Source: Gammaproteobacteria bacterium RIFCSPHIGHO2_12_FULL_38_11 (GTDB taxonomy: Bacteria > Pseudomonadota > Gammaproteobacteria > Coxiellales > Coxiellaceae). From it: a stretch of DNA of 54,174 nt. A program made the position numbers and the translations under genes. The stretch lies in the NCBI GenBank assembly GCA_001801515.1, contig MGXX01000080.1:1-54174 (forward strand), in the 5' to 3' direction. The notes beneath the pieces were generated by a model, which saw only the letters and a list, made by a program, of their open reading frames with translations, was not told the origin of the DNA and searched no databases. This document shows, one piece after another, positions 1-54,174 of this stretch (position 1 is the stretch's first letter; each line of letters starts with the position of its first letter).

Positions 1-113
1 TTTCTGTGATAATTATATTGCTTATCGCAAGATTCGCACGCACCCTTCCAGGTGCGTTTCTGTGATAATTATATTGCTTATCGCAAGATTCGCACGCACT
101 CTTCCGGGCGCGT
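1..113. repeat. Two tandem copies of the 56-bp palindromic repeat
   Basis: Two adjacent units start at positions 1 and 57, a spacing of exactly 56 bp. Each contains the core TTTCTGTGATAATTATATTG, then CTTATCGCAAGATTCGCACG and a GC-rich palindromic end (CGCACNCTTCCNGGNGCG). The same unit recurs at 1888-1944 and in a five-copy array at 13161-13420. The second unit runs into the 3' end of mutY on the minus strand, where it provides the last codons and the stop. The array may continue to the left of the window. Confidence 0.9.
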
Positions 114-1124
114 GCTCAATATATTTAATATTTTTGTGACAGGCGCCGCCACACCGCCCGGCAATGCATTGCCCAATCTATACAGCACAGAAACGCGCCC
201 AAAAGGGTGCGTGTGAGCCTTGCGATGAGAAACAGAAAACCGAACAGGGGTAATAATCAAGGTAAAATGCGTAAATTGATGTGTTATCTCCGGCAATTCT
301 TCAATGAATTTTAACTTAGGTAAATCATTTTCACACTCCGGAAAACTCCATAATCCACCCCAAATCCCTGTCGATGGTCGTTTTAATAATAATAGCTCAC
401 CCTGTTTATTCTCAACAATATACATCTTTACTTTTTTAACAGGACGTTCTTTTTTTACTATTTTTACAGGGTAAAACGTTGGCTGATTATTTTTATACGC
501 AGCGCAATCAGCAATAAATGGGCAATCGCTGCAGCGTGGTTTTGCGCTGGTGCACAACGTTGCACCCAAATCCATAATCGCCTGATTGTATTTTGCAGCA
601 TTTTTTTCAGGTGTTAATTTTTCAGCAAGCGCCCACATCTCTGTAATAACATCTTTTTGATTAACGGGTTTATCAATTGCAAAATAGCGTGCCAATACAC
701 GCTTCACATTTCCATCTAAAATAACCGCTTTTTTCTGCAATGAAAAAGAAATAATAGCACCAGCGGTAGATTTGCCAATCCCTGGTAATTCGCTCATCGC
801 TTCAACAGAGGATGGAAATTTCCCTTTGCATTTTCCATCAATAATTTTCGCTGTTTTATGAATATTGCGTGCGCGGGCATAATACCCTAAACCTGACCAA
901 TGAGATAAAACGGCATCTTCTGTCGCCATTGCCAATGATTTTACGGTGGGAAATGATTTCATGAAACGATCATAATAACCAATGACGGTTGTAACTTGGG
1001 TTTGTTGCAGCATGATTTCTGAAATCCAAACACGATATGCCGTCGGATTTTTTTGCCAAGGCAAATCGTGACGGCCGTACTGTTCGTACCATTTGAGTAG
1101 TTTTTTTGAAAATGTGTTTGGCAT
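78..1124 (-). CDS. mutY: Adenine DNA glycosylase MutY
   Basis: MutY removes adenine mispaired with 8-oxoguanine or guanine in base excision repair. The 348-residue product has the catalytic-Glu segment WISEIMLQQTQV near residue 35, the helix-hairpin-helix LPGIGKSTAGAI, the catalytic Asp in ILDGNVKRVLAR, and four iron-sulfur cysteines in CTSAKPRCSDCPFIADC (C-x6-C-x2-C-x5-C). A C-terminal NUDIX-like 8-oxoG recognition domain follows and ends near VAAPVTKIL. Two parts look repeat-derived: residues about 299-313 (SHRKAHTHPFGRVSV) match the 56-bp repeat read in frame, and the last 12 residues (STRPEECVRILR) plus the stop lie in the repeat at positions 57-113. The catalytic core is intact, so the enzyme is probably active. 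It is transcribed divergently from trmB, with 61 bp between the starts. Confidence 0.96.
   Translation of the reverse strand: MPNTFSKKLLKWYEQYGRHDLPWQKNPTAYRVWISEIMLQQTQVTTVIGYYDRFMKSFPTVKSLAMATEDAVLSHWSGLGYYARARNIHKTAKIIDGKCKGKFPSSVEAMSELPGIGKSTAGAIISFSLQKKAVILDGNVKRVLARYFAIDKPVNQKDVITEMWALAEKLTPEKNAAKYNQAIMDLGATLCTSAKPRCSDCPFIADCAAYKNNQPTFYPVKIVKKERPVKKVKMYIVENKQGELLLLKRPSTGIWGGLWSFPECENDLPKLKFIEELPEITHQFTHFTLIITPVRFSVSHRKAHTHPFGRVSVLYRLGNALPGGVAAPVTKILNILSTRPEECVRILR
184..240. repeat. 56-bp family repeat inserted in frame in mutY
   Basis: On the plus strand the sequence CACAGAAACGCGCCCAAAAG followed by GGTGCGTGTGAGCCTTGCGA matches the reverse complement of the 56-bp unit (CACAGAAACGCGCCCGGAAG, then GGTGCGTGCGAATCTCGCGA), with a few mismatches. 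It lies inside the mutY reading frame and encodes about residues 299-313. The AT-rich part of the unit is diverged or missing. Confidence 0.8.
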
Positions 1125-1185
1125 CAGAGATTTATTCTTTTAAGATGTTGTCAATTTAACCTAGGTTTAAGCAGGTAGTATATCA

Positions 1186-1869
1186 ATGGCAATCATCAAA
1201 CGCGAAATAAAATCCTTCGTTAAACGCCAACGACGCGTGACTGCACGCTTACAAAAAGCCCATGATCTCGCATGGCCACAATTCGGCATTATTGCTACTG
1301 AAGAAAAATTAAATTTAAATGAAATATTCAATAGAAATTCAGAAAAAATTTGTGAAATTGGTTTTGGACATGGCGACACATTGTTACCGATGGCAATTAA
1401 TAATCCCGATAAAGATTATTTAGGAATCGAAGTGCATGAGCCAGGTATTGCAGTTGTGATGATGGGAATAATTGAAAATAATTTAAGCAATATTCGTGTG
1501 ATACAAAATGATGCTGTCAAAATATTACAAAATAATATGCCAGATCATTCTTTTTCTCGTATTCATATTTACTTTCCTGATCCATGGCCGAAGAAAAAAC
1601 ACCGTAAAAGACGCATCATTCAGCCGGAATTTGTGCAATTACTTCGAAAAAAATTAATACCGGGTGGCTTGATTCATTGTGCAACAGATTGGGAAGATTA
1701 TGCAAAACACATGATGGCTGTTTTATCTGAAGCCGAAGGTTTTAAAAATGCGGTGGGCGATCATCAATTTGCCGATAATGAAAAATTAAAATTGCGCGAA
1801 AACACCAAATTCGAAAAACGCGGTGTGAAATTGGGACATGGTGTTTGGGATCTGTTATTTATAATATAA
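1186..1869 (+). CDS. trmB: tRNA (guanine-N7-)-methyltransferase TrmB
   Basis: TrmB makes 7-methylguanosine at position 46 of tRNA using S-adenosylmethionine. The 227-residue protein has the SAM-binding loop CEIGFGHGDTLL near residue 60, the family signature IYFPDPWPKKKHRKRR near residues 129-144, and a C-terminal GVKLGHGVWDL segment. The length is normal. The ATG at 1186 is used. The gene reads away from mutY, and a copy of the 56-bp repeat begins two bases after its stop codon, so the coding sequence here was not extended by the repeat. Confidence 0.96.
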   Translation: MAIIKREIKSFVKRQRRVTARLQKAHDLAWPQFGIIATEEKLNLNEIFNRNSEKICEIGFGHGDTLLPMAINNPDKDYLGIEVHEPGIAVVMMGIIENNLSNIRVIQNDAVKILQNNMPDHSFSRIHIYFPDPWPKKKHRKRRIIQPEFVQLLRKKLIPGGLIHCATDWEDYAKHMMAVLSEAEGFKNAVGDHQFADNEKLKLRENTKFEKRGVKLGHGVWDLLFII

Positions 1870-1870
1870 A

Positions 1871-1955
1871 TGCACCCGGAAGGGCGCGTTTCTGTGGTGA
1901 TTATATTGCTTGTCGCGAGATTCGCACGCAGGCTTCCGCCCGCGTTTCTGTGCTA
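1871..1955. repeat. 56-bp family repeat downstream of trmB
   Basis: An inverted end (TGCACCCGGAAGGGCGCG) is followed by a unit starting at 1888 (GTTTCTGTGGTGATTATATT) and the beginning of a second at 1944, spaced exactly 56 bp. The palindromic ends could form a hairpin between the convergent ends of trmB and the outer-membrane gene and might help terminate transcription, although no T-run follows. Confidence 0.85.
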
Positions 1956-3167
1956 TTTAAACGCATATCCAACAGATATCTCTAGCGGCACTTGCACACC
2001 GGGATTGGTCGGCAAGACATTACCATTTGAATAATGTCCAATGGTCGCTGCGATATTGAAATTTTTGTTTTGCCCAATGAATGCGCCGATGCCCAGCAAA
2101 TCCTGGAAGGAAAATTGTCCGCCTAAATAGATATTATCCATGTAGCTTTGGGTTAAATACGTCGGCCCTGCAATTTCATATCTAAAATACCAATCAATTT
2201 TAGGAGAGCGGTAAAACCAAAAATGAAAATCAGGGAAAACAGAAATCGCTTGAAAGGGCGTATTATTCAGTGATGAATGATAAGTTGAAATGCTGGCCCC
2301 TAGATCAAACGAAAATATTTTATGCGTGTGAAAAATATTTCTTTCATACAATAAAGTGGCGCCATTTTGTGTGTGTAATTGGCCACTCCAGAAAATGGGT
2401 AAGCCCCCTTTAACCGTAAAATATTGATTTATGTTAGGGTTGAAAATATGGGTGTTAAATCCACCGATTTGAATTAAATTTTTGTGGAAAATATAATTTG
2501 TTGAATAAGATTTTGGTAAATGTAACGTACGAAATAAATAATAAAACCCAGCGAAGGCGTAAGTTGTTGCGGGCTGATGATTGTTTTGTTGCGCGAATGC
2601 GTACTCTAACCCTAAATTTAAGTGCCAATTTTGCGTAAAAGCGTAAGTGACCCCGCCGCCGGTTAATTCTGTTGCAATATCCTCTGAAGGGATGGCATTT
2701 GTTGTGCCAACATCAAACCCATGACGAGAAACAATGCCCAAGCCTGCAATGCCATATAAACTAAGGCGATTATTAATAGGTAAAGTAGGGCGTAATGTAA
2801 TACCCATTAATGAAATCCAAATAGAATGTTTTCCAGGTGTATTATTAATTATATTATTCGCATATGCCCTTTCAATCGGACGCATTAAGCTGATTTCTGC
2901 AGCTAAATACGGATTAAAATAGTGACCGATAAAAACATTTAATCCAACATGCGGGTTTGAAAATGATTGCGCCTGAAAGCCGTTGATTAAATCGGAATTG
3001 GAGTAGGGAAAGCTGGTGTAACCCGCACCCATTCCAACATAGGTATTATTCAATACGGGTGGTAATTGCTCGCGTTTACTGGGAGCGTATTCTTTTTGTG
3101 TTGCTGCTTGTGATGTTAGTGTAATAACAGAAAGTAATATTATTGCTACGGATTTTAAAAAATTCAT
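1953..3167 (-). CDS. Outer-membrane protein with OmpA-like barrel fused to PagL-like barrel
   Basis: The 404-residue protein starts with a signal peptide (MNFLKSVAIILLSVITLTSQ, cleaved near QAA). I chose the ATG at 3167 because the longer frame back to 3221 reads through the GGAACATGTACGAAATAAC repeat and would bury the signal. Residues about 40-215 look like an eight-stranded OmpA-like barrel ending in alternating aromatic residues (YAFAGFYYLF). Residues about 230-404 resemble the lipid A 3-O-deacylase PagL: a late IGHYSNG motif has the His (about 378) and Ser (about 380) in the H-x-S-N arrangement of PagL. At the usual spacing for the third catalytic residue (Glu, His+14) I see Gln; a Glu lies at His+18. 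PagL enzymes are normally about 170 residues, so the double-barrel arrangement is unusual. Activity is uncertain. Confidence 0.75.
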   Translation of the reverse strand: MNFLKSVAIILLSVITLTSQAATQKEYAPSKREQLPPVLNNTYVGMGAGYTSFPYSNSDLINGFQAQSFSNPHVGLNVFIGHYFNPYLAAEISLMRPIERAYANNIINNTPGKHSIWISLMGITLRPTLPINNRLSLYGIAGLGIVSRHGFDVGTTNAIPSEDIATELTGGGVTYAFTQNWHLNLGLEYAFAQQNNHQPATTYAFAGFYYLFRTLHLPKSYSTNYIFHKNLIQIGGFNTHIFNPNINQYFTVKGGLPIFWSGQLHTQNGATLLYERNIFHTHKIFSFDLGASISTYHSSLNNTPFQAISVFPDFHFWFYRSPKIDWYFRYEIAGPTYLTQSYMDNIYLGGQFSFQDLLGIGAFIGQNKNFNIAATIGHYSNGNVLPTNPGVQVPLEISVGYAFK

Positions 3168-3180
3168 TGCTTGTTCCAAT

Positions 3181-3200
3181 GTTATTTCGTACATGTTCCT
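3181..3200. repeat. Solo end of the GGAACATGTACGAAATAA element in a gene leader
   Basis: On the minus strand the sequence reads GGAACATGTACGAAATAAC, the terminal motif of the 177-bp element at 43010-43186. It lies just upstream of the ribosome-binding region of the double-barrel outer-membrane gene. Confidence 0.75.
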
Positions 3201-3238
3201 TACTCGTTCGCTAACGCTCACACGTGCGTGCTTCTGAT

Positions 3239-3805
3239 CTATTTTATGGGAATAATTTTAATTAAAACCCCAATCACAGGATAATCCAAATAATTTAATT
3301 CATTACTGCGCATCCGGCGATTTTGCAATAAATGAAAACTAAAAGAAGATTGATCAATATTTAATGTTGGATCAATTTGTTTTAATAAATTCGTTGGCTC
3401 TGTTAAAAATAAATCTGTATGCACATCAAAATAATGTGATAGCGCAATCGTCATATAACCCGACAGCTTTGCTCCAGCGTTACTACCACCAGCCAGCGGA
3501 ATTGTAACGGTTGATTGCCCTGAGCGCCAGGTTTCTGGCCAACTTCCATCTAATAATATCTGATAGTGCGGATTTTTCATCAAAGCATTTTTTTCATGGG
3601 TCAGTTCCGATGCGGAATCTGTTTGGGTTGCGTTTGTATTGAAAATTGCAGGGCTTACAACAGGCCAGGTTTCGGATTGCAATGTATCTGGTGTTAAATG
3701 CGAGAAAACAAGTACTTGCACATCATACTGCCTTTCTGGTGCAGCATAAATTAAGCTTGTGAAACAGCATAAAAGCAGCGTAGTGCGTCGAATCCAGTGG
3801 TTCAT
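3239..3805 (-). CDS. CsiV-like periplasmic protein
   Basis: The 188-residue protein has a signal peptide (MNHWIRRTTLLLCCFTSLIY, cleaved after YAA). The mature N-terminus YDVQVLVFSHLTPDTLQ and the C-terminal region SFHLLQNRRMRSNELNYLDY followed by PVIGVLIKI match the layout of the CsiV/DUF2803 family. CsiV was described in Vibrio as a peptidoglycan-binding protein needed for cell shape. It probably shares a transcript with the downstream outer-membrane gene (same strand, 71 bp to its start). Assignment is from remembered family pattern only. Confidence 0.65.
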   Translation of the reverse strand: MNHWIRRTTLLLCCFTSLIYAAPERQYDVQVLVFSHLTPDTLQSETWPVVSPAIFNTNATQTDSASELTHEKNALMKNPHYQILLDGSWPETWRSGQSTVTIPLAGGSNAGAKLSGYMTIALSHYFDVHTDLFLTEPTNLLKQIDPTLNIDQSSFSFHLLQNRRMRSNELNYLDYPVIGVLIKIIPIK

Positions 3806-3969
3806 GGTGTTTTTGTCCTTGATATGTTTTTCGCTAGTTTACACGGCGGTTTGAGAGGATGGAAGGGCTTATGTGCTTGAAGTACAGACAATATTTTAGC
3901 GTTTATTAAGAGTTTGTTAAGATTTTTGTGCTATATATGAGGGTATATGAAGTGATTGGGAGTGGAGCG

Positions 3970-6900
3970 ATGCCTGATAATATTAAAATATCTTCAAAAG
4001 AATTGGCAAGGAAAAAAAATATCCTTGGGTATTTTAAAGATTGCACGACTGAATGGAAACTTCTCAAAGACGTCCGTTTTGCGCGCGTGATTGAGGTAAC
4101 AGGTGGAGACGATCATCAGGTTACTGCAGATAAGGAAAAATATTATAAACAAAATGTTTATCTGCTGTCCGATATTGAATCTTATGTGGCAAAGCGAGAT
4201 GAATTTAATGCCTCACCGTCTAATATCGGGTATTCTGTTCAAATTAAACTAAAAAGTGTTGATCTTCACATTAATCTAGGTGTAATTTTTCCTTTTATAA
4301 ACCCAGAGATTATTGTTTCTGAAAATGATCTTATGGCAGCATATAATGCTGATAACCCTTCGAATAAGTTAGAAAACCCTGACGCTATTCTTCAATTTGC
4401 AAAATTAATTAATGAAAAAAATACGGAAGCTATTAAGTTCCTTAAAAAATTTCGTCAAAAACAAATTATTAAAACCACTGTTGAATATAGCAGCGCGCCC
4501 AGTTCGTTTCATAATGGCGGACGGCCAATTGATACAAATCAGTTAATTGCGCTAATCAAATTGTTCGTAGAAGCGCATAGTGATCAACAAAATGTTCTTC
4601 GTTTAAATGATGACGATTGCCTGGATTTAAAAGCCGCATATATTTTAAATTTAAATCTAGATCAATTATTTAATGCACTTCATGATAGATTTCCGAGTGA
4701 CACTAAAAAACTGGAATTTCTTGTTAATCATATTATATTTCCTTCTGGTGATGGAAAAAAATTGAATGGTACCGTTAAACTTCCAGCAACAGTTGAAATG
4801 CTAATTGATGATAACCAGAAAAAAAGTATTGATAAAAATTTAAATTCTGTTTTAGAGTCTGTCTTAGCGAGAAAAAAAGCTGAGGATAAGGCAGAGAAAG
4901 AAAGACAAGCGAAAAAAGAAGCCGAACAGGCTATCGTAAAAACTGAAGAAGAAAACAAAAAAAATATATTAATAAAAAAATTAACAGACATTTTAAAATT
5001 GCCAGAATATGTTTCAGTTGTTCTCAATCCTATCTTGTCTGATTTTGAATTAAAAATTAAAAAAGGAGAAGTGGAAATTGTATTGGGTACGTTAAAGCAT
5101 GAAGAAGAACCTGCGACTACCCATAAATTATTTTTCAATAATTCCGAATTAACCTGTTTTTCAGCTGTGTTCGTGAAAAGACCATCTGGTATAGTACCAT
5201 CATTGTTTGATGTTCAGAAGCAAGAAAAGCTTTTATACGCGCATGTTTTCGCTTGTATGCTGGATGTAATAGAAAATGGCAACCATGATGAAATAACAAA
5301 AATAATGCTTGTAAAATCATTATTTTCGTACATTGAAAAAACAAATTTAACACTTGATGAAAATCAGCTTGTGAAAATCCTCCCATTTTTCACCTTGCTT
5401 GTACAAAAAGGAGGGCGCTTTACACTTTCTGCTGATAACGCATTAGCCTTAATGAATAAGGCTAGATTTACTGATACCGAAAAAGTAGGGTTGTCTAAAA
5501 TTGCGATTGACAATAAAACGCCAGATCGAAAAAATAAACCAATATCAGGGGATGATTTCTTAAAATTAATTGAGTTCGGATTTGGTGGTTTTCATAATAT
5601 GGATATCGGCGAGCCAACAAAACAATATACGCCGGAAATTCTGAAAAAAATACGTGATTTTAGACCATCTGAATTTGATAAATGTAAAGCAAAGGGTAGT
5701 GCTTCTAAAAAGCACCTTGTTGGGTTACCAAGTATTTCTACCATTTCAAATATTATAACAAATGAAAACGAAATAGTGCTGGCCTATAATCGCTGGGTTG
5801 ATATATTTAACAAATCAAATAAAGATATTAAGCAACATGTTAGTAACTTGATTACTATGCTGCGTCAAAAAGAGGTTGCGACATTCCTATTATATTTTCG
5901 AATTGAAAAAATTTTGCAAAACAATAATTGTACAACCGGTATTTTTTCGAGCATTCTAGATGAGTGTAAACAAAGAAATAAAGTGTATTTGAATTATCAA
6001 AATGTTTCTTTTGAAAATAATTTTGATTTTAAAAAAATTTTTAATGTGCCATCAAGCCCAACAGGTACGCCTCTAAGAGAGAACGTATCGACCAGTCCTA
6101 AAATCAAAACTAAAGCGCCTACAATACACGAACAACTTAACTATTTATTGTCCTTAAATTTATATGGCGCAAAATTTAACGGTGTGATATTACCTGATTT
6201 TATTTTGAACCTAATGGATGACAAGGAAAAAACAGCGGTAAAATTAGCTGGGAAAATCAGTGGTGATAAATTACATGATATTTTTGTTAAAGCAAAAAAA
6301 TCATTTGATAAATTAAATAAAAACAAATTTTCTGAATTTTTATTGCCAGATAAAAAAATGTCGCCTGAAACATTTAATAAATTGTCTAATGATAATCAAG
6401 ATACTTTTGATAGAGGCGGGCCAGCAATTTGTGCACGTGGCATTTATGTTTCGGGTAATGCAGAGCTTGTTTTTCAAAATGACGTTCGCTTTGATTATCG
6501 TAATGCACAATTTGAAACTTTAACCGTTAAACGCAATGGGTTGTTGAGTGATGCACGCTTAAAAGGCATTAAAGCCAAGCAACTGATTATTGAAGAGGGT
6601 ATTGAACTTACTGATAAGAAAAAACTAAACCCAATTAGCCTTAAAAATTTCAATGAGATTGTTTATAACGTAACACTCAAACAAAAAAATAAAGCTAATT
6701 TGCCTGTGAACATGCTTATTAAAGATGGCTCAGTTATATTTTCATCTAGCGCTAATACTTTTAATTTACCATCACCTAATGAGATTGATGCATTATACGC
6801 ACAAATTTCTAAGGAATATCACACCGTTCGGCAATTGCCTGGCGAAGCGTTTGGTTTTGGCAGAATAAATGCTTTAAATAAAGCAAAGCCAGCACTTTCG

Positions 6901-9078
6901 TCTGCTGAAAAAATTCTTTCATTGCTCGAGTATGCGAAAAAATATCCGGATAGGGCGAGTTCTTCTGCATTATATAATGTTTTACGGCAAAATTTTTCAA
7001 CGTTTAAATCTACTGACGTAGAATCTGCTGGCACCGATAGTAGCGTAAAATTTATACCTGATAAAAGCGACTTAGATTCTTTTATTACACAGACTCTTGA
7101 AAATAATTTACACCTGCTTCAATTAACCGATGAATTAAAAATTAAAGACGTATTTGATATGATTTGCAGTGAAATAATCCGTGACGGAAAAGTTAAAAAT
7201 TACTTTGCACAAAGTACCCCTGATGTTGATTGTAAGGAAATGTTTGCAGATGATCTTAAGAAAAAGATTAAAGTACATTTGTTACGTCCTGACAATATTA
7301 AAATTTATCTTCTGAAAAAATATGCAGGTATTTCTAAAAAGCGGCTAGACGAAAAAACTTTTAGTCCTAATTTAAAAAAATTATTGAAAAGCGTTTTTTC
7401 TGCTGTTGGTGTAACTGTCACTGATCGTGAAATTTCTAATTCTTTTTTACCGGCAAATGAGTCTCTAGAAAATTCCTGGAATGCTTGTGAAAAAGAATTT
7501 AATATAATAAATGAAAAAATAATATCTGAATTTAGCAATGGCAAAATCCCAGTGAGTTTGACTGATGTGAAAAATTTAGAGTCTATAATTCAGAATGTTT
7601 ATAAAAAATTTGAAACAAAAAATAATGATTTAAATATTTTTATCCAGGGTGCTATTAGATCTCGCATAAAATCTCTTTTATTTGTCATGGCAGAACGTTC
7701 ATTGTTGCTTGCATCAACAACTTCGCTCTCTCCAGATTCTGCTGTGATAGCCCAGTTAAAAAAATGTTGTGAGGCTATTAAAATCCCACTGACAAATGAT
7801 GAGGAAAAGTCAATACAGACGCATGTCGACACAATTGTTGTTGATTTCAAAAAGCCCATTTCTCAAATAAACAATGCAATTAATCAGAATTTGATTGTCA
7901 ATGCACAAGAATTAAAATCTGGTCTTGAAAAATTATTAGTACATGTTGATAAAAATTGCAAAGTTTATTCCGTACTAAATTTACTATTATCATTTGCTGA
8001 TGAACCTGATGTTATTAGTTCGGGACAAATTTTACATGAGGTTAAAAATCTTTTTAGTGCGATTAATAATGATTTAGATCTTTCCGTTTTTACTTTGCAA
8101 GGCGATAAAAAATTTGCAGTTTGTATCAAAAAGCTGAATGATTTATTGCTTGATTGCGATGAAAGAAGAAATACTGAAAAACAGACGGTTCAAAAGTTTC
8201 ATATTCTGCTTACAACAATCATACCCGGCATTATGTCAAGCTTGGCTAATGTAAATAAAAATAATAAACAGGATTGCCGTAATTTATTGGATAGAATTAA
8301 TGAAGTATTGCCTGCAGAAGAGATGATTAATAAACTAAACCTGCATTTTGATGAAAATAAGAAAGTCATTTCAAAGCTTAGGGAAGCCATATCAGAACTT
8401 AAAACTAAAAAAAATGCGTTAGAAAAATTTAATAGTTTAGCCGTTGATGATCATGCTGTTTATTCAGATGATTTTAAAAAACTTGTAAGCGAAGAATTTG
8501 TTGTTCTATTGCAAGCTTCAACATCATCACCTAGTAATCTTATGGTATGGTTTTGTCAAGCTGTGACTACCATAAAAAATTTTCTTAATAATGAAGCTGA
8601 TTTGAGTTTCTTTATTTGTTCTAGAGATGATCTTCAAAGTTTGGTGGAAGCTTTACGTAATCAGTACGCCAAAGATCGAATATGTACTGCTGGAAACACA
8701 AAAGATGAATTGATTCAAGCGGTTTTAAAGTTTGTTAATTTGAGTTTTCTCCCAGAAACATATTATAATTTGATAAAAGATGATGTTCGTGAACTAGAAG
8801 GTCGTCGTTCGACTTTGAGGTCTGCATTAGAGGATATAATCAACAAAGCTGAATCATTTTGTAAGGATACTGTGCAGAATCGTGCTTATCTAAAGGCTCG
8901 TGAAGAACAAAGTAAGGCTGCTAGAGAGGCAAATACTAGCCAACAGGCCCCCACTGGTCGCAAAAAAAAGAAAGCTACCGGTAACAACCCTAATAATTTT
9001 TTCCAAACCTCGCCGAGAGAGAGTGCTGCTGCAACCCCACAGAATCAGCCAGCGGCGCAGCCTAAAAATACTAAATAA
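3970..9078 (+). CDS. Giant orphan protein, candidate secreted effector
   Basis: This 1702-residue protein is not recognised. I use the ATG at 3970, preceded by AGTGGAGCG, rather than the in-frame ATG at 3928. It is very rich in Lys, Asn, Asp and Ile. A charged segment predicted as coiled coil lies near residues 300-337 (RKKAEDKAEKERQAKKEAEQ and following). The middle and C-terminal parts look like long helical stretches. The last 60 or so residues are low complexity, with a basic patch (GRKKKK) and a Gln/Pro/Ala-rich tail. There is no signal peptide or membrane span. Size, composition and a flexible tail are common among Legionella and Coxiella type IVB effectors, but no catalytic motif was seen and the tail is not a clear Glu-rich secretion signal. 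It stands alone between the CsiV-like gene and bolA. Confidence 0.8.
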   Translation: MPDNIKISSKELARKKNILGYFKDCTTEWKLLKDVRFARVIEVTGGDDHQVTADKEKYYKQNVYLLSDIESYVAKRDEFNASPSNIGYSVQIKLKSVDLHINLGVIFPFINPEIIVSENDLMAAYNADNPSNKLENPDAILQFAKLINEKNTEAIKFLKKFRQKQIIKTTVEYSSAPSSFHNGGRPIDTNQLIALIKLFVEAHSDQQNVLRLNDDDCLDLKAAYILNLNLDQLFNALHDRFPSDTKKLEFLVNHIIFPSGDGKKLNGTVKLPATVEMLIDDNQKKSIDKNLNSVLESVLARKKAEDKAEKERQAKKEAEQAIVKTEEENKKNILIKKLTDILKLPEYVSVVLNPILSDFELKIKKGEVEIVLGTLKHEEEPATTHKLFFNNSELTCFSAVFVKRPSGIVPSLFDVQKQEKLLYAHVFACMLDVIENGNHDEITKIMLVKSLFSYIEKTNLTLDENQLVKILPFFTLLVQKGGRFTLSADNALALMNKARFTDTEKVGLSKIAIDNKTPDRKNKPISGDDFLKLIEFGFGGFHNMDIGEPTKQYTPEILKKIRDFRPSEFDKCKAKGSASKKHLVGLPSISTISNIITNENEIVLAYNRWVDIFNKSNKDIKQHVSNLITMLRQKEVATFLLYFRIEKILQNNNCTTGIFSSILDECKQRNKVYLNYQNVSFENNFDFKKIFNVPSSPTGTPLRENVSTSPKIKTKAPTIHEQLNYLLSLNLYGAKFNGVILPDFILNLMDDKEKTAVKLAGKISGDKLHDIFVKAKKSFDKLNKNKFSEFLLPDKKMSPETFNKLSNDNQDTFDRGGPAICARGIYVSGNAELVFQNDVRFDYRNAQFETLTVKRNGLLSDARLKGIKAKQLIIEEGIELTDKKKLNPISLKNFNEIVYNVTLKQKNKANLPVNMLIKDGSVIFSSSANTFNLPSPNEIDALYAQISKEYHTVRQLPGEAFGFGRINALNKAKPALSSAEKILSLLEYAKKYPDRASSSALYNVLRQNFSTFKSTDVESAGTDSSVKFIPDKSDLDSFITQTLENNLHLLQLTDELKIKDVFDMICSEIIRDGKVKNYFAQSTPDVDCKEMFADDLKKKIKVHLLRPDNIKIYLLKKYAGISKKRLDEKTFSPNLKKLLKSVFSAVGVTVTDREISNSFLPANESLENSWNACEKEFNIINEKIISEFSNGKIPVSLTDVKNLESIIQNVYKKFETKNNDLNIFIQGAIRSRIKSLLFVMAERSLLLASTTSLSPDSAVIAQLKKCCEAIKIPLTNDEEKSIQTHVDTIVVDFKKPISQINNAINQNLIVNAQELKSGLEKLLVHVDKNCKVYSVLNLLLSFADEPDVISSGQILHEVKNLFSAINNDLDLSVFTLQGDKKFAVCIKKLNDLLLDCDERRNTEKQTVQKFHILLTTIIPGIMSSLANVNKNNKQDCRNLLDRINEVLPAEEMINKLNLHFDENKKVISKLREAISELKTKKNALEKFNSLAVDDHAVYSDDFKKLVSEEFVVLLQASTSSPSNLMVWFCQAVTTIKNFLNNEADLSFFICSRDDLQSLVEALRNQYAKDRICTAGNTKDELIQAVLKFVNLSFLPETYYNLIKDDVRELEGRRSTLRSALEDIINKAESFCKDTVQNRAYLKAREEQSKAAREANTSQQAPTGRKKKKATGNNPNNFFQTSPRESAAATPQNQPAAQPKNTK

Positions 9079-9174
9079 TTATTCGCACGTTCCAAGTGAT
9101 ACTACCGTCCTCGCTTCTGAACCAACTTTTGCGCTATCCTTTTTCGATAATTTTTTTCGCCTAAATGAATTCTA

Positions 9175-9326
9175 ACAGTGCCAATGGAAACGCGAGCGCC
9201 AGCGACCGTGAAAGCATGATGTGCAGTAAATTTCTTAAAGGAGTGAATTCACTTGTAAAGCTTAAACACGCATACTGTTCGCCAAAGTTTCACGGTCGCT
9301 GGCGCTCGCGTTTCCATTGGCACTGT
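9175..9326. mobile_element. 152-bp MITE-like inverted-repeat element
   Basis: The arms 9175-9213 and 9288-9326 are 39-bp perfect inverted repeats beginning ACAGTGCCAATGGAAACGCG and continuing AGCGCCAGCGACCGTGAAA. About 74 bp lie between them, with no gene. A diverged relative with the same arms is at 15949-16104. TA occurs just outside both ends, a possible target duplication. It fills most of the 283-bp gap between the giant gene and bolA. Confidence 0.85.
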
Positions 9327-9361
9327 CTAACCTACACTTTTATTAGACTCTATTGGTTTTG

Positions 9362-9613
9362 TTAAAAACTCGCGCGAATTCGCAAGGCATGGATATGTGT
9401 TTGCATTAATGATCCCAATGCTTCATACACCATGCGATGTTGTTGAATTGGCGTTTTCCCCTGAAAAACAGGGGATTTAATCACGACGGTAAAATGTCCG
9501 CTGTCTTGATGTGCGTGGCCTATGTGTTCGGCTTTGTCGTCAGTTACTTCGATAGACGCGCCGGTGAATATTTTTTTTAATGCGTCTTCGATTAAATTAA
9601 TTGTCGATGTCAT
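9362..9613 (-). CDS. bolA: BolA family protein
   Basis: BolA-family proteins work with monothiol glutaredoxins in iron-sulfur cluster handling, and some bind DNA. The 83-residue product has the typical short alpha-beta form, with HIGHAHQDSGHFTVVIKSPV, then the FQGKTPIQQHRMVYEAL helix and the conserved His near the C-terminus (HIHALRI). I chose the ATG at 9613, after GGGGAA; the longer frame to 9640 adds nine unlikely residues. It is the last gene of a minus-strand run yciB-yciI-bolA. Confidence 0.9.
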   Translation of the reverse strand: MTSTINLIEDALKKIFTGASIEVTDDKAEHIGHAHQDSGHFTVVIKSPVFQGKTPIQQHRMVYEALGSLMQTHIHALRIRASF

Positions 9614-9672
9614 GTTATTAAATTCCCCGGTTTCGCGCACGACCTCCCTTTTTCAACAAGGGTGGTATGTTG

Positions 9673-9972
9673 TTAAGGCAACACAATTTTAAATGGTTTT
9701 ACCGTAATACTTTGATACACTTCAGCTGTTGCAAAAGGATCCGCTGCTATCCATTCTTTCGCTTCGTCTAATGAATTAAATTTTGCAATAATTAATGAGC
9801 CGTGAATGCCTGCAACAAAGGGATTCTCGCCATCCTGATCCATCAATGGGCCTGCAGCAAGTAGGCGATTTTCGTCATTTAATATTTGTAGACGTGCTAA
9901 ATGCGCAGGGCGGATGCTTTTGCGTTTTTCTAATACGTTCTCTGCGTCTTCGCAGAGGATGGCGTAATACAT
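9673..9972 (-). CDS. yciI: YciI family protein
   Basis: The 99-residue protein begins MYYAILCEDAENVLEKRKSI and has the family segment RPAHLARLQILNDENRLLAA followed by GPLMDQDG, a central GIHGSLIIAKF strand and PFATAEVYQSI. YciI proteins are small ferredoxin-like-fold proteins of unclear role. The ATG at 9972 follows a clear GGAG; the longer open frame upstream is an overlap with yciB. yciB and yciI also lie near each other in enterobacteria, supporting the call. Confidence 0.9.
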   Translation of the reverse strand: MYYAILCEDAENVLEKRKSIRPAHLARLQILNDENRLLAAGPLMDQDGENPFVAGIHGSLIIAKFNSLDEAKEWIAADPFATAEVYQSITVKPFKIVLP

Positions 9973-10015
9973 GAGGGGTCTCCTTATTATTTTCATTGCA
10001 AGATTGCATTTCGTG

Positions 10016-10056
10016 CTTTGTCGCTTCCACTCGCTTACGCTCGGGGCTCTGAGTTG
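10016..10056. repeat. SEPRA repeat at the yciB 3' end
   Basis: On the minus strand the sequence AACTCAGAGCCCCGAGCGTA is followed by AGCGAGTGGAAGCGA. Nearly the same sequence occurs on the plus strand inside scpA at 11470-11506. In yciB it encodes NSEPRA and the TAA stop. A looser copy lies downstream of serC. Confidence 0.85.
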
Positions 10057-10577
10057 ATTATATAGCGCGACATATATATCGCTTGCCCAATCGTGAATGC
10101 CACCGTCAACCCCAGTGTGCCAAATAATTTGAAATTTACCCATGAATTTAGCGAATAATGATATACCACATAAATATTTAAAAATCCGAGAAACATAAAA
10201 AATCCTGCCCACGCCGTATTTAAATGTACCCAGATTTTTTCAGGTAATAAAATTTTATCTGCCAGCATGCGTGCCATTAAATTTTTCTTCGAAAAATAAT
10301 GACTGTAAATTAAGGCGATGGAAAATAACCAGTAAATAATGCTGGGTTTCCATTGAATAAAAATTGCTTTGTGTAGAATTAAGGTAAAACTCCCTAAAAT
10401 AAAAACGCTGACTAAAGTAATCACATGCAGTTTTTCAAATCGCTTGTGTATCAACCAATAAATCACATTTTGAAGTGCACAGGCACCCATGGTGACTGTC
10501 GTTGCAACATAAACACCCCAGAGTTTATAGGCGATAAAAAAGCAAATAATGGGAAAGTAATCGAAAAGTAGTTTCAT
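10035..10577 (-). CDS. yciB: YciB/IspZ inner-membrane septation protein
   Basis: YciB is a multi-pass inner-membrane protein linked to cell-envelope synthesis and septation. The 180-residue product starts MKLLFDYFPIICFFIAYKLW, typical of the family, and has five or six hydrophobic segments plus the conserved LNTAWAGFFMFLGFLNIYV region. The last six residues (NSEPRA) and the stop come from a repeat also found in scpA, so the natural C-terminus may have been a few residues different. It is first in the yciB-yciI-bolA run. Confidence 0.93.
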   Translation of the reverse strand: MKLLFDYFPIICFFIAYKLWGVYVATTVTMGACALQNVIYWLIHKRFEKLHVITLVSVFILGSFTLILHKAIFIQWKPSIIYWLFSIALIYSHYFSKKNLMARMLADKILLPEKIWVHLNTAWAGFFMFLGFLNIYVVYHYSLNSWVNFKLFGTLGLTVAFTIGQAIYMSRYIINSEPRA

Positions 10578-10652
10578 AATGGGCTCATTGTTATTGTCTA
10601 TTTGGACCTGCTTACTGTATCATAAACAAACTATTCACCACGAGTTCTAGCG

Positions 10653-11561
10653 ATGAATCAATTAGTTACAGCAGAAAATGCCCAGTTTCATCAAGACAAC
10701 ATCATCAAGGTATGCGGGGAAGTTGTCAATGCGTTACCGCTTGATCTTTACATCCCTCCTGATGCCTTGCGGGTTTTCTTGGAAACATTTCAGGGCCCGT
10801 TGGATTTATTGCTTTACCTTATTAAAAAACAAAACATCGATATTCTTGATATTCCCATCAAAGCAATCACCACGCAATATGTGCAATATGTCGAACTTAT
10901 GCAAGAATTGCAATTGGAATTGGCAGCGGAATATTTATTGATGGCTGCGATGCTGGCTGAAATTAAATCCCGTTTACTGTTACCGCGACCTCAAATGACG
11001 GATGAACAAGAAGTGGATGATCCGCGCGCTGAATTAATTCGACGTTTACAACTATATGAGTGTTTTAAAAAAGCGGCACAGGATTTAGAAGGATTAAAAC
11101 AAGTTGATCGCGATATTTTTCTGGCAAGTGCAATTGCCCCGCCAATGGATATTACCGTTGCGCCACCTGAAGTGCCGATGCAAGATTTACTCGATGCCTT
11201 TGTGGCTGTGATGACACGCGCACGCCTGTTTGCCGACCATAAAGTTGAAAAACAAATTTTATCTATCCGTGAACGCATGACACGCGTATTAGAATTAATT
11301 AATGCTGAAGAATTTGTCGCTTTTACAGGCTTATTTACAGTAGAAGAAGGACGAATGGGGGTTGTGGTGACATTTATTGCGATCCTCGAATTAATGCGTC
11401 AATCCACTATTGAAATTGTGCAAAATGAGCCTTACGGATTGATCTATATTAAGCTCAGAGCTGTGAGTAACTCAGAGCCCAGAGCTGAAGCGAGTGGAAG
11501 CGACGAAGCGTTTACTCAAATTGACGAGACTATTTCTACAAAAATTATAGGTGACTCATGA
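10653..11561 (+). CDS. scpA: Segregation and condensation protein A
   Basis: ScpA is the kleisin subunit that joins SMC heads and ScpB in chromosome condensation. The 302-residue protein has the N-terminal FQGPLDLLLYLIKKQNIDIL motif, the following DIPIKAITTQYVQYV segment, LAAEYLLMAAMLAEIKSRLL, and a C-terminal winged helix (VVVTFIAILELMRQSTIEIV). After the normal end (YGLIYIKL) it carries about 35 extra residues that include NSEPRAEASGSDEAF, encoded by the same repeat that ends yciB. It overlaps scpB by 4 bp (ATGA), so the two are translationally coupled. Confidence 0.95.
   Translation: MNQLVTAENAQFHQDNIIKVCGEVVNALPLDLYIPPDALRVFLETFQGPLDLLLYLIKKQNIDILDIPIKAITTQYVQYVELMQELQLELAAEYLLMAAMLAEIKSRLLLPRPQMTDEQEVDDPRAELIRRLQLYECFKKAAQDLEGLKQVDRDIFLASAIAPPMDITVAPPEVPMQDLLDAFVAVMTRARLFADHKVEKQILSIRERMTRVLELINAEEFVAFTGLFTVEEGRMGVVVTFIAILELMRQSTIEIVQNEPYGLIYIKLRAVSNSEPRAEASGSDEAFTQIDETISTKIIGDS
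11470..11506. repeat. SEPRA repeat inside scpA
   Basis: The sequence AACTCAGAGCCCAGAGCTGA followed by AGCGAGTGGAAGCGA is read in frame as NSEPRAEASGS. It matches the yciB 3' repeat at about 33 of 35 positions in the same frame; where yciB has TAA this copy has GAA, so translation continues. Confidence 0.85.
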
Positions 11562-12205
11562 ACGAATTCGAATCCGCAGAAAAAATCCTAGAAGCCGCAT
11601 TATTTTCAGCAGCAGAACCCCTGCCAGTTGATAAATTAGCGCAATTATTTTCTGAGGAAAATCGTCCGAGTAATGCAGATATTCGCCATTGGTTATCTGA
11701 TTTAAAAACCGTTTATGAAGACCGCGGTGTTGAGTTAGTTGAAGTTGCCAGTGGTTATCGTTTTCAAGTAAAAACGCTGTATGCGCAATTTATTCAACGA
11801 TTGGCAGAACGCAAACCCCCGCGCTATACGCGTGCCTTTTTAGAAACATTGGCGCTAATTGCCTATCGTCAACCGGTAACGCGGGGTGAAATTGAAGATG
11901 TGCGTGGTGTTACAGTTAATCCCAATATCATTAAAACATTATTGGAACGTGAATGGATTAAAATTGCAGGATATCGCGATGTGCCTGGAAAACCAGCCTT
12001 ATTTGCAACAACAAAATTATTCTTAGATTATTTTAATTTAAAAAGCGTTTCTGATTTACCGGCATTGTCTGAATTAGTGGATTTTGAGGCGTTGGAAAAA
12101 CAGTTGGGATTGGCGTTACCGAGTAGTGACAGTGTTAGTGACGGTGACAGTGAGAGCGACGGTGATACAACCAACACAGAAACGCAGGCGGAAGCCTGCG
12201 TGTGA
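11558..12205 (+). CDS. scpB: Segregation and condensation protein B
   Basis: ScpB forms a winged-helix dimer that binds ScpA in the SMC condensin complex. The 215-residue product shows ILEAALFSAAEPLPVDKLAQ near the start, the central RYTRAFLETLALIAYRQPVT, RGEIEDVRGVTVN, and GYRDVPGKPALFATT. After about residue 185 it has an acidic Ser/Asp-rich stretch (SDSVSDGDSESDGD) made from GTGACA-like hexamers, then TETQAEACV and the stop, which belong to the 56-bp repeat family. The tail is therefore repeat-built. It is coupled to scpA by a 4-bp overlap. Confidence 0.95.
   Translation: MNEFESAEKILEAALFSAAEPLPVDKLAQLFSEENRPSNADIRHWLSDLKTVYEDRGVELVEVASGYRFQVKTLYAQFIQRLAERKPPRYTRAFLETLALIAYRQPVTRGEIEDVRGVTVNPNIIKTLLEREWIKIAGYRDVPGKPALFATTKLFLDYFNLKSVSDLPALSELVDFEALEKQLGLALPSSDSVSDGDSESDGDTTNTETQAEACV
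12121..12165. repeat. GTGACA-type hexamer repeats in scpB
   Basis: Imperfect repeats of AGTGAC/GGTGAC encode alternating Ser, Asp and Gly near the ScpB C-terminus. The same hexamer forms an inverted pair in the gyrA leader (37950-38068). Confidence 0.7.
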
Positions 12206-12228
12206 ATATGAACCTTGCGGGGAATTTG
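12176..12228. repeat. 56-bp family repeat ending scpB
   Basis: The sequence ACACAGAAACGCAGGCGGAA then GCCTGCGTGTGA matches the end of the 56-bp unit and forms a GC-rich hairpin. It supplies the last scpB codons and TGA stop, and its continuation (CCTTGCGGGGAATTTGAATG) contains the ribosome-binding site and start of the next gene. Confidence 0.75.
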
Positions 12229-12229
12229 A

Positions 12230-13129
12230 ATGAACTTCGAAGACCACGAAAAATACCTTGTCGATTTAATTATCTTCACCCAAGTTGCGACCAAAAGGAG
12301 TTTTACGAAAGTCGCTGATGCTTTGAATATTTCAAAATCAGTTATCAGCAAGCGCATTTCACGCTTAGAAAAATTAGTGGGCGTGCAATTATTGCATCGC
12401 ACAACGCGTCAATTAATATTAACGGAAATCGGTCAAGCTTTTTATGAAAAATGCCTGCAAATTAAAGCGGGAATAGAAGAAGCCGATTCTTTTATCGCAT
12501 CTGAACAAGAAGATATTAAAGGTGTTATTAAAATTAACACACCATTGAGTTTTTCGCATTTATATTTGGTGCAGGCTCTCTGTGATTTTACAAAAAAACA
12601 TTCGAATGTGCATTTTGAAATGCTACCGGGTTCCGCTTATAAAAATTTTTTTGATAATAATTTAGATTTGGCTATTCGTGTAGGTGAACAAAACAACTCT
12701 ACTTTTCGTGCGCGAAAAATAATGGAAAGTTGTATGGTTGCGTGTGCATCACCAAAATATATTAAAAAACATGGAAAACCCAAACATCCGAATGATTTGT
12801 ATAATCACAATTGTTTGCTTTATTATGATTCGCCGACAGGCTTATTGTGGCGTTTTCATGAAGACGGCAAGGTGATTGATTTGAAAGTGCAGGGTAGTTT
12901 GATGGCATCCACTTCAGAAACATTAACGGCTGCGGCCTTGCATGATTTAGGGATCGTATTGTTACCGAAATATTTATTAGAAAAACAAATTGCTGAGAAA
13001 TCATTGATTCCGTTTTTAGAAGATTTTCTACCTGAAAAAATTAATATCTATGTGTTATATCCTCCTACGCAATATATTCCGCTGAAAACAAGGCTGTTTA
13101 TTGATTTTTTGGCGAAGCGGTTTATGTAA
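12230..13129 (+). CDS. LysR family transcriptional regulator
   Basis: The 299-residue protein has an N-terminal winged helix-turn-helix (residues about 10-65: FTQVATKRSFTKVADALNIS, then KSVISKRISRLEKLVGVQLL and HRTTRQLILTE) and a periplasmic-binding-like effector domain with YIKKHGKPKHPNDLYNHNCL, typical of the CrgA/DsdC-like group. The target genes are not evident; it reads in the same direction as scpB, and the neighbour downstream is a toxin-antitoxin pair. It resembles the LysR protein at 53198. The ATG at 12230 follows GGGG from the preceding repeat. Confidence 0.93.
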   Translation: MNFEDHEKYLVDLIIFTQVATKRSFTKVADALNISKSVISKRISRLEKLVGVQLLHRTTRQLILTEIGQAFYEKCLQIKAGIEEADSFIASEQEDIKGVIKINTPLSFSHLYLVQALCDFTKKHSNVHFEMLPGSAYKNFFDNNLDLAIRVGEQNNSTFRARKIMESCMVACASPKYIKKHGKPKHPNDLYNHNCLLYYDSPTGLLWRFHEDGKVIDLKVQGSLMASTSETLTAAALHDLGIVLLPKYLLEKQIAEKSLIPFLEDFLPEKINIYVLYPPTQYIPLKTRLFIDFLAKRFM

Positions 13130-13135
13130 ATAGCA

Positions 13136-13420
13136 CAGAAACTTAAGCCTGGAAGGGTGCGTTTCGGTGATGATCATATTGCTTATCGCGAGATTTGCAC
13201 GCACCCTTCCGGGCGCGTTTCGGTGATGATTATATTGTTTGTCGCGTGATTCGCACGCACCCTGCCGGGCGCATTTCGGTGATGATCATATTGCTTGTCG
13301 CGTGATTCGCACGCACCCTTCCGGGCGCGTTTCGGTGATGATCATATTGCTTATCGCGAGATTTGCACGCACCCTTCCGGGCGCGTTTCGGTGATGATTA
13401 TATTGTTTGTCGCGAGGTAG
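13136..13420. repeat. Five-copy 56-bp tandem repeat array
   Basis: Units start at 13161, 13217, 13273, 13329 and 13385, each exactly 56 bp apart. Each has GTTTCGGTGATGATCATATT, then GCTTATCGCGAGATTTGCAC and GCACCCTTCCGGGCGC, with a few substitutions. Copies 1 and 4 are closest to each other, as are 2 and 5, suggesting multi-unit duplication. The left edge (13136-13160) is an inverted end (GGAAGGGTGC). There are no unique spacers, so this is not a CRISPR array. It fills the gap between the LysR gene and the yefM promoter. Confidence 0.93.
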
Positions 13421-13430
13421 CATGTCGTTG

Positions 13431-13467
13431 TTGCCATTATCTTAATGTTGTACTATAATACGTACAA
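13431..13467 (+). promoter_or_regulatory. yefM-yoeB promoter with overlapping operator
   Basis: A -35 box TTGCCA (13431-13436), a 17-bp spacer and a -10 box TATAAT (13454-13459) lie 28 bp before yefM. The inverted repeat TTGTAC...GTACAA (13448-13453 and 13462-13467) brackets the -10 box. YefM-type antitoxins bind palindromes with a TGTACA core, so this is the likely autoregulatory site. Confidence 0.8.
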
Positions 13468-13494
13468 TGAAACTCATAATCAAGGTGGCAACAG

Positions 13495-13749
13495 ATGGAA
13501 AACATGACCTACTCTAATTTTCGAAGTCATTTGGCGGATGCGCTTGACCGCGTAGTGGACGACCATCAACCTATTTTAGTGACGAGACAATCCGGTAAGC
13601 CTGCGGTTGTTATGTCATTAGAAGATTTTAAATCCTATGAAGAAACGGCCTATTTAATGGCGAGTGCGAATAATGCAACGCGTCTTAATCAAGCGATACA
13701 GCAGCTTGAAAAAAAGAAAGGTAAAATCAAAGGATTAATAGAAGAATGA
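13495..13749 (+). CDS. yefM: YefM/Phd family antitoxin
   Basis: The 84-residue antitoxin has the N-terminal DNA-binding Phd/YefM fold (MTYSNFRSHLADALDRVVDD, then PILVTRQSGKPAVVMSLEDF) and a C-terminal toxin-wrapping part (residues about 55-84). It neutralises YoeB and represses its own operon through the palindrome over the -10 box. It overlaps yoeB by 4 bp. The first codon could also be the second Met (residue 4). Confidence 0.95.
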   Translation: MENMTYSNFRSHLADALDRVVDDHQPILVTRQSGKPAVVMSLEDFKSYEETAYLMASANNATRLNQAIQQLEKKKGKIKGLIEE

Positions 13750-14000
13750 ACTTAGTGTGGGCCTCCAATGCTTGGGATGATTATTTGTCATGGCAAACCC
13801 AAGACAAAAAAATATTGCGGCGCATTAACGATTTGATTAAAGCGATTCAACGCGATCCATTTACAGGTGTTGGTGATCCAGAACCACTCAAACATAACTG
13901 GAGCAGTTATTGGTCGCGACGCATTACCCGTGAGCATCGATTAGTCTACAAAGTTTTCCGCGATGAATTGTGGATTGCGCAATGTCGTTATCATTATTGA
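13746..14000 (+). CDS. yoeB: YoeB family mRNA interferase toxin
   Basis: YoeB cleaves mRNA in the ribosomal A site when the antitoxin is lost. The 84-residue product is the same length as E. coli YoeB and keeps the key positions: Glu46 in GDPEPLKHN, Arg65 in SRRITREHRLVY, and the C-terminal CRYHY with His83 and Tyr84. The toxin looks intact and it is translationally coupled to yefM. Confidence 0.96.
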   Translation: MNLVWASNAWDDYLSWQTQDKKILRRINDLIKAIQRDPFTGVGDPEPLKHNWSSYWSRRITREHRLVYKVFRDELWIAQCRYHY

Positions 14001-14014
14001 ATGGAGGGTGGTTT

Positions 14015-15208
14015 TTAGGATAGGGATTCCACTTTCTCTTGTTGCGTACATTGTGAAATCACATCTACTTTTTCAATCCTCAAAAAACGACTCGTTAATT
14101 TTTGCGATGATTTATGTACGAGCTCGACATCCTGATTTGCTTGATTAATGTGTTTTGCCAAATCATCCATGCGTTTTTGGAAACGATCGAAATCTTTTCC
14201 GAGCCCGATCAAATGCTCCTGTATAATATGCACTTGCTGGCGTGTTGCTGCATCTTTTAAAACAGCGCGCGCGGTCGTTAATATTGCCATCATGGTTGTG
14301 GGTGAAACCAACCAGACATGTCTTTGCTGAGCAAAGTCTATTAAATCTGAATAATGGGCGTGAATTTCGGCAAATATTGCCTCCGCTGGAATAAATAACA
14401 TTGCGCCATCAGCTGTTTCATTGGGGATAATATATTTTTCCGCAATGTCCTGTATGTGTTTTTTAATGTCAGTTCGAAATTGTTGCTCAAGTGCTTTTTT
14501 ATCTGAATCATTCGTGCAGCTTTGCAATTTACGGTAATTTTCTAATGGAAATTTTGCATCAATTACGATATTGCCTGTGGGTTCGGGCAAAAATAATAAA
14601 CAGTCTGCGCGTTTGCCGTTGGTTAAGGTGTGTTGTAATGAAAAATGTTTTTCAGGCAGCATGTTGTGAAGTAAACCGCTTAATTGCACTTCACCAAAAG
14701 CGCCACGTGATTTTTTGTCGGATAATATTTCTTGTAAACTCACCACGCTGGTTGATAGTTCAGTTATTTTTTTCTGTGCTTCGTCAATAATTGCTAAACG
14801 TTTAATAACATCCATAAATGTAGAGGTTGTTTTTTCAAAACCTGTTTCCAATTGCTTATTTACTTCACCGCTGATTTCTTTTAACTTTTCTTGTGTGGTT
14901 TGGGTGAGCTTATCAAATTGTTCTGTTAAGCGTTGCGCATTTTGATGTAGCAGGGTGGCGATTTGACTTCGCATTTCAACTGATGCACTTTGCATTGACT
15001 CTTGAATTAATTTTAAACTTTGAATTTGATGTTGATCAAATTGCTGACGTGCCATTTGCTGCGCCATTTGTTGTTCTTTTAATAGCTGTTCAGTTTGTTC
15101 GCGTTGTGTAAAAAGATTTTTAATGCGGTCATTTGTGAGGAAACTGATGACCATGATGACGCAGAGTAGGGCTGCTGATATTACGCTGATGATGATTGTT
15201 GGGGACAT
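14015..15208 (-). CDS. rmuC: DNA recombination protein RmuC
   Basis: RmuC limits DNA inversion and rearrangement in E. coli and is predicted to have a nuclease-like fold. The 397-residue protein has an N-terminal membrane anchor (residues about 5-25), a Gln-rich coiled coil (about 35-160), and the conserved domain with KKSRGAFGEVQLSGLLHNML, IVIDAKFPLENYRKL and MLFIPAEAIFAEIHAHYSDL. A short C-terminal coiled coil follows. It is convergent with yoeB. Confidence 0.93.
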   Translation of the reverse strand: MSPTIIISVISAALLCVIMVISFLTNDRIKNLFTQREQTEQLLKEQQMAQQMARQQFDQHQIQSLKLIQESMQSASVEMRSQIATLLHQNAQRLTEQFDKLTQTTQEKLKEISGEVNKQLETGFEKTTSTFMDVIKRLAIIDEAQKKITELSTSVVSLQEILSDKKSRGAFGEVQLSGLLHNMLPEKHFSLQHTLTNGKRADCLLFLPEPTGNIVIDAKFPLENYRKLQSCTNDSDKKALEQQFRTDIKKHIQDIAEKYIIPNETADGAMLFIPAEAIFAEIHAHYSDLIDFAQQRHVWLVSPTTMMAILTTARAVLKDAATRQQVHIIQEHLIGLGKDFDRFQKRMDDLAKHINQANQDVELVHKSSQKLTSRFLRIEKVDVISQCTQQEKVESLS

Positions 15209-15238
15209 GGTGAACTCTCTAATGTATGGTTGTTGTTT

Positions 15239-15895
15239 TTACAAGTAGGAATAACGTGATTGGATCACAACACCCAATAGTTTAACAGATTTTGTTAATG
15301 GGTCTGCTTTTGTTTTGTCATTGAGGGCGAATAATAGTGTTTCGCGCCCATCGACAGATAATTTACGCAGGGTTGCTTCTTTGGTTTCAGGATAGTGCAC
15401 AATCACCAAATCGCCATCGGATGGAATTGCTTTTGCATCAACAATAAAAATACTGCCACGTAGAAATTGCGGTTCAGTGTTGGCGCGGCTTTTTAAGGCG
15501 TAGCGTAGATCAGTATTTTGATCGTCGACAATGACCCATTGATCGTGGTTATCAGAGGAAAAATGCTTAATTATTTTTTGTGATTTTAGGCAATCAGTCC
15601 AGGAAATAATTGGGATGGATTTTCCGGTTGATAATGCCTTATTGTTTTTAAATGCCTGATTGCTAAATAGTCTATCCAGTGTAACACCGAAATAATTCGC
15701 CAACGTTTGTAATGTTGATATGCGTGGATCTGTCGTATTTCCTGATAATATTTTATGAAGCGTAGGTTGCGGAATACCGGTTTGCCTGGCTAATGCTGCT
15801 TCGTGTATTTTTTCTTTGATAATAAAATTTTGTAAATTAGTGATTAAATTTTTGTTGTTTGTGGTTGTTATTTTTTGGATTTTAATGGGTTTCAT
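15239..15895 (-). CDS. XRE/S24-type repressor lacking the catalytic Ser-Lys dyad
   Basis: The 218-residue protein has a Cro/CI-type helix-turn-helix (residues about 30-75: EAALARQTGIPQPTLHKILS) and a LexA/CI-like C-terminal domain (about 92-218) with FLRGSIFIVDA and GDLVIVHY. In self-cleaving relatives the first conserved block contains a Ser-Met pair; here the matching place reads RANTEP. The position of the general-base Lys falls in ATLRKL and may be Arg. It is probably a non-cleaving repressor. No prophage genes surround it, so it may be a domesticated regulator. It lies 30 bp upstream of rmuC on the same strand. Confidence 0.85.
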   Translation of the reverse strand: MKPIKIQKITTTNNKNLITNLQNFIIKEKIHEAALARQTGIPQPTLHKILSGNTTDPRISTLQTLANYFGVTLDRLFSNQAFKNNKALSTGKSIPIISWTDCLKSQKIIKHFSSDNHDQWVIVDDQNTDLRYALKSRANTEPQFLRGSIFIVDAKAIPSDGDLVIVHYPETKEATLRKLSVDGRETLLFALNDKTKADPLTKSVKLLGVVIQSRYSYL

Positions 15896-15920
15896 TGCGT
15901 GGTTCTGTGTTTATTTAACG

Positions 15921-16138
15921 CCATTCTCAACTTTTACAGTAATCTTAAACAGTGCCAATGGAAGCAGGAGCGCTAGCGACTGCGAAACTTGCATGCACAG
16001 TAGCGTCGTATTTCACCAAAGGTTTGTTCGTACTTGTTCGATGATGAAAAAACGCTACTAAACGTGTTAGTTTCGCGGTCGCTAGCGCTCTCGCTTCCAC
16101 TGGCTTCGAATCAACTACCAATTAAAAGTTGAGAATGG
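15921..16138. mobile_element. 218-bp nested inverted-repeat element
   Basis: Outer arms CCATTCTCAACTTTTA (15921-15936) and its complement (16123-16138) are perfect over 16 bp. Inside lie arms of the ACAGTGCCAATGGAAGC... family (15949-15989 and 16069-16104), a diverged copy of the element at 9175-9326. This could be one element inserted within another or a longer form of the same family. It carries no gene and accounts for most of the 388-bp gap here. Confidence 0.8.
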
Positions 16139-16224
16139 TGTTTATTTACTAGCGAAAAGAATCATCGCAAATTATCACCTTAATTGCAAGACTCATATTG
16201 AGAATTGAAATATTTAAAAACGAC

Positions 16225-16253
16225 TTGAATTTAATTCAAAAAAGAATTATATT
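16225..16253 (+). promoter_or_regulatory. Putative promoter of the 16284 orphan gene
   Basis: TTGAAT (16225-16230), a 17-bp spacer and TATATT (16248-16253) form a good sigma70-type promoter 30 bp before the start codon. The -35 lies in a small palindrome (TTGAATTTAATTCAA). Confidence 0.55.
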
Positions 16254-16283
16254 TTGCAGCTCGCTAAATAAAAGGATTACACC

Positions 16284-16661
16284 ATGGATCTTTATAAGAG
16301 TACGGGTTGCAAAATTATTTTAATTGGTTATTTGATACAAGTTCCGATGCTACAAAATGACGCGTTGGATTATCATCAATATCATATTGAGGTTGAACGA
16401 AAAAGATTACTGCATTCCCATGTTGCAGGCATGACAGAAGAAAAAATTGAGCATTATTTTATTCGTGTTAATCATCTTGATTTACAAAGAATCATTAAAT
16501 TTGGTTTTTTAGGCATGTTGCTTTCTGTCACCGGTGATTTACATTCTTCTGAAATTATCGCCGAAAAAATAGATTTTATCGTGATACCTCAAGAGGGAAG
16601 TAATGAAAATAGGGGGTATGTGCCGAGTTTATTTGCAACTGCACTGAGTTATGTGCATTGA
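16284..16661 (+). CDS. Orphan 125-residue protein
   Basis: Not recognised. The ATG at 16284 follows AAAAGGATTACACC. The protein is soluble-looking and mixed alpha/beta, with a charged helical middle (YHIEVERKRLLHSHVAGMTE, then EKIEHYFIRVN), a short hydrophobic stretch (IIKFGFLGMLLSV) and a C-terminal strand-rich part. It has its own promoter-like sequence and sits between a repeat element and dapA. Codon use looks like that of its neighbours. Confidence 0.7.
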   Translation: MDLYKSTGCKIILIGYLIQVPMLQNDALDYHQYHIEVERKRLLHSHVAGMTEEKIEHYFIRVNHLDLQRIIKFGFLGMLLSVTGDLHSSEIIAEKIDFIVIPQEGSNENRGYVPSLFATALSYVH

Positions 16662-16753
16662 GTGGGAGTCGGATACGCTTGGTTTAAATGTGAATATTGA
16701 CACTGATCATTTAAAACATAACACTACAGCTTTACACCGAACAGGAGCGTATT

Positions 16754-17632
16754 ATGTTTCACGGCAGTATAGTAGCGCTGATCACGCCCATGCACACTGA
16801 TGGATCAATTGATTATGGTAGTTTAGAGAAATTAATTGATTGGCATTTGACAAAAAAAACTGATGGTATTGTTGTTTTGGGAACAACGGGTGAATCAGCA
16901 ACCATTGAAAGCAATGAACGTCGCGAGATAATTACATTAACTGTTTCAAGCGTGAATCATAAAATTCCTGTGATCGTTGGCACAGGTTCAAATGCAACCA
17001 ACCAGGCCATTGCGATGACGAAGGAGGCTATGTCGTTGGGCGCCGACGCCGCTTTATTGGTAACACCCTATTATAATAAACCTACGCAGGAAGGCTTATT
17101 TCAACATTATCGTGCGATTTCAAAAGCGGTGCCTATTCCACAAATTTTATATAATGTCCCATCGCGCACCTGCTGTGATTTATTACCCGAAACCATTTCT
17201 CGCTTATCTGCTTTTTCAAATATTGTTGCCGTGAAAGAAGCGACCGGTGATTTAAATCGTTTAAAACAATTATTATCTTCTAATTTAAAGATGGATTTTT
17301 TAGCCGGCGATGATAAAACCGCAATGGAATTTATGTTGCTGGGTGGAAAAGGGGTGATCTCCGTTGCAGCAAATGTCGCACCGCAATTATTGCATGATTT
17401 GTGTGTTGCAGCCGTTGCGGGTGATCGTCAAACCGCTGAGAAAGTAAATAATAAATTGAATGAATTATATTCAGCTTTATTTGTTGAAACCAATCCCATT
17501 CCCACAAAATGGGTTTTAGAAAAAATGGGTTTAATTCAATCGGGAATCAGGTTACCATTGACGCCGTTGAGTTTGCAGTGGCATTCGACTATCGAATCGG
17601 TGAGGAAAAATATATGCGATTTATCGCTTTAA
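16754..17632 (+). CDS. dapA: 4-hydroxy-tetrahydrodipicolinate synthase
   Basis: DapA condenses pyruvate with aspartate semialdehyde, the first committed step of lysine and diaminopimelate synthesis. The 292-residue protein has the GTTGESATI substrate loop (Thr44/45), the catalytic Tyr in ILYNVPSRTCCDL, Arg138, and the Schiff-base Lys in IVAVKEATGD near residue 161. Length is normal. The next gene starts inside its last codons (19-bp overlap), as expected for a dapA-bamC operon. The ATG at 16754 follows CAGGAGCG. Confidence 0.97.
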   Translation: MFHGSIVALITPMHTDGSIDYGSLEKLIDWHLTKKTDGIVVLGTTGESATIESNERREIITLTVSSVNHKIPVIVGTGSNATNQAIAMTKEAMSLGADAALLVTPYYNKPTQEGLFQHYRAISKAVPIPQILYNVPSRTCCDLLPETISRLSAFSNIVAVKEATGDLNRLKQLLSSNLKMDFLAGDDKTAMEFMLLGGKGVISVAANVAPQLLHDLCVAAVAGDRQTAEKVNNKLNELYSALFVETNPIPTKWVLEKMGLIQSGIRLPLTPLSLQWHSTIESVRKNICDLSL

Positions 17633-17850
17633 CTTTTTTATGTTGTGCGACGGTTGTTTTGTCGGGTTGTGGTGCGCATTCACGGGATTATTTAAAAAAA
17701 GGTCATGAGGTTTCACCTTTGGTAGTGCCTGAGGGCGTTCCCATTCTTAAGCAAGAGCCATATTATCCGATTCCACCAGGTCCTGCGACCACTGAAGCGT
17801 CGAAGCCAGTTTCTTTGAAGCCACCAACCTTAGGAACATGTACGAAATAA
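17614..17850 (+). CDS. Short BamC-like lipoprotein
   Basis: The 78-residue product has a lipoprotein signal ending in the lipobox LSGC (Cys about 19). The mature part resembles only the unstructured N-terminal segment of BamC/NlpB, the BAM-complex lipoprotein, in YLKKGHEVSPLVVPEGVP, YYPIPPGP and PVSLKPPT. E. coli BamC has about 340 residues; the two globular domains are absent here. The position immediately after dapA is that of bamC. The last residues (LGTCTK) and the TAA stop coincide with the GGAACATGTACGAAATAA repeat, so a repeat insertion may have set the present end. Whether the short form works is unknown; in BamC the N-terminal segment is the part that contacts BamD. Confidence 0.7.
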   Translation: MRFIALTFLCCATVVLSGCGAHSRDYLKKGHEVSPLVVPEGVPILKQEPYYPIPPGPATTEASKPVSLKPPTLGTCTK

Positions 17851-17852
17851 CT
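17831..17852. repeat. Solo end of the 177-bp element at the lipoprotein 3' end
   Basis: The sequence TAGGAACATGTACGAAATAA encodes the last lipoprotein residues and its stop. The motif matches the ends of the element at 43010-43186. Confidence 0.8.
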
Positions 17853-17873
17853 TGGCTCTGAAATAAAGAAATA

Positions 17874-17966
17874 GGAGAGGTACCGAAGTGGTCATAACGG
17901 CGCCGACTCGAAATCGGATGGGGTTCGAAAGGACCCACGTGGGTTCGAATCCCACCTTCTCCGCCA
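17874..17966 (+). tRNA. tRNA-Ser(CGA)
   Basis: A 93-nt class II tRNA. The 7-bp acceptor stem GGAGAGG pairs with CTTCTCC, followed by discriminator G and an encoded CCA. The anticodon loop CTCGAAA carries CGA at 17909-17911. A long variable arm (GGGTTCGAAAGGACCCACG region) and the T-arm GGGTTCGAATCCCACC are present. It reads UCG codons. The next gene begins 15 bp after the CCA. Confidence 0.96.
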
Positions 17967-17981
17967 CATAAGGATTTGTTC

Positions 17982-19229
17982 ATGCAGTCCGTTTTTAAGC
18001 GTTACTTGATTTCTTTTTTCACCCTCCCTTCTTTTATTTTTTCAGCGCAATCATTGGCAGGTGGGTTTCAATTATGGGAGCAAAATGCTGCCGGAATTGG
18101 CGATTATCATTCAGGTGCTGCGGCAGAAGCGGATACAGCAGCAACAGCCTTTTATAATCCTGCAGGTGTTATCCGTTTAAAGCATCAACAAATTTCATTT
18201 GGTGCCGCAGTTATTCCACTTAATATAAGTTACACCGGATCAGCTGGCAGTAAGACGGTGCTTAATGCGCCAGGCAATACTTTTAATATTGTTCCTAATT
18301 TCCAATATGCCATTCCCTTTGCACAACGCTGGGCTTTTGCTTTTGGTGTAACAACACCGTTTGGCTTATCGACTGATTATCCTGATGTGAAATATGTAAA
18401 CACATTGGCGACTGAAACAAAATTGAAAACGATTAATTTAAATCCCAGTATGGCCTATGCGCTTAATAAATATTTATCCTTAGCGCTTGGTTTTGACGTG
18501 ATGTATGGATCAGCAGATTATGACTCAGATGTTTTTAGTCCGCTAACCAGTGATCTCTCTGGGTGGAATTGCGGTTATAATGCGGGTTTATTGCTTCAAT
18601 TTTCATCTCGAACTCGATTGGGCTTGAGTTATCGTTCCGCTATTACGATTGTTGCAAAAGGATCGAGTGATTCAACCGTTTTTGGTGCTGCACCAATCTA
18701 CTCAACCGCCAGCGCATCCTTTCCTTTACCCGCAACCTCTATTGCAAGTTTATATCACGATGTCAATTCTAAGCTAACTTTAATGGGCAGTGTTTTTTAT
18801 ACGCAATGGTCTACTTTTAGGCAGTTAATTATTAATAATCTATCAACGCCCAGCGGCGTCGGGACGGTTGCATTAAATGAAAATTATCGTGATACCTGGA
18901 ATGTTGGTTTAGGTGGAAAATATAAAATAGATCGATATGTTTCATTAGAAGCGGGTGTAGGTCATGATCAAACGCCAACGCGAATCGGTTATCGTGATAT
19001 TCGTTTACCGGATAATAATCGGTATGCGGCATCGTTTGGTATTAATGTTATGCCGAAGCCGGGTCTTGAGTTAAATGCGGGTGTGACACACTTTTTTGTA
19101 CCGAATACGGCAATTAATAATGCCAATGCTAATACACCACAAACAACAACTGCCGCGCCCACTATTGGCATCGGTACTGTGACAGGTAATATTAATGTAT
19201 ATGGAATGCAGGTGTCGTGGGATATTTGA
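17982..19229 (+). CDS. fadL: FadL/OmpP1 family outer-membrane transporter
   Basis: FadL-type barrels take up long-chain fatty acids and other hydrophobic compounds. The 415-residue protein has a signal peptide ending near SLAGG, then the hallmark N-terminal hatch GGFQLWEQNAAGIGDYHSGA, and AATAFYNPAGVIRLK (the NPAG motif). About 14 amphipathic strands follow, ending in an outer-membrane C-terminus (GMQVSWDI). I chose the ATG at 17982, 7 nt after AAGGA; an in-frame TTG at 17976 is possible. It starts 15 bp after the tRNA-Ser gene and may be co-transcribed with it. Confidence 0.92.
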   Translation: MQSVFKRYLISFFTLPSFIFSAQSLAGGFQLWEQNAAGIGDYHSGAAAEADTAATAFYNPAGVIRLKHQQISFGAAVIPLNISYTGSAGSKTVLNAPGNTFNIVPNFQYAIPFAQRWAFAFGVTTPFGLSTDYPDVKYVNTLATETKLKTINLNPSMAYALNKYLSLALGFDVMYGSADYDSDVFSPLTSDLSGWNCGYNAGLLLQFSSRTRLGLSYRSAITIVAKGSSDSTVFGAAPIYSTASASFPLPATSIASLYHDVNSKLTLMGSVFYTQWSTFRQLIINNLSTPSGVGTVALNENYRDTWNVGLGGKYKIDRYVSLEAGVGHDQTPTRIGYRDIRLPDNNRYAASFGINVMPKPGLELNAGVTHFFVPNTAINNANANTPQTTTAAPTIGIGTVTGNINVYGMQVSWDI

Positions 19230-19244
19230 TCTATAAAAATACGC

Positions 19245-19277
19245 GGGGGCATATGCTGTCGAACCCCCTTTTTTTTT
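19245..19277. terminator. Rho-independent terminator after fadL
   Basis: GGGGG (19245-19249) pairs with CCCCC (19264-19268), followed by a run of nine T. It lies between fadL and the convergent secreted-protein gene. Confidence 0.7.
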
Positions 19278-19280
19278 GCG

Positions 19281-19727
19281 TTATACGCCTGATAATAAAA
19301 CAGTAATATTTTTTGCCGCTGTTCCAATCGGCAAGTTTGGATGACTTCCTGATGAAATCACAACGGAATACTTGCTTGGATTATACTGTTGAAAGCTTGC
19401 AATGGTTGCGGTACTCGCATCGCTGCTGATAAGAAAATTAGCCGTACCAATATCATGTGCTCGATCAATGCTACTGTCATAAAAATCACAAGTTAGGTTT
19501 GAACCAAACATGAAGCTGATAAGGTCGAAGGACAATGGTCCGCGCTGACCATTAGCGGGAACAGGTAGATGTGTATCTGTTTCGCTGGATTGTGTTGCGC
19601 CGCACATCACAGTAATTACATCTGGCTCATGTTGACTTTTCAATGTTAAGCTTCCGGCCACTGCGTTAACCGCAGTTATTGATAGCGCCGCTGTTAGGCT
19701 TAAAATAAGCATTTTTTTATTGATCAT
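19281..19727 (-). CDS. Secreted paralogue A, function unknown
   Basis: The 148-residue protein has a signal peptide (MINKKMLILSLTAALSITAV, cleaved after VAG). The mature part begins SLTLKSQHEPDVITVMCG and has ETDTHLPVPANGQRGPLSFD and NLTCDFYD; the two cysteines may form a disulfide. It is strand-rich. It is a clear paralogue of the next gene upstream (19774-20199), with which it forms a tandem pair 46 bp apart. No known family was recognised. Confidence 0.8.
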   Translation of the reverse strand: MINKKMLILSLTAALSITAVNAVAGSLTLKSQHEPDVITVMCGATQSSETDTHLPVPANGQRGPLSFDLISFMFGSNLTCDFYDSSIDRAHDIGTANFLISSDASTATIASFQQYNPSKYSVVISSGSHPNLPIGTAAKNITVLLSGV

Positions 19728-19773
19728 AATTTATACTCTCATTGTTAAAACTCCGACCTGGATCATATCGCAT

Positions 19774-20199
19774 TTAAATTTTTTCTACCACTGCCGTAAT
19801 GCTTTCCGCTGGGAGATTGAGTGGGGTTGAAATTTTTATATAAAATTGACTGGGATCAAAGTTTTCTGCATTTGTGATTGTTGCCGTAGTGAAATCATCA
19901 CTAATGTACAAGTTTGCAGTTGCAATGTCCTTATTGCTGCCGTCCTCATAGAAATCACAACTTAAATGAGAGTGATGAAATCCTGCCTTTATTAAGACAT
20001 AGGGCAGGGGTCCTCGTTGACCGTTTGGGGGAATAAAAAGATGGGTGTCAGTCTCGGTGGTGGGAGTTGGGCCGCATTTAATAATAATGACCTTAGGCTC
20101 ATTTTGACTTTTTAATGTTATGTTGCCGGCGATTGTTGATGTGCTCAAGGTTATTGCCAAGGCCGTTGCTATGGAGTATAAAATTTCCTTGTTTGTCAT
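19774..20199 (-). CDS. Secreted paralogue B, function unknown
   Basis: The 141-residue protein has a signal peptide cleaved after TIAG. The mature part shares GNITLKSQNEPKVIIIKCG, ETDTHLFIPPNGQRGPLPY and HLSCDFYEDG with paralogue A, including both cysteines. I use the second ATG (20199) because the AAGGG ribosome-binding site is 8 nt from it but only 2 nt from the first ATG (20205). The two genes probably form one transcript and arose by tandem duplication. Confidence 0.8.
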   Translation of the reverse strand: MTNKEILYSIATALAITLSTSTIAGNITLKSQNEPKVIIIKCGPTPTTETDTHLFIPPNGQRGPLPYVLIKAGFHHSHLSCDFYEDGSNKDIATANLYISDDFTTATITNAENFDPSQFYIKISTPLNLPAESITAVVEKI

Positions 20200-20272
20200 T
20201 GCCATTGCCCTTGATTGTCGTATTTATTCCCCAGCGCTTGAAAAATCATAACCTGATTTTACGTTTTGTTCA

Positions 20273-21133
20273 CTACCGTGTTTTTGTCGCACGCTTTCGA
20301 AATGCATTTTTTAATAGTTCAATATTGTAAAACCGAGACAGATCGTTTCCGTTAGAAAATAAATAAAGTGCATTGCATAAAATTATGCTGAGCATGGTGT
20401 TCATTGCAAAAATAATAATAAAAGAAGCAACGGTGAGTGCCGATCCAATTAAAATAATAATTTTCCCACCAATTAAAAATGCTATTAATGCAGGTATTAA
20501 TGATAAAATATGAATACCCATTGTATTTATTCGCATGTTAATTTGAGAAACAAGCACGTTCCCCCATTGTTTTTTAATTAGTTTAGCGGAGCGCTTAACA
20601 GATAGAATGCAGTTGTGATTTTCAAATAACAAGACAGGTAAAATAAAATAGGTTGCGGTTAACCAAGTGAGACCGCTCAACCATTGGGTTGCTATTTTGC
20701 TTTTTGGCCAATTATCTGACCAATATTCAACAATACAGACTGCGCAGCCGACCGTGGTCATTAAACTATTCCACAGAAAAATGGTGGCTAAAAAATTGAT
20801 TGGCGCTTTAAAACCTTCTAATAAAGTATATTCTTCGCCTTGCAGTTTTTTATTTACGCATAGCGTTAATGCCGTATTAAATAATAAATTGAAAAAATGC
20901 ATAACTGGAAACAATAATGCAAGAATACAGATGAAAATAATAATTGTTTTCGAATCTAGGTGATTGGTTTTTGCTGCGATCGTTTCGATTTTATAAAGGG
21001 GAACTGCGGCAATGGCAAAAATGGCTATGCCAATAAGGTTGCTGAGGATTGGAAAAATCAGTAATCTTCTGTTTTGTTTAATGATGGCTAATGTTTGTTT
21101 GGCCAGTTGAAACTGCCTAATTGGGTGTTGCAT
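20273..21133 (-). CDS. DUF6159-like integral membrane protein
   Basis: The 286-residue protein has about six hydrophobic segments (near residues 25-45, 65-90, 110-135, 150-170, 200-220 and 225-255). The N-terminus (QLAKQTLAIIKQNRRLLIFP) and the LSVKRSAKLIKKQWGNVLVS segment resemble the DUF6159 membrane family, whose function is unknown. Its start codon shares two bases with the queA start on the opposite strand, so neither gene can have a promoter outside the other's coding sequence. Confidence 0.75.
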   Translation of the reverse strand: MQHPIRQFQLAKQTLAIIKQNRRLLIFPILSNLIGIAIFAIAAVPLYKIETIAAKTNHLDSKTIIIFICILALLFPVMHFFNLLFNTALTLCVNKKLQGEEYTLLEGFKAPINFLATIFLWNSLMTTVGCAVCIVEYWSDNWPKSKIATQWLSGLTWLTATYFILPVLLFENHNCILSVKRSAKLIKKQWGNVLVSQINMRINTMGIHILSLIPALIAFLIGGKIIILIGSALTVASFIIIFAMNTMLSIILCNALYLFSNGNDLSRFYNIELLKNAFRKRATKTR

Positions 21134-22163
21134 GCATTATTCCGTCAATGATTTTGATTATCACCTGCCTTCAGAGTTGATTGCGCAATTCCCGACGCGT
21201 AATCGCACTGAGAGCCGTTTGCTTATTGTACCTGAAAATTCAAATAATGTTATTCATGCTCAATTCCCTGCATTTTTAGATCGAATCAATTCAGGTGATT
21301 TAGTTATTTTTAATGACACACGGGTAATTCCAGCCAGGTTGTTTGGCCAAAAAGAAAGTGGGGGGAAAATAGAATGTTTAATCGAACGCGTGCTAAGTGA
21401 TCATCAAGCATTAACCCATATCCGCTCAAGCCATTCACCCAAAGTGGGTTCCAAGATTATATTGGAAAATGCTTTAAATGCAGTGATTATTGATCGTGAA
21501 GACGGATTATTTATACTTGAATTTAAAAATAAAGAACCTTTATTTGAATTACTTGAAAAACATGGTCACATCCCACTGCCGCCGTATATTATGCGGGATG
21601 TTAAATCCGAAGATTTAGCGCGTTATCAAACGGTTTATGCTGAAAATCGTGGCGCAGTTGCAGCACCGACCGCTGGCTTGCATTTTGATGAAAAAACATT
21701 ACAAGCTCTGAAGGATAAAAAGGTTGAAATGGGATTTTTAACCTTACATGTGGGGGCGGGGACGTTTCAACCTGTTCGAGTGAACAATATTAAAGATCAC
21801 GTGATGCACGGTGAAATTGTTACTGTTTCACAAGCATTATGTGAAAAAATAAATGCGTGTCAATCGCGTGGTAATCGTGTTATTGCAATTGGTACTACGG
21901 TTGTTAGGGCCTTGGAAAGTGCTGCATTATCAGGTGAGATTCAAGCTTTTTTTGGCGAGACAAAAATATTCATCACGCCTGGGTTTCAATTTAAGGCTGT
22001 TGATATGTTATTAACCAATTTTCACTTGCCTAAATCAACACTATTAATGCTGGTTTCGGCTTTTGCAGGTTTTGATCGTGTTATGAATGCATATCGAAAA
22101 GCAGTTGATGAAAAATATCGGTTTTTCAGTTATGGTGATGCAATGTTTCTATACAGAAGTTGA
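21132..22163 (+). CDS. queA: S-adenosylmethionine:tRNA ribosyltransferase-isomerase QueA
   Basis: QueA transfers and isomerises the ribose of SAM onto preQ1-tRNA to make epoxyqueuosine. The 343-residue protein has the family start MHYSVNDFDYHLPSELIAQF, then GDLVIFNDTRVIPARLFG, AAPTAGLHFDE, LHVGAGTFQPVR and NFHLPKSTLLMLVSAFAG. Length is normal. The N-terminus matches other QueA proteins, so the ATG at 21132 is right even though it overlaps the divergent neighbour's start. Confidence 0.97.
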   Translation: MHYSVNDFDYHLPSELIAQFPTRNRTESRLLIVPENSNNVIHAQFPAFLDRINSGDLVIFNDTRVIPARLFGQKESGGKIECLIERVLSDHQALTHIRSSHSPKVGSKIILENALNAVIIDREDGLFILEFKNKEPLFELLEKHGHIPLPPYIMRDVKSEDLARYQTVYAENRGAVAAPTAGLHFDEKTLQALKDKKVEMGFLTLHVGAGTFQPVRVNNIKDHVMHGEIVTVSQALCEKINACQSRGNRVIAIGTTVVRALESAALSGEIQAFFGETKIFITPGFQFKAVDMLLTNFHLPKSTLLMLVSAFAGFDRVMNAYRKAVDEKYRFFSYGDAMFLYRS

Positions 22164-22165
22164 TA

Positions 22166-22185
22166 TTTCGTACCTGTTCCTTAGA
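22166..22185. repeat. Solo end of the 177-bp element between queA and icd
   Basis: ATTTCGTACCTGTTCCTTAG is the reverse complement of the GGAACAGGTACGAAAT terminal motif. It lies directly after the queA stop. Confidence 0.75.
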
Positions 22186-22218
22186 AATTGATAACCGCTA
22201 AAATTAATGGAGAAAATC

Positions 22219-23475
22219 ATGTCATACGCACACATTAAAATCCCTTCTAACGGCACAAAAATCACTGTGAACCCTAATTACACGCTTAATGTACCTAATA
22301 ACCCCATTATTCCGTTTATTGCAGGCGATGGTATCGGCGTAGATATTACACCTGTGATGCAACACGTTGTGGATGCTGCTGTTAAAAATGCTTATGGTGA
22401 TACTAAAAAAATTCATTGGATGGAAATTTATGCGGGTGAAAAAGCGGTTAAAACATATGGTAATGATACCTGGTTACCTGCTGAAACACTTGCTGCAGCA
22501 AAAGAATTTGTCGTATCGATTAAAGGGCCGTTAACAACACCGGTGGGTGGTGGCATTCGTTCTCTGAATGTCGCATTACGTCAAGAATTAGATTTATATG
22601 TTTGCTTACGTCCTGTGCGTTATTTTAAAGGCACGCCAAGTCCCGTGAAACAGCCTGAAAAAACAAATATGGTTATTTTTCGTGAAAATTCAGAAGATAT
22701 TTATGCGGGCATTGAATTTGAATCAGGTAGTGCAGCGGCAAAAAAAGTCATTCACTTTTTGCAGACAGAGATGAATGTTAAAAAAATTCGTTTTCCAGAA
22801 ACGAGCGCCATTGGTATTAAGCCTGTTTCTAAAGAAGGAACACAGCGCTTAGTGCGTAGGGCATTTCAATATGCAATTGATAATAACCGTGATTCGGTTA
22901 CGTTAGTGCATAAAGGTAATATTATGAAATTCACGGAAGGCGGTTTTCGTGATTGGGGTTATGCATTAGCAAAAGAAGAATTTGCTGCCGAATTAATAGA
23001 TGCTGGCCCCTGGATGAAATTTAAAAATTCGAATACAGGCAAAAATATTATTGTAAAAGATGTGATTGCTGATGCATTTTTACAGCAAATTTTATTACGT
23101 CCTGAAGAGTACAGTGTGATTGCAACTTTAAACCTGAATGGCGATTACATTTCTGATGCATTGGCAGCGCAAGTCGGTGGTATCGGTATTGCACCAGGGG
23201 CAAATTTAAGTGATACAGTTGCAATTTTTGAGGCAACACACGGTACTGCGCCTAAATATGCAGGCCTTGATAAAGTAAATCCAGGATCGATTATCTTGTC
23301 GGCTGAAATGATGATGCGTCATATGGGCTGGACGGAAGCGGCCGATCTTATTATCAAGGGAATTGATGGTGCCATTCAAAGTAAATCAGTGACTTACGAC
23401 TTAGCGCGTTTGATGCAGGGGGCGCACGAAGTCAGTTGTTCTGGTTTTGGTGACGTTATTATTCAAAAGATGTGA
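22219..23475 (+). CDS. icd: NADP-dependent isocitrate dehydrogenase
   Basis: Icd oxidises isocitrate to 2-oxoglutarate in the TCA cycle. The 418-residue protein has [20 protein letters not shown], the phosphorylation and substrate loop [20 protein letters not shown] (Ser113 region), [19 protein letters not shown], the catalytic Lys/Tyr segments, and [21 protein letters not shown] chose the ATG at 22219, after GGAG; an upstream ATG (22207) overlaps that site. Confidence 0.97.
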
Positions 23476-23489
23476 AAGAAGTTATCAGA

Positions 23490-23516
23490 GATCAGTGCTC
23501 GCATATCGCACTGATC
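23490..23516. terminator. Hairpin downstream of icd
   Basis: GATCAGTGC (23490-23498) pairs perfectly with GCACTGATC (23508-23516) around a nine-base loop, 15 bp after the icd stop. No T-run follows, so intrinsic termination is uncertain. The rest of the 283-bp gap before clpA is AT-rich, and I see no clpS gene there. Confidence 0.5.
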
Positions 23517-23758
23517 CTTCACTGACCTGCTGAAGAACTATTTTTCGCGCATTTAAAAGCATAAACTTATGTAACAAAGCTCATGTGCAATCTCGCAACA
23601 TAAAAAATCAGAAAATCAAGTAAAAAATCACCTAATTTAAGCTAAATAAACTAAATTCAAATTAACTGAAATATTTTGGGCAATTTTTGAGTTCATGTCC
23701 TACAGTTGAATTATGCAAAGTGTTTGATGGATCAATTAACGTGAATCAGGAGGTGGAT

Positions 23759-26035
23759 ATGTTTAGCAAATCATTTGAGTTAACCTTAAATTCTGCCTAT
23801 ACAAGAGCCCGTGAAAATAAACACGAATTTATCACCGTTGAGCATTTACTGTTGGCTTTAGTTGATAATCATGAGGCTTCTGAAGTTTTGATTGCGTGTG
23901 GTGCAAATTTAGACCGATTACGCGCAGGTTTAGGAATTTTTGTGGATGAAACAACCCCCAGCCTGCCTCACAAAGTAGAGCAAGATATTCAACCCACCAT
24001 TAGTTTTCAACGGGTATTGCAACGTGCCATGACACAAGTGCAAAGCGTTGGACAAACTGAAGTGAATGGTACGCATGCGTTGGTGTCTATATTTGGTGAA
24101 CCTGATAGTCAAGCTGTCTATTTCTTACATCAAGAAAATGTAACACGCATTGATGTGATGAAATATACAACACAAGGCATTATGAAATCGCCTCGCGCTG
24201 ATGAATTTCATTTTGATGCGAATCCTTCAATGGAATCTTCAACACGGGAAATGGGAGGTGAAGAAAATCTTTTGGAACTTTATGCAACTAATTTAAATGA
24301 GCGTGCAAAATTGGGAAAAACAGATCCTTTAATTGGTCGCTGTGAAGAATTATCGCGTGTTATTCAAACATTATGTCGTCGTCGTAAAAATAATCCATTA
24401 TTGGTTGGTGAAGCAGGCGTGGGTAAAACTGCTATTGCAGAAGGCTTAGCAAAAAAAATTATTGATAAAGAAGTACCGCAATCATTGGCTTTTTGCACTG
24501 TTTATTCCCTTGATTTAGGTGTTTTATTAGCCGGCACAAAATACCGCGGTGATTTTGAAAAGCGTTTCAAAGCTGTATTGAAAGCATTGCGTAAACAAAC
24601 AGGCGCGATTATTTTTATTGATGAAATCCATAATTTGGTGGGGGCGGGTTCAGCAACTGGCGGGACAATGGATGCATCTAATTTAATTAAACCATTTTTA
24701 AGTTCGGGTGAATTACGCTGTATGGGTGCGACTACCTATGGAGAATTTCGTCAATATTTTGCAAAAGATGCAGCCCTTTTGCGTCGATTCCAAAAAATAG
24801 ACATTGGTGAGCCAACTTCAGAAGACACACTCAAAATATTAAAAGGCTTAAAATCACATTTTGAAAGTTATCACGGTGTGAAATATTCAGCAAAGGCATT
24901 AACGCTTGCTGTTACATTATCAACACGCTACATGAGTGATCGACATTTGCCTGATAAAGCCATTGATGTGATTGATGAAGCGGGGGCTTTTCAGCAATTA
25001 CAGCCTGAAAAGAAAAAGAAAACGTTAATTGGATCCCGCGAAATAGAAGAAATGGTGGCGAAAATGGCGGGTATTCCTATTCAACATATTTCACAAACCG
25101 ATCGCGAGCAATTAAAGCAATTAGATTCTGCTTTGAAAAAAACAGTTTTTGGACAAGACTTTGCGGTGAATGCATTGTGTGATTCTATTAAATTATCACG
25201 TGCAGGTTTGCGTCAAGATGAAAAACCCATTGGTTCATTTTTAATGGCAGGTCCAACTGGACTGGGTAAAACAGAATTATGCAAACAGTTGGCAAAAGAA
25301 TTACATGTCGATTTAATTCGATTCGATATGTCAGAATACATGGAAAAACATGCTGTTTCTCGCTTAATTGGTGCGCCTCCAGGCTACGTTGGTTTTGATC
25401 AAGGGGGGTTATTAACAGAAGCGGTTAGTAAAAAACCTTACTCCATCGTGCTATTAGATGAAATAGAAAAAGCCCATCCTGATATGTTTAATATTTTATT
25501 GCAAATTATGGATTATGGAAAATTAACAGATAATAACGGTAAAAAATCAGATTTTCGACACGTCATTTTGATGATGACAACCAATGCGGGTAGCGAATTA
25601 CTTGAAAAATCTACGGTAGGTTTTGCGCAAACAAATCAACACGGTGATAATTTGGTTGCGATTAATCAATTGTTTTCGCCTGAATTTCGTAATCGTTTGG
25701 ATGCGGTATTGAAATTTGGTTATTTGGATAAGACAACTATTTTAAAAGTGGTTGATAAAAACATTGGTCAATTTGAAGCAAAATTAAACGAAAAAAATAT
25801 CACCTTAAGTTTGGATGATGAAGCGCGTCAATGGTTAGCAGACCACGGTTACGATCATAAAATGGGTGCAAGACCAATGGAGCGTTTAATTCAAGAAAAA
25901 TTGAAAAAACCTTTGGCCGAAGAATTATTATTCGGAAAATTGAGTAATGGTTTGCATGCGCATATTAACGTCTCTGTGAAAGCAGGTGAGTTGGTGTGGG
26001 AGATTGTTGAAGCGCATAGTGAAGTTTTGATATAA
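23759..26035 (+). CDS. clpA: ATP-dependent Clp protease ATPase subunit ClpA
   Basis: ClpA unfolds substrates and feeds them to ClpP. The 758-residue protein has the Clp N-domain (residues about 1-145), two AAA+ modules with Walker [10 protein letters not shown] and GPTGLGKTE, and Walker [15 protein letters not shown] and [14 protein letters not shown]. The ClpP-binding tripeptide appears as VGF in [10 protein letters not shown] chose the ATG at 23759, after a strong AGGAGG. ClpS, usually encoded just upstream, is missing from this locus. The convergent clpA-infA-trxB order is as in E. coli, interrupted by one extra gene. Confidence 0.97.
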
Positions 26036-26045
26036 ACTTTGAAAA

Positions 26046-27173
26046 TTAACGTCTTAATTGAGCGGTATTTTGCTTAGGAAGATAAGCATCGACCTCTTTA
26101 ATTAAATCCCTTGTGTCGTGCCGAAAAAATCCGCCTAAAGCTGTTTTGTTCTTAGCGACAGTATAGGCAACTTTGAGATTTTCATTGCTGGGATCATCTA
26201 ATAGACTTAATGCAGCCTCAAGTAAAATTATTTTTGCAAGTGATGTTATATCCTCCTTCCCTGAGTACACGCTTATTTGCGCAGCTATTTTCCCAGCCAA
26301 TAAGGTTTTTTCTTTGTTGGGTGGTGCTATCGGTTTGTTATCGGTAAAAAAAGATGCCCCTGTGTGTGGAATATATAATTTAGTGCATTGGCATTGTGCT
26401 ATTGAAACCATCGTGCAATTTTTCCATATTTCAGATAAATATTTTACGAGCGAAATACGATCGTTTTTAAATTCTGTTATTCTGAGTATTCCGCTATTTG
26501 GATCAAATAGATAATAAAAACCATCTTTCATTGAAATGGCGATAGTATGCCCTTCTGAGGAAGTGGCGATGATGCCAACCCGCTCGGTAAAAATACTGTT
26601 GAAGGCATTAAAAATGGTTGGAGTCCGTCCAGGTGTTTTGCTTTGGGGCGTATCGATAATTTCTTTATAAGATATTATCGGTATGCTGCCATCATTGATA
26701 AAGAATTCAAAATTGATATCAGCTTGTGTTTTATCAATGGCTTCCGCATACAGCGTATACAGCTCACCCAAAAAATCATTGACTGCTTTTTCACGATCGC
26801 TTTTTGATGTGAGATTTTGATGAGCGTCGAAAAAATCTCCCACTGTATTTTCAAGTGTCGTTTTATATTCCCTTTTCTCTTCTGTGTTTGCAGCATTTTG
26901 AGAGAAATGTATTGTTTGAGTATTTAAAAGGCAAATTTGAGGTGATTGTGAATAATCAAAAAATTCTTGTGGGGATACGCCAGCTCCGTATTGTGGATTT
27001 TGCACTAACATTTCTGCATAGATTGTTTGAGCACGTAGCATTAGCGCTTCAAATACTGGTTTAAGGTCTTGCGGTTCTTTAAATTGAGTCGACAAAATTG
27101 CATGGATTGCAAAGAGGCTGGTAATCGTGCAGGTATTTGAACGTTGACCGTTCACCAATTGAATTTCGCGCAT
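26046..27173 (-). CDS. Candidate papain-like cysteine protease (possible effector)
   Basis: The 375-residue protein is not assigned to a known family. Three spaced elements suggest a papain-fold enzyme: an N-terminal GQRSNTCTITSLFAIHAI with Gln10 (oxyanion) and Cys15 before a helix, EGHTIAIS with His209, and YYLFDPNSG with Asp224. The His-strand-Asp layout and the FDPN-G motif recall the C58/YopT-AvrPphB type. Residues about 95-155 are a charged helical insert, and the C-terminal 90 residues are helical. There is no signal peptide. The start follows GAGGGG. It is inserted between clpA and infA, which are normally adjacent, suggesting an acquired gene. Function is inferred from motif geometry only. 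Confidence 0.6.
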   Translation of the reverse strand: MREIQLVNGQRSNTCTITSLFAIHAILSTQFKEPQDLKPVFEALMLRAQTIYAEMLVQNPQYGAGVSPQEFFDYSQSPQICLLNTQTIHFSQNAANTEEKREYKTTLENTVGDFFDAHQNLTSKSDREKAVNDFLGELYTLYAEAIDKTQADINFEFFINDGSIPIISYKEIIDTPQSKTPGRTPTIFNAFNSIFTERVGIIATSSEGHTIAISMKDGFYYLFDPNSGILRITEFKNDRISLVKYLSEIWKNCTMVSIAQCQCTKLYIPHTGASFFTDNKPIAPPNKEKTLLAGKIAAQISVYSGKEDITSLAKIILLEAALSLLDDPSNENLKVAYTVAKNKTALGGFFRHDTRDLIKEVDAYLPKQNTAQLRR

Positions 27174-27232
27174 ATGAACCCCTCAGCTAATAGTAATAAC
27201 CGCCATTATAGTAGATTATTATTAACAGAATA

Positions 27233-27490
27233 TTATGACTCTTCTGGTGTGGTATCTTCAGTGCGTTTTTTACCTGCGTCTCTAAATGTAATGCGACCTC
27301 GCGTCAAATCATAAGGTGTTAGTTCAACAGTCACTGTATCACCCGTTAAAATGCGAATATAGTTCTTACGCATACGACCAGAAATGTGCGCGTTAATGAT
27401 GTGTTCATTTTCCAGTTTAACTTTAAATGTGGTGTTTGGCAGTGCTTCGATAACAACGCCGGTCATTTCAATTTGATCTTCTTTGGGCAT
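27233..27490 (-). CDS. infA: Translation initiation factor IF-1
   Basis: IF-1 occupies the ribosomal A site during initiation. The 85-residue protein has the OB-fold core [20 protein letters not shown], then [20 protein letters not shown] and [17 protein letters not shown]. coli IF-1 has 72 residues; here about 13 extra charged residues ([15 protein letters not shown]) follow the core. It is transcribed in the same direction as trxB. Confidence 0.97.
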
Positions 27491-27554
27491 GGATTAAACC
27501 TTCATTATTTTTATTTAGGGTACTGTAGCATAATTTTTTTCTCTTCGCTCTGGC

Positions 27555-28508
<954 letters not shown>

Positions 28509-28622
28509 TTATTTGAATATCGCCATCTTACCGACTTTAATACTGTTTTAAAAGTAGAATGCGCTTCTGTTACTAATGTATATTTCAATATAAACTTTAG
28601 CAAAAAACGATAATGCGCTGTA

Positions 28623-28651
28623 TTGACATACAAAAATCGCTTATGCATACT
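28623..28651 (+). promoter_or_regulatory. Promoter of the 28709 outer-membrane gene
   Basis: TTGACA (28623-28628), a 17-bp spacer and CATACT (28646-28651) form a strong-looking sigma70 promoter with a consensus -35 box. Confidence 0.65.
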
Positions 28652-28708
28652 GCGCGCACGGCATGTTAACGCATGCTTGTTATTTTAACTTTTATAGGAT
28701 TTGATAAG

Positions 28709-29332
28709 ATGAAAAAAAGTGTCGTAACTTTAGTCGCTGCAGTAGCATTGACAACAATGGGCATGGCTGCCGCTTCAACAAACGGCATGGCTGCTTCCAA
28801 TCAAACATTCCCTAACGGAAATAGCGCTGGTATTTTTATCGGTGGCAATGTTGGGTACGGTGAATTTGATGTTTCAAAAGACGCTGGTGCTACCAGTTTC
28901 AGTAACACTGGATTTGCTTGGAATGGCAATCTGGGTTATCAATTCGATCGCTATTTCGCTGTTGAAAGTGGTTATACGCATTTTGCTAAGGCAACAGAGT
29001 CTGATAATTTTGGAAACAGCGCGAAAATCAATGACATCTACGGTATTGATTTATTAGCAAAAGGCATTTTACCAATCAATAGCCAGTTCAATGTATTTGC
29101 GAAAGCAGGTGCGATGTATTTGAGCGCAAAACCCAGTGTTGCTATTGGAAATTATTCATTTGTAGGTGATTCAACATCGCGTTATGTGCCAGAGTTTGGT
29201 TTGGGTACGGCATATTATGTAACGTCAAATGTTGCTGTGAGCTTGCAAGGTATCACAACACTTAAATCAAATAACAACATGCCTGCAACGTATGCTGCTT
29301 ATGCTGGTTTAAGCTACAAGTTCAATGTGTAA
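28709..29332 (+). CDS. OmpA-like outer-membrane beta-barrel protein
   Basis: The 207-residue protein has a signal peptide (MKKSVVTLVAAVALTTMGMA) and an eight-stranded barrel with GIFIGGNVGYGEFDVSK, FAWNGNLGYQFDRYFAVESG and the C-terminal YAAYAGLSYKFNV. No peptidoglycan-binding domain is present. It is probably a surface or porin-like protein and perhaps abundant, given its promoter and terminator. I chose the ATG at 28709, after TAGGA; upstream ATGs would precede the signal peptide. It resembles the N-terminal half of the protein at 1953-3167 only in general fold. Confidence 0.85.
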   Translation: MKKSVVTLVAAVALTTMGMAAASTNGMAASNQTFPNGNSAGIFIGGNVGYGEFDVSKDAGATSFSNTGFAWNGNLGYQFDRYFAVESGYTHFAKATESDNFGNSAKINDIYGIDLLAKGILPINSQFNVFAKAGAMYLSAKPSVAIGNYSFVGDSTSRYVPEFGLGTAYYVTSNVAVSLQGITTLKSNNNMPATYAAYAGLSYKFNV

Positions 29333-29351
29333 TTGCATTAATTTGCTTTAT

Positions 29352-29380
29352 AAAAAGGCGTCTTTACGGCGCCTTTTTTT
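29352..29380 (+). terminator. Rho-independent terminator
   Basis: AAAAAGGCG (29352-29360) pairs with CGCCTTTTT across a nine-base loop and continues into a T-run, 19 bp after the outer-membrane gene stop. Confidence 0.85.
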
Positions 29381-29422
29381 ATAACTTTCATTGCGGAATT
29401 GGGAAGCTAACGCTTCCTGCAT

Positions 29423-29436
29423 ACCTGTTCCTTATT
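29423..29436. repeat. Partial end motif of the 177-bp element
   Basis: ATACCTGTTCCTTA is the reverse complement of the element's first bases. It lies between the outer-membrane gene's terminator and the RRM gene, beside a short palindrome (GGAAGCTAACGCTTCC). Confidence 0.5.
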
Positions 29437-29506
29437 ATATTTAAATTGCATTGAGCGAAGCTATTTCTTACAATGACCTTTCTTATTTAACCGCAGAGAG
29501 AATTTT

Positions 29507-29869
29507 ATGTCACATTTAATACTGCATATTATCGTTACCGTTGTTTTTTTATTTGTTTTATTGATTCTTATTGTGCGAATGGTAAAAAGAAAAAACCGCA
29601 CAAAACAACACTACCCTGAAAGTGAGCAATTATATGTGGGTAATTTGTCCTATCAAATGAATGGACATGAGCTAAAGGAATTTTTTTCAAAATACGGCGC
29701 TGTGCAAACGGTGCGTTTAATTAAAAATAATAGAACGGGGCGCTCGAAAGGTTTTGCGTTTATTACGTATTCAAATTTAAAAGATGCAAAAAAGGCTTTG
29801 GCAGCAGGGGGCCAGCAATTGCGTGGTCGTCCGTTGGTCGTTAGAATGGCAAAACCAAGGGGAGAATAA
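29507..29869 (+). CDS. Membrane-anchored RRM RNA-binding protein
   Basis: The 120-residue protein has one N-terminal membrane helix (residues about 4-24) followed by basic residues (KRKNRTK) and a single RNA-recognition motif (residues about 40-117). Both RNP motifs are clear: RNP2 LYVGNL and RNP1 KGFAFITY, including the aromatic positions that stack on RNA. The topology suggests that the RRM faces the cytoplasm. Bacterial RRM proteins are known, but membrane anchoring is less usual. A 6S-like RNA lies just downstream on the same strand, a possible but unproven link. Confidence 0.88.
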   Translation: MSHLILHIIVTVVFLFVLLILIVRMVKRKNRTKQHYPESEQLYVGNLSYQMNGHELKEFFSKYGAVQTVRLIKNNRTGRSKGFAFITYSNLKDAKKALAAGGQQLRGRPLVVRMAKPRGE

Positions 29870-29942
29870 TTAACATTAATTATATCTATTAACTTAATGA
29901 AAAACAACGAAATTTAGTAAAGATAAATACCTAATAATCTAC

Positions 29943-29948
29943 TATAGT
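29943..29948 (+). promoter_or_regulatory. -10 box of the 6S-like RNA
   Basis: TATAGT, placed about 7 bp before the likely RNA 5' end. No convincing -35 box was found. Confidence 0.4.
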
Positions 29949-29954
29949 TATTTA

Positions 29955-30120
29955 CGTTAGAAGCCTAAGGCTTTTATACCCGAGCCAACAGAAAGAAGAG
30001 AAAGGAATTGCGTTGATGGTATGGTGTGCAAGCCCGCGACTTGCCGGGAAGCCTGAAATACCACACACATTCCACACCTTTACACAAATGAGCTCCAGTA
30101 TGATTCCTTAGGTTTTTTTA
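29955..30120 (+). ncRNA. ssrS: 6S-like regulatory RNA (candidate ssrS)
   Basis: A roughly 165-nt gene-free segment folds like 6S RNA: a closing stem (AAGCCTAAGG at 29961-29970 with CCTTAGGTTT at 30106-30115), further pairs ATAC and GAGC with GCTC and GTAT, a large central bubble, and a terminal arm closed by GGTAT/ATACC and CCCG/CGGG. The 3' half contains CCGGGAAGCCTGAAAT, then ACACACATTCCACACC, close to the E. coli 6S stretch CCGAGAAGCCTTAAAAC and GACACATTCACC. 6S RNA binds the sigma70 holoenzyme and lowers its activity in stationary phase. A T-run follows the closing stem. The usual neighbours (zapA, ygfA) are absent, so confidence is moderate. Confidence 0.6.
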
Positions 30121-30452
30121 TATTGCTGTATATCAACATAAATCACAGGATAATTTGTTGTAAGATAATCGCATAACAAGCCATTTCCATTCTCATAACC
30201 AATTCCGTTTATCCACTGGTTAATGGGGCTTCTTAATTCATTCATGTCTTGAATAAAATTACCGCGACCAACGGAGTACCACTGATTTAACTGAATTTCA
30301 CTGGGTTGTTTTACATTATCAATATTAAGAATAGCGCCTAATGAAGAGGCTGTACGCAAATCATCTGGTTTAATACATTTAGCTGGATTTGATCCCAGCG
30401 CAAGGGTTGATGGTAATAAAGCAAGCAGAAGCACTTTTTTTAAAATACCCAT
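30108..30452 (-). CDS. Small secreted protein, function unknown
   Basis: The 114-residue protein has a signal peptide (MGILKKVLLLALLPSTLALG). The mature part has two cysteines (in AKCIKPDD and LLCDYL), possibly a disulfide, and ends YPVIYVDIQQYKKT. Not recognised. Its stop codon lies in the closing stem of the convergent 6S-like RNA, so the two transcripts overlap by about 12 bp. The start follows AAGGAATTTTTTC. It is 37 bp downstream of the E1-alpha gene on the same strand. Confidence 0.72.
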   Translation of the reverse strand: MGILKKVLLLALLPSTLALGSNPAKCIKPDDLRTASSLGAILNIDNVKQPSEIQLNQWYSVGRGNFIQDMNELRSPINQWINGIGYENGNGLLCDYLTTNYPVIYVDIQQYKKT

Positions 30453-30489
30453 GAAAAAATTCCTTTTACTTTAACCTAGAAACATGTTC

Positions 30490-31572
30490 TTAAGTTTTAC
30501 ATGAACTTTCTAGTAAATCATCCCGTTGATCAATCATCGCATCAGGCAGTGTTTCATACATAAAATCGAATATCGATTCAGGTTTTTGTTTTTCTTTTAA
30601 AAAATAATTTGAAATTTCTTTTTCGACAAATTCCTTTGTTTCGCGTTGTAATTGCGCTTCTTTATTTTTATCCCATATACCTTGTGCTTCTAAATAATAT
30701 CCTAAACGCGCAATGGGTTCTTTTTTCCAGGCACTTTTTTTATCCTCAGCACTTGAATATCGTGAGGCATCATCGACTGTTGTGTGGTCAGCCAAGCGAT
30801 AAGTAACGGCTTCAATCACGGTTGCTTTTCCGGCATTTCGCGCTTGCAAAATAGCTTGTTGAATAACATCAAACATAGCAATTGAATCATTGCCATCAAC
30901 TTGAATGCAATTTAATCCTGCAGCAATCGCTTTTTGTGCGAGTGTTTCACAAGCGGTTTGTTTTTCACGGGGAACTGAAATCGCCCATTGATTATTGTCA
31001 ATGACAAAAACCATCGGTAGATTCCATGCGCCAGCTAGATTCAGTGCTTCATAAAAATCACCCTTCGATGTTCCTCCATCACCAATCTCAGTGACAACAA
31101 CGCGATTTTCTTTTCTGTATTTAATTGCATAAGCAACGCCCGCTGCATGTAAACACTGTGTTGCAATAGGAACGCAAATAGGGAAGTCTTGATTAGCTGC
31201 TTTGGTTGCATTTCCGCGTTCGTCACCAGACCAATACGCTAAAATGTCAGCGAGTGCATATCCACGTTGAATTAATACGCCATGATCACGATAAAAGGGG
31301 CAGAATACATCCTCTTTTTTCATTGCCATTCCGACAGGAATAAAAACAGCTTCTTGCCCGAGCGATGAAGGAAAAGTGCCTATTTTTCCAGTGCGATGTA
31401 AATTTACCATTTGATTATCAAATACGCGCAATAGGGTCATGCGTTTGTATAAATCAATTAATAATTCATTGGTAACGAATTCGGGAAATGCTTGTGTGGG
31501 TTTTGAATGTTCATCTAAATATTGTAAAGAGGGAACAATAAATGAGGCGACTGTTTTTAGTTTTGTTGGCAT
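30490..31572 (-). CDS. Thiamine-diphosphate dehydrogenase E1 alpha subunit
   Basis: The 360-residue protein is the alpha subunit of a pyruvate or branched-chain 2-oxoacid dehydrogenase. It has the thiamine-diphosphate motif GDGGTSKGDFYEALNLAG to VIDNNQWAIS, YRDHGVLIQRGY, and the phosphorylation-loop-like YRLADHTTVDDASRY. I use the ATG at 31572, after AAGG; the open frame to 31677 is made of repeat sequence. The E1 beta and E2 genes that normally follow are absent here. The upstream leucine dehydrogenase makes branched-chain 2-oxoacids, favouring a BkdA-like role, but the sequence alone does not separate this from PdhA. Confidence 0.88.
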   Translation of the reverse strand: MPTKLKTVASFIVPSLQYLDEHSKPTQAFPEFVTNELLIDLYKRMTLLRVFDNQMVNLHRTGKIGTFPSSLGQEAVFIPVGMAMKKEDVFCPFYRDHGVLIQRGYALADILAYWSGDERGNATKAANQDFPICVPIATQCLHAAGVAYAIKYRKENRVVVTEIGDGGTSKGDFYEALNLAGAWNLPMVFVIDNNQWAISVPREKQTACETLAQKAIAAGLNCIQVDGNDSIAMFDVIQQAILQARNAGKATVIEAVTYRLADHTTVDDASRYSSAEDKKSAWKKEPIARLGYYLEAQGIWDKNKEAQLQRETKEFVEKEISNYFLKEKQKPESIFDFMYETLPDAMIDQRDDLLESSCKT

Positions 31573-31601
31573 ACTGCAAACCTTGTTGTAGAGACGCAAT
31601 T

Positions 31602-31666
31602 TAGGAACATGTACGAAATCTTGTCTTCTGGGAACAGGTACGAAATAAGTCGTACCTGTTCCCTGT
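31602..31666. repeat. Solo ends of the 177-bp element in the E1-alpha leader
   Basis: TAGGAACATGTACGAAAT (31602 onward) is followed by GGGAACAGGTACGAAATAAG and TCGTACCTGTTCCC, a perfect 13-bp inverted pair with a six-base loop. This looks like the element with its interior deleted, placed between leucine dehydrogenase and E1 alpha. Confidence 0.85.
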
Positions 31667-31682
31667 GAAATAATCAAAAAAA

Positions 31683-32762
31683 TTATCCCGGAGCACGTTG
31701 CAGTCGTTCAAAAGCCATTTGTTCTGCAACCGCAGTCGTTGTTTTTCCGCTTGTGTCTGCGCGTTCTAATATTGCCAATACGATATCATAAATTTTATCA
31801 ACTTTATGATCGACCATTGATAAATCTTGGTAGGCATAAGTCATCGCTGCATTAATTAATCCACCTGAATTAATTAAAAAATCGGGTAAATATAATATAT
31901 TGCGTGCTTGCATTGCAGCTGCATTTTTATAGTGCGCTAATTGATTGTTCGCAATGCCTGCAATAATTTTTGCTGTTGTGTGGTGAATAAAATCATGTGT
32001 AATCGTGCCGCCCATTGCACAGGGTGAAAAAATATCGCAAGGTAATTTTTCTGCTTTGTCTGCAGCTATTGTGGCAACACCAAAATCAGAAACACATTTG
32101 TCAATCGCAGATTTATTAATATCGGAAATAGTCACTGTTGCGCCATGTTCACTGAGGTATTTCACAAGATGATATCCAGCATGTCCAACGCCTTGTACGA
32201 CAACATGAATATTTTCAAAATTATCGCAGTTTAATTTAAATTTAAGTGCGGCTTGCATTGCGCGAAAAACACCGCGTGCGGTAGAGTGTGAAGGGTCTTC
32301 ATCAACACGACCTGGGCCCGTTGCGCCACAAACATAAGGTGTCCGTTCAAAAATGGTTGTCATGTCTTCAACCGATGAACCGACATCAACCGCTGTAATG
32401 TAGCGACCGTTTAATTCATTGACGAAATCACCGAATGAACGAAAAATCGCTTTTCGTGCTTCTAAATCAGTGAGATTTTTCGGTTTGAGAATAACGGCTT
32501 TTGCACCGCCATGCGGTAAACCGCAGGCGGCTGCTTTCAATGTCATGCTATAGGAAAGTCGAAGCGCGTCCTTTAAAGCCAATTCAGGGGCTGTGTAGGT
32601 GTAAAAACGACAACCGCCAAGGGCAGGACCGAGTTGTGTGTTGTGCACAGCAATAATTGCGTGTAACCCCGTTTTACTGTCTATTTTGGTGTGCATTTCG
32701 CCAAATCCAAGGATTTTTGCATAACGGACTAGCGATTTATAGTGAGGAATACGTTGTTTCAT
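31683..32762 (-). CDS. Leucine dehydrogenase (Glu/Leu/Phe/Val dehydrogenase family)
   Basis: The enzyme deaminates branched-chain amino acids to 2-oxoacids with NAD. The 359-residue protein has GPALGGCRFYTY, the catalytic Lys region CGLPHGGAKAVILKP, DVGSSVEDMTTIFERTPYVC, and the Rossmann motif GVGHAGYHLVKYLSEHGATV. Length fits leucine dehydrogenases (about 360) rather than glutamate dehydrogenases. It is upstream of, and on the same strand as, the E1-alpha gene, suggesting a branched-chain amino acid catabolic unit. It is divergent from the aminotransferase gene. Confidence 0.92.
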   Translation of the reverse strand: MKQRIPHYKSLVRYAKILGFGEMHTKIDSKTGLHAIIAVHNTQLGPALGGCRFYTYTAPELALKDALRLSYSMTLKAAACGLPHGGAKAVILKPKNLTDLEARKAIFRSFGDFVNELNGRYITAVDVGSSVEDMTTIFERTPYVCGATGPGRVDEDPSHSTARGVFRAMQAALKFKLNCDNFENIHVVVQGVGHAGYHLVKYLSEHGATVTISDINKSAIDKCVSDFGVATIAADKAEKLPCDIFSPCAMGGTITHDFIHHTTAKIIAGIANNQLAHYKNAAAMQARNILYLPDFLINSGGLINAAMTYAYQDLSMVDHKVDKIYDIVLAILERADTSGKTTTAVAEQMAFERLQRAPG

Positions 32763-32968
32763 TAAAAATTGCCCTTTTTTTGATCAAAACATGAGTAATA
32801 GGTTGTATATTATCAAGAATGTAGGTGAATGGTAACAGTTTGTTTCATTTAAACAGTGTTCCTAAATCAACTAAAAATATCCATTAAGCTGTAAAGTAAG
32901 CTTTTTTTAATAGTAATTTAAGTTTACTTCGTTATGATAGAGCAATGAAAAATAAAGCAGGAAATCCA

Positions 32969-34225
32969 ATGCAAACCCTCACGGTTTCACAGCGCGGCCA
33001 GCGCGTTATTGCATCGCCTATTCGTAAATTTTTACCACTGATGCAAGATGCACAAAAACGTGGAATTACAGTACATCAGTTAAATACGGGCGATCCTGAC
33101 TTACAAACGCCTGATGCTTTTTTTGAAGCGATAAAAAATTATTCAAGCCATAATTTACATTATGCGCCAAGTCCTGGTATTGCTTCTCATGTAGTCGCAT
33201 GGATTCAGTATTACAAGCAATTCAACGTTGTTCTTAAAGCGCAAAATATTATTCCAACAGTCGGTTGTGCTGAAGCTATTTTATTAGCATTACTTGCAGT
33301 CGCAGATTCAGGCGATGAAATTTTGGTATTTGAGCCACTTTATGTTAGCTACAAATCGTTTGCGACGATGATCGGTGTAACCTTAATTCCTATTACATTA
33401 AACAATAGTGAGGGTTTTGCATTACCCGAAATGACTGTTATTGAAAATAAAATAACTTCGAAAACAAAAGCAATTGTGGTTATTAATCCCGATAATCCAA
33501 CCGGAAAATTATGGTCTGATGATGAATTAGATCTTGTTATTACGTTGGCGAAAAAAAACAATTTATTTATTATTGCAGATGAAACTTATCGAGAAATTCG
33601 CTTTAAAGGCAAAGCCTCTTCTTTATTGTCGCGAATAGATGCGCGAGAACATATTATTGTGGTTGATAGTACTTCTAAACGTTTTTCAATGCCTGGCGCA
33701 CGTGTTGGGTGTATTGCTTCATACAATTTAGAAATTATGGCGGCGATTTTAAAATTTGCACAAGCGCGCTTATCGGTTGGCACGCTGGAACAACTTGCGA
33801 TGATTCCGCTTTTAGAAAATTCAAAACAATATACGGATCCTGTTTGCGGAGAATATAAACGACGTCGAGATATTGTGTATCAAGCGCTTTCTGCAATGGA
33901 AGGGGTCGTTGCTTCAAAACCCGAAGGTGCATTTTATATTTATGCTACTTTACCAGTAGATTCTGCTGAAAATTTCGTTAGGTTTTTAATTCAAGATTTT
34001 AGTCATCAAGGTGAAACGGTGATGTTGTCACCGATGTCTGATTTTTATGTTACGCCTAATTTAGGTCGTAATGAAATTCGCATCGCTTATGTTTTAAATA
34101 TTAATTTATTAATGCGAGCCATGGAAATTTTACAGAACGGATTAATCAACTATCCTGGCAGAGCCCATGCTGCTATTCAAGAACCCATAAACCTGAATTT
34201 CACTGAATTCCCAGCATTAGGGTAA
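32969..34225 (+). CDS. Class I/II pyridoxal-phosphate aminotransferase
   Basis: The 418-residue protein has the fold-type I aminotransferase features: YAPSPGIASHV, the EPLYVSYKSF loop, INPDNPTGKLW, DETYREIRF, the Schiff-base Lys in STSKRFSMPGARVG and the C-terminal Arg in NEIRIAYV. It probably acts as an aspartate-type or broad aminotransferase; the substrate cannot be read from sequence. I chose the ATG at 32969, after AGGA; an upstream ATG (32945) adds eight residues. It is divergent from leucine dehydrogenase, so both could concern amino acid breakdown. Confidence 0.9.
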   Translation: MQTLTVSQRGQRVIASPIRKFLPLMQDAQKRGITVHQLNTGDPDLQTPDAFFEAIKNYSSHNLHYAPSPGIASHVVAWIQYYKQFNVVLKAQNIIPTVGCAEAILLALLAVADSGDEILVFEPLYVSYKSFATMIGVTLIPITLNNSEGFALPEMTVIENKITSKTKAIVVINPDNPTGKLWSDDELDLVITLAKKNNLFIIADETYREIRFKGKASSLLSRIDAREHIIVVDSTSKRFSMPGARVGCIASYNLEIMAAILKFAQARLSVGTLEQLAMIPLLENSKQYTDPVCGEYKRRRDIVYQALSAMEGVVASKPEGAFYIYATLPVDSAENFVRFLIQDFSHQGETVMLSPMSDFYVTPNLGRNEIRIAYVLNINLLMRAMEILQNGLINYPGRAHAAIQEPINLNFTEFPALG

Positions 34226-34228
34226 AAA

Positions 34229-36544
34229 TCACAAGTTACGTGCGCGAATTTGTCTGATATAAGCACTGTCGAGAAGCTGCAAAAATCGTTCTTTATCTTT
34301 GGAATTTGGGACTGCAACGATAATCGCGTCGGTCACAATCGCGCCGTAATACACTAATTTTTTTGCTGCTTCAAAATGCCCATATTGTACGGCGATATGA
34401 AGTGGAGATTCCCTTTTTCTTTCTTCTTGTGAATAGGGAAATCGTGGCGAAGGTTTTTGTATCATTTGAAAATTGATATCAATGCCGGGAGTCCTACATA
34501 ATGCATCAATCATTTCTAAGGAGTTTGAACAGGCAGCATTGTGTAATGGTGTAAATCCGTCTGAGGAAGGTTTGTTGATATCTAAGCCTTTATCTAATAA
34601 AACTTGAAGTAACTTCGGCCTATTGAATGCTGAAATGAGATGAAGTATAGAATTTCCAGTGCGATCTGTTATGTTTGCTAAATCCTTCTCAATTTCAAAA
34701 AGTCGCAATAAGAGCAACTCGGTTTCCCGTACATCGCAAGTGAAGGCGATAAAAAAAAGATCGTAGTCGATGCGGGTATGTTTGGTTTCTAAATCGGTTT
34801 TAAGTAAAACCGCATTCAGTATATCGATATTGTTTTCTTGTGCTATTAGTGGCAGTAACTTTTTAACATGGGAAAAAAAAGCTTTGTTTTCCAGAGTAAA
34901 AAGATCCCATAAATAAATAAACATTTCTTTATCGTGATTTCTTAATGAGATAACAAATGGATTGGATTCATTGGGCATATTAATCATGTCTTTGATCTGA
35001 TCGCTGCTGATATTGTTGCTATCTACTAAATAAGTGCTGATATTTAAATTTTTCCCTTTTATTGTGTTGATAAATAGCTTCATATAATCGATTTTATTTT
35101 TTGGATGTAATGTGATTAATTTTTGAAACATTAAAAGGGTGCCGTGCATTGCTGCTTCATCGAGCGGAGATTGATTTTTATTTTCATTAGTATAACTGAA
35201 AATATCAGCGCCATTTTCCAATAAAAGATCAACCAACTCTATATTTCCTGTTGCAACGGCATAATGGAGAGGGGTGTTATATTGCGAATCGAGTTGGTTA
35301 ACAATGCTCGAATCCATTTTTAATAATTGCTCAGCGACTGCTTGTTGATTCATGCGACAGGCGATGTGCAACAGCGCGTAGCCTTTATAAAGTGGTGTTG
35401 TGTGTTCGGGCGCCAGATTTTTAAGATCAATTACTGAGGGTAGGTATTGATTTAAATAGGCTAAATCACCCAGTGCGCAAGCACGAAATACATTTATTTC
35501 GCCCTGCCATGCGGATTGTAAATAGGTGTTTATAGCACCCAGCTGTAGCGAATAGGCTTCATGGGTTAAGGCTTGTTTTTTTTCAGAAAGTAGATCCCTA
35601 AGGGGTTGTGTTAATAATGCATGTTCTTCTTTTTCTGTTCTGGAAAGCGTGCTGATATCATAAGAAAATAATGCTCTTTCAGGATGTTGGATTGAAAATA
35701 GCGTGTGGTTCATTGCGTCTTTCACAGCATCCACCAATTCACTTTCTGAATATAAATCAAATAAATTGGGTTCATAAAATGTAGCGGGCGGAAACCCATT
35801 TTGCATTAATAAAAAATTTAGCATGATGTTAATAAAAACGCGTCCATTACCATCGCCAAATGGATGTAGTAATTCTAATTCTTGAGCGCATTTTACAATA
35901 GATAATATTTTTTTATCGCTATCGTCTGCTACATTAATTTCTTCATGAAATAATTTTATTATCGCTTCTGCTTCACTTTTAAGCTTGATGCAACTGCTAT
36001 AAGGAGGCGAATAAGCAAAAGGAAAGTTTTCATTATCGATTCTTTCATATACAAGTTTGGCAATATTTTGAATGTATTCAAGTGAATATGAATCAGATAA
36101 TAAATTGATTTTTTTGCGATTAAGTGAGGTAAAAAGTTCCGGTGATTTTTCCGCTGATTTCCCTTTTTTTTTATATTTTTGATATAGTCTGGCTACGCCA
36201 TTTATAGTGCATCGCTCCTTGGGAATTGCAAATGTAGTAAGGCTCCATTCCCTAAACTTACCAGCATATTTTGAATTAACATAAAAATGACCCGTGACAT
36301 TTTCTGATGAAGCAGCATGTATTCTCAAAATCAAATCAAGTGATAAAGGTTTGTCGATATCTGCTAGGGCTATTTTCAAACCACCGTAAAATCCCTTCAT
36401 GCAATTGGGTTCTCTTTTTTCAAAACCCTTTTGCCCTTGTTCCTTATGGTGCATCGTGCCATCAACGAATAATTGAAATAATCGTTCGGTAGGCATTTTA
36501 TCTAAAAACGCCAGTCCATAGCTAAAGTCAGACAGTATCGGCAT
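34229..36544 (-). CDS. Fic domain plus ankyrin repeat protein (AnkX-like effector candidate)
   Basis: The 771-residue protein has an N-terminal Fic domain (residues about 60-290) with the canonical motif HPFGDGNGR, catalytic His at residue 227, and ankyrin repeats at about 380-470 (ALLHIACRMNQQAVAEQLL; TPLHYAVATGNIELVDLLLE) and about 640-750 (FTPLHNAACSNSLEMIDAL; SPLHIAVQYGHFEAAKKLV). Fic enzymes transfer AMP, phosphocholine or similar groups to proteins. Legionella AnkX has the same order, with its catalytic His near residue 229, and phosphocholinates Rab1. There is no signal peptide. It stands alone between the aminotransferase and mtaD. A host GTPase target is inferred, not shown. Confidence 0.88.
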   Translation of the reverse strand: MPILSDFSYGLAFLDKMPTERLFQLFVDGTMHHKEQGQKGFEKREPNCMKGFYGGLKIALADIDKPLSLDLILRIHAASSENVTGHFYVNSKYAGKFREWSLTTFAIPKERCTINGVARLYQKYKKKGKSAEKSPELFTSLNRKKINLLSDSYSLEYIQNIAKLVYERIDNENFPFAYSPPYSSCIKLKSEAEAIIKLFHEEINVADDSDKKILSIVKCAQELELLHPFGDGNGRVFINIMLNFLLMQNGFPPATFYEPNLFDLYSESELVDAVKDAMNHTLFSIQHPERALFSYDISTLSRTEKEEHALLTQPLRDLLSEKKQALTHEAYSLQLGAINTYLQSAWQGEINVFRACALGDLAYLNQYLPSVIDLKNLAPEHTTPLYKGYALLHIACRMNQQAVAEQLLKMDSSIVNQLDSQYNTPLHYAVATGNIELVDLLLENGADIFSYTNENKNQSPLDEAAMHGTLLMFQKLITLHPKNKIDYMKLFINTIKGKNLNISTYLVDSNNISSDQIKDMINMPNESNPFVISLRNHDKEMFIYLWDLFTLENKAFFSHVKKLLPLIAQENNIDILNAVLLKTDLETKHTRIDYDLFFIAFTCDVRETELLLLRLFEIEKDLANITDRTGNSILHLISAFNRPKLLQVLLDKGLDINKPSSDGFTPLHNAACSNSLEMIDALCRTPGIDINFQMIQKPSPRFPYSQEERKRESPLHIAVQYGHFEAAKKLVYYGAIVTDAIIVAVPNSKDKERFLQLLDSAYIRQIRARNL

Positions 36545-36563
36545 TTAAATTTCTCCAATATTA

Positions 36564-36600
36564 GGGAACATGTAGTACGAAATAACTTGTACCTGTTCCT
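36564..36600. repeat. Solo inverted end of the 177-bp element
   Basis: AGGGAACATGTAGTACGAAA followed by TAACTTGTACCTGTTCCTAA is an imperfect inverted pair of the element's end motif, between mtaD and the Fic-ankyrin gene. Confidence 0.8.
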
Positions 36601-36602
36601 AA

Positions 36603-37910
36603 TCAGAGTTTCTTTGCCCATTCATTTGCTTTCGCAATGATTTTTGCGGCATCTAACCCTGTAAATTCACCTTTACATAATAGCTGTTTACCAGCAACAA
36701 AAACATCGCTAACCTGTAAGGAATTCATTGCGTAAACCAAGTGTGAAATGGGGTTGTAAACGGGTTGAGTGAAAAGATGGTCAAAATCAATGGCAATAAT
36801 ATCGGCTTGTTTTCCCGTTTCAAGGGATCCAATTTCTTTATCTAGCCCCATCGCTTTTGCACCATTTATTGTTGCCATCTCCAAAATGGTCATTGTATCC
36901 AGTGCGGTTGGATCTTGTGTAATGCCCTTTCCAATAAAAGATGCGGTACGCATTTCACCAAACATATCCAAGTCATTATTGCTAGCAGCACCGTCGGTTC
37001 CGATGCAAACATTGACACCGGCCTTGAGTAATTTTGCTATGGGTGCAAATCCACTGGCTAATTTTAAATTTGACTCTGGATTGTGGGAAACATTGATTTT
37101 TTTCTCAGCACATAAGGCAATTTCATCGTCGGTCAAATGCACCATGTGCACCGCAATTAACTTATCATCGAGCAATCCCAATTTATTAAAGCGTTCTATT
37201 GGGCGCATTTTATAGCTTGCCAAATCAATATCAATTTCAGCTTGTGTTTCATGCAAATGAATATGAAACCGCAAATTGTTGTCATCACCAAATTGCTTTG
37301 TGCGCACGAGATGGTCATCTAACGCTATGTAAGGGGAGTGGGGGGCCATCATATAGCTAATTAAATGACTGTCGGGACGATTGGCATATTCAGTTTCTGC
37401 TTTAAGCAAACATTCATCTGCATCTTTTGCCCAACCAGTTGGTGCATTACCAACCCATAATCCCATTGCACCGCGCATGTTGGCATCTATTGTTGCCTGC
37501 GCTGTGGCGTTAGGATAAAAATAATGATCGCTAAAACAGGTGGTGCCACTACGTAACATTTCTGCGATGGCTAGCATAGATCCGTCATAAACACTTTCTG
37601 GGGATAATAATTTTCCTTCAGCAGGCCAAATATGATTTTGTAGCCAATCCATTAATTGCAAATCGTCTGCTAATCCACGTAATAAATTCATCGGTGTGTG
37701 TGCATGCGTGTTAATTAATCCGGGCATTACAGCATGACTTTTACGATCAAGGGTATTTTTAGCTTGATATTTTTGGGTGGCTTCTGCCTGTGGCAATAAA
37801 TCAATAATTTTCCCCCGATCAATTGCGAGCGAATGATTTTCTAAAATTTGATTGCGCGGAATGATGGGAATGATCCAGCGAGCATGAATGAGTGTGTCGA
37901 TGGTTTGCAT
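36603..37910 (-). CDS. mtaD: 5-methylthioadenosine/S-adenosylhomocysteine deaminase
   Basis: This amidohydrolase (MtaD/TrzA/AtzA group) deaminates methylthioadenosine or S-adenosylhomocysteine and related purines. The 435-residue protein has the metal-binding VMPGLINTHAHTPMNLLRG, FHIHLHETQAEI, HMVHLTDDEI and GTDGAASNNDLDMFGEMRTA. It ends in a typical composite domain (VSDVFVAGKQL). It lies beside gyrA and serC, as in several gammaproteobacteria, though in the opposite direction. Confidence 0.92.
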   Translation of the reverse strand: MQTIDTLIHARWIIPIIPRNQILENHSLAIDRGKIIDLLPQAEATQKYQAKNTLDRKSHAVMPGLINTHAHTPMNLLRGLADDLQLMDWLQNHIWPAEGKLLSPESVYDGSMLAIAEMLRSGTTCFSDHYFYPNATAQATIDANMRGAMGLWVGNAPTGWAKDADECLLKAETEYANRPDSHLISYMMAPHSPYIALDDHLVRTKQFGDDNNLRFHIHLHETQAEIDIDLASYKMRPIERFNKLGLLDDKLIAVHMVHLTDDEIALCAEKKINVSHNPESNLKLASGFAPIAKLLKAGVNVCIGTDGAASNNDLDMFGEMRTASFIGKGITQDPTALDTMTILEMATINGAKAMGLDKEIGSLETGKQADIIAIDFDHLFTQPVYNPISHLVYAMNSLQVSDVFVAGKQLLCKGEFTGLDAAKIIAKANEWAKKL

Positions 37911-37947
37911 GGGGTTATCTCTGTTCTGTTTAGCCGACGTGCATCAT

Positions 37948-38068
37948 ACTACAGTGACAGTGACAGTGACAGCTGTCGCGTTAAAAATATCCTTCGAGCA
38001 ATCAGCTAAAACACGTTTATTTTAATGAGCATACCCCACAGTCACTGTCACTGTCGCAGTCACTATGG
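37948..38068. repeat. Inverted hexamer repeats in the gyrA leader
   Basis: ACAGTGACAGTGACAGTGAC (37951-37970) and the inverted CACAGTCACTGTCACTGTCG (38037-38056) flank about 65 bp. They could form a long hairpin between the divergent mtaD and gyrA genes, 44 bp before the gyrA start. The same hexamer encodes the Ser/Asp stretch of ScpB. Confidence 0.75.
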
Positions 38069-38111
38069 TATGATTATCGCTTTCAAAAACATCTCCAGAA
38101 AGGCAATTCCC

Positions 38112-40661
38112 ATGACCGGTTTAGCAAAAGAAATCACCTCAATTACCATCGAAAGTGAATTAAAACAGTCGTATTTAGACTACGCCATGAGCGTCATCGT
38201 TGGCAGAGCATTGCCCGACGTGCGTGATGGCTTAAAACCTGTGCATCGTCGCGCGTTATTTGCCATGCATGAATTGGGTAACGATTGGAATAAACCGTAT
38301 AAAAAATCCGCTCGCATTGTCGGTGATGTGATTGGTAAATACCATCCTCATGGCGATACAGCCGTATACGACACCATTGTGCGTATGGCACAACCTTTTA
38401 GCTTGCGTTATATGCTAGTCGATGGCCAAGGTAACTTTGGTTCGGTCGATGGTGATTCACCGGCTGCAATGCGTTATACCGAAATCCGCATGTCACAATT
38501 TGCGCACTTTTTAATGGCTGATATTGATAAAAATACCGTTGATTTTGTGCCAAATTATGATGAAACAGAACAAATGCCCAGTGTGTTGCCGACACGTGTG
38601 CCCAATTTATTGGTAAATGGTTCATCTGGTATTGCTGTCGGCATGGCAACTAATATCCCACCGCACAACTTAACTGAAGTAATCGATGCCACTCTGGCTT
38701 TAATTGATAATGCAGAATTAACGATTGATGAATTAATGCATTTTATTCCAGGCCCTGATTTTCCGACAGCCGGTATTATTAATGGTCGCGCTGGCATTGT
38801 CAGAGCATATCGCACTGGTCGTGGCAAAATTTATGTTAGGGCAAAAACAGAAATTGAAATAAATGAAAAAACCAATCGTGTGGCAATTATTGTTCATGAA
38901 TTACCATATCAAGTGAATAAAGCGCGATTATTAGAACGAATGGGTGAGTTGGTTCGCGATAAATTAATCGATGGTATTGTTGGTTTACGTGATGAGTCCG
39001 ATAAATCCGGTATGCGGATGGTGATTGAAATTCGTCGCGGCGATCAACCGGAAGTGGTTCTAAATAATTTATTTGCTCAAACCCAGTTGCAAACAGTGTT
39101 TGGGATTAACATGGTTGCGTTATACAACGGTCGACCGCAAGTGATGAATCTCAAATATATTTTAAATGCTTTTTTACAGCATCGCCGTGAAGTGGTTACG
39201 CGTCGTACTATTTTTGAATTGGCAAAAGCAAAAAATCGCGCCCATATTTTAGAAGGCTTAGGCGTTGCTTTAGAAAATATTGATGAAATTGTCGCCTTAA
39301 TTAAATCAGCGAAAACACCCCCTCAAGCTAAAACATTGTTGTTGGGAAAATCCTGGAAGCCTGGTGTTGTCGCGAATTTGCTTTCAAAAGCCGGCGCTAA
39401 TCAAACGCGTCCTGATGAATTGGATGAAATATATGGTTTGCGTAAAGAACAATATTATTTATCCCCAGAGCAAGCACAAGCGATCCTCGATTTGCGTTTA
39501 CACCGTTTAACAGGGTTAGAAATTGACAAAATTCATGATGAATACAAATTATTAATCGATCAAATTATCGCGTTAATGGAAGTTTTATCAAATCCAGATC
39601 GTTTGCATGCTGTTATCCGTGAAGAATTAACAGCCGTTAAAGCGCAATTTGGTGATGCACGTCGCACTGTTATTTTAGAAAATCATGAAGATTTAAGTAG
39701 TGAAGATTTAATTACAGAAGAAGATTTGGTTGTTACTGTATCGCATGAGGGATATATCAAAGCGCAATCACTCGATAGCTATGAGTCACAGCATCGTGGT
39801 GGTAGAGGCAAACGCGCAACCTCGGTAAAAGAAGAAGATTATGTGAAAAATATTTTGGTGGCCAATTCACACCATCATATTTTATGTTTCTCAACAACAG
39901 GTAAAGTATATTGGCTGAAAACCTATCAAATTCCGCAAGCGGGTCGCACGGCGCGGGGTCAGCCGATTGTGAATTTGCTGCCGCTTGAAAAAGACGAAGT
40001 TATTACGGCTATTTTACCGGTTGCTGAATTTGATGAAAATCATTTTATATTTATGGCAACACAAAATGGCACGGTGAAAAAAGTGGCATTAACTGAATTT
40101 GCAAACCCACGTTCAAATGGAAAAATTGCATTAGGCTTAAATGAAGGTGATCGATTAATTGGTGTTGCTTTAACGGATGGTAAGCAGGATGTGATGTTGG
40201 TCAGTGATGAAGGTAAAGCGATTCGTTTTGCTGAAGATCAGGTTAGGGCAATGGGCCGCACCGCAACCGGTATTCGCGGAATTCGTTTAAAAGCGGATCA
40301 AAAATTAATATCATTGATGATTGCAAAAGCTGAAGGCACGGTTTTATGCGTCACTGAAAATGGTTACGGTCAACGCACGGAAGTGAACGATTATCGTGAT
40401 TGTAATCGTGGTGGGCAGGGTGTGATTGCTATTCAAACCACAGATCGCAATGGTAAGGTAGTGGGTGCTGTCCCTGTTCAACCAGATTCTGAAATATTAT
40501 TGGTAACCAATGGTGGCACCTTGGTTCGAATTCCTGTTTCAGAAATCAATGTGATTGGCCGCAACACACAAGGTGTTCGATTAATTAACGTGCAAGAAGG
40601 TGAGAAAGTAGTGAGTGTGGAGAGTGTGGATGCGACTTTGGATACCGCACAGAGTGATTAA
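38112..40661 (+). CDS. gyrA: DNA gyrase subunit A
   Basis: GyrA cuts and rejoins DNA to introduce negative supercoils. The 849-residue protein has [20 protein letters not shown], the quinolone region [20 protein letters not shown], the catalytic Tyr in [10 protein letters not shown], and the C-terminal beta-pinwheel with the GyrA box QHRGGRG. Position 83 (E. coli numbering) is Thr, not Ser, while Asp87 is kept. I chose the ATG at 38112, which gives the family N-terminus; the longer frame to 38025 reads through the leader repeat. Confidence 0.97.
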
Positions 40662-40688
40662 TGGATATTATTATTTTGGGAGTTTTTT

Positions 40689-41123
40689 ATGAAAAGAATT
40701 CGCTCATTCTCTTTTTTTGCCAATTCAGTGCGTTTTGCGTCGGTTTCAGATAAGTGGCCACATCTATTGCATAATGATTTATTTATGTACGTCGCTTCTT
40801 TGCGTAATAGAACGCAAGAATTAATTGATCGTAATAATAATTTTAAAACACATCACGAGAGAATAGAATTTCTGCAGCATATAACCGACTTGAAATTTCC
40901 AATAAATCAAGTTGAATTTATATTCAATAATTTATTATTACTTGTGTTAATGGAGCAAAGGGTTGTGTGTCCTGAAGCAGTACTGAAAATGACAGACAGT
41001 GAAAAGAAACAATTCATAGCGCTAGCGAATTCCGATGATGATTTGGAAGATTTTCTTGAAGGTAAAAAGCATTTTCTTGTACCACCCAAAATATCAGATT
41101 CACACAAGTATAAACCGTTTTGA
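40689..41123 (+). CDS. Orphan 144-residue protein between gyrA and serC
   Basis: Not recognised. The start follows GGGAG with good spacing. The protein is mostly helical: a basic N-terminus (MKRIRSFSFFANSVRF), amphipathic helices through residues 35-100, and an acidic segment (SDDDLEDFLEG). There is no signal peptide or membrane span. It is in the same direction as gyrA and serC, which are often direct neighbours, so it is probably an inserted gene. Confidence 0.7.
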   Translation: MKRIRSFSFFANSVRFASVSDKWPHLLHNDLFMYVASLRNRTQELIDRNNNFKTHHERIEFLQHITDLKFPINQVEFIFNNLLLLVLMEQRVVCPEAVLKMTDSEKKQFIALANSDDDLEDFLEGKKHFLVPPKISDSHKYKPF

Positions 41124-41158
41124 TTTAAGTGAAAAAAATGGCAAGCAATAATAATACT

Positions 41159-41173
41159 TAGGAACATGTTTCT
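41159..41173. repeat. Partial end motif of the 177-bp element
   Basis: TAGGAACATGTTTCT matches the first bases of the element's end and then diverges. It lies upstream of serC. Confidence 0.5.
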
Positions 41174-41217
41174 CTACGTTATCCTGAGATAAATGGTGTT
41201 TGTAACTGAGGTGATTG

Positions 41218-42300
41218 ATGACAATAAAAACCATTTTTAATTTCTCTGCTGGTCCTGCAATGATGCCAACGGAAGTCATGCTTCAAGCGCAAAAAGAATT
41301 TTTAAATTGGAATAACATGGGTGTTTCTGTTTCGGAAATTTCGCATCGTAGTCAACCTTTTGTTGATCTGGCAAATCAATCCATGAAAGATTTGCGTGAA
41401 TTATTAGCTATCCCTGAAAATTATCATGTTTTGTTTTTGCCGGGTGGTTCGCGCTTACAATTTTCGGCTGTTCCCATGAATTTATTGTCTGATTATAAAA
41501 CAGCTGCCTATGTCCAAACAGGTTATTGGGGAACCGCTGCTTCAATTGAAGCAATGCGTTATGCCGATGTTAGGATTATTGCAGAAGGGGGCCCCGATTA
41601 TCTTGAAATTCCCAATGAAAAAACATGGGCGGATTTTTCAGATGCTGCCTATTTACATTATGTAGATAATGAAACGATACACGGCGTCGAATTTAATTTT
41701 ATTCCTGACTCAAGAAATACGCCTTTGGTGTGTGATATGTCGTCAAATTTTTTATCTCGACCCTTTGATGTTTCAAAATATGGCTTAATTTATGCTTGTT
41801 CTCAAAAAAATATCAGCATTGCAGGAATTACTATCGTAATTGTACGAGATGATTTATTGCAGCGCGTTACCCATGCTGCATTGCCTTCGATGATGAATTA
41901 TGCGTTACATGTTAAGCATGATTCAATGTATAACACGCCGCCCACATTTGCTTGGTATTTTGCTGGGTTGGTTTTTCAGTGGTTGAAAAATCAAGGTGGT
42001 TTGAAAGCAATAGCACAAAAAAACACTGAAAAAGCTGATAAATTATATGCGTATTTAGATTCACAAGATTATTATAAAAATAATGTTCATAAAAATTGTC
42101 GTTCAAGAATGAATGTTATTTTTAACTTGCCGACAAGCAAATTAGATGCGGAATTTGTGAAAGCAGCCAATGCAGAAGGTTTGATTGGTTTGAAAGGCCA
42201 TAAAATTGCCGGTGGAATTAGGGCGAGTATTTATAATGCAATGCCCATTGATGGTGTTGAAAGATTAATTGATTTTATGAGGGTGTTTGTAAATTCATAA
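41218..42300 (+). CDS. serC: Phosphoserine aminotransferase
   Basis: SerC converts 3-phosphohydroxypyruvate to phosphoserine and also acts in pyridoxal phosphate synthesis. The 360-residue protein has FNFSAGPAMMPTEVMLQAQ, LFLPGGSRLQFSAVPMNL, the Schiff-base Lys in YACSQKNISIAG, and RASIYNAMPIDGVERLIDFM. I chose the ATG at 41218, after GAGG; a TTG directly before it is in frame. gyrA-serC order is common in gammaproteobacteria. Confidence 0.97.
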   Translation: MTIKTIFNFSAGPAMMPTEVMLQAQKEFLNWNNMGVSVSEISHRSQPFVDLANQSMKDLRELLAIPENYHVLFLPGGSRLQFSAVPMNLLSDYKTAAYVQTGYWGTAASIEAMRYADVRIIAEGGPDYLEIPNEKTWADFSDAAYLHYVDNETIHGVEFNFIPDSRNTPLVCDMSSNFLSRPFDVSKYGLIYACSQKNISIAGITIVIVRDDLLQRVTHAALPSMMNYALHVKHDSMYNTPPTFAWYFAGLVFQWLKNQGGLKAIAQKNTEKADKLYAYLDSQDYYKNNVHKNCRSRMNVIFNLPTSKLDAEFVKAANAEGLIGLKGHKIAGGIRASIYNAMPIDGVERLIDFMRVFVNS

Positions 42301-42302
42301 TC

Positions 42303-42342
42303 TATAGCAAGTGGAAGCGCTAACACATTGGGCTCTGAGTTT
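42303..42342. repeat. Diverged SEPRA-type repeat after serC
   Basis: AGCAAGTGGAAGCGCTAACA then CATTGGGCTCTGAGTT is a looser, inverted copy of the repeat at the ends of yciB and scpA. Confidence 0.6.
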
Positions 42343-42986
42343 TACTGCACAGTTATTAAAGAAGCGCTGCGCGTACTGCGACCATGATCGCATTCTGCTT
42401 CAGACGTATTTTGTTTTTTCAATGCTTGATAACAAGTTCTTACGTTTGCGATAGAACCAAAAACCCCAACAAACAAACACGCTGAAGTCGCCATTATTTT
42501 TTCTAATTGATTTAAATTAAATAAAATAATAACAGCTAATAAAGGCGTTGATATTTCGCAAGTATGTCCTAGTAAATCACCCAGTAATAATATTTTCTGC
42601 AGAAAATTGATTGCTGTTCTTTCATTATTGTTTGGAATTAACAAAGTTGCAGCAGTTTGGATTTCTGTATGCGCAGTTGAGACAACTGTAATGGGAGCAG
42701 TGTCATCAGCATGATCATGCTGATGAAGTGTGTTGAGTGTGATATGACAGTAGGTTGAACCTGTGGTGCAAAAAATTGCCATGGCAATGGCAATACCCAA
42801 ACCCCAATAAGAATAAGTCAGTCCTTTGGACTCATCTATATTTGCTGCTGTATCCACTGTTCGTATAACGGAAAAAAACACACTAGCAAGACCTGCAAGT
42901 GTTCCGATTACGGCAGTTGTATTTGTCCAAAAATCCGCTTTATTCTTGCTGTTCGTGCCATGATCATGCGTACAGTCGTGAGACAT
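42342..42986 (-). CDS. His-rich multi-pass membrane protein
   Basis: The 214-residue protein has about four hydrophobic segments (residues about 22-45, 62-85, 125-160 and 165-185). A His-rich N-terminus (MSHDCTHDHG) and a His/Asp loop (HQHDHADD) suggest metal binding. No family was recognised. It lies beside the MITE-like element and convergent with serC. The last residues (STRSASLITVQ) lie next to repeat sequence. Confidence 0.7.
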   Translation of the reverse strand: MSHDCTHDHGTNSKNKADFWTNTTAVIGTLAGLASVFFSVIRTVDTAANIDESKGLTYSYWGLGIAIAMAIFCTTGSTYCHITLNTLHQHDHADDTAPITVVSTAHTEIQTAATLLIPNNNERTAINFLQKILLLGDLLGHTCEISTPLLAVIILFNLNQLEKIMATSACLFVGVFGSIANVRTCYQALKKQNTSEAECDHGRSTRSASLITVQ

Positions 42987-43009
42987 ACATTCCCCGTGTT
43001 TGTTGTTAA

Positions 43010-43186
43010 GGAACAGGTACGAAATAAGTCGTACAACTGATCGCCCAATATGACGTGATCTTTAAATGTTTTTCATTCGAAAATGTTCGAAATGCAATAA
43101 GCATTCCTTCACATTTTCTCAATCAAAACATTTAAATCTCACGCCATCTTGGCCACCAGTTGTACGACTTATTTCGTACCTGTTCC
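43010..43186. mobile_element. 177-bp MITE-like element with long terminal inverted repeats
   Basis: The ends are inverted repeats of about 62 bp. The first 30 bases (GGAACAGGTACGAAATAAGT then CGTACAACTG) match perfectly and the next 30 match imperfectly. The ends are flanked by TAA on both sides, a possible target duplication. There is no coding capacity. Solo end motifs of this element occur at 3181, 17831, 22166, 29423, 31602, 36564 and 41159, and another long copy starts at 54117. Confidence 0.88.
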
Positions 43187-43246
43187 TAATGCAGAATGAG
43201 TTTTATACGTTATAACACGAAAAATGTCAATGAGAATCACTCTCAA

Positions 43247-45202
43247 CTAGATGTTCAAAGTGTACTCAGTATTATCATCAAATGCTCGCAGCGTTATTGT
43301 CGTAAAAGCGCCGATTAATCCTGCTGCAATCATCCAGTCGATATGCCAAATCATTCCAAAACCAAAAAGTCCAGAAAATACTGCAATAATAAAACCCGCA
43401 GCGGTATTTTTCGGCATGTGAATTTTTTCATAATGAGCTTGTTTGATGAGATTGGGGTTATAAAGCTTTTTTTCCTTCATTTCCCAATAGGCATCACGTG
43501 TATTAACAGTGGGAATAACCGCAAAATTATAAAAAGGGGCGGGGGTAGGAATGGACCATTCGAGTGTGCGTCCATTTTCCCAGGGATCATTTGCTGTTAC
43601 CTTATTTTTTTCTCGTTCTTTAATGCTCACTATTAATTGTATACATTGGCAGGCAATGCCAAGCGCAATAATTGATGTGCCAATTGCTGCAACAATTAAG
43701 AATGGGTGCCAACCCGTGTCAGCAGAATAATAAGCGAGCCGGCGAGTCATGCCCATTAATCCCAAAATATAAAGCGGCATAAAAGCAGTGTAAAAACCGA
43801 CAAGCCAAAAATAAAAAGCGCGCTTCCCCCATTTTTCATTTAAATAAAAACCGAATATTTTTGGAAACCAGTAGGTTAAACCTGCAAAATAGCCGAATAA
43901 AACCCCACCAATAATAACATTGTGAAAGTGCGCCACTAAAAATACACTGTTATGTAATTGGAAATCAATAGGTGGTACAGACATTAATACGCCGGTCATG
44001 CCGCCAATGGCAAAGGTGCTAATAAATGCTATTGTCCAAAGCATGGGGATTGCAAATGTAACGCGACCACGAAACATTGTGAATAACCAATTAAATATTT
44101 TGACGCCAGTTGGAACGGCAATAATCATCGTTGCAATGCCAAAGAAGGCGTTGACATTTGGACCTGCGCCCATCGTAAAAAAGTGATGCAGCCAAACTAC
44201 AAATGATAGTAAGGTGATGGCAAGCGTTGCGTAGACCATGGCAACATAACCAAATAACTGCTTTCTTGAAAAAGTAGCAACCACTTCTGAAAAAACACCA
44301 AAGGCGGGTAGAATTAAAATATATACCTCAGGATGTCCCCATGCCCAAATTAAATTAACATACAACATAGCATTGCCACCGTGACTAACGGTGAAAAATT
44401 GCGTGCCATAAAAACGGTCTAAAAACAAAAGTCCTAGTGTTACTGTTAAAACGGGAAAAGCAAATATCACTAAAATCATCGAGCTGAATGCGCTCCACAC
44501 AAACAGTGGCATTTTCATTAATGTCATACCGGGGCAGCGCATCATGATAATTGTGACAATAAAATTAATACCCGATAGTAAACTACCGACCCCCGCAATT
44601 TGCAACGCCCAAATAAAATAATCAACACCCACACCGGGGCTGTAAACAATGCCTGATAAAGGTGGATAAGCAAGCCAGCCGGTTGCTGCATAATCTCCAA
44701 CAACCAAGGAAATATTAATGAGCAGTGCGCCGACAACCGTCAACCAAAAACTCAGTGAATTTAAATAAGGGAAGGCAACATCACGTGCACCAATTTGCAA
44801 AGGCACTGCAAAATTTAACATGGCAAATACCAGCGGCATCGCGACAAAAAAAATCATGATATCGCCATGGGCTGTAAAAACCTGATTAAAATGTGCAGGT
44901 GGTAAATAACCCATTGAAGGCGAGGCGGCCAGTGCTTGCTGTAAACGCATCATGATCGCATCTGAAAATCCCCGTAGCAACATGACAAGCGCCAGAATAA
45001 TATACATAACGCCAATTTTTTTATGATCAACTGAAGTAATCCATTCTACCCAAATATATTTCCATTTTTTAAAATAAGTGAGTGTCACCAAAACCGACAA
45101 AACGACCAATGCCATGAAAACACCGGCACCCATGACAATGGGATTGTCGTAGGGAATAGCGTGTAGTGTGAGATTGCCGAAAATCCATTGCTGAAGGGTC
45201 AT
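43247..45202 (-). CDS. cyoB: Cytochrome o ubiquinol oxidase subunit I, without its partner genes
   Basis: CyoB is the catalytic heme-copper subunit of the bo3 quinol oxidase. The 651-residue protein aligns by eye with E. coli CyoB throughout: [20 protein letters not shown], the heme ligand in [15 protein letters not shown], the CuB/Tyr site [51 protein letters not shown], and the C-terminal [15 protein letters not shown] use the ATG at 45202; the longer frame is atypical. cyoA normally lies just upstream and cyoC just downstream; neither is present, and the gene is bounded by a small gene and by a mobile element. Confidence 0.96.
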
Positions 45203-45319
45203 TGTTTTATCATTCCTGTGAAACACTACATGCCTATCCGGCAATAAAGTATTTTTTTTAATAGAATTCAGTCTTTCTATGTTATCATAAATTCATTATA
45301 TTTTATGGAGGAAATTAAA

Positions 45320-45520
45320 GTGCGAAACCAATGTGCCCCTTTAGTCGTTTCTGGTGTTGTTTTTACTGTTGTAGCTTTAATGCATGTTTTGCGTATTTTC
45401 TATCACTGGTCTGTGGTTATTGATGGCGTCATTGTCCCTGAATCAGTAAGCACTATCGCTATTATTTTAGCTGGTATTTTGGCGATTTGGATGTTTTGCA
45501 CCTCTGTTTGTAGACGATAA
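45320..45520 (+). CDS. Small two-helix membrane protein
   Basis: The 66-residue protein has two hydrophobic helices (residues about 7-27 and 41-60) and a Cys-containing C-terminus (MFCTSVCRR). I use the GTG at 45320, seven bases after GGAGG, rather than the ATG at 45305, which overlaps that site. The next gene's ATG follows its stop codon directly, so the two are coupled. Not recognised. Confidence 0.65.
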   Translation: MRNQCAPLVVSGVVFTVVALMHVLRIFYHWSVVIDGVIVPESVSTIAIILAGILAIWMFCTSVCRR

Positions 45521-46762
45521 ATGTATACAAAATTAATACTTTTTTTTATGTTTGCTATTAGCATCTCTTTCCTATGTTCTTTGTGGGAAGCCGTATTACT
45601 CAGCATTACACCCACTTATACACAAATTAAATTACATGAAAACTCATTTATTGGTAAAAAACTTCAATATTTTAAAAAAAACATTGATAAACCCCTTGCT
45701 GCAATTTTATCGCTTAATACTTTTGCGCATACGGTAGGTGCAATTGGTGTAGGTGAGCAAGCTCTTTTGATTTGGTCGCACACCACGCCTTTTATAACAG
45801 GGTTTTTAGTGCCCATTCTGATGACGCTTGCCATACTTATTTTATCCGAAATCATTCCTAAATCGATTGGTGCAAATTTTTGGAAAGAACTTGTTTCTTT
45901 TACTGTTTATTCATTAAATATTTTACTTCAAATTCTTTTTCCATTTGTATGGCTCTGTCAGTTGATTACCAAACGATTTCGTAGAGGAAATGATAAAAGT
46001 ATTCTTTCTCGTAGCGATTTTTTAGCCTTAACAGAAATAGGCGAACAACAGGGTATATTCAAGAAAAGTGAAGCCGATTTGATTGAAAAGGTATTGGATT
46101 TGTATGAACTTCGTGTGACTGAGGTAATGCGTCCTGCAAATGAAATGGTTATGATCAATAAAAATCAATCATTTGATACACTCATATCACTTGTAAAAAA
46201 ATATCGATATAGTCGTTATCCGGTTTTTGATCCAAATAATAATGAAATAAATGGGATTATTCATGTGAAAGATTTATTTGATTCTAAGAAGGACGGCGCT
46301 GATTTAACTTATTTTGTTCGTCCAGTTTTAAAAATTCCCACCCGTTTACCCGTTACCAATTTATTGAGCCGATTTAAAGCTGGAATGCCTCACTTTGCCT
46401 TGGTTTATAAAGATAAAATTGTCGTTGGATTTGTTACATTGGATAATGTACTACAAGTTCTGCTTGGCATTATAAAAGATGAATTTAATCGTAGCCATGT
46501 AGCTTGGACCGCACACGAAGATGGATCTATCTCGGCAAAAGGTAGCTGTTCCCTTTATGCTTTAGAGCAATTTTTAGATGCTGATATTAATGTAGATGAA
46601 ACACATGAAACTGTAGCCGAACTTATTATTCACCGATTAAACAAAATACCTAAAGAAAAAGAAAGGATAGAATTTGATGAATTTATTGCAGTTATTGAAA
46701 AAATGAATGCATCTCATATTCAAACAGTAAGAATTTATCCTAAGAGTACGAGCAAGCATTGA
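45521..46762 (+). CDS. CNNM/CorC-HlyC family membrane protein
   Basis: The 413-residue protein has an N-terminal DUF21/CNNM membrane domain (residues about 1-160, with LILSEIIPKSIGANFWKEL), two CBS domains (about 190-325; VTEVMRPANEMVMI and YSRYPVFDPNNNEINGIIHV) and a C-terminal CorC_HlyC domain (about 335-410). The family is linked to magnesium, cobalt or sodium transport; older names call it hemolysin-like. It is directly adjacent to the small membrane gene upstream. Confidence 0.92.
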   Translation: MYTKLILFFMFAISISFLCSLWEAVLLSITPTYTQIKLHENSFIGKKLQYFKKNIDKPLAAILSLNTFAHTVGAIGVGEQALLIWSHTTPFITGFLVPILMTLAILILSEIIPKSIGANFWKELVSFTVYSLNILLQILFPFVWLCQLITKRFRRGNDKSILSRSDFLALTEIGEQQGIFKKSEADLIEKVLDLYELRVTEVMRPANEMVMINKNQSFDTLISLVKKYRYSRYPVFDPNNNEINGIIHVKDLFDSKKDGADLTYFVRPVLKIPTRLPVTNLLSRFKAGMPHFALVYKDKIVVGFVTLDNVLQVLLGIIKDEFNRSHVAWTAHEDGSISAKGSCSLYALEQFLDADINVDETHETVAELIIHRLNKIPKEKERIEFDEFIAVIEKMNASHIQTVRIYPKSTSKH

Positions 46763-46821
46763 TTTTTTAAAGATTTGATGCGTAAAAATAATGATTAGTC
46801 ATTTGGCAGGGGCAATTTTGC

Positions 46822-47787
46822 ATGGCAGTTATACACGCAGCTCAAACTAGCGCTTGGTGGATGTGGTTAGTTTTTTTTACCATTATAGCAATCATGATAT
46901 ATATTGATTTGTTTTTACTGAGCGCAGGAAAATCACACAGGGTTTCTAAAAAAGAATCACTTGCTTGGACTCTGGTTTGGTTCTTAATGGCGGTTGGATT
47001 TAATTTTTTACTTTGGATTTACCTAAAAGAAACGCATGGTCATGCCATTGCAACGGTAAAATCAACTGAATTTTTCACTGGGTATTTAATCGAAAAATCA
47101 TTATCGTTTGATAACATTTTTGTCATTGCAATGATATTTAATTATTTTGCAATACCCAAGGAATATCAAAGACGTGTGTTGATGTACGGCGTTATTGGAG
47201 CAATCATCATGCGATTAATATTAATTACAGCTGGGTTGTTTTTAATAGCAAAATTTGCGTGGATATTATATCTATTTGGGATTTTTCTTTTATTCACTGG
47301 GATTAAGATGATTTTGTATTCTGACCATAAACCAGAACTTAAGAAAAATCCAATTATACTGTGGATGAAAAATAATATTCGTATTACCGATGAGTTACAC
47401 AAAGAAAAATTTACTATTTGTAAAAATAGGGTTTTGTATTTCACACCATTATTTCTAGTGTTGGTTTTAATTGAAATAACTGACTTGATATTTGCTGTTG
47501 ATAGCATTCCTGCAATTTTTGCAATAACGCATGATCCATTTATCGTTTTTACTTCAAATATATTTGCTATTCTAGGCTTGCGTGCATTGTATTTTTTATT
47601 TTCGGATATGAACGAACAATTTTATTATCTGAAATATGGGTTAGCTTGCATTTTAGTGCTGGTTGGACTAAAAATGTTGATCCATCATTGGATAATCATT
47701 TCTGCATTGTGGAGCCTGGGTGTGATCGTGTTTATTATATCCATTTCGATTATCATCAGTTTGCTTACTAAAAAAATTAAGGTTTAA
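46822..47787 (+). CDS. TerC/Alx family membrane protein
   Basis: The 321-residue protein has eight or nine membrane helices and the family's acidic signatures SLSFDNIFVIAMIF and EITDLIFAVDSIPAIFAIT. Members such as E. coli Alx export manganese; others are linked to tellurite resistance or metalation of secreted enzymes. The ATG at 46822 follows GGCAGGGGC. I see no yybP-ykoY (manganese) riboswitch in the 59-bp leader. Confidence 0.92.
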   Translation: MAVIHAAQTSAWWMWLVFFTIIAIMIYIDLFLLSAGKSHRVSKKESLAWTLVWFLMAVGFNFLLWIYLKETHGHAIATVKSTEFFTGYLIEKSLSFDNIFVIAMIFNYFAIPKEYQRRVLMYGVIGAIIMRLILITAGLFLIAKFAWILYLFGIFLLFTGIKMILYSDHKPELKKNPIILWMKNNIRITDELHKEKFTICKNRVLYFTPLFLVLVLIEITDLIFAVDSIPAIFAITHDPFIVFTSNIFAILGLRALYFLFSDMNEQFYYLKYGLACILVLVGLKMLIHHWIIISALWSLGVIVFIISISIIISLLTKKIKV

Positions 47788-47948
47788 ATATGCTTGCTGA
47801 AATTGAGGAGCTGGTGTCTGTAAAAACGCGGTAAGATTACAAACCAAGAATAACCAAAGGGTCAAAAGCGTACATTGTCACTTTGGTTTGACAATTTCAA
47901 TAAAAAATATTGACCGAACAACCTGAGATCAGTAACATACTCAAACCT

Positions 47949-48011
<63 letters not shown>

Positions 48012-48023
<12 letters not shown>

Positions 48024-48041
48024 GATTTTTCAAGGTGTTAC
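48012..48041 (+). repeat. Direct repeat, left attachment site (attL-like)
   Basis: The 30-bp sequence CCCGGGGAGCCAGATTTTTC followed by AAGGTGTTAC spans the tRNA-Asn 3' end and is repeated exactly at 50231-50260. It is typical of integration at a tRNA gene that preserves the tRNA. Confidence 0.85.
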
Positions 48042-48345
48042 ACCATTTATATTTTCCTTAAAAATCCATTGTGGGGATTTTGTGTGTGTTTTTAAGCAGC
48101 CGATTTTAATAGCATTAATGTGGGTGGGCGTGCTTGTTTATCACAAGTAATCTTCCCGTGATTTAGTGGACACCGATTTGTTAGAATATGAATAACAAAG
48201 AGGTGAATGAAATGCCTGCTATCAGTATAAATAACAATATGGTTTTTTCCGCTAACCGCTTTCACAAATTGTTTCACAATGACTTCCCGCTATTATAATG
48301 GTTTAAATTTTTAATTTAATTACCGTGTTTTTAAATTGTTTTTTG
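48042..48345. other. Gene-poor region at the start of the tRNA-Asn island
   Basis: About 300 bp without a convincing gene. A 28-codon frame (48212-48298) follows AGAGGTGAATGAA and could be a gene remnant, and the surrounding sequence is AT-rich. No integrase fragment was recognised. Confidence 0.4.
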
Positions 48346-49407
48346 TCACAATAAATAACGATTGATATTTTTTTCAAGTTGCAAAATTGTCTCGAGTATC
48401 ATGGAAAAATCTACTGCTTCACCAAAAATCATTCCGGCCATTGCTTTATAATCCTGTTTTAACGGCTCCATCATCGCCGGTGTTGGCATGATTGTGAATG
48501 AGCCGGGATGCGCACATGATAAGTCTAAATCTTTGCTATTGAAAAATAATTGCGCGTGCTGCGCACAATCAAAAGCCAAGTCGCGATTATTTTGTGCGCG
48601 CTTACCTACTGATGAATGCATTAATTTGTAAACATCATAGTAATGACGAGAAATGCGGTGTCCTTGTTGACGTAATTGCCCACGATGATCATGCCAGCGA
48701 CGCAAGCCATGCAAAATAATCACTTTATCCCAGAAAGTCCGTTCGGCATTAATGGTAACAATATTAGAAATAGTTAAGCTCGCCCTAAAAACGTCTTCAG
48801 CCAAATATGGTTTAATGCTGACCAATTGATGCGGTTCTAAAGCTGATTTTGCTCCCGCTTCGATTTTGACTGCAGATTTCACATAGGGGTCAACTTCTGT
48901 ATTAACCGTTGGATAATTTACGAGAAGCGTTTGCTCTGCAGGATCATCGGGATCTGAAATAACAGGATCATTTATGCAGGGGGTATTTGCGTCACGTAAC
49001 AATGCTGAGATCTGCCGATTGAGGCGATTTTTTAGTGGGCCCTGAATATATTCCTGACAAGCTTGTTTAATAGCATTTAATCGAATGCGCTGTTGTTTTC
49101 CTGAAAGAGATATCATGTTTTCAATATCAACATGCTGTCCAATATCTTCTCGAAACACTGTAATATCAAGATCTTCCGAAAAGCGAGAAATTAAGCCATA
49201 TGCTTTCGATAATGATGTTCCGCCCTTGAATAATAATCTGGGCTCGCTTGGATCGCGACCATTAAACAAAACATCAAGCACCAAACATACCCAAAAATCT
49301 TTTTCCACGTTTTGCAACGTTGTTCCCAATCGATTGGCAGTGGCAAAAAATAAATCTCGCCTGTCGTTTTGACTGGATGAGAGAATGCGAATAAACTCTG
49401 TATTCAT
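48346..49407 (-). CDS. AbiEii-family nucleotidyltransferase toxin
   Basis: The 353-residue protein has the AbiEii/MenT nucleotidyltransferase signature LLFKGGTSLSKAYGLISRFS with EDLDI (residues about 59-85), the second conserved ERTFWDKVIILHGL, and SRHYYDVYKLM. Such toxins transfer nucleotides, for example to tRNA acceptor ends, and act in abortive infection against phage. It overlaps the antitoxin gene by 4 bp (ATGA). All motifs look intact. It lies inside the tRNA-Asn island. Confidence 0.92.
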   Translation of the reverse strand: MNTEFIRILSSSQNDRRDLFFATANRLGTTLQNVEKDFWVCLVLDVLFNGRDPSEPRLLFKGGTSLSKAYGLISRFSEDLDITVFREDIGQHVDIENMISLSGKQQRIRLNAIKQACQEYIQGPLKNRLNRQISALLRDANTPCINDPVISDPDDPAEQTLLVNYPTVNTEVDPYVKSAVKIEAGAKSALEPHQLVSIKPYLAEDVFRASLTISNIVTINAERTFWDKVIILHGLRRWHDHRGQLRQQGHRISRHYYDVYKLMHSSVGKRAQNNRDLAFDCAQHAQLFFNSKDLDLSCAHPGSFTIMPTPAMMEPLKQDYKAMAGMIFGEAVDFSMILETILQLEKNINRYLL

Positions 49408-50057
49408 GATATTCCTATTGCTTTTTTAAATAATTCTTGTATCCATTTTTGCATCCATATTGGCATCAAATGCAATCCATTTTTTAAGTCTTTGCAAATA
49501 ACATCACCTTGTTTTGCATCTTGTAAAATGCGAATTAATTTTTTTTGTATACTTTTTTGTTCTGTTTTTGAAAGTCCTGCAAAAGAATCATGTAGCCAGT
49601 AAAGCGCTTGCACAATTCGCATAGCAGGTCGTCCCGCCCAATAAAGTTTGCCGGGGGTGGTTAATTTGAATTGGATGGTAAGATTTCCCAATTTTATGGG
49701 TCGCAAGCGACCATCTGTGTGTACCACGACTTTCCCAAGTACGGCATGTGTTAACCCCAAATCATTTGCAGCAGTTAGTCCATCCAATAATATTCGTATT
49801 GAATCGCGACGAGCAATGGCATCGATTATTTTTTGATAACTTGGGACAAAAAGTTGGCCGGTGAGCGTATTGATTTTCGGTCGATCATAGAGCCCGCGGC
49901 CAATGCGGCGTAATTCATGATGGATGGCGAGTCGTTGTAGTGCCTTATCTATTGCATCACGCGTACCCACATCCACAAAGTCTGTCGGAGTCCAGACATT
50001 TCCCTTATCAGCCTTATTAATGCGTTGCATGATGAGTGATTTCAGTGCGGTAGCCAT
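49404..50057 (-). CDS. AbiEi-like (DUF6088) antitoxin and regulator
   Basis: The 217-residue protein has an N-terminal winged helix (NVWTPTDFVDVGTRDAIDKA, LRRIGRGLYDRPKI) and a C-terminal domain, as in type IV antitoxins that repress their own operon. I prefer the ATG at 50057, after GTGAG; the in-frame ATG at 50072 lies only about 10 nt from the predicted transcription start. It is immediately upstream of the toxin, the standard AbiE order. Confidence 0.88.
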   Translation of the reverse strand: MATALKSLIMQRINKADKGNVWTPTDFVDVGTRDAIDKALQRLAIHHELRRIGRGLYDRPKINTLTGQLFVPSYQKIIDAIARRDSIRILLDGLTAANDLGLTHAVLGKVVVHTDGRLRPIKLGNLTIQFKLTTPGKLYWAGRPAMRIVQALYWLHDSFAGLSKTEQKSIQKKLIRILQDAKQGDVICKDLKNGLHLMPIWMQKWIQELFKKAIGIS

Positions 50058-50087
50058 AACGCTCACGTTCATTTATTGTCTTAAAAT

Positions 50088-50116
50088 AGTATACACTTTT
50101 CGGACAACAATACCAA
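50088..50116 (-). promoter_or_regulatory. Promoter of the AbiE-type operon
   Basis: On the minus strand TTGGTA (50111-50116), a 17-bp spacer and TATACT (50088-50093) lie just before the antitoxin gene. Confidence 0.6.
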
Positions 50117-50213
50117 ATAGAAAATCAGCCTGCTGGTATCTATCACACTGTGTCATTATTGTGACGTACTGTGCCGAGTTTGAGTATAATTGTGACTGTG
50201 TTAAACCGTTTTT

Positions 50214-50256
50214 CACCTTGAAAAATCCGGCCCGGGGAGCCAGATTTTTCAAGGTG
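50214..50256. repeat. Hairpin spanning the right attachment site
   Basis: CACCTTGAAAAATC (50214-50227) and its exact complement GATTTTTCAAGGTG (50243-50256) flank 15 bp. The right arm is part of the 30-bp duplicated tRNA-end sequence; the left arm is present only at this end of the island. Confidence 0.8.
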
Positions 50257-50260
50257 TTAC
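50231..50260 (+). repeat. Direct repeat, right attachment site (attR-like)
   Basis: An exact 30-bp copy of 48012-48041, comprising the last 12 bases of tRNA-Asn and the 18 bases after it. With the left copy it bounds a 2.2-kb segment containing only the AbiE-type pair. Confidence 0.85.
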
Positions 50261-50322
50261 CAGTTTTCTCTCTGATTTCAAATAGTGCACTGTGCCATAT
50301 TGTGTAAACTAATCCCCTTTAA

Positions 50323-51066
50323 CTAACTTGATCGTCTCGCATAAACAATAATTCCACCAATTTTTTTCTCATGAATAGCATCCAGTAGCTTGTTGTACCC
50401 GCTATACATCGTATTCACAAGATGATGATCAAACTGACTCAACAAAACTTCTTTTTTCGCATCAAACTTATTGAGCAACATAACGTAGCATTTTTCAAAA
50501 TAATCACTGATATCAATATGCGATTGATATTGCCAACCTGACTCCAATAGATTTTTTTTAAACGTATCCAAATATATCGGATGAAATGGCAGTGATGATG
50601 AAAATGGATTTTCAGTCTGTCCTGCATGTGGCTGTGAATAATCAAATACAATAAGCTCTGCATTTTTATCAGCAATTTTGGATAGTTCCATCAACAATTC
50701 TTTTTGTTTTTCAAAACAGAAAAAAGAGCACATGGCAATCATCAGTTGGAATTTTTGATTTAAAAAATCTGCAGCATGTAATACGTCAGCTGCAATAAAA
50801 TGACTATTTGGATATTTTTTTGTAGCATACTGAATATGATCAGAATCTATATCAATACCTATAACGTTTCCAAACCGATTGTTATTTAAATAATCTGTAG
50901 TTCCGCCTAAACCAGAGCCAATATCCAATATATTTTGGTCATTATCTTTTTTTACATTCTTCATCATCAAATCAATTGCTTCAATTTCACCGGGATGTGT
51001 AAAGTCACCATCGCGGAGCGCTGCCAGAATTTTGTGGACTGTGTGTCGTGTTTGAATGTTTAACAT
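50323..51066 (-). CDS. SAM-dependent methyltransferase
   Basis: The 247-residue protein is a class I methyltransferase with motif I NILDIGSGLGGTTDYL, the acidic ribose-binding NVIGIDIDSDHIQYA, and FIAADVLHAADF. The overall form resembles phosphoethanolamine or sterol/ubiquinone-type small-molecule methyltransferases; the substrate cannot be read. It is 26 bp downstream of the M19 gene pair on the same strand and may be co-transcribed with it. Confidence 0.88.
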   Translation of the reverse strand: MLNIQTRHTVHKILAALRDGDFTHPGEIEAIDLMMKNVKKDNDQNILDIGSGLGGTTDYLNNNRFGNVIGIDIDSDHIQYATKKYPNSHFIAADVLHAADFLNQKFQLMIAMCSFFCFEKQKELLMELSKIADKNAELIVFDYSQPHAGQTENPFSSSLPFHPIYLDTFKKNLLESGWQYQSHIDISDYFEKCYVMLLNKFDAKKEVLLSQFDHHLVNTMYSGYNKLLDAIHEKKIGGIIVYARRSS

Positions 51067-51092
51067 AATTACCTGCCCTATAAAAAATTTAT

Positions 51093-52091
51093 CTACATCA
51101 ATCGCAAAATATTTTCACCTAAAATACCGCGAATATTTTTTTCTGAATAATTGCGCTGTAATAATATCTCAACAACTGAAATCAAATCTTCAGGTTGTAA
51201 AAATTTCCATGTCGTTGCATCACTGACTTTGCTTGCATAGGCTTGCGGATGCGTAATGCTTTGCTTTTCCATAAATTCTGAAAATTGGTCTGCAAAATAG
51301 AGGTTATCCAAACCGATTGCAACATGTTGTACGCCCACTAATTTGGTAACGTGATCAATATGGTCAACAAATTTTTCAACGCTGGCATTGGCATCTCCTA
51401 AAAGTAAACCCAATCCATTGATACCAATAACACCACCTGTTTTTGCAACCGCTTTGATTTGATCATCGCGCACATTTCGTGGATGAGGATTGATGGCGTA
51501 AACACCCGAGTGCGAAATCACCATAGGTTTTGTTGTTAAATTCAGCGCATCCATTGTTGTTTTATATCCTGTATGCGAACCATCCATAATCATATTTAAT
51601 CGATTCATCTCCATTACAAATTTTTTACCTAGGTGGCTTAAGCCCGTATCATTTTCTTCAATAGCACCATCGCCCATTGCGGTTTGAATATTATAAGCAA
51701 TGATTAAACTGCTCACACCCAGTGCATGAAATAGTTCTAATAAATCTAAATTCTTGCCAATTAATTCAGTTCCTTGAAACATCAAGCGTAATGCGATTTT
51801 ATTTTCTTTTTTTGCACGTAAAATATCGTCTTTTGTTCTCGCTAAAATATATTTTTCTGGGTTTGAAAAAATATGTTTACGTACTTTTGCTAAATAAGCT
51901 AATGCGCTTGCGGTCGATGTTTCATCATTACCCAGCGATAATGTGAGCGCAGTAAAACCTGCTTTAGCATAACGATCCACCAATTCCCATTTTTTTGAAA
52001 AAGACCATGGCATATCGACTTCAAATGCCAGCTGATTATCGATAATAATTGAATCGCCATAAATTTGTTTTGCTTTATCTGAAATTTTCAT
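51093..52091 (-). CDS. M19 dipeptidase-like protein, second copy
   Basis: The 332-residue protein has the M19 (membrane/renal dipeptidase) barrel with MDGSHTGYKTTMDAL, MVISHSGVYAINPHPRNVRD and VAIGLDNLYFAD, matching the His198, His219 and Asp288 regions of the human enzyme. The N-terminal H-x-D metal pair is absent (IIDNQLAFE) and the bridging Glu position reads Gln (MFQG). No signal peptide. The ATG at 52091 follows GGAG, four bases after the upstream paralogue's stop. It may be a modified or inactive dipeptidase. Confidence 0.85.
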   Translation of the reverse strand: MKISDKAKQIYGDSIIIDNQLAFEVDMPWSFSKKWELVDRYAKAGFTALTLSLGNDETSTASALAYLAKVRKHIFSNPEKYILARTKDDILRAKKENKIALRLMFQGTELIGKNLDLLELFHALGVSSLIIAYNIQTAMGDGAIEENDTGLSHLGKKFVMEMNRLNMIMDGSHTGYKTTMDALNLTTKPMVISHSGVYAINPHPRNVRDDQIKAVAKTGGVIGINGLGLLLGDANASVEKFVDHIDHVTKLVGVQHVAIGLDNLYFADQFSEFMEKQSITHPQAYASKVSDATTWKFLQPEDLISVVEILLQRNYSEKNIRGILGENILRLM

Positions 52092-52095
52092 CGCA

Positions 52096-53091
52096 TTATC
52101 TCCACACCTGTTTAGCCACACGTAAAAAATTACCGCCTAAAATATTTTTAATGTCATTATCGGAATATTTTCGTTTTAGTAATTCTTCAATCACTTCATC
52201 CATTTTTTCAGGCTGAAGTGAGTCCATTGATCCCAGATATCCTTTAGGGTACGTTGCACCTGCCTTTTCATAAAACATATCCAGAATTTCGTTGAAATAA
52301 ACCAAATCAAATCCCAATGCAATATTATTTGTATTTCCAATTAGGCTGGTCATGTAATCAATATGATCAACAAACTTTTTACTCGATGCTTTTTCAGCAC
52401 CTAAAATTAATGCCATACCATTAACACCAATCACACCACCCTTTTTTGCAACAGCAGTGATTTGCTCATCTGTTAAATTACGAATGTGTGGATTAATACC
52501 AAATGCATTGGAGTGAGAAAAAATAACCGGATCTTTTGACGCCTCAATTGCTTGAAGCGATGTTTTAATGCCCCCATGCGACAGATCAATGATCATGCCA
52601 ACGCGATTCATTTCCTCAATGACTTTAAATCCAAATTGACTTAATCCGCCATCAACTTTTTCAACGATGCCATCACCAATGGCATTGCGGGTATTGTATG
52701 CCAGCAACATATACCGAATACCTAGCTTGTAATAGGTTTCAACCATGTAAATATCATTGGCCAATGGATTGGATCCCTGTAGCCAAAATCCCAATGCCAA
52801 TTTATTGTCAGCTTTTGCAGTGAGAATATCCTGTGCTTTATCGACGATAATATATTTATTGTGTTCTCTTTGTATGCGCGCACGATGTCTTGAAAGATAA
52901 CGGATGGTTGTTTCAAGACTGGTGAATTCACCAGCAATGGCAAGCCCAACATAACTGAAACCAGATTGACTATAGCGATCAAATAGATCCCATTTGTGGG
53001 GTACTTCAATTTCAGGCTCAAATCCAAGCGCCATATCAGCGATAATCGATTGATTTTTAAGTAATTTGATATGTGTTGTTAAGTCATTCAT
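52096..53091 (-). CDS. M19 dipeptidase-like protein, first copy
   Basis: The 331-residue paralogue shares the M19 fold and the motifs MIIDLSHGGIKTSLQAI, VIFSHSNAFGINPHIRNLTD and IALGFDLVYFN. Like its neighbour it lacks the N-terminal H-x-D pair (IIADMALGFE) and has Gln in place of the bridging Glu (WLQG). The two genes are a tandem duplication in one operon, divergent from a LysR regulator that probably controls them. Confidence 0.85.
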   Translation of the reverse strand: MNDLTTHIKLLKNQSIIADMALGFEPEIEVPHKWDLFDRYSQSGFSYVGLAIAGEFTSLETTIRYLSRHRARIQREHNKYIIVDKAQDILTAKADNKLALGFWLQGSNPLANDIYMVETYYKLGIRYMLLAYNTRNAIGDGIVEKVDGGLSQFGFKVIEEMNRVGMIIDLSHGGIKTSLQAIEASKDPVIFSHSNAFGINPHIRNLTDEQITAVAKKGGVIGVNGMALILGAEKASSKKFVDHIDYMTSLIGNTNNIALGFDLVYFNEILDMFYEKAGATYPKGYLGSMDSLQPEKMDEVIEELLKRKYSDNDIKNILGGNFLRVAKQVWR

Positions 53092-53197
53092 AGTTATATT
53101 CCTAACAATAATTTGACATGTTCAAAGAATACACTATAAATATAAAAGTGATAATATAGTTAAAAGTAAACACTTTGTTTACACTGGAGAACAATCA

Positions 53198-54088
53198 ATG
53201 TCTGAACTCAATCAAATGGAAATTTTCTATTTTGTGGCAACGTGGAAGAATTTTTCAAAAGCTGCGCTAGATTTGGGTGTGTCAAAAGGCTATGTGAGCA
53301 CGCAAATTACGGCATTAGAAAAAAGTCTGGGTGTTAAATTGCTGTATCGTACGACGCGTCATTTAAGTTTAACGGAAGAAGGTGTTAATTTTCTGGAGTC
53401 GTGCAATAAAATCATACGTGAAAAGCAATCAGCAATTTCATTTATCAAGGATTCAAAAATAGAACCATCAGGACATTTAAAAATCAGCGCACCACCTTCC
53501 ATGTGCAATACTTTTTTAGCAGAATTAATGCCACAATTTCAAAAAAAATATCCTAAAATCTCTCTAACGGTTGATTCATCATCAACAGTTAAAAATTTAG
53601 AGCAGCATGGAATTGATATTGCGCTACGCATTACATCAACTCCTGATGAAAATTATATTGCGCGCGTTATCACAACATTTCGTTTTGTGGTTTGTGCGAC
53701 TCAAAAGTATTTTAAAAAACATTCTATGCCAAAAAATCCAGATGATTTGATACATCACAATTGTTTAATTTACGCAGCAGATCCAACACAAAATCGTTGG
53801 CCATTTCAAGTCGATGGAAAAACACAGATTATCACGGTCAATGGTAATTTAATTTCTGAAAATAATTCCATTGTTAAATCTGCGTTATTAGCAGATCAAG
53901 GCATTACGCGTTTACCGCAATATGTTTTAAGTAATGAACTCAAAAATGAATCGGTTATTGCTTTATTTACAGAGAATATGAGCATAGAAATGCCGCTGTA
54001 TGCAATCTACGTAGGCGGAATAAATATCCCAGCAAAAATTCATTGGTTTATTTCATTTTTAAAAGAAAATAATCATTTTGCTTTTTAA
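53198..54088 (+). CDS. LysR family transcriptional regulator
   Basis: The 296-residue protein has an N-terminal winged helix (FVATWKNFSKAALDLGVSKG, YVSTQITALEKSLGVKLLYR) and a LysR effector domain with YFKKHSMPKNPDDLIHHNCL. It is a paralogue of the regulator at 12230. The start is 106 bp from the divergent M19 operon, the usual arrangement for a LysR protein and its target. The intergenic region is very AT-rich. Confidence 0.93.
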   Translation: MSELNQMEIFYFVATWKNFSKAALDLGVSKGYVSTQITALEKSLGVKLLYRTTRHLSLTEEGVNFLESCNKIIREKQSAISFIKDSKIEPSGHLKISAPPSMCNTFLAELMPQFQKKYPKISLTVDSSSTVKNLEQHGIDIALRITSTPDENYIARVITTFRFVVCATQKYFKKHSMPKNPDDLIHHNCLIYAADPTQNRWPFQVDGKTQIITVNGNLISENNSIVKSALLADQGITRLPQYVLSNELKNESVIALFTENMSIEMPLYAIYVGGINIPAKIHWFISFLKENNHFAF

Positions 54089-54116
54089 GGAACATGTGAG
54101 GAGATGGATCTATCAG

Positions 54117-54174
54117 GGAACATGTACGAAATAACTTGGACAATTGATCATCCAATATGACGCGATCTTTAAAT
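54117..54174. mobile_element. Partial second copy of the 177-bp element (runs off the window)
   Basis: GGAACATGTACGAAATAACT then TGGACAATTGATCATCCAAT and ATGACGCGATCTTTAAAT match the left arm of the element at 43010 over about 58 bases with scattered differences. A shorter partial end motif (GGAACATGTG) lies just before it at 54089. Confidence 0.85.

What the first reader, a model, noticed from the sequence alone, without database searches (positions are those of the whole stretch)
48012..50260. Miniature defence island: AbiE-type pair bounded by a 30-bp tRNA-Asn repeat, no integrase
The exact duplication of the tRNA-Asn 3' end brackets only 2.2 kb holding an intact AbiEi/AbiEii-like pair. 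There is no integrase, so the island is either a decayed remnant or a satellite mobilised by another element's integrase. Abortive-infection genes at a tRNA integration spot suggest phage defence, and the site may be a defence hotspot in relatives.
Basis: partly seen in the sequence, partly recalled or inferred. Interest (0 to 1): 0.75.

Follow-up and report, generated by a model that had tools for sequence, protein, structure and literature searches.

The report
Toxin-antitoxin mini-island beside tRNA gene
A two-gene toxin-antitoxin module sits in a tiny stretch of DNA that was apparently inserted at the end of a tRNA gene by an enzyme that is no longer nearby; this is a small, stripped-down example of a known kind of mobile island, useful because island finders that require that enzyme pass such cases over.

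Summary
A 30-nt exact repeat (48012-48041, 50231-50260) brackets 2.2 kb at a tRNA-Asn gene. Inside is an overlapping AbiEi (DUF6088)/AbiEii pair and no integrase. Only 12 of the 30 nt belong to the tRNA. The right-hand copy lies in a 43-nt near-perfect palindrome (18-nt arms, 7-nt centre CCGGGGA), as expected of a tyrosine-recombinase core site. Best reading: an integrase-less tRNA island with both ends kept (CIME-like), carrying a type IV toxin-antitoxin pair with conserved catalytic residues and an operator-like palindrome. No close relative of the window was found, so empty sites could not be checked. In Legionellales, 10 of 15 AbiE loci have a displaced tRNA 3' fragment in the stretch examined, against 0 of 20 arbitrary stretches; but 9 of 20 HsdM loci do too, and only 1 of 18 AbiE stretches from the wider class. 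So these are tRNA islands, not an AbiE-specific hotspot. Two further integrase-less AbiE cassettes lie between tRNA-Met 3' copies, one with a truncated integrase just outside. Phage defence is untested; island persistence is an equal candidate. Ordinary in kind, unusually minimal.

The parts
47949..48023 (+). tRNA-Asn (gtt), intact; insertion target
   Evidence: ARAGORN, Rfam RF00005 67.1 bits
48012..48041 (+). left copy of the 30-nt repeat (attL core plus right arm): 12 nt of tRNA 3' end, 18 nt beyond
48013..48019 (+). predicted 7-nt crossover, left copy (CCGGGGA)
   Evidence: inference: identical in both copies and centre of the palindrome in the right copy (I15)
48346..49407 (-). AbiEii nucleotidyltransferase toxin, 353 aa
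   Evidence: PF08843 5e-35, PADLOC 1e-98; residues 62-68 (GGTSLSK), D79, D81 invariant in the 27 sequences aligned; AlphaFold mean pLDDT 90.3, five solved structures at E below 0.001, all MenT4/MenT3/TglT, TM-score 0.41-0.51
49404..50072 (-). AbiEi antitoxin/regulator, 222 aa, DUF6088; the true start may be the second Met, about 50057
   Evidence: PF19570 2e-34, PADLOC 1e-89, aligned with 8 other AbiEi; start choice is inference from operator spacing
50076..50107 (-). 32-nt operator-like palindrome, TTGTCCGA-N16-TAAGACAA on the minus strand (right half degenerate against TCGGACAA)
   Evidence: 14 of 16 half-site letters; 14-16 of 16 within about 120 nt before abiEi in 12 of 12 loci; 0 of 600 first-order resamples reach 14
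50214..50256 (.). 43-nt palindrome, arms 50214-50231 and 50239-50256 (17 of 18 paired), centre CCGGGGA: proposed attR core with inverted recombinase arms
   Evidence: (I15)
50231..50260 (+). right copy of the 30-nt repeat (displaced tRNA-Asn 3' end)

Best explanation
The segment from about 48020 to 50238 is an integrative island that a tyrosine recombinase once inserted into the 3' end of the tRNA-Asn gene and that now lacks an integrase: both ends kept, mobility genes gone, i.e. CIME-like. Crossover probably lies in the 7-nt CCGGGGA of the acceptor stem. The tRNA was rebuilt at the left end; its displaced 3' fragment marks the right end. The cargo is a type IV toxin-antitoxin pair: AbiEi is expected to bind the palindrome in front of its own gene and repress the operon; AbiEii is a MenT-like nucleotidyltransferase expected to disable tRNAs and stop growth when AbiEi falls. 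Shown: repeat, palindrome, both genes, conserved residues, operator-like palindrome, no integrase between the repeats. Inferred: recombinase origin, loss of an integrase, crossover point, repression, toxin action. Not known: whether the island can still move with a helper integrase, and whether it serves phage defence or its own persistence.
For: One dispersed 30-mer repeat in 54 kb, one copy ending a tRNA gene; palindromic right end with the same 7-nt centre in both copies; TCAAN4TTAC at +7 after the tRNA end, with the repeat stopping there, as in the tRNA-Met repeat of L175 (62 of 63 nt alike; motif frequency 7.4e-5 per position in this window); a tRNA-Met integrase family with that motif beside its att site in 23 of 30 loci; integrase-less AbiE cassettes between tRNA-Met 3' copies in L174 and L175, with a truncated integrase just outside in L175; an integrase-bearing counterpart in L205; AbiE anatomy.
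Against: No empty or differently filled tRNA-Asn site was seen; no close relative found. GC (39.0 vs 37.6%) and codon usage of the pair for its gene lengths are unremarkable, so composition does not show foreign origin. The left arm of the right-hand site is inverted, whereas six tRNA-Met copies have a direct TCAAN4TTA at -72, so the recombinase is not shown to be of that family. The +7 motif was noticed after the fact and is found at only 6 of the 17 other tRNA ends listed (2 more at +16/+17, 9 without). The exact 23-nt core had no match in IMG/VR.
Confidence: 0.72

Rival explanations
1. It never had an integrase of its own: a minimal satellite cassette (att sites plus AbiE) that resident integrases insert and remove in trans, with AbiE as its persistence device.
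For: Three integrase-less AbiE cassettes with tRNA 3' copies at both ends (window, L174, L175); in L175 and L176 an integrase piece lies just outside the tRNA copy; AbiE within 500 bp of a tRNA 3' end in 6 of 15 Legionellales loci versus 2 of 20 for HsdM (Fisher p 0.051).
Against: L205 has integrase and AbiE in one bracket; on contig G058:C7 the integrase beside tRNA-Met is about 40 kb from the AbiE pair and its tRNA copy, so loss of the middle could explain the small ones; the outside integrases of L175 and L176 are themselves truncated (open frames of 201 and 189 aa where relatives have about 379).
Confidence: 0.2
2. The right-hand hairpin is a transcription terminator (for the methyltransferase gene at 50323-51066) and the repeat is a by-product of some other duplication, not site-specific integration.
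For: A terminator-like match on the minus strand at 50244-50231 (4 such sites in the region, 2.2 expected).
Against: A terminator does not explain 12 nt of tRNA 3' end in register with 18 nt of tRNA downstream sequence, nor three copies of the arm.
Confidence: 0.1
3. Assembly artefact: two loci joined at the repeat.
For: No genome is held for the window and read coverage cannot be seen.
Against: A 30-nt repeat is shorter than usual read lengths (general knowledge); tRNA-bracketed AbiE pairs occur in other assemblies.
Confidence: 0.04

Closest known systems
CIME (cis-mobilizable element)
   Same: Integration and transfer genes absent, both att-like ends kept, at a tRNA 3' end
   Different: Only 2.2 kb and two genes; no remnant of mobility genes seen; no tandem partner in the window; mobilisation not shown
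AbiE type IV toxin-antitoxin systems (Streptococcus, Serratia; MenAT of mycobacteria)
   Same: Overlapping antitoxin-toxin operon, nucleotidyltransferase toxin with conserved residues, palindrome before the antitoxin gene
   Different: Antitoxin is of the DUF6088 type; no activity measured; no solved relative found by sequence at E below 0.05
tRNA-targeted genomic islands as catalogued by Islander
   Same: Intact tRNA plus displaced 3' fragment in the same orientation, 2.2 kb apart
   Different: No integrase, so the catalogue's integrase filter would reject it (PMC4383910, search-strategy section read)
Integrase-bearing tRNA-Met island with AbiE (L205)
   Same: tRNA bracket, AbiE towards the distal tRNA copy
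   Different: L205 has an arm-binding tyrosine integrase, DUF3987 and other genes; the window's bracket has none

Membership tests
AbiE type IV toxin-antitoxin | AbiEii nucleotidyltransferase domain with conserved residues | tested here: met
   PF08843 5e-35; GGTSLSK, D79, D81 invariant in 27 aligned sequences, window included; nearest solved folds MenT4, MenT3, TglT at E 5.8e-5 to 6.2e-4, TM-score 0.41-0.51
AbiE type IV toxin-antitoxin | cognate AbiEi antitoxin upstream in one operon | tested here: met
   DUF6088/PADLOC AbiEi, 4-nt overlap
AbiE type IV toxin-antitoxin | inverted repeats before abiEi for autoregulation | tested here: met
   32-nt palindrome in 12 of 12 loci, one half degenerate in the window; binding itself not testable here
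AbiE type IV toxin-antitoxin | toxicity, neutralisation, phage protection | not testable with these tools
   needs experiment
CIME | attL and attR present | tested here: met
   30-nt repeat at the tRNA end and at the right end; that they are att sites is inference
CIME | integrase and transfer genes lost | tested here: inconclusive
   none between the repeats and no integrase match in the window; absence is shown, that they were once present is not
CIME | mobilised in cis after accretion with a related element | not testable with these tools
   no tandem element was seen beside it in the window; would need a helper
Islander-type tRNA island | island contains an integrase gene | tested here: not met
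   so it is not filed as a complete island
Phage satellite (PICI/P4-like) | integrase, replication and packaging-interference genes | tested here: not met
   AbiEi and AbiEii are the only recognised genes between the repeats

The most novel reading that the evidence does not exclude
AbiE pairs act as the core of minimal, integrase-free cassettes that sit between tRNA-derived att sites and are inserted and removed by resident integrases in trans; the antitoxin, whose operator-like palindrome lies about 105-125 nt from the distal att site, influences excision, while the tRNA-targeting toxin punishes loss. (Against the gating step: in Streptococcus suis AbiEi bound oriT but not attL or attR; PMC11062541.)
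Probability: 0.17. Interest if true: 0.65.

Novelty: new member of a known kind. Interest (0 to 1): 0.38.

Why it matters
Island catalogues that demand an integrase inside the bracket, as Islander does, discard exactly this class. If integrase-free toxin-antitoxin cassettes between tRNA copies recur widely, a layer of small mobile cargo is being missed and can be searched for with displaced tRNA fragments alone. The case also separates two claims that are often merged: that a toxin-antitoxin pair lies in an island, and that it is there for phage defence rather than for the island's own persistence.

Tried and rejected
So no empty-site test was possible.

AbiE-specific tRNA hotspot: rejected as a general claim after the HsdM control (9 of 20 against 10 of 15) and the class-wide sample (1 of 18 stretches). 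The 500-bp closeness (6 of 15 against 2 of 20, p 0.051) is suggestive only: the limit was chosen after seeing distances, and HsdM usually belongs to a longer operon. The HsdM loci were the 20 best-scoring of 58 listed places. The 20 control stretches were picked by hand, not at random.

Transposon with terminal inverted repeats: considered, because the inner ends are inverted 14-mers; rejected because a third copy lies outside on the right, as an att arm would. An IS-like end suspected at about 48156 (recalled look of IS3 ends) had no plasmid match and is not claimed. Foreign composition: no signal.

Same integrase family as the Legionellales tRNA-Met integrase: kept only as a lead, since the -72 arm is missing in the window and the +7 motif also occurs at 1 of 4 tRNA genes in HsdM loci (with 1 more elsewhere; 0 of 11 fragments there, 0 of 7 genes in arbitrary and TerC loci). 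Link between toxin target (tRNA ends) and the tRNA site: no support, since restriction genes use the same kind of sites.

Full report
What is there. The tRNA-Asn gene (gtt) ends at 48023. The 30-mer CCCGGGGAGCCAGATTTTTCAAGGTGTTAC stands at 48012-48041 and again at 50231-50260 (37 nt at 92%). No other exact 30-mer is repeated in the window except at spacings of 56, 112 and 168, i.e. in the 56-bp arrays; about 8e-9 chance pairs are expected from base composition. Twelve of the 30 nt are tRNA, 18 lie beyond it. The right copy is embedded in a palindrome, 50214-50256: two 18-nt arms with 17 pairs round the 7-nt centre CCGGGGA (DNA fold -16 kcal/mol against a shuffle mean of -6.0). The arm GATTTTTCAAGGTG occurs three times in the window: after the tRNA, and on both sides of the right-hand centre.

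Cargo. Two genes on the minus strand overlap by 4 nt: AbiEi (DUF6088) and AbiEii. AbiEii keeps the residues that are invariant in 27 aligned sequences, among them GGTSLSK (62-68), D79 and D81. Its predicted structure (mean pLDDT 90.3, pTM 0.89) has five PDB matches at E below 0.001, all of them the mycobacterial toxins MenT4, MenT3 and TglT (TM-score 0.41-0.51). A 32-nt palindrome of the form TTGTCCGA-N16-TCGGACAA lies within about 120 nt before abiEi in 12 of 12 loci compared, with 14-16 of 16 half-site letters each; 0 of 600 resampled sequences reach 14. In the window it is at 50076-50107 with one degenerate half. In Serratia, passages that I read report that AbiE toxin induction upsets tRNA levels (PMC7725324). 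In Streptococcus suis, AbiEi binds palindromes in its promoter and at oriT, not at attL or attR, and helps to keep an integrative element in place (PMC11062541, abstract and passages). So persistence of the island is as good a candidate function as phage defence.

No integrase. A recombinase signature scan found none in the window, and a profile of 26 integrases found nothing better than E 0.74 among 2089 six-frame pieces, while finding integrases in L176, L170 and L171 at E 2.5e-16 or better. That profile did not list the more distant integrases of L178 or L205 at E 1e-3, so a very different integrase could be missed by it; but the ORF list shows nothing else of integrase size between the repeats.

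Relatives. No genome is held for the window and none of the loci found is close. The tRNA-Asn site itself could therefore not be compared. I turned to AbiE elsewhere. In Legionellales (the order of G001, 140 genomes searched), 15 genomes have an AbiEii relative at E 1e-20 or better. I examined one locus in each of the 15. A displaced tRNA 3' fragment (T-arm, acceptor strand and CCA, outside any complete tRNA) was found in 10 of 15, in stretches of 5 to 19 kb: L174, L175, L176, L178-L182, L204, L205. An eleventh, L173, lies 250 nt from a complete tRNA-Arg, and its contig ends 429 nt beyond the pair. The four without are a copy with internal stops (L203) and three contigs of 5.1-8.8 kb (L206-L208). 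Arbitrary stretches of the same genomes gave 0 of 20, TerC loci of other bacteria 0 of 80.

Controls against the reading. HsdM (restriction) loci in the same order gave 9 of 20 with such fragments, and 4 others hold a complete tRNA gene; so island residence is general for accessory defence genes there. Across the class, 15 of 369 genomes had AbiEii at E 1e-15, and only 1 of 18 stretches examined carried a fragment; three others held complete tRNA genes. In G199 the toxin pieces are 71 and 79% identical to the window's (82 and 48 residues), split over two contig ends, with no tRNA fragment seen.

Integrase-free cassettes elsewhere. In L175 the stretch between a tRNA-Met gene (6031-6107) and its partial copy (1018-1080, 62 of 63 nt alike) holds abiEi, abiEii and a 923-aa TOTE primase-helicase-nuclease protein, and no integrase. 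A tyrosine-integrase C-terminal piece (PF00589 3e-15, open frame 201 aa where relatives have about 379) lies just outside the copy. L174 has two tRNA-Met 3' copies (391-418, 5436-5463) round the same kind of three-gene content. In L176 a related, also truncated integrase piece lies just beyond the copy; its other boundary is not seen. L205 shows a fuller form: tRNA-Met, DUF3987 genes, a phosphoesterase, AbiE, an arm-binding tyrosine integrase, displaced tRNA fragment.

A shared att signature. Searching with the L175 integrase piece found relatives at E 1e-25 or better, fragments included, in 54 of 140 genomes. In the 30 loci given, 27 have a tRNA-Met gene (25) or 3' fragment (2) 80-94 nt after the integrase stop; of the 3 misses, 2 are contig ends. 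The motif TCAAN4TTAC lies there in 23 of 30. In the window TCAAGGTGTTAC starts at +7 after the tRNA end and the repeat ends with it; in L175 the repeat ends at the same place. Of the 17 other tRNA ends listed, 6 have the motif at +7 (L174 distal, both of L175, L204, the L205 fragment, and L182 at tRNA-Pro), 2 at +16 or +17 (L173, L176) and 9 not at all. In the integrase loci it is elsewhere than +7 at 21 of 24 tRNA genes and absent at 3. The motif occurs at 7.4e-5 per position in this window. Against kinship: six tRNA-Met copies have a second, direct TCAAN4TTA at -72; the window does not, having an inverted arm instead. I therefore take the signature as a lead to a related recombinase, not as proof.

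Known or new. [quoted passage not shown] The window fits, with the caveat that loss is inferred. Islander rejects brackets without an integrase and those below 2 kb (PMC4383910, search-strategy section). My searches of the paper library for AbiE with islands, att sites and tRNA, and for integrase-less islands, seen as listings apart from the papers named, did not show this arrangement described, which is weak evidence of absence. I file it as a new member of a known kind.

Verdict. Real, well bounded, and ordinary in kind; its interest is the extreme reduction, the palindromic end with a predicted 7-nt crossover, and the recurrence of integrase-free AbiE cassettes in two other genomes.

Noticed in passing
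window 1-113 and 13155-13416: A similar 56-bp unit is tandemly repeated at two distant places (2.0 and 4.7 copies).
   Followed up: no
L174:723-4906, L175:1339-5831: AbiE pair followed by a TOTE-conflict primase-helicase protein (AEP-TOTE, ResIII; DUF559 matched only in L175) inside tRNA-Met brackets: a three-gene conflict cassette.
   Followed up: partly
L237-L266: A tyrosine integrase family, up to 95% identical to the L175 piece, in 54 of 140 Legionellales genomes (fragments included), with tRNA-Met or its 3' end 80-94 nt after its stop in 27 of 30 loci.
   Followed up: partly
L165 9282-11050 and 18481-19803; L170, L171: IMG/VR contigs carry AbiEii relatives (59-64%): L165 with phage-like genes and a serine-recombinase-like ORF (both by eye), L170 and L171 about 120 nt after a tyrosine integrase.
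   Followed up: partly
L178 4979-6497: Pieces of what looks like a second AbiE pair lie outside the tRNA-Asn bracket of the first; AbiEii similarity 42% over 91 residues, AbiEi-like neighbour by eye with no Pfam match.
   Followed up: no
plasmids collection: AbiEii relatives below 60% identity on 163 plasmid records (Agrobacterium 35, Bradyrhizobium 31, Rhizobium 15 and others), 106 predicted conjugative.
   Followed up: no
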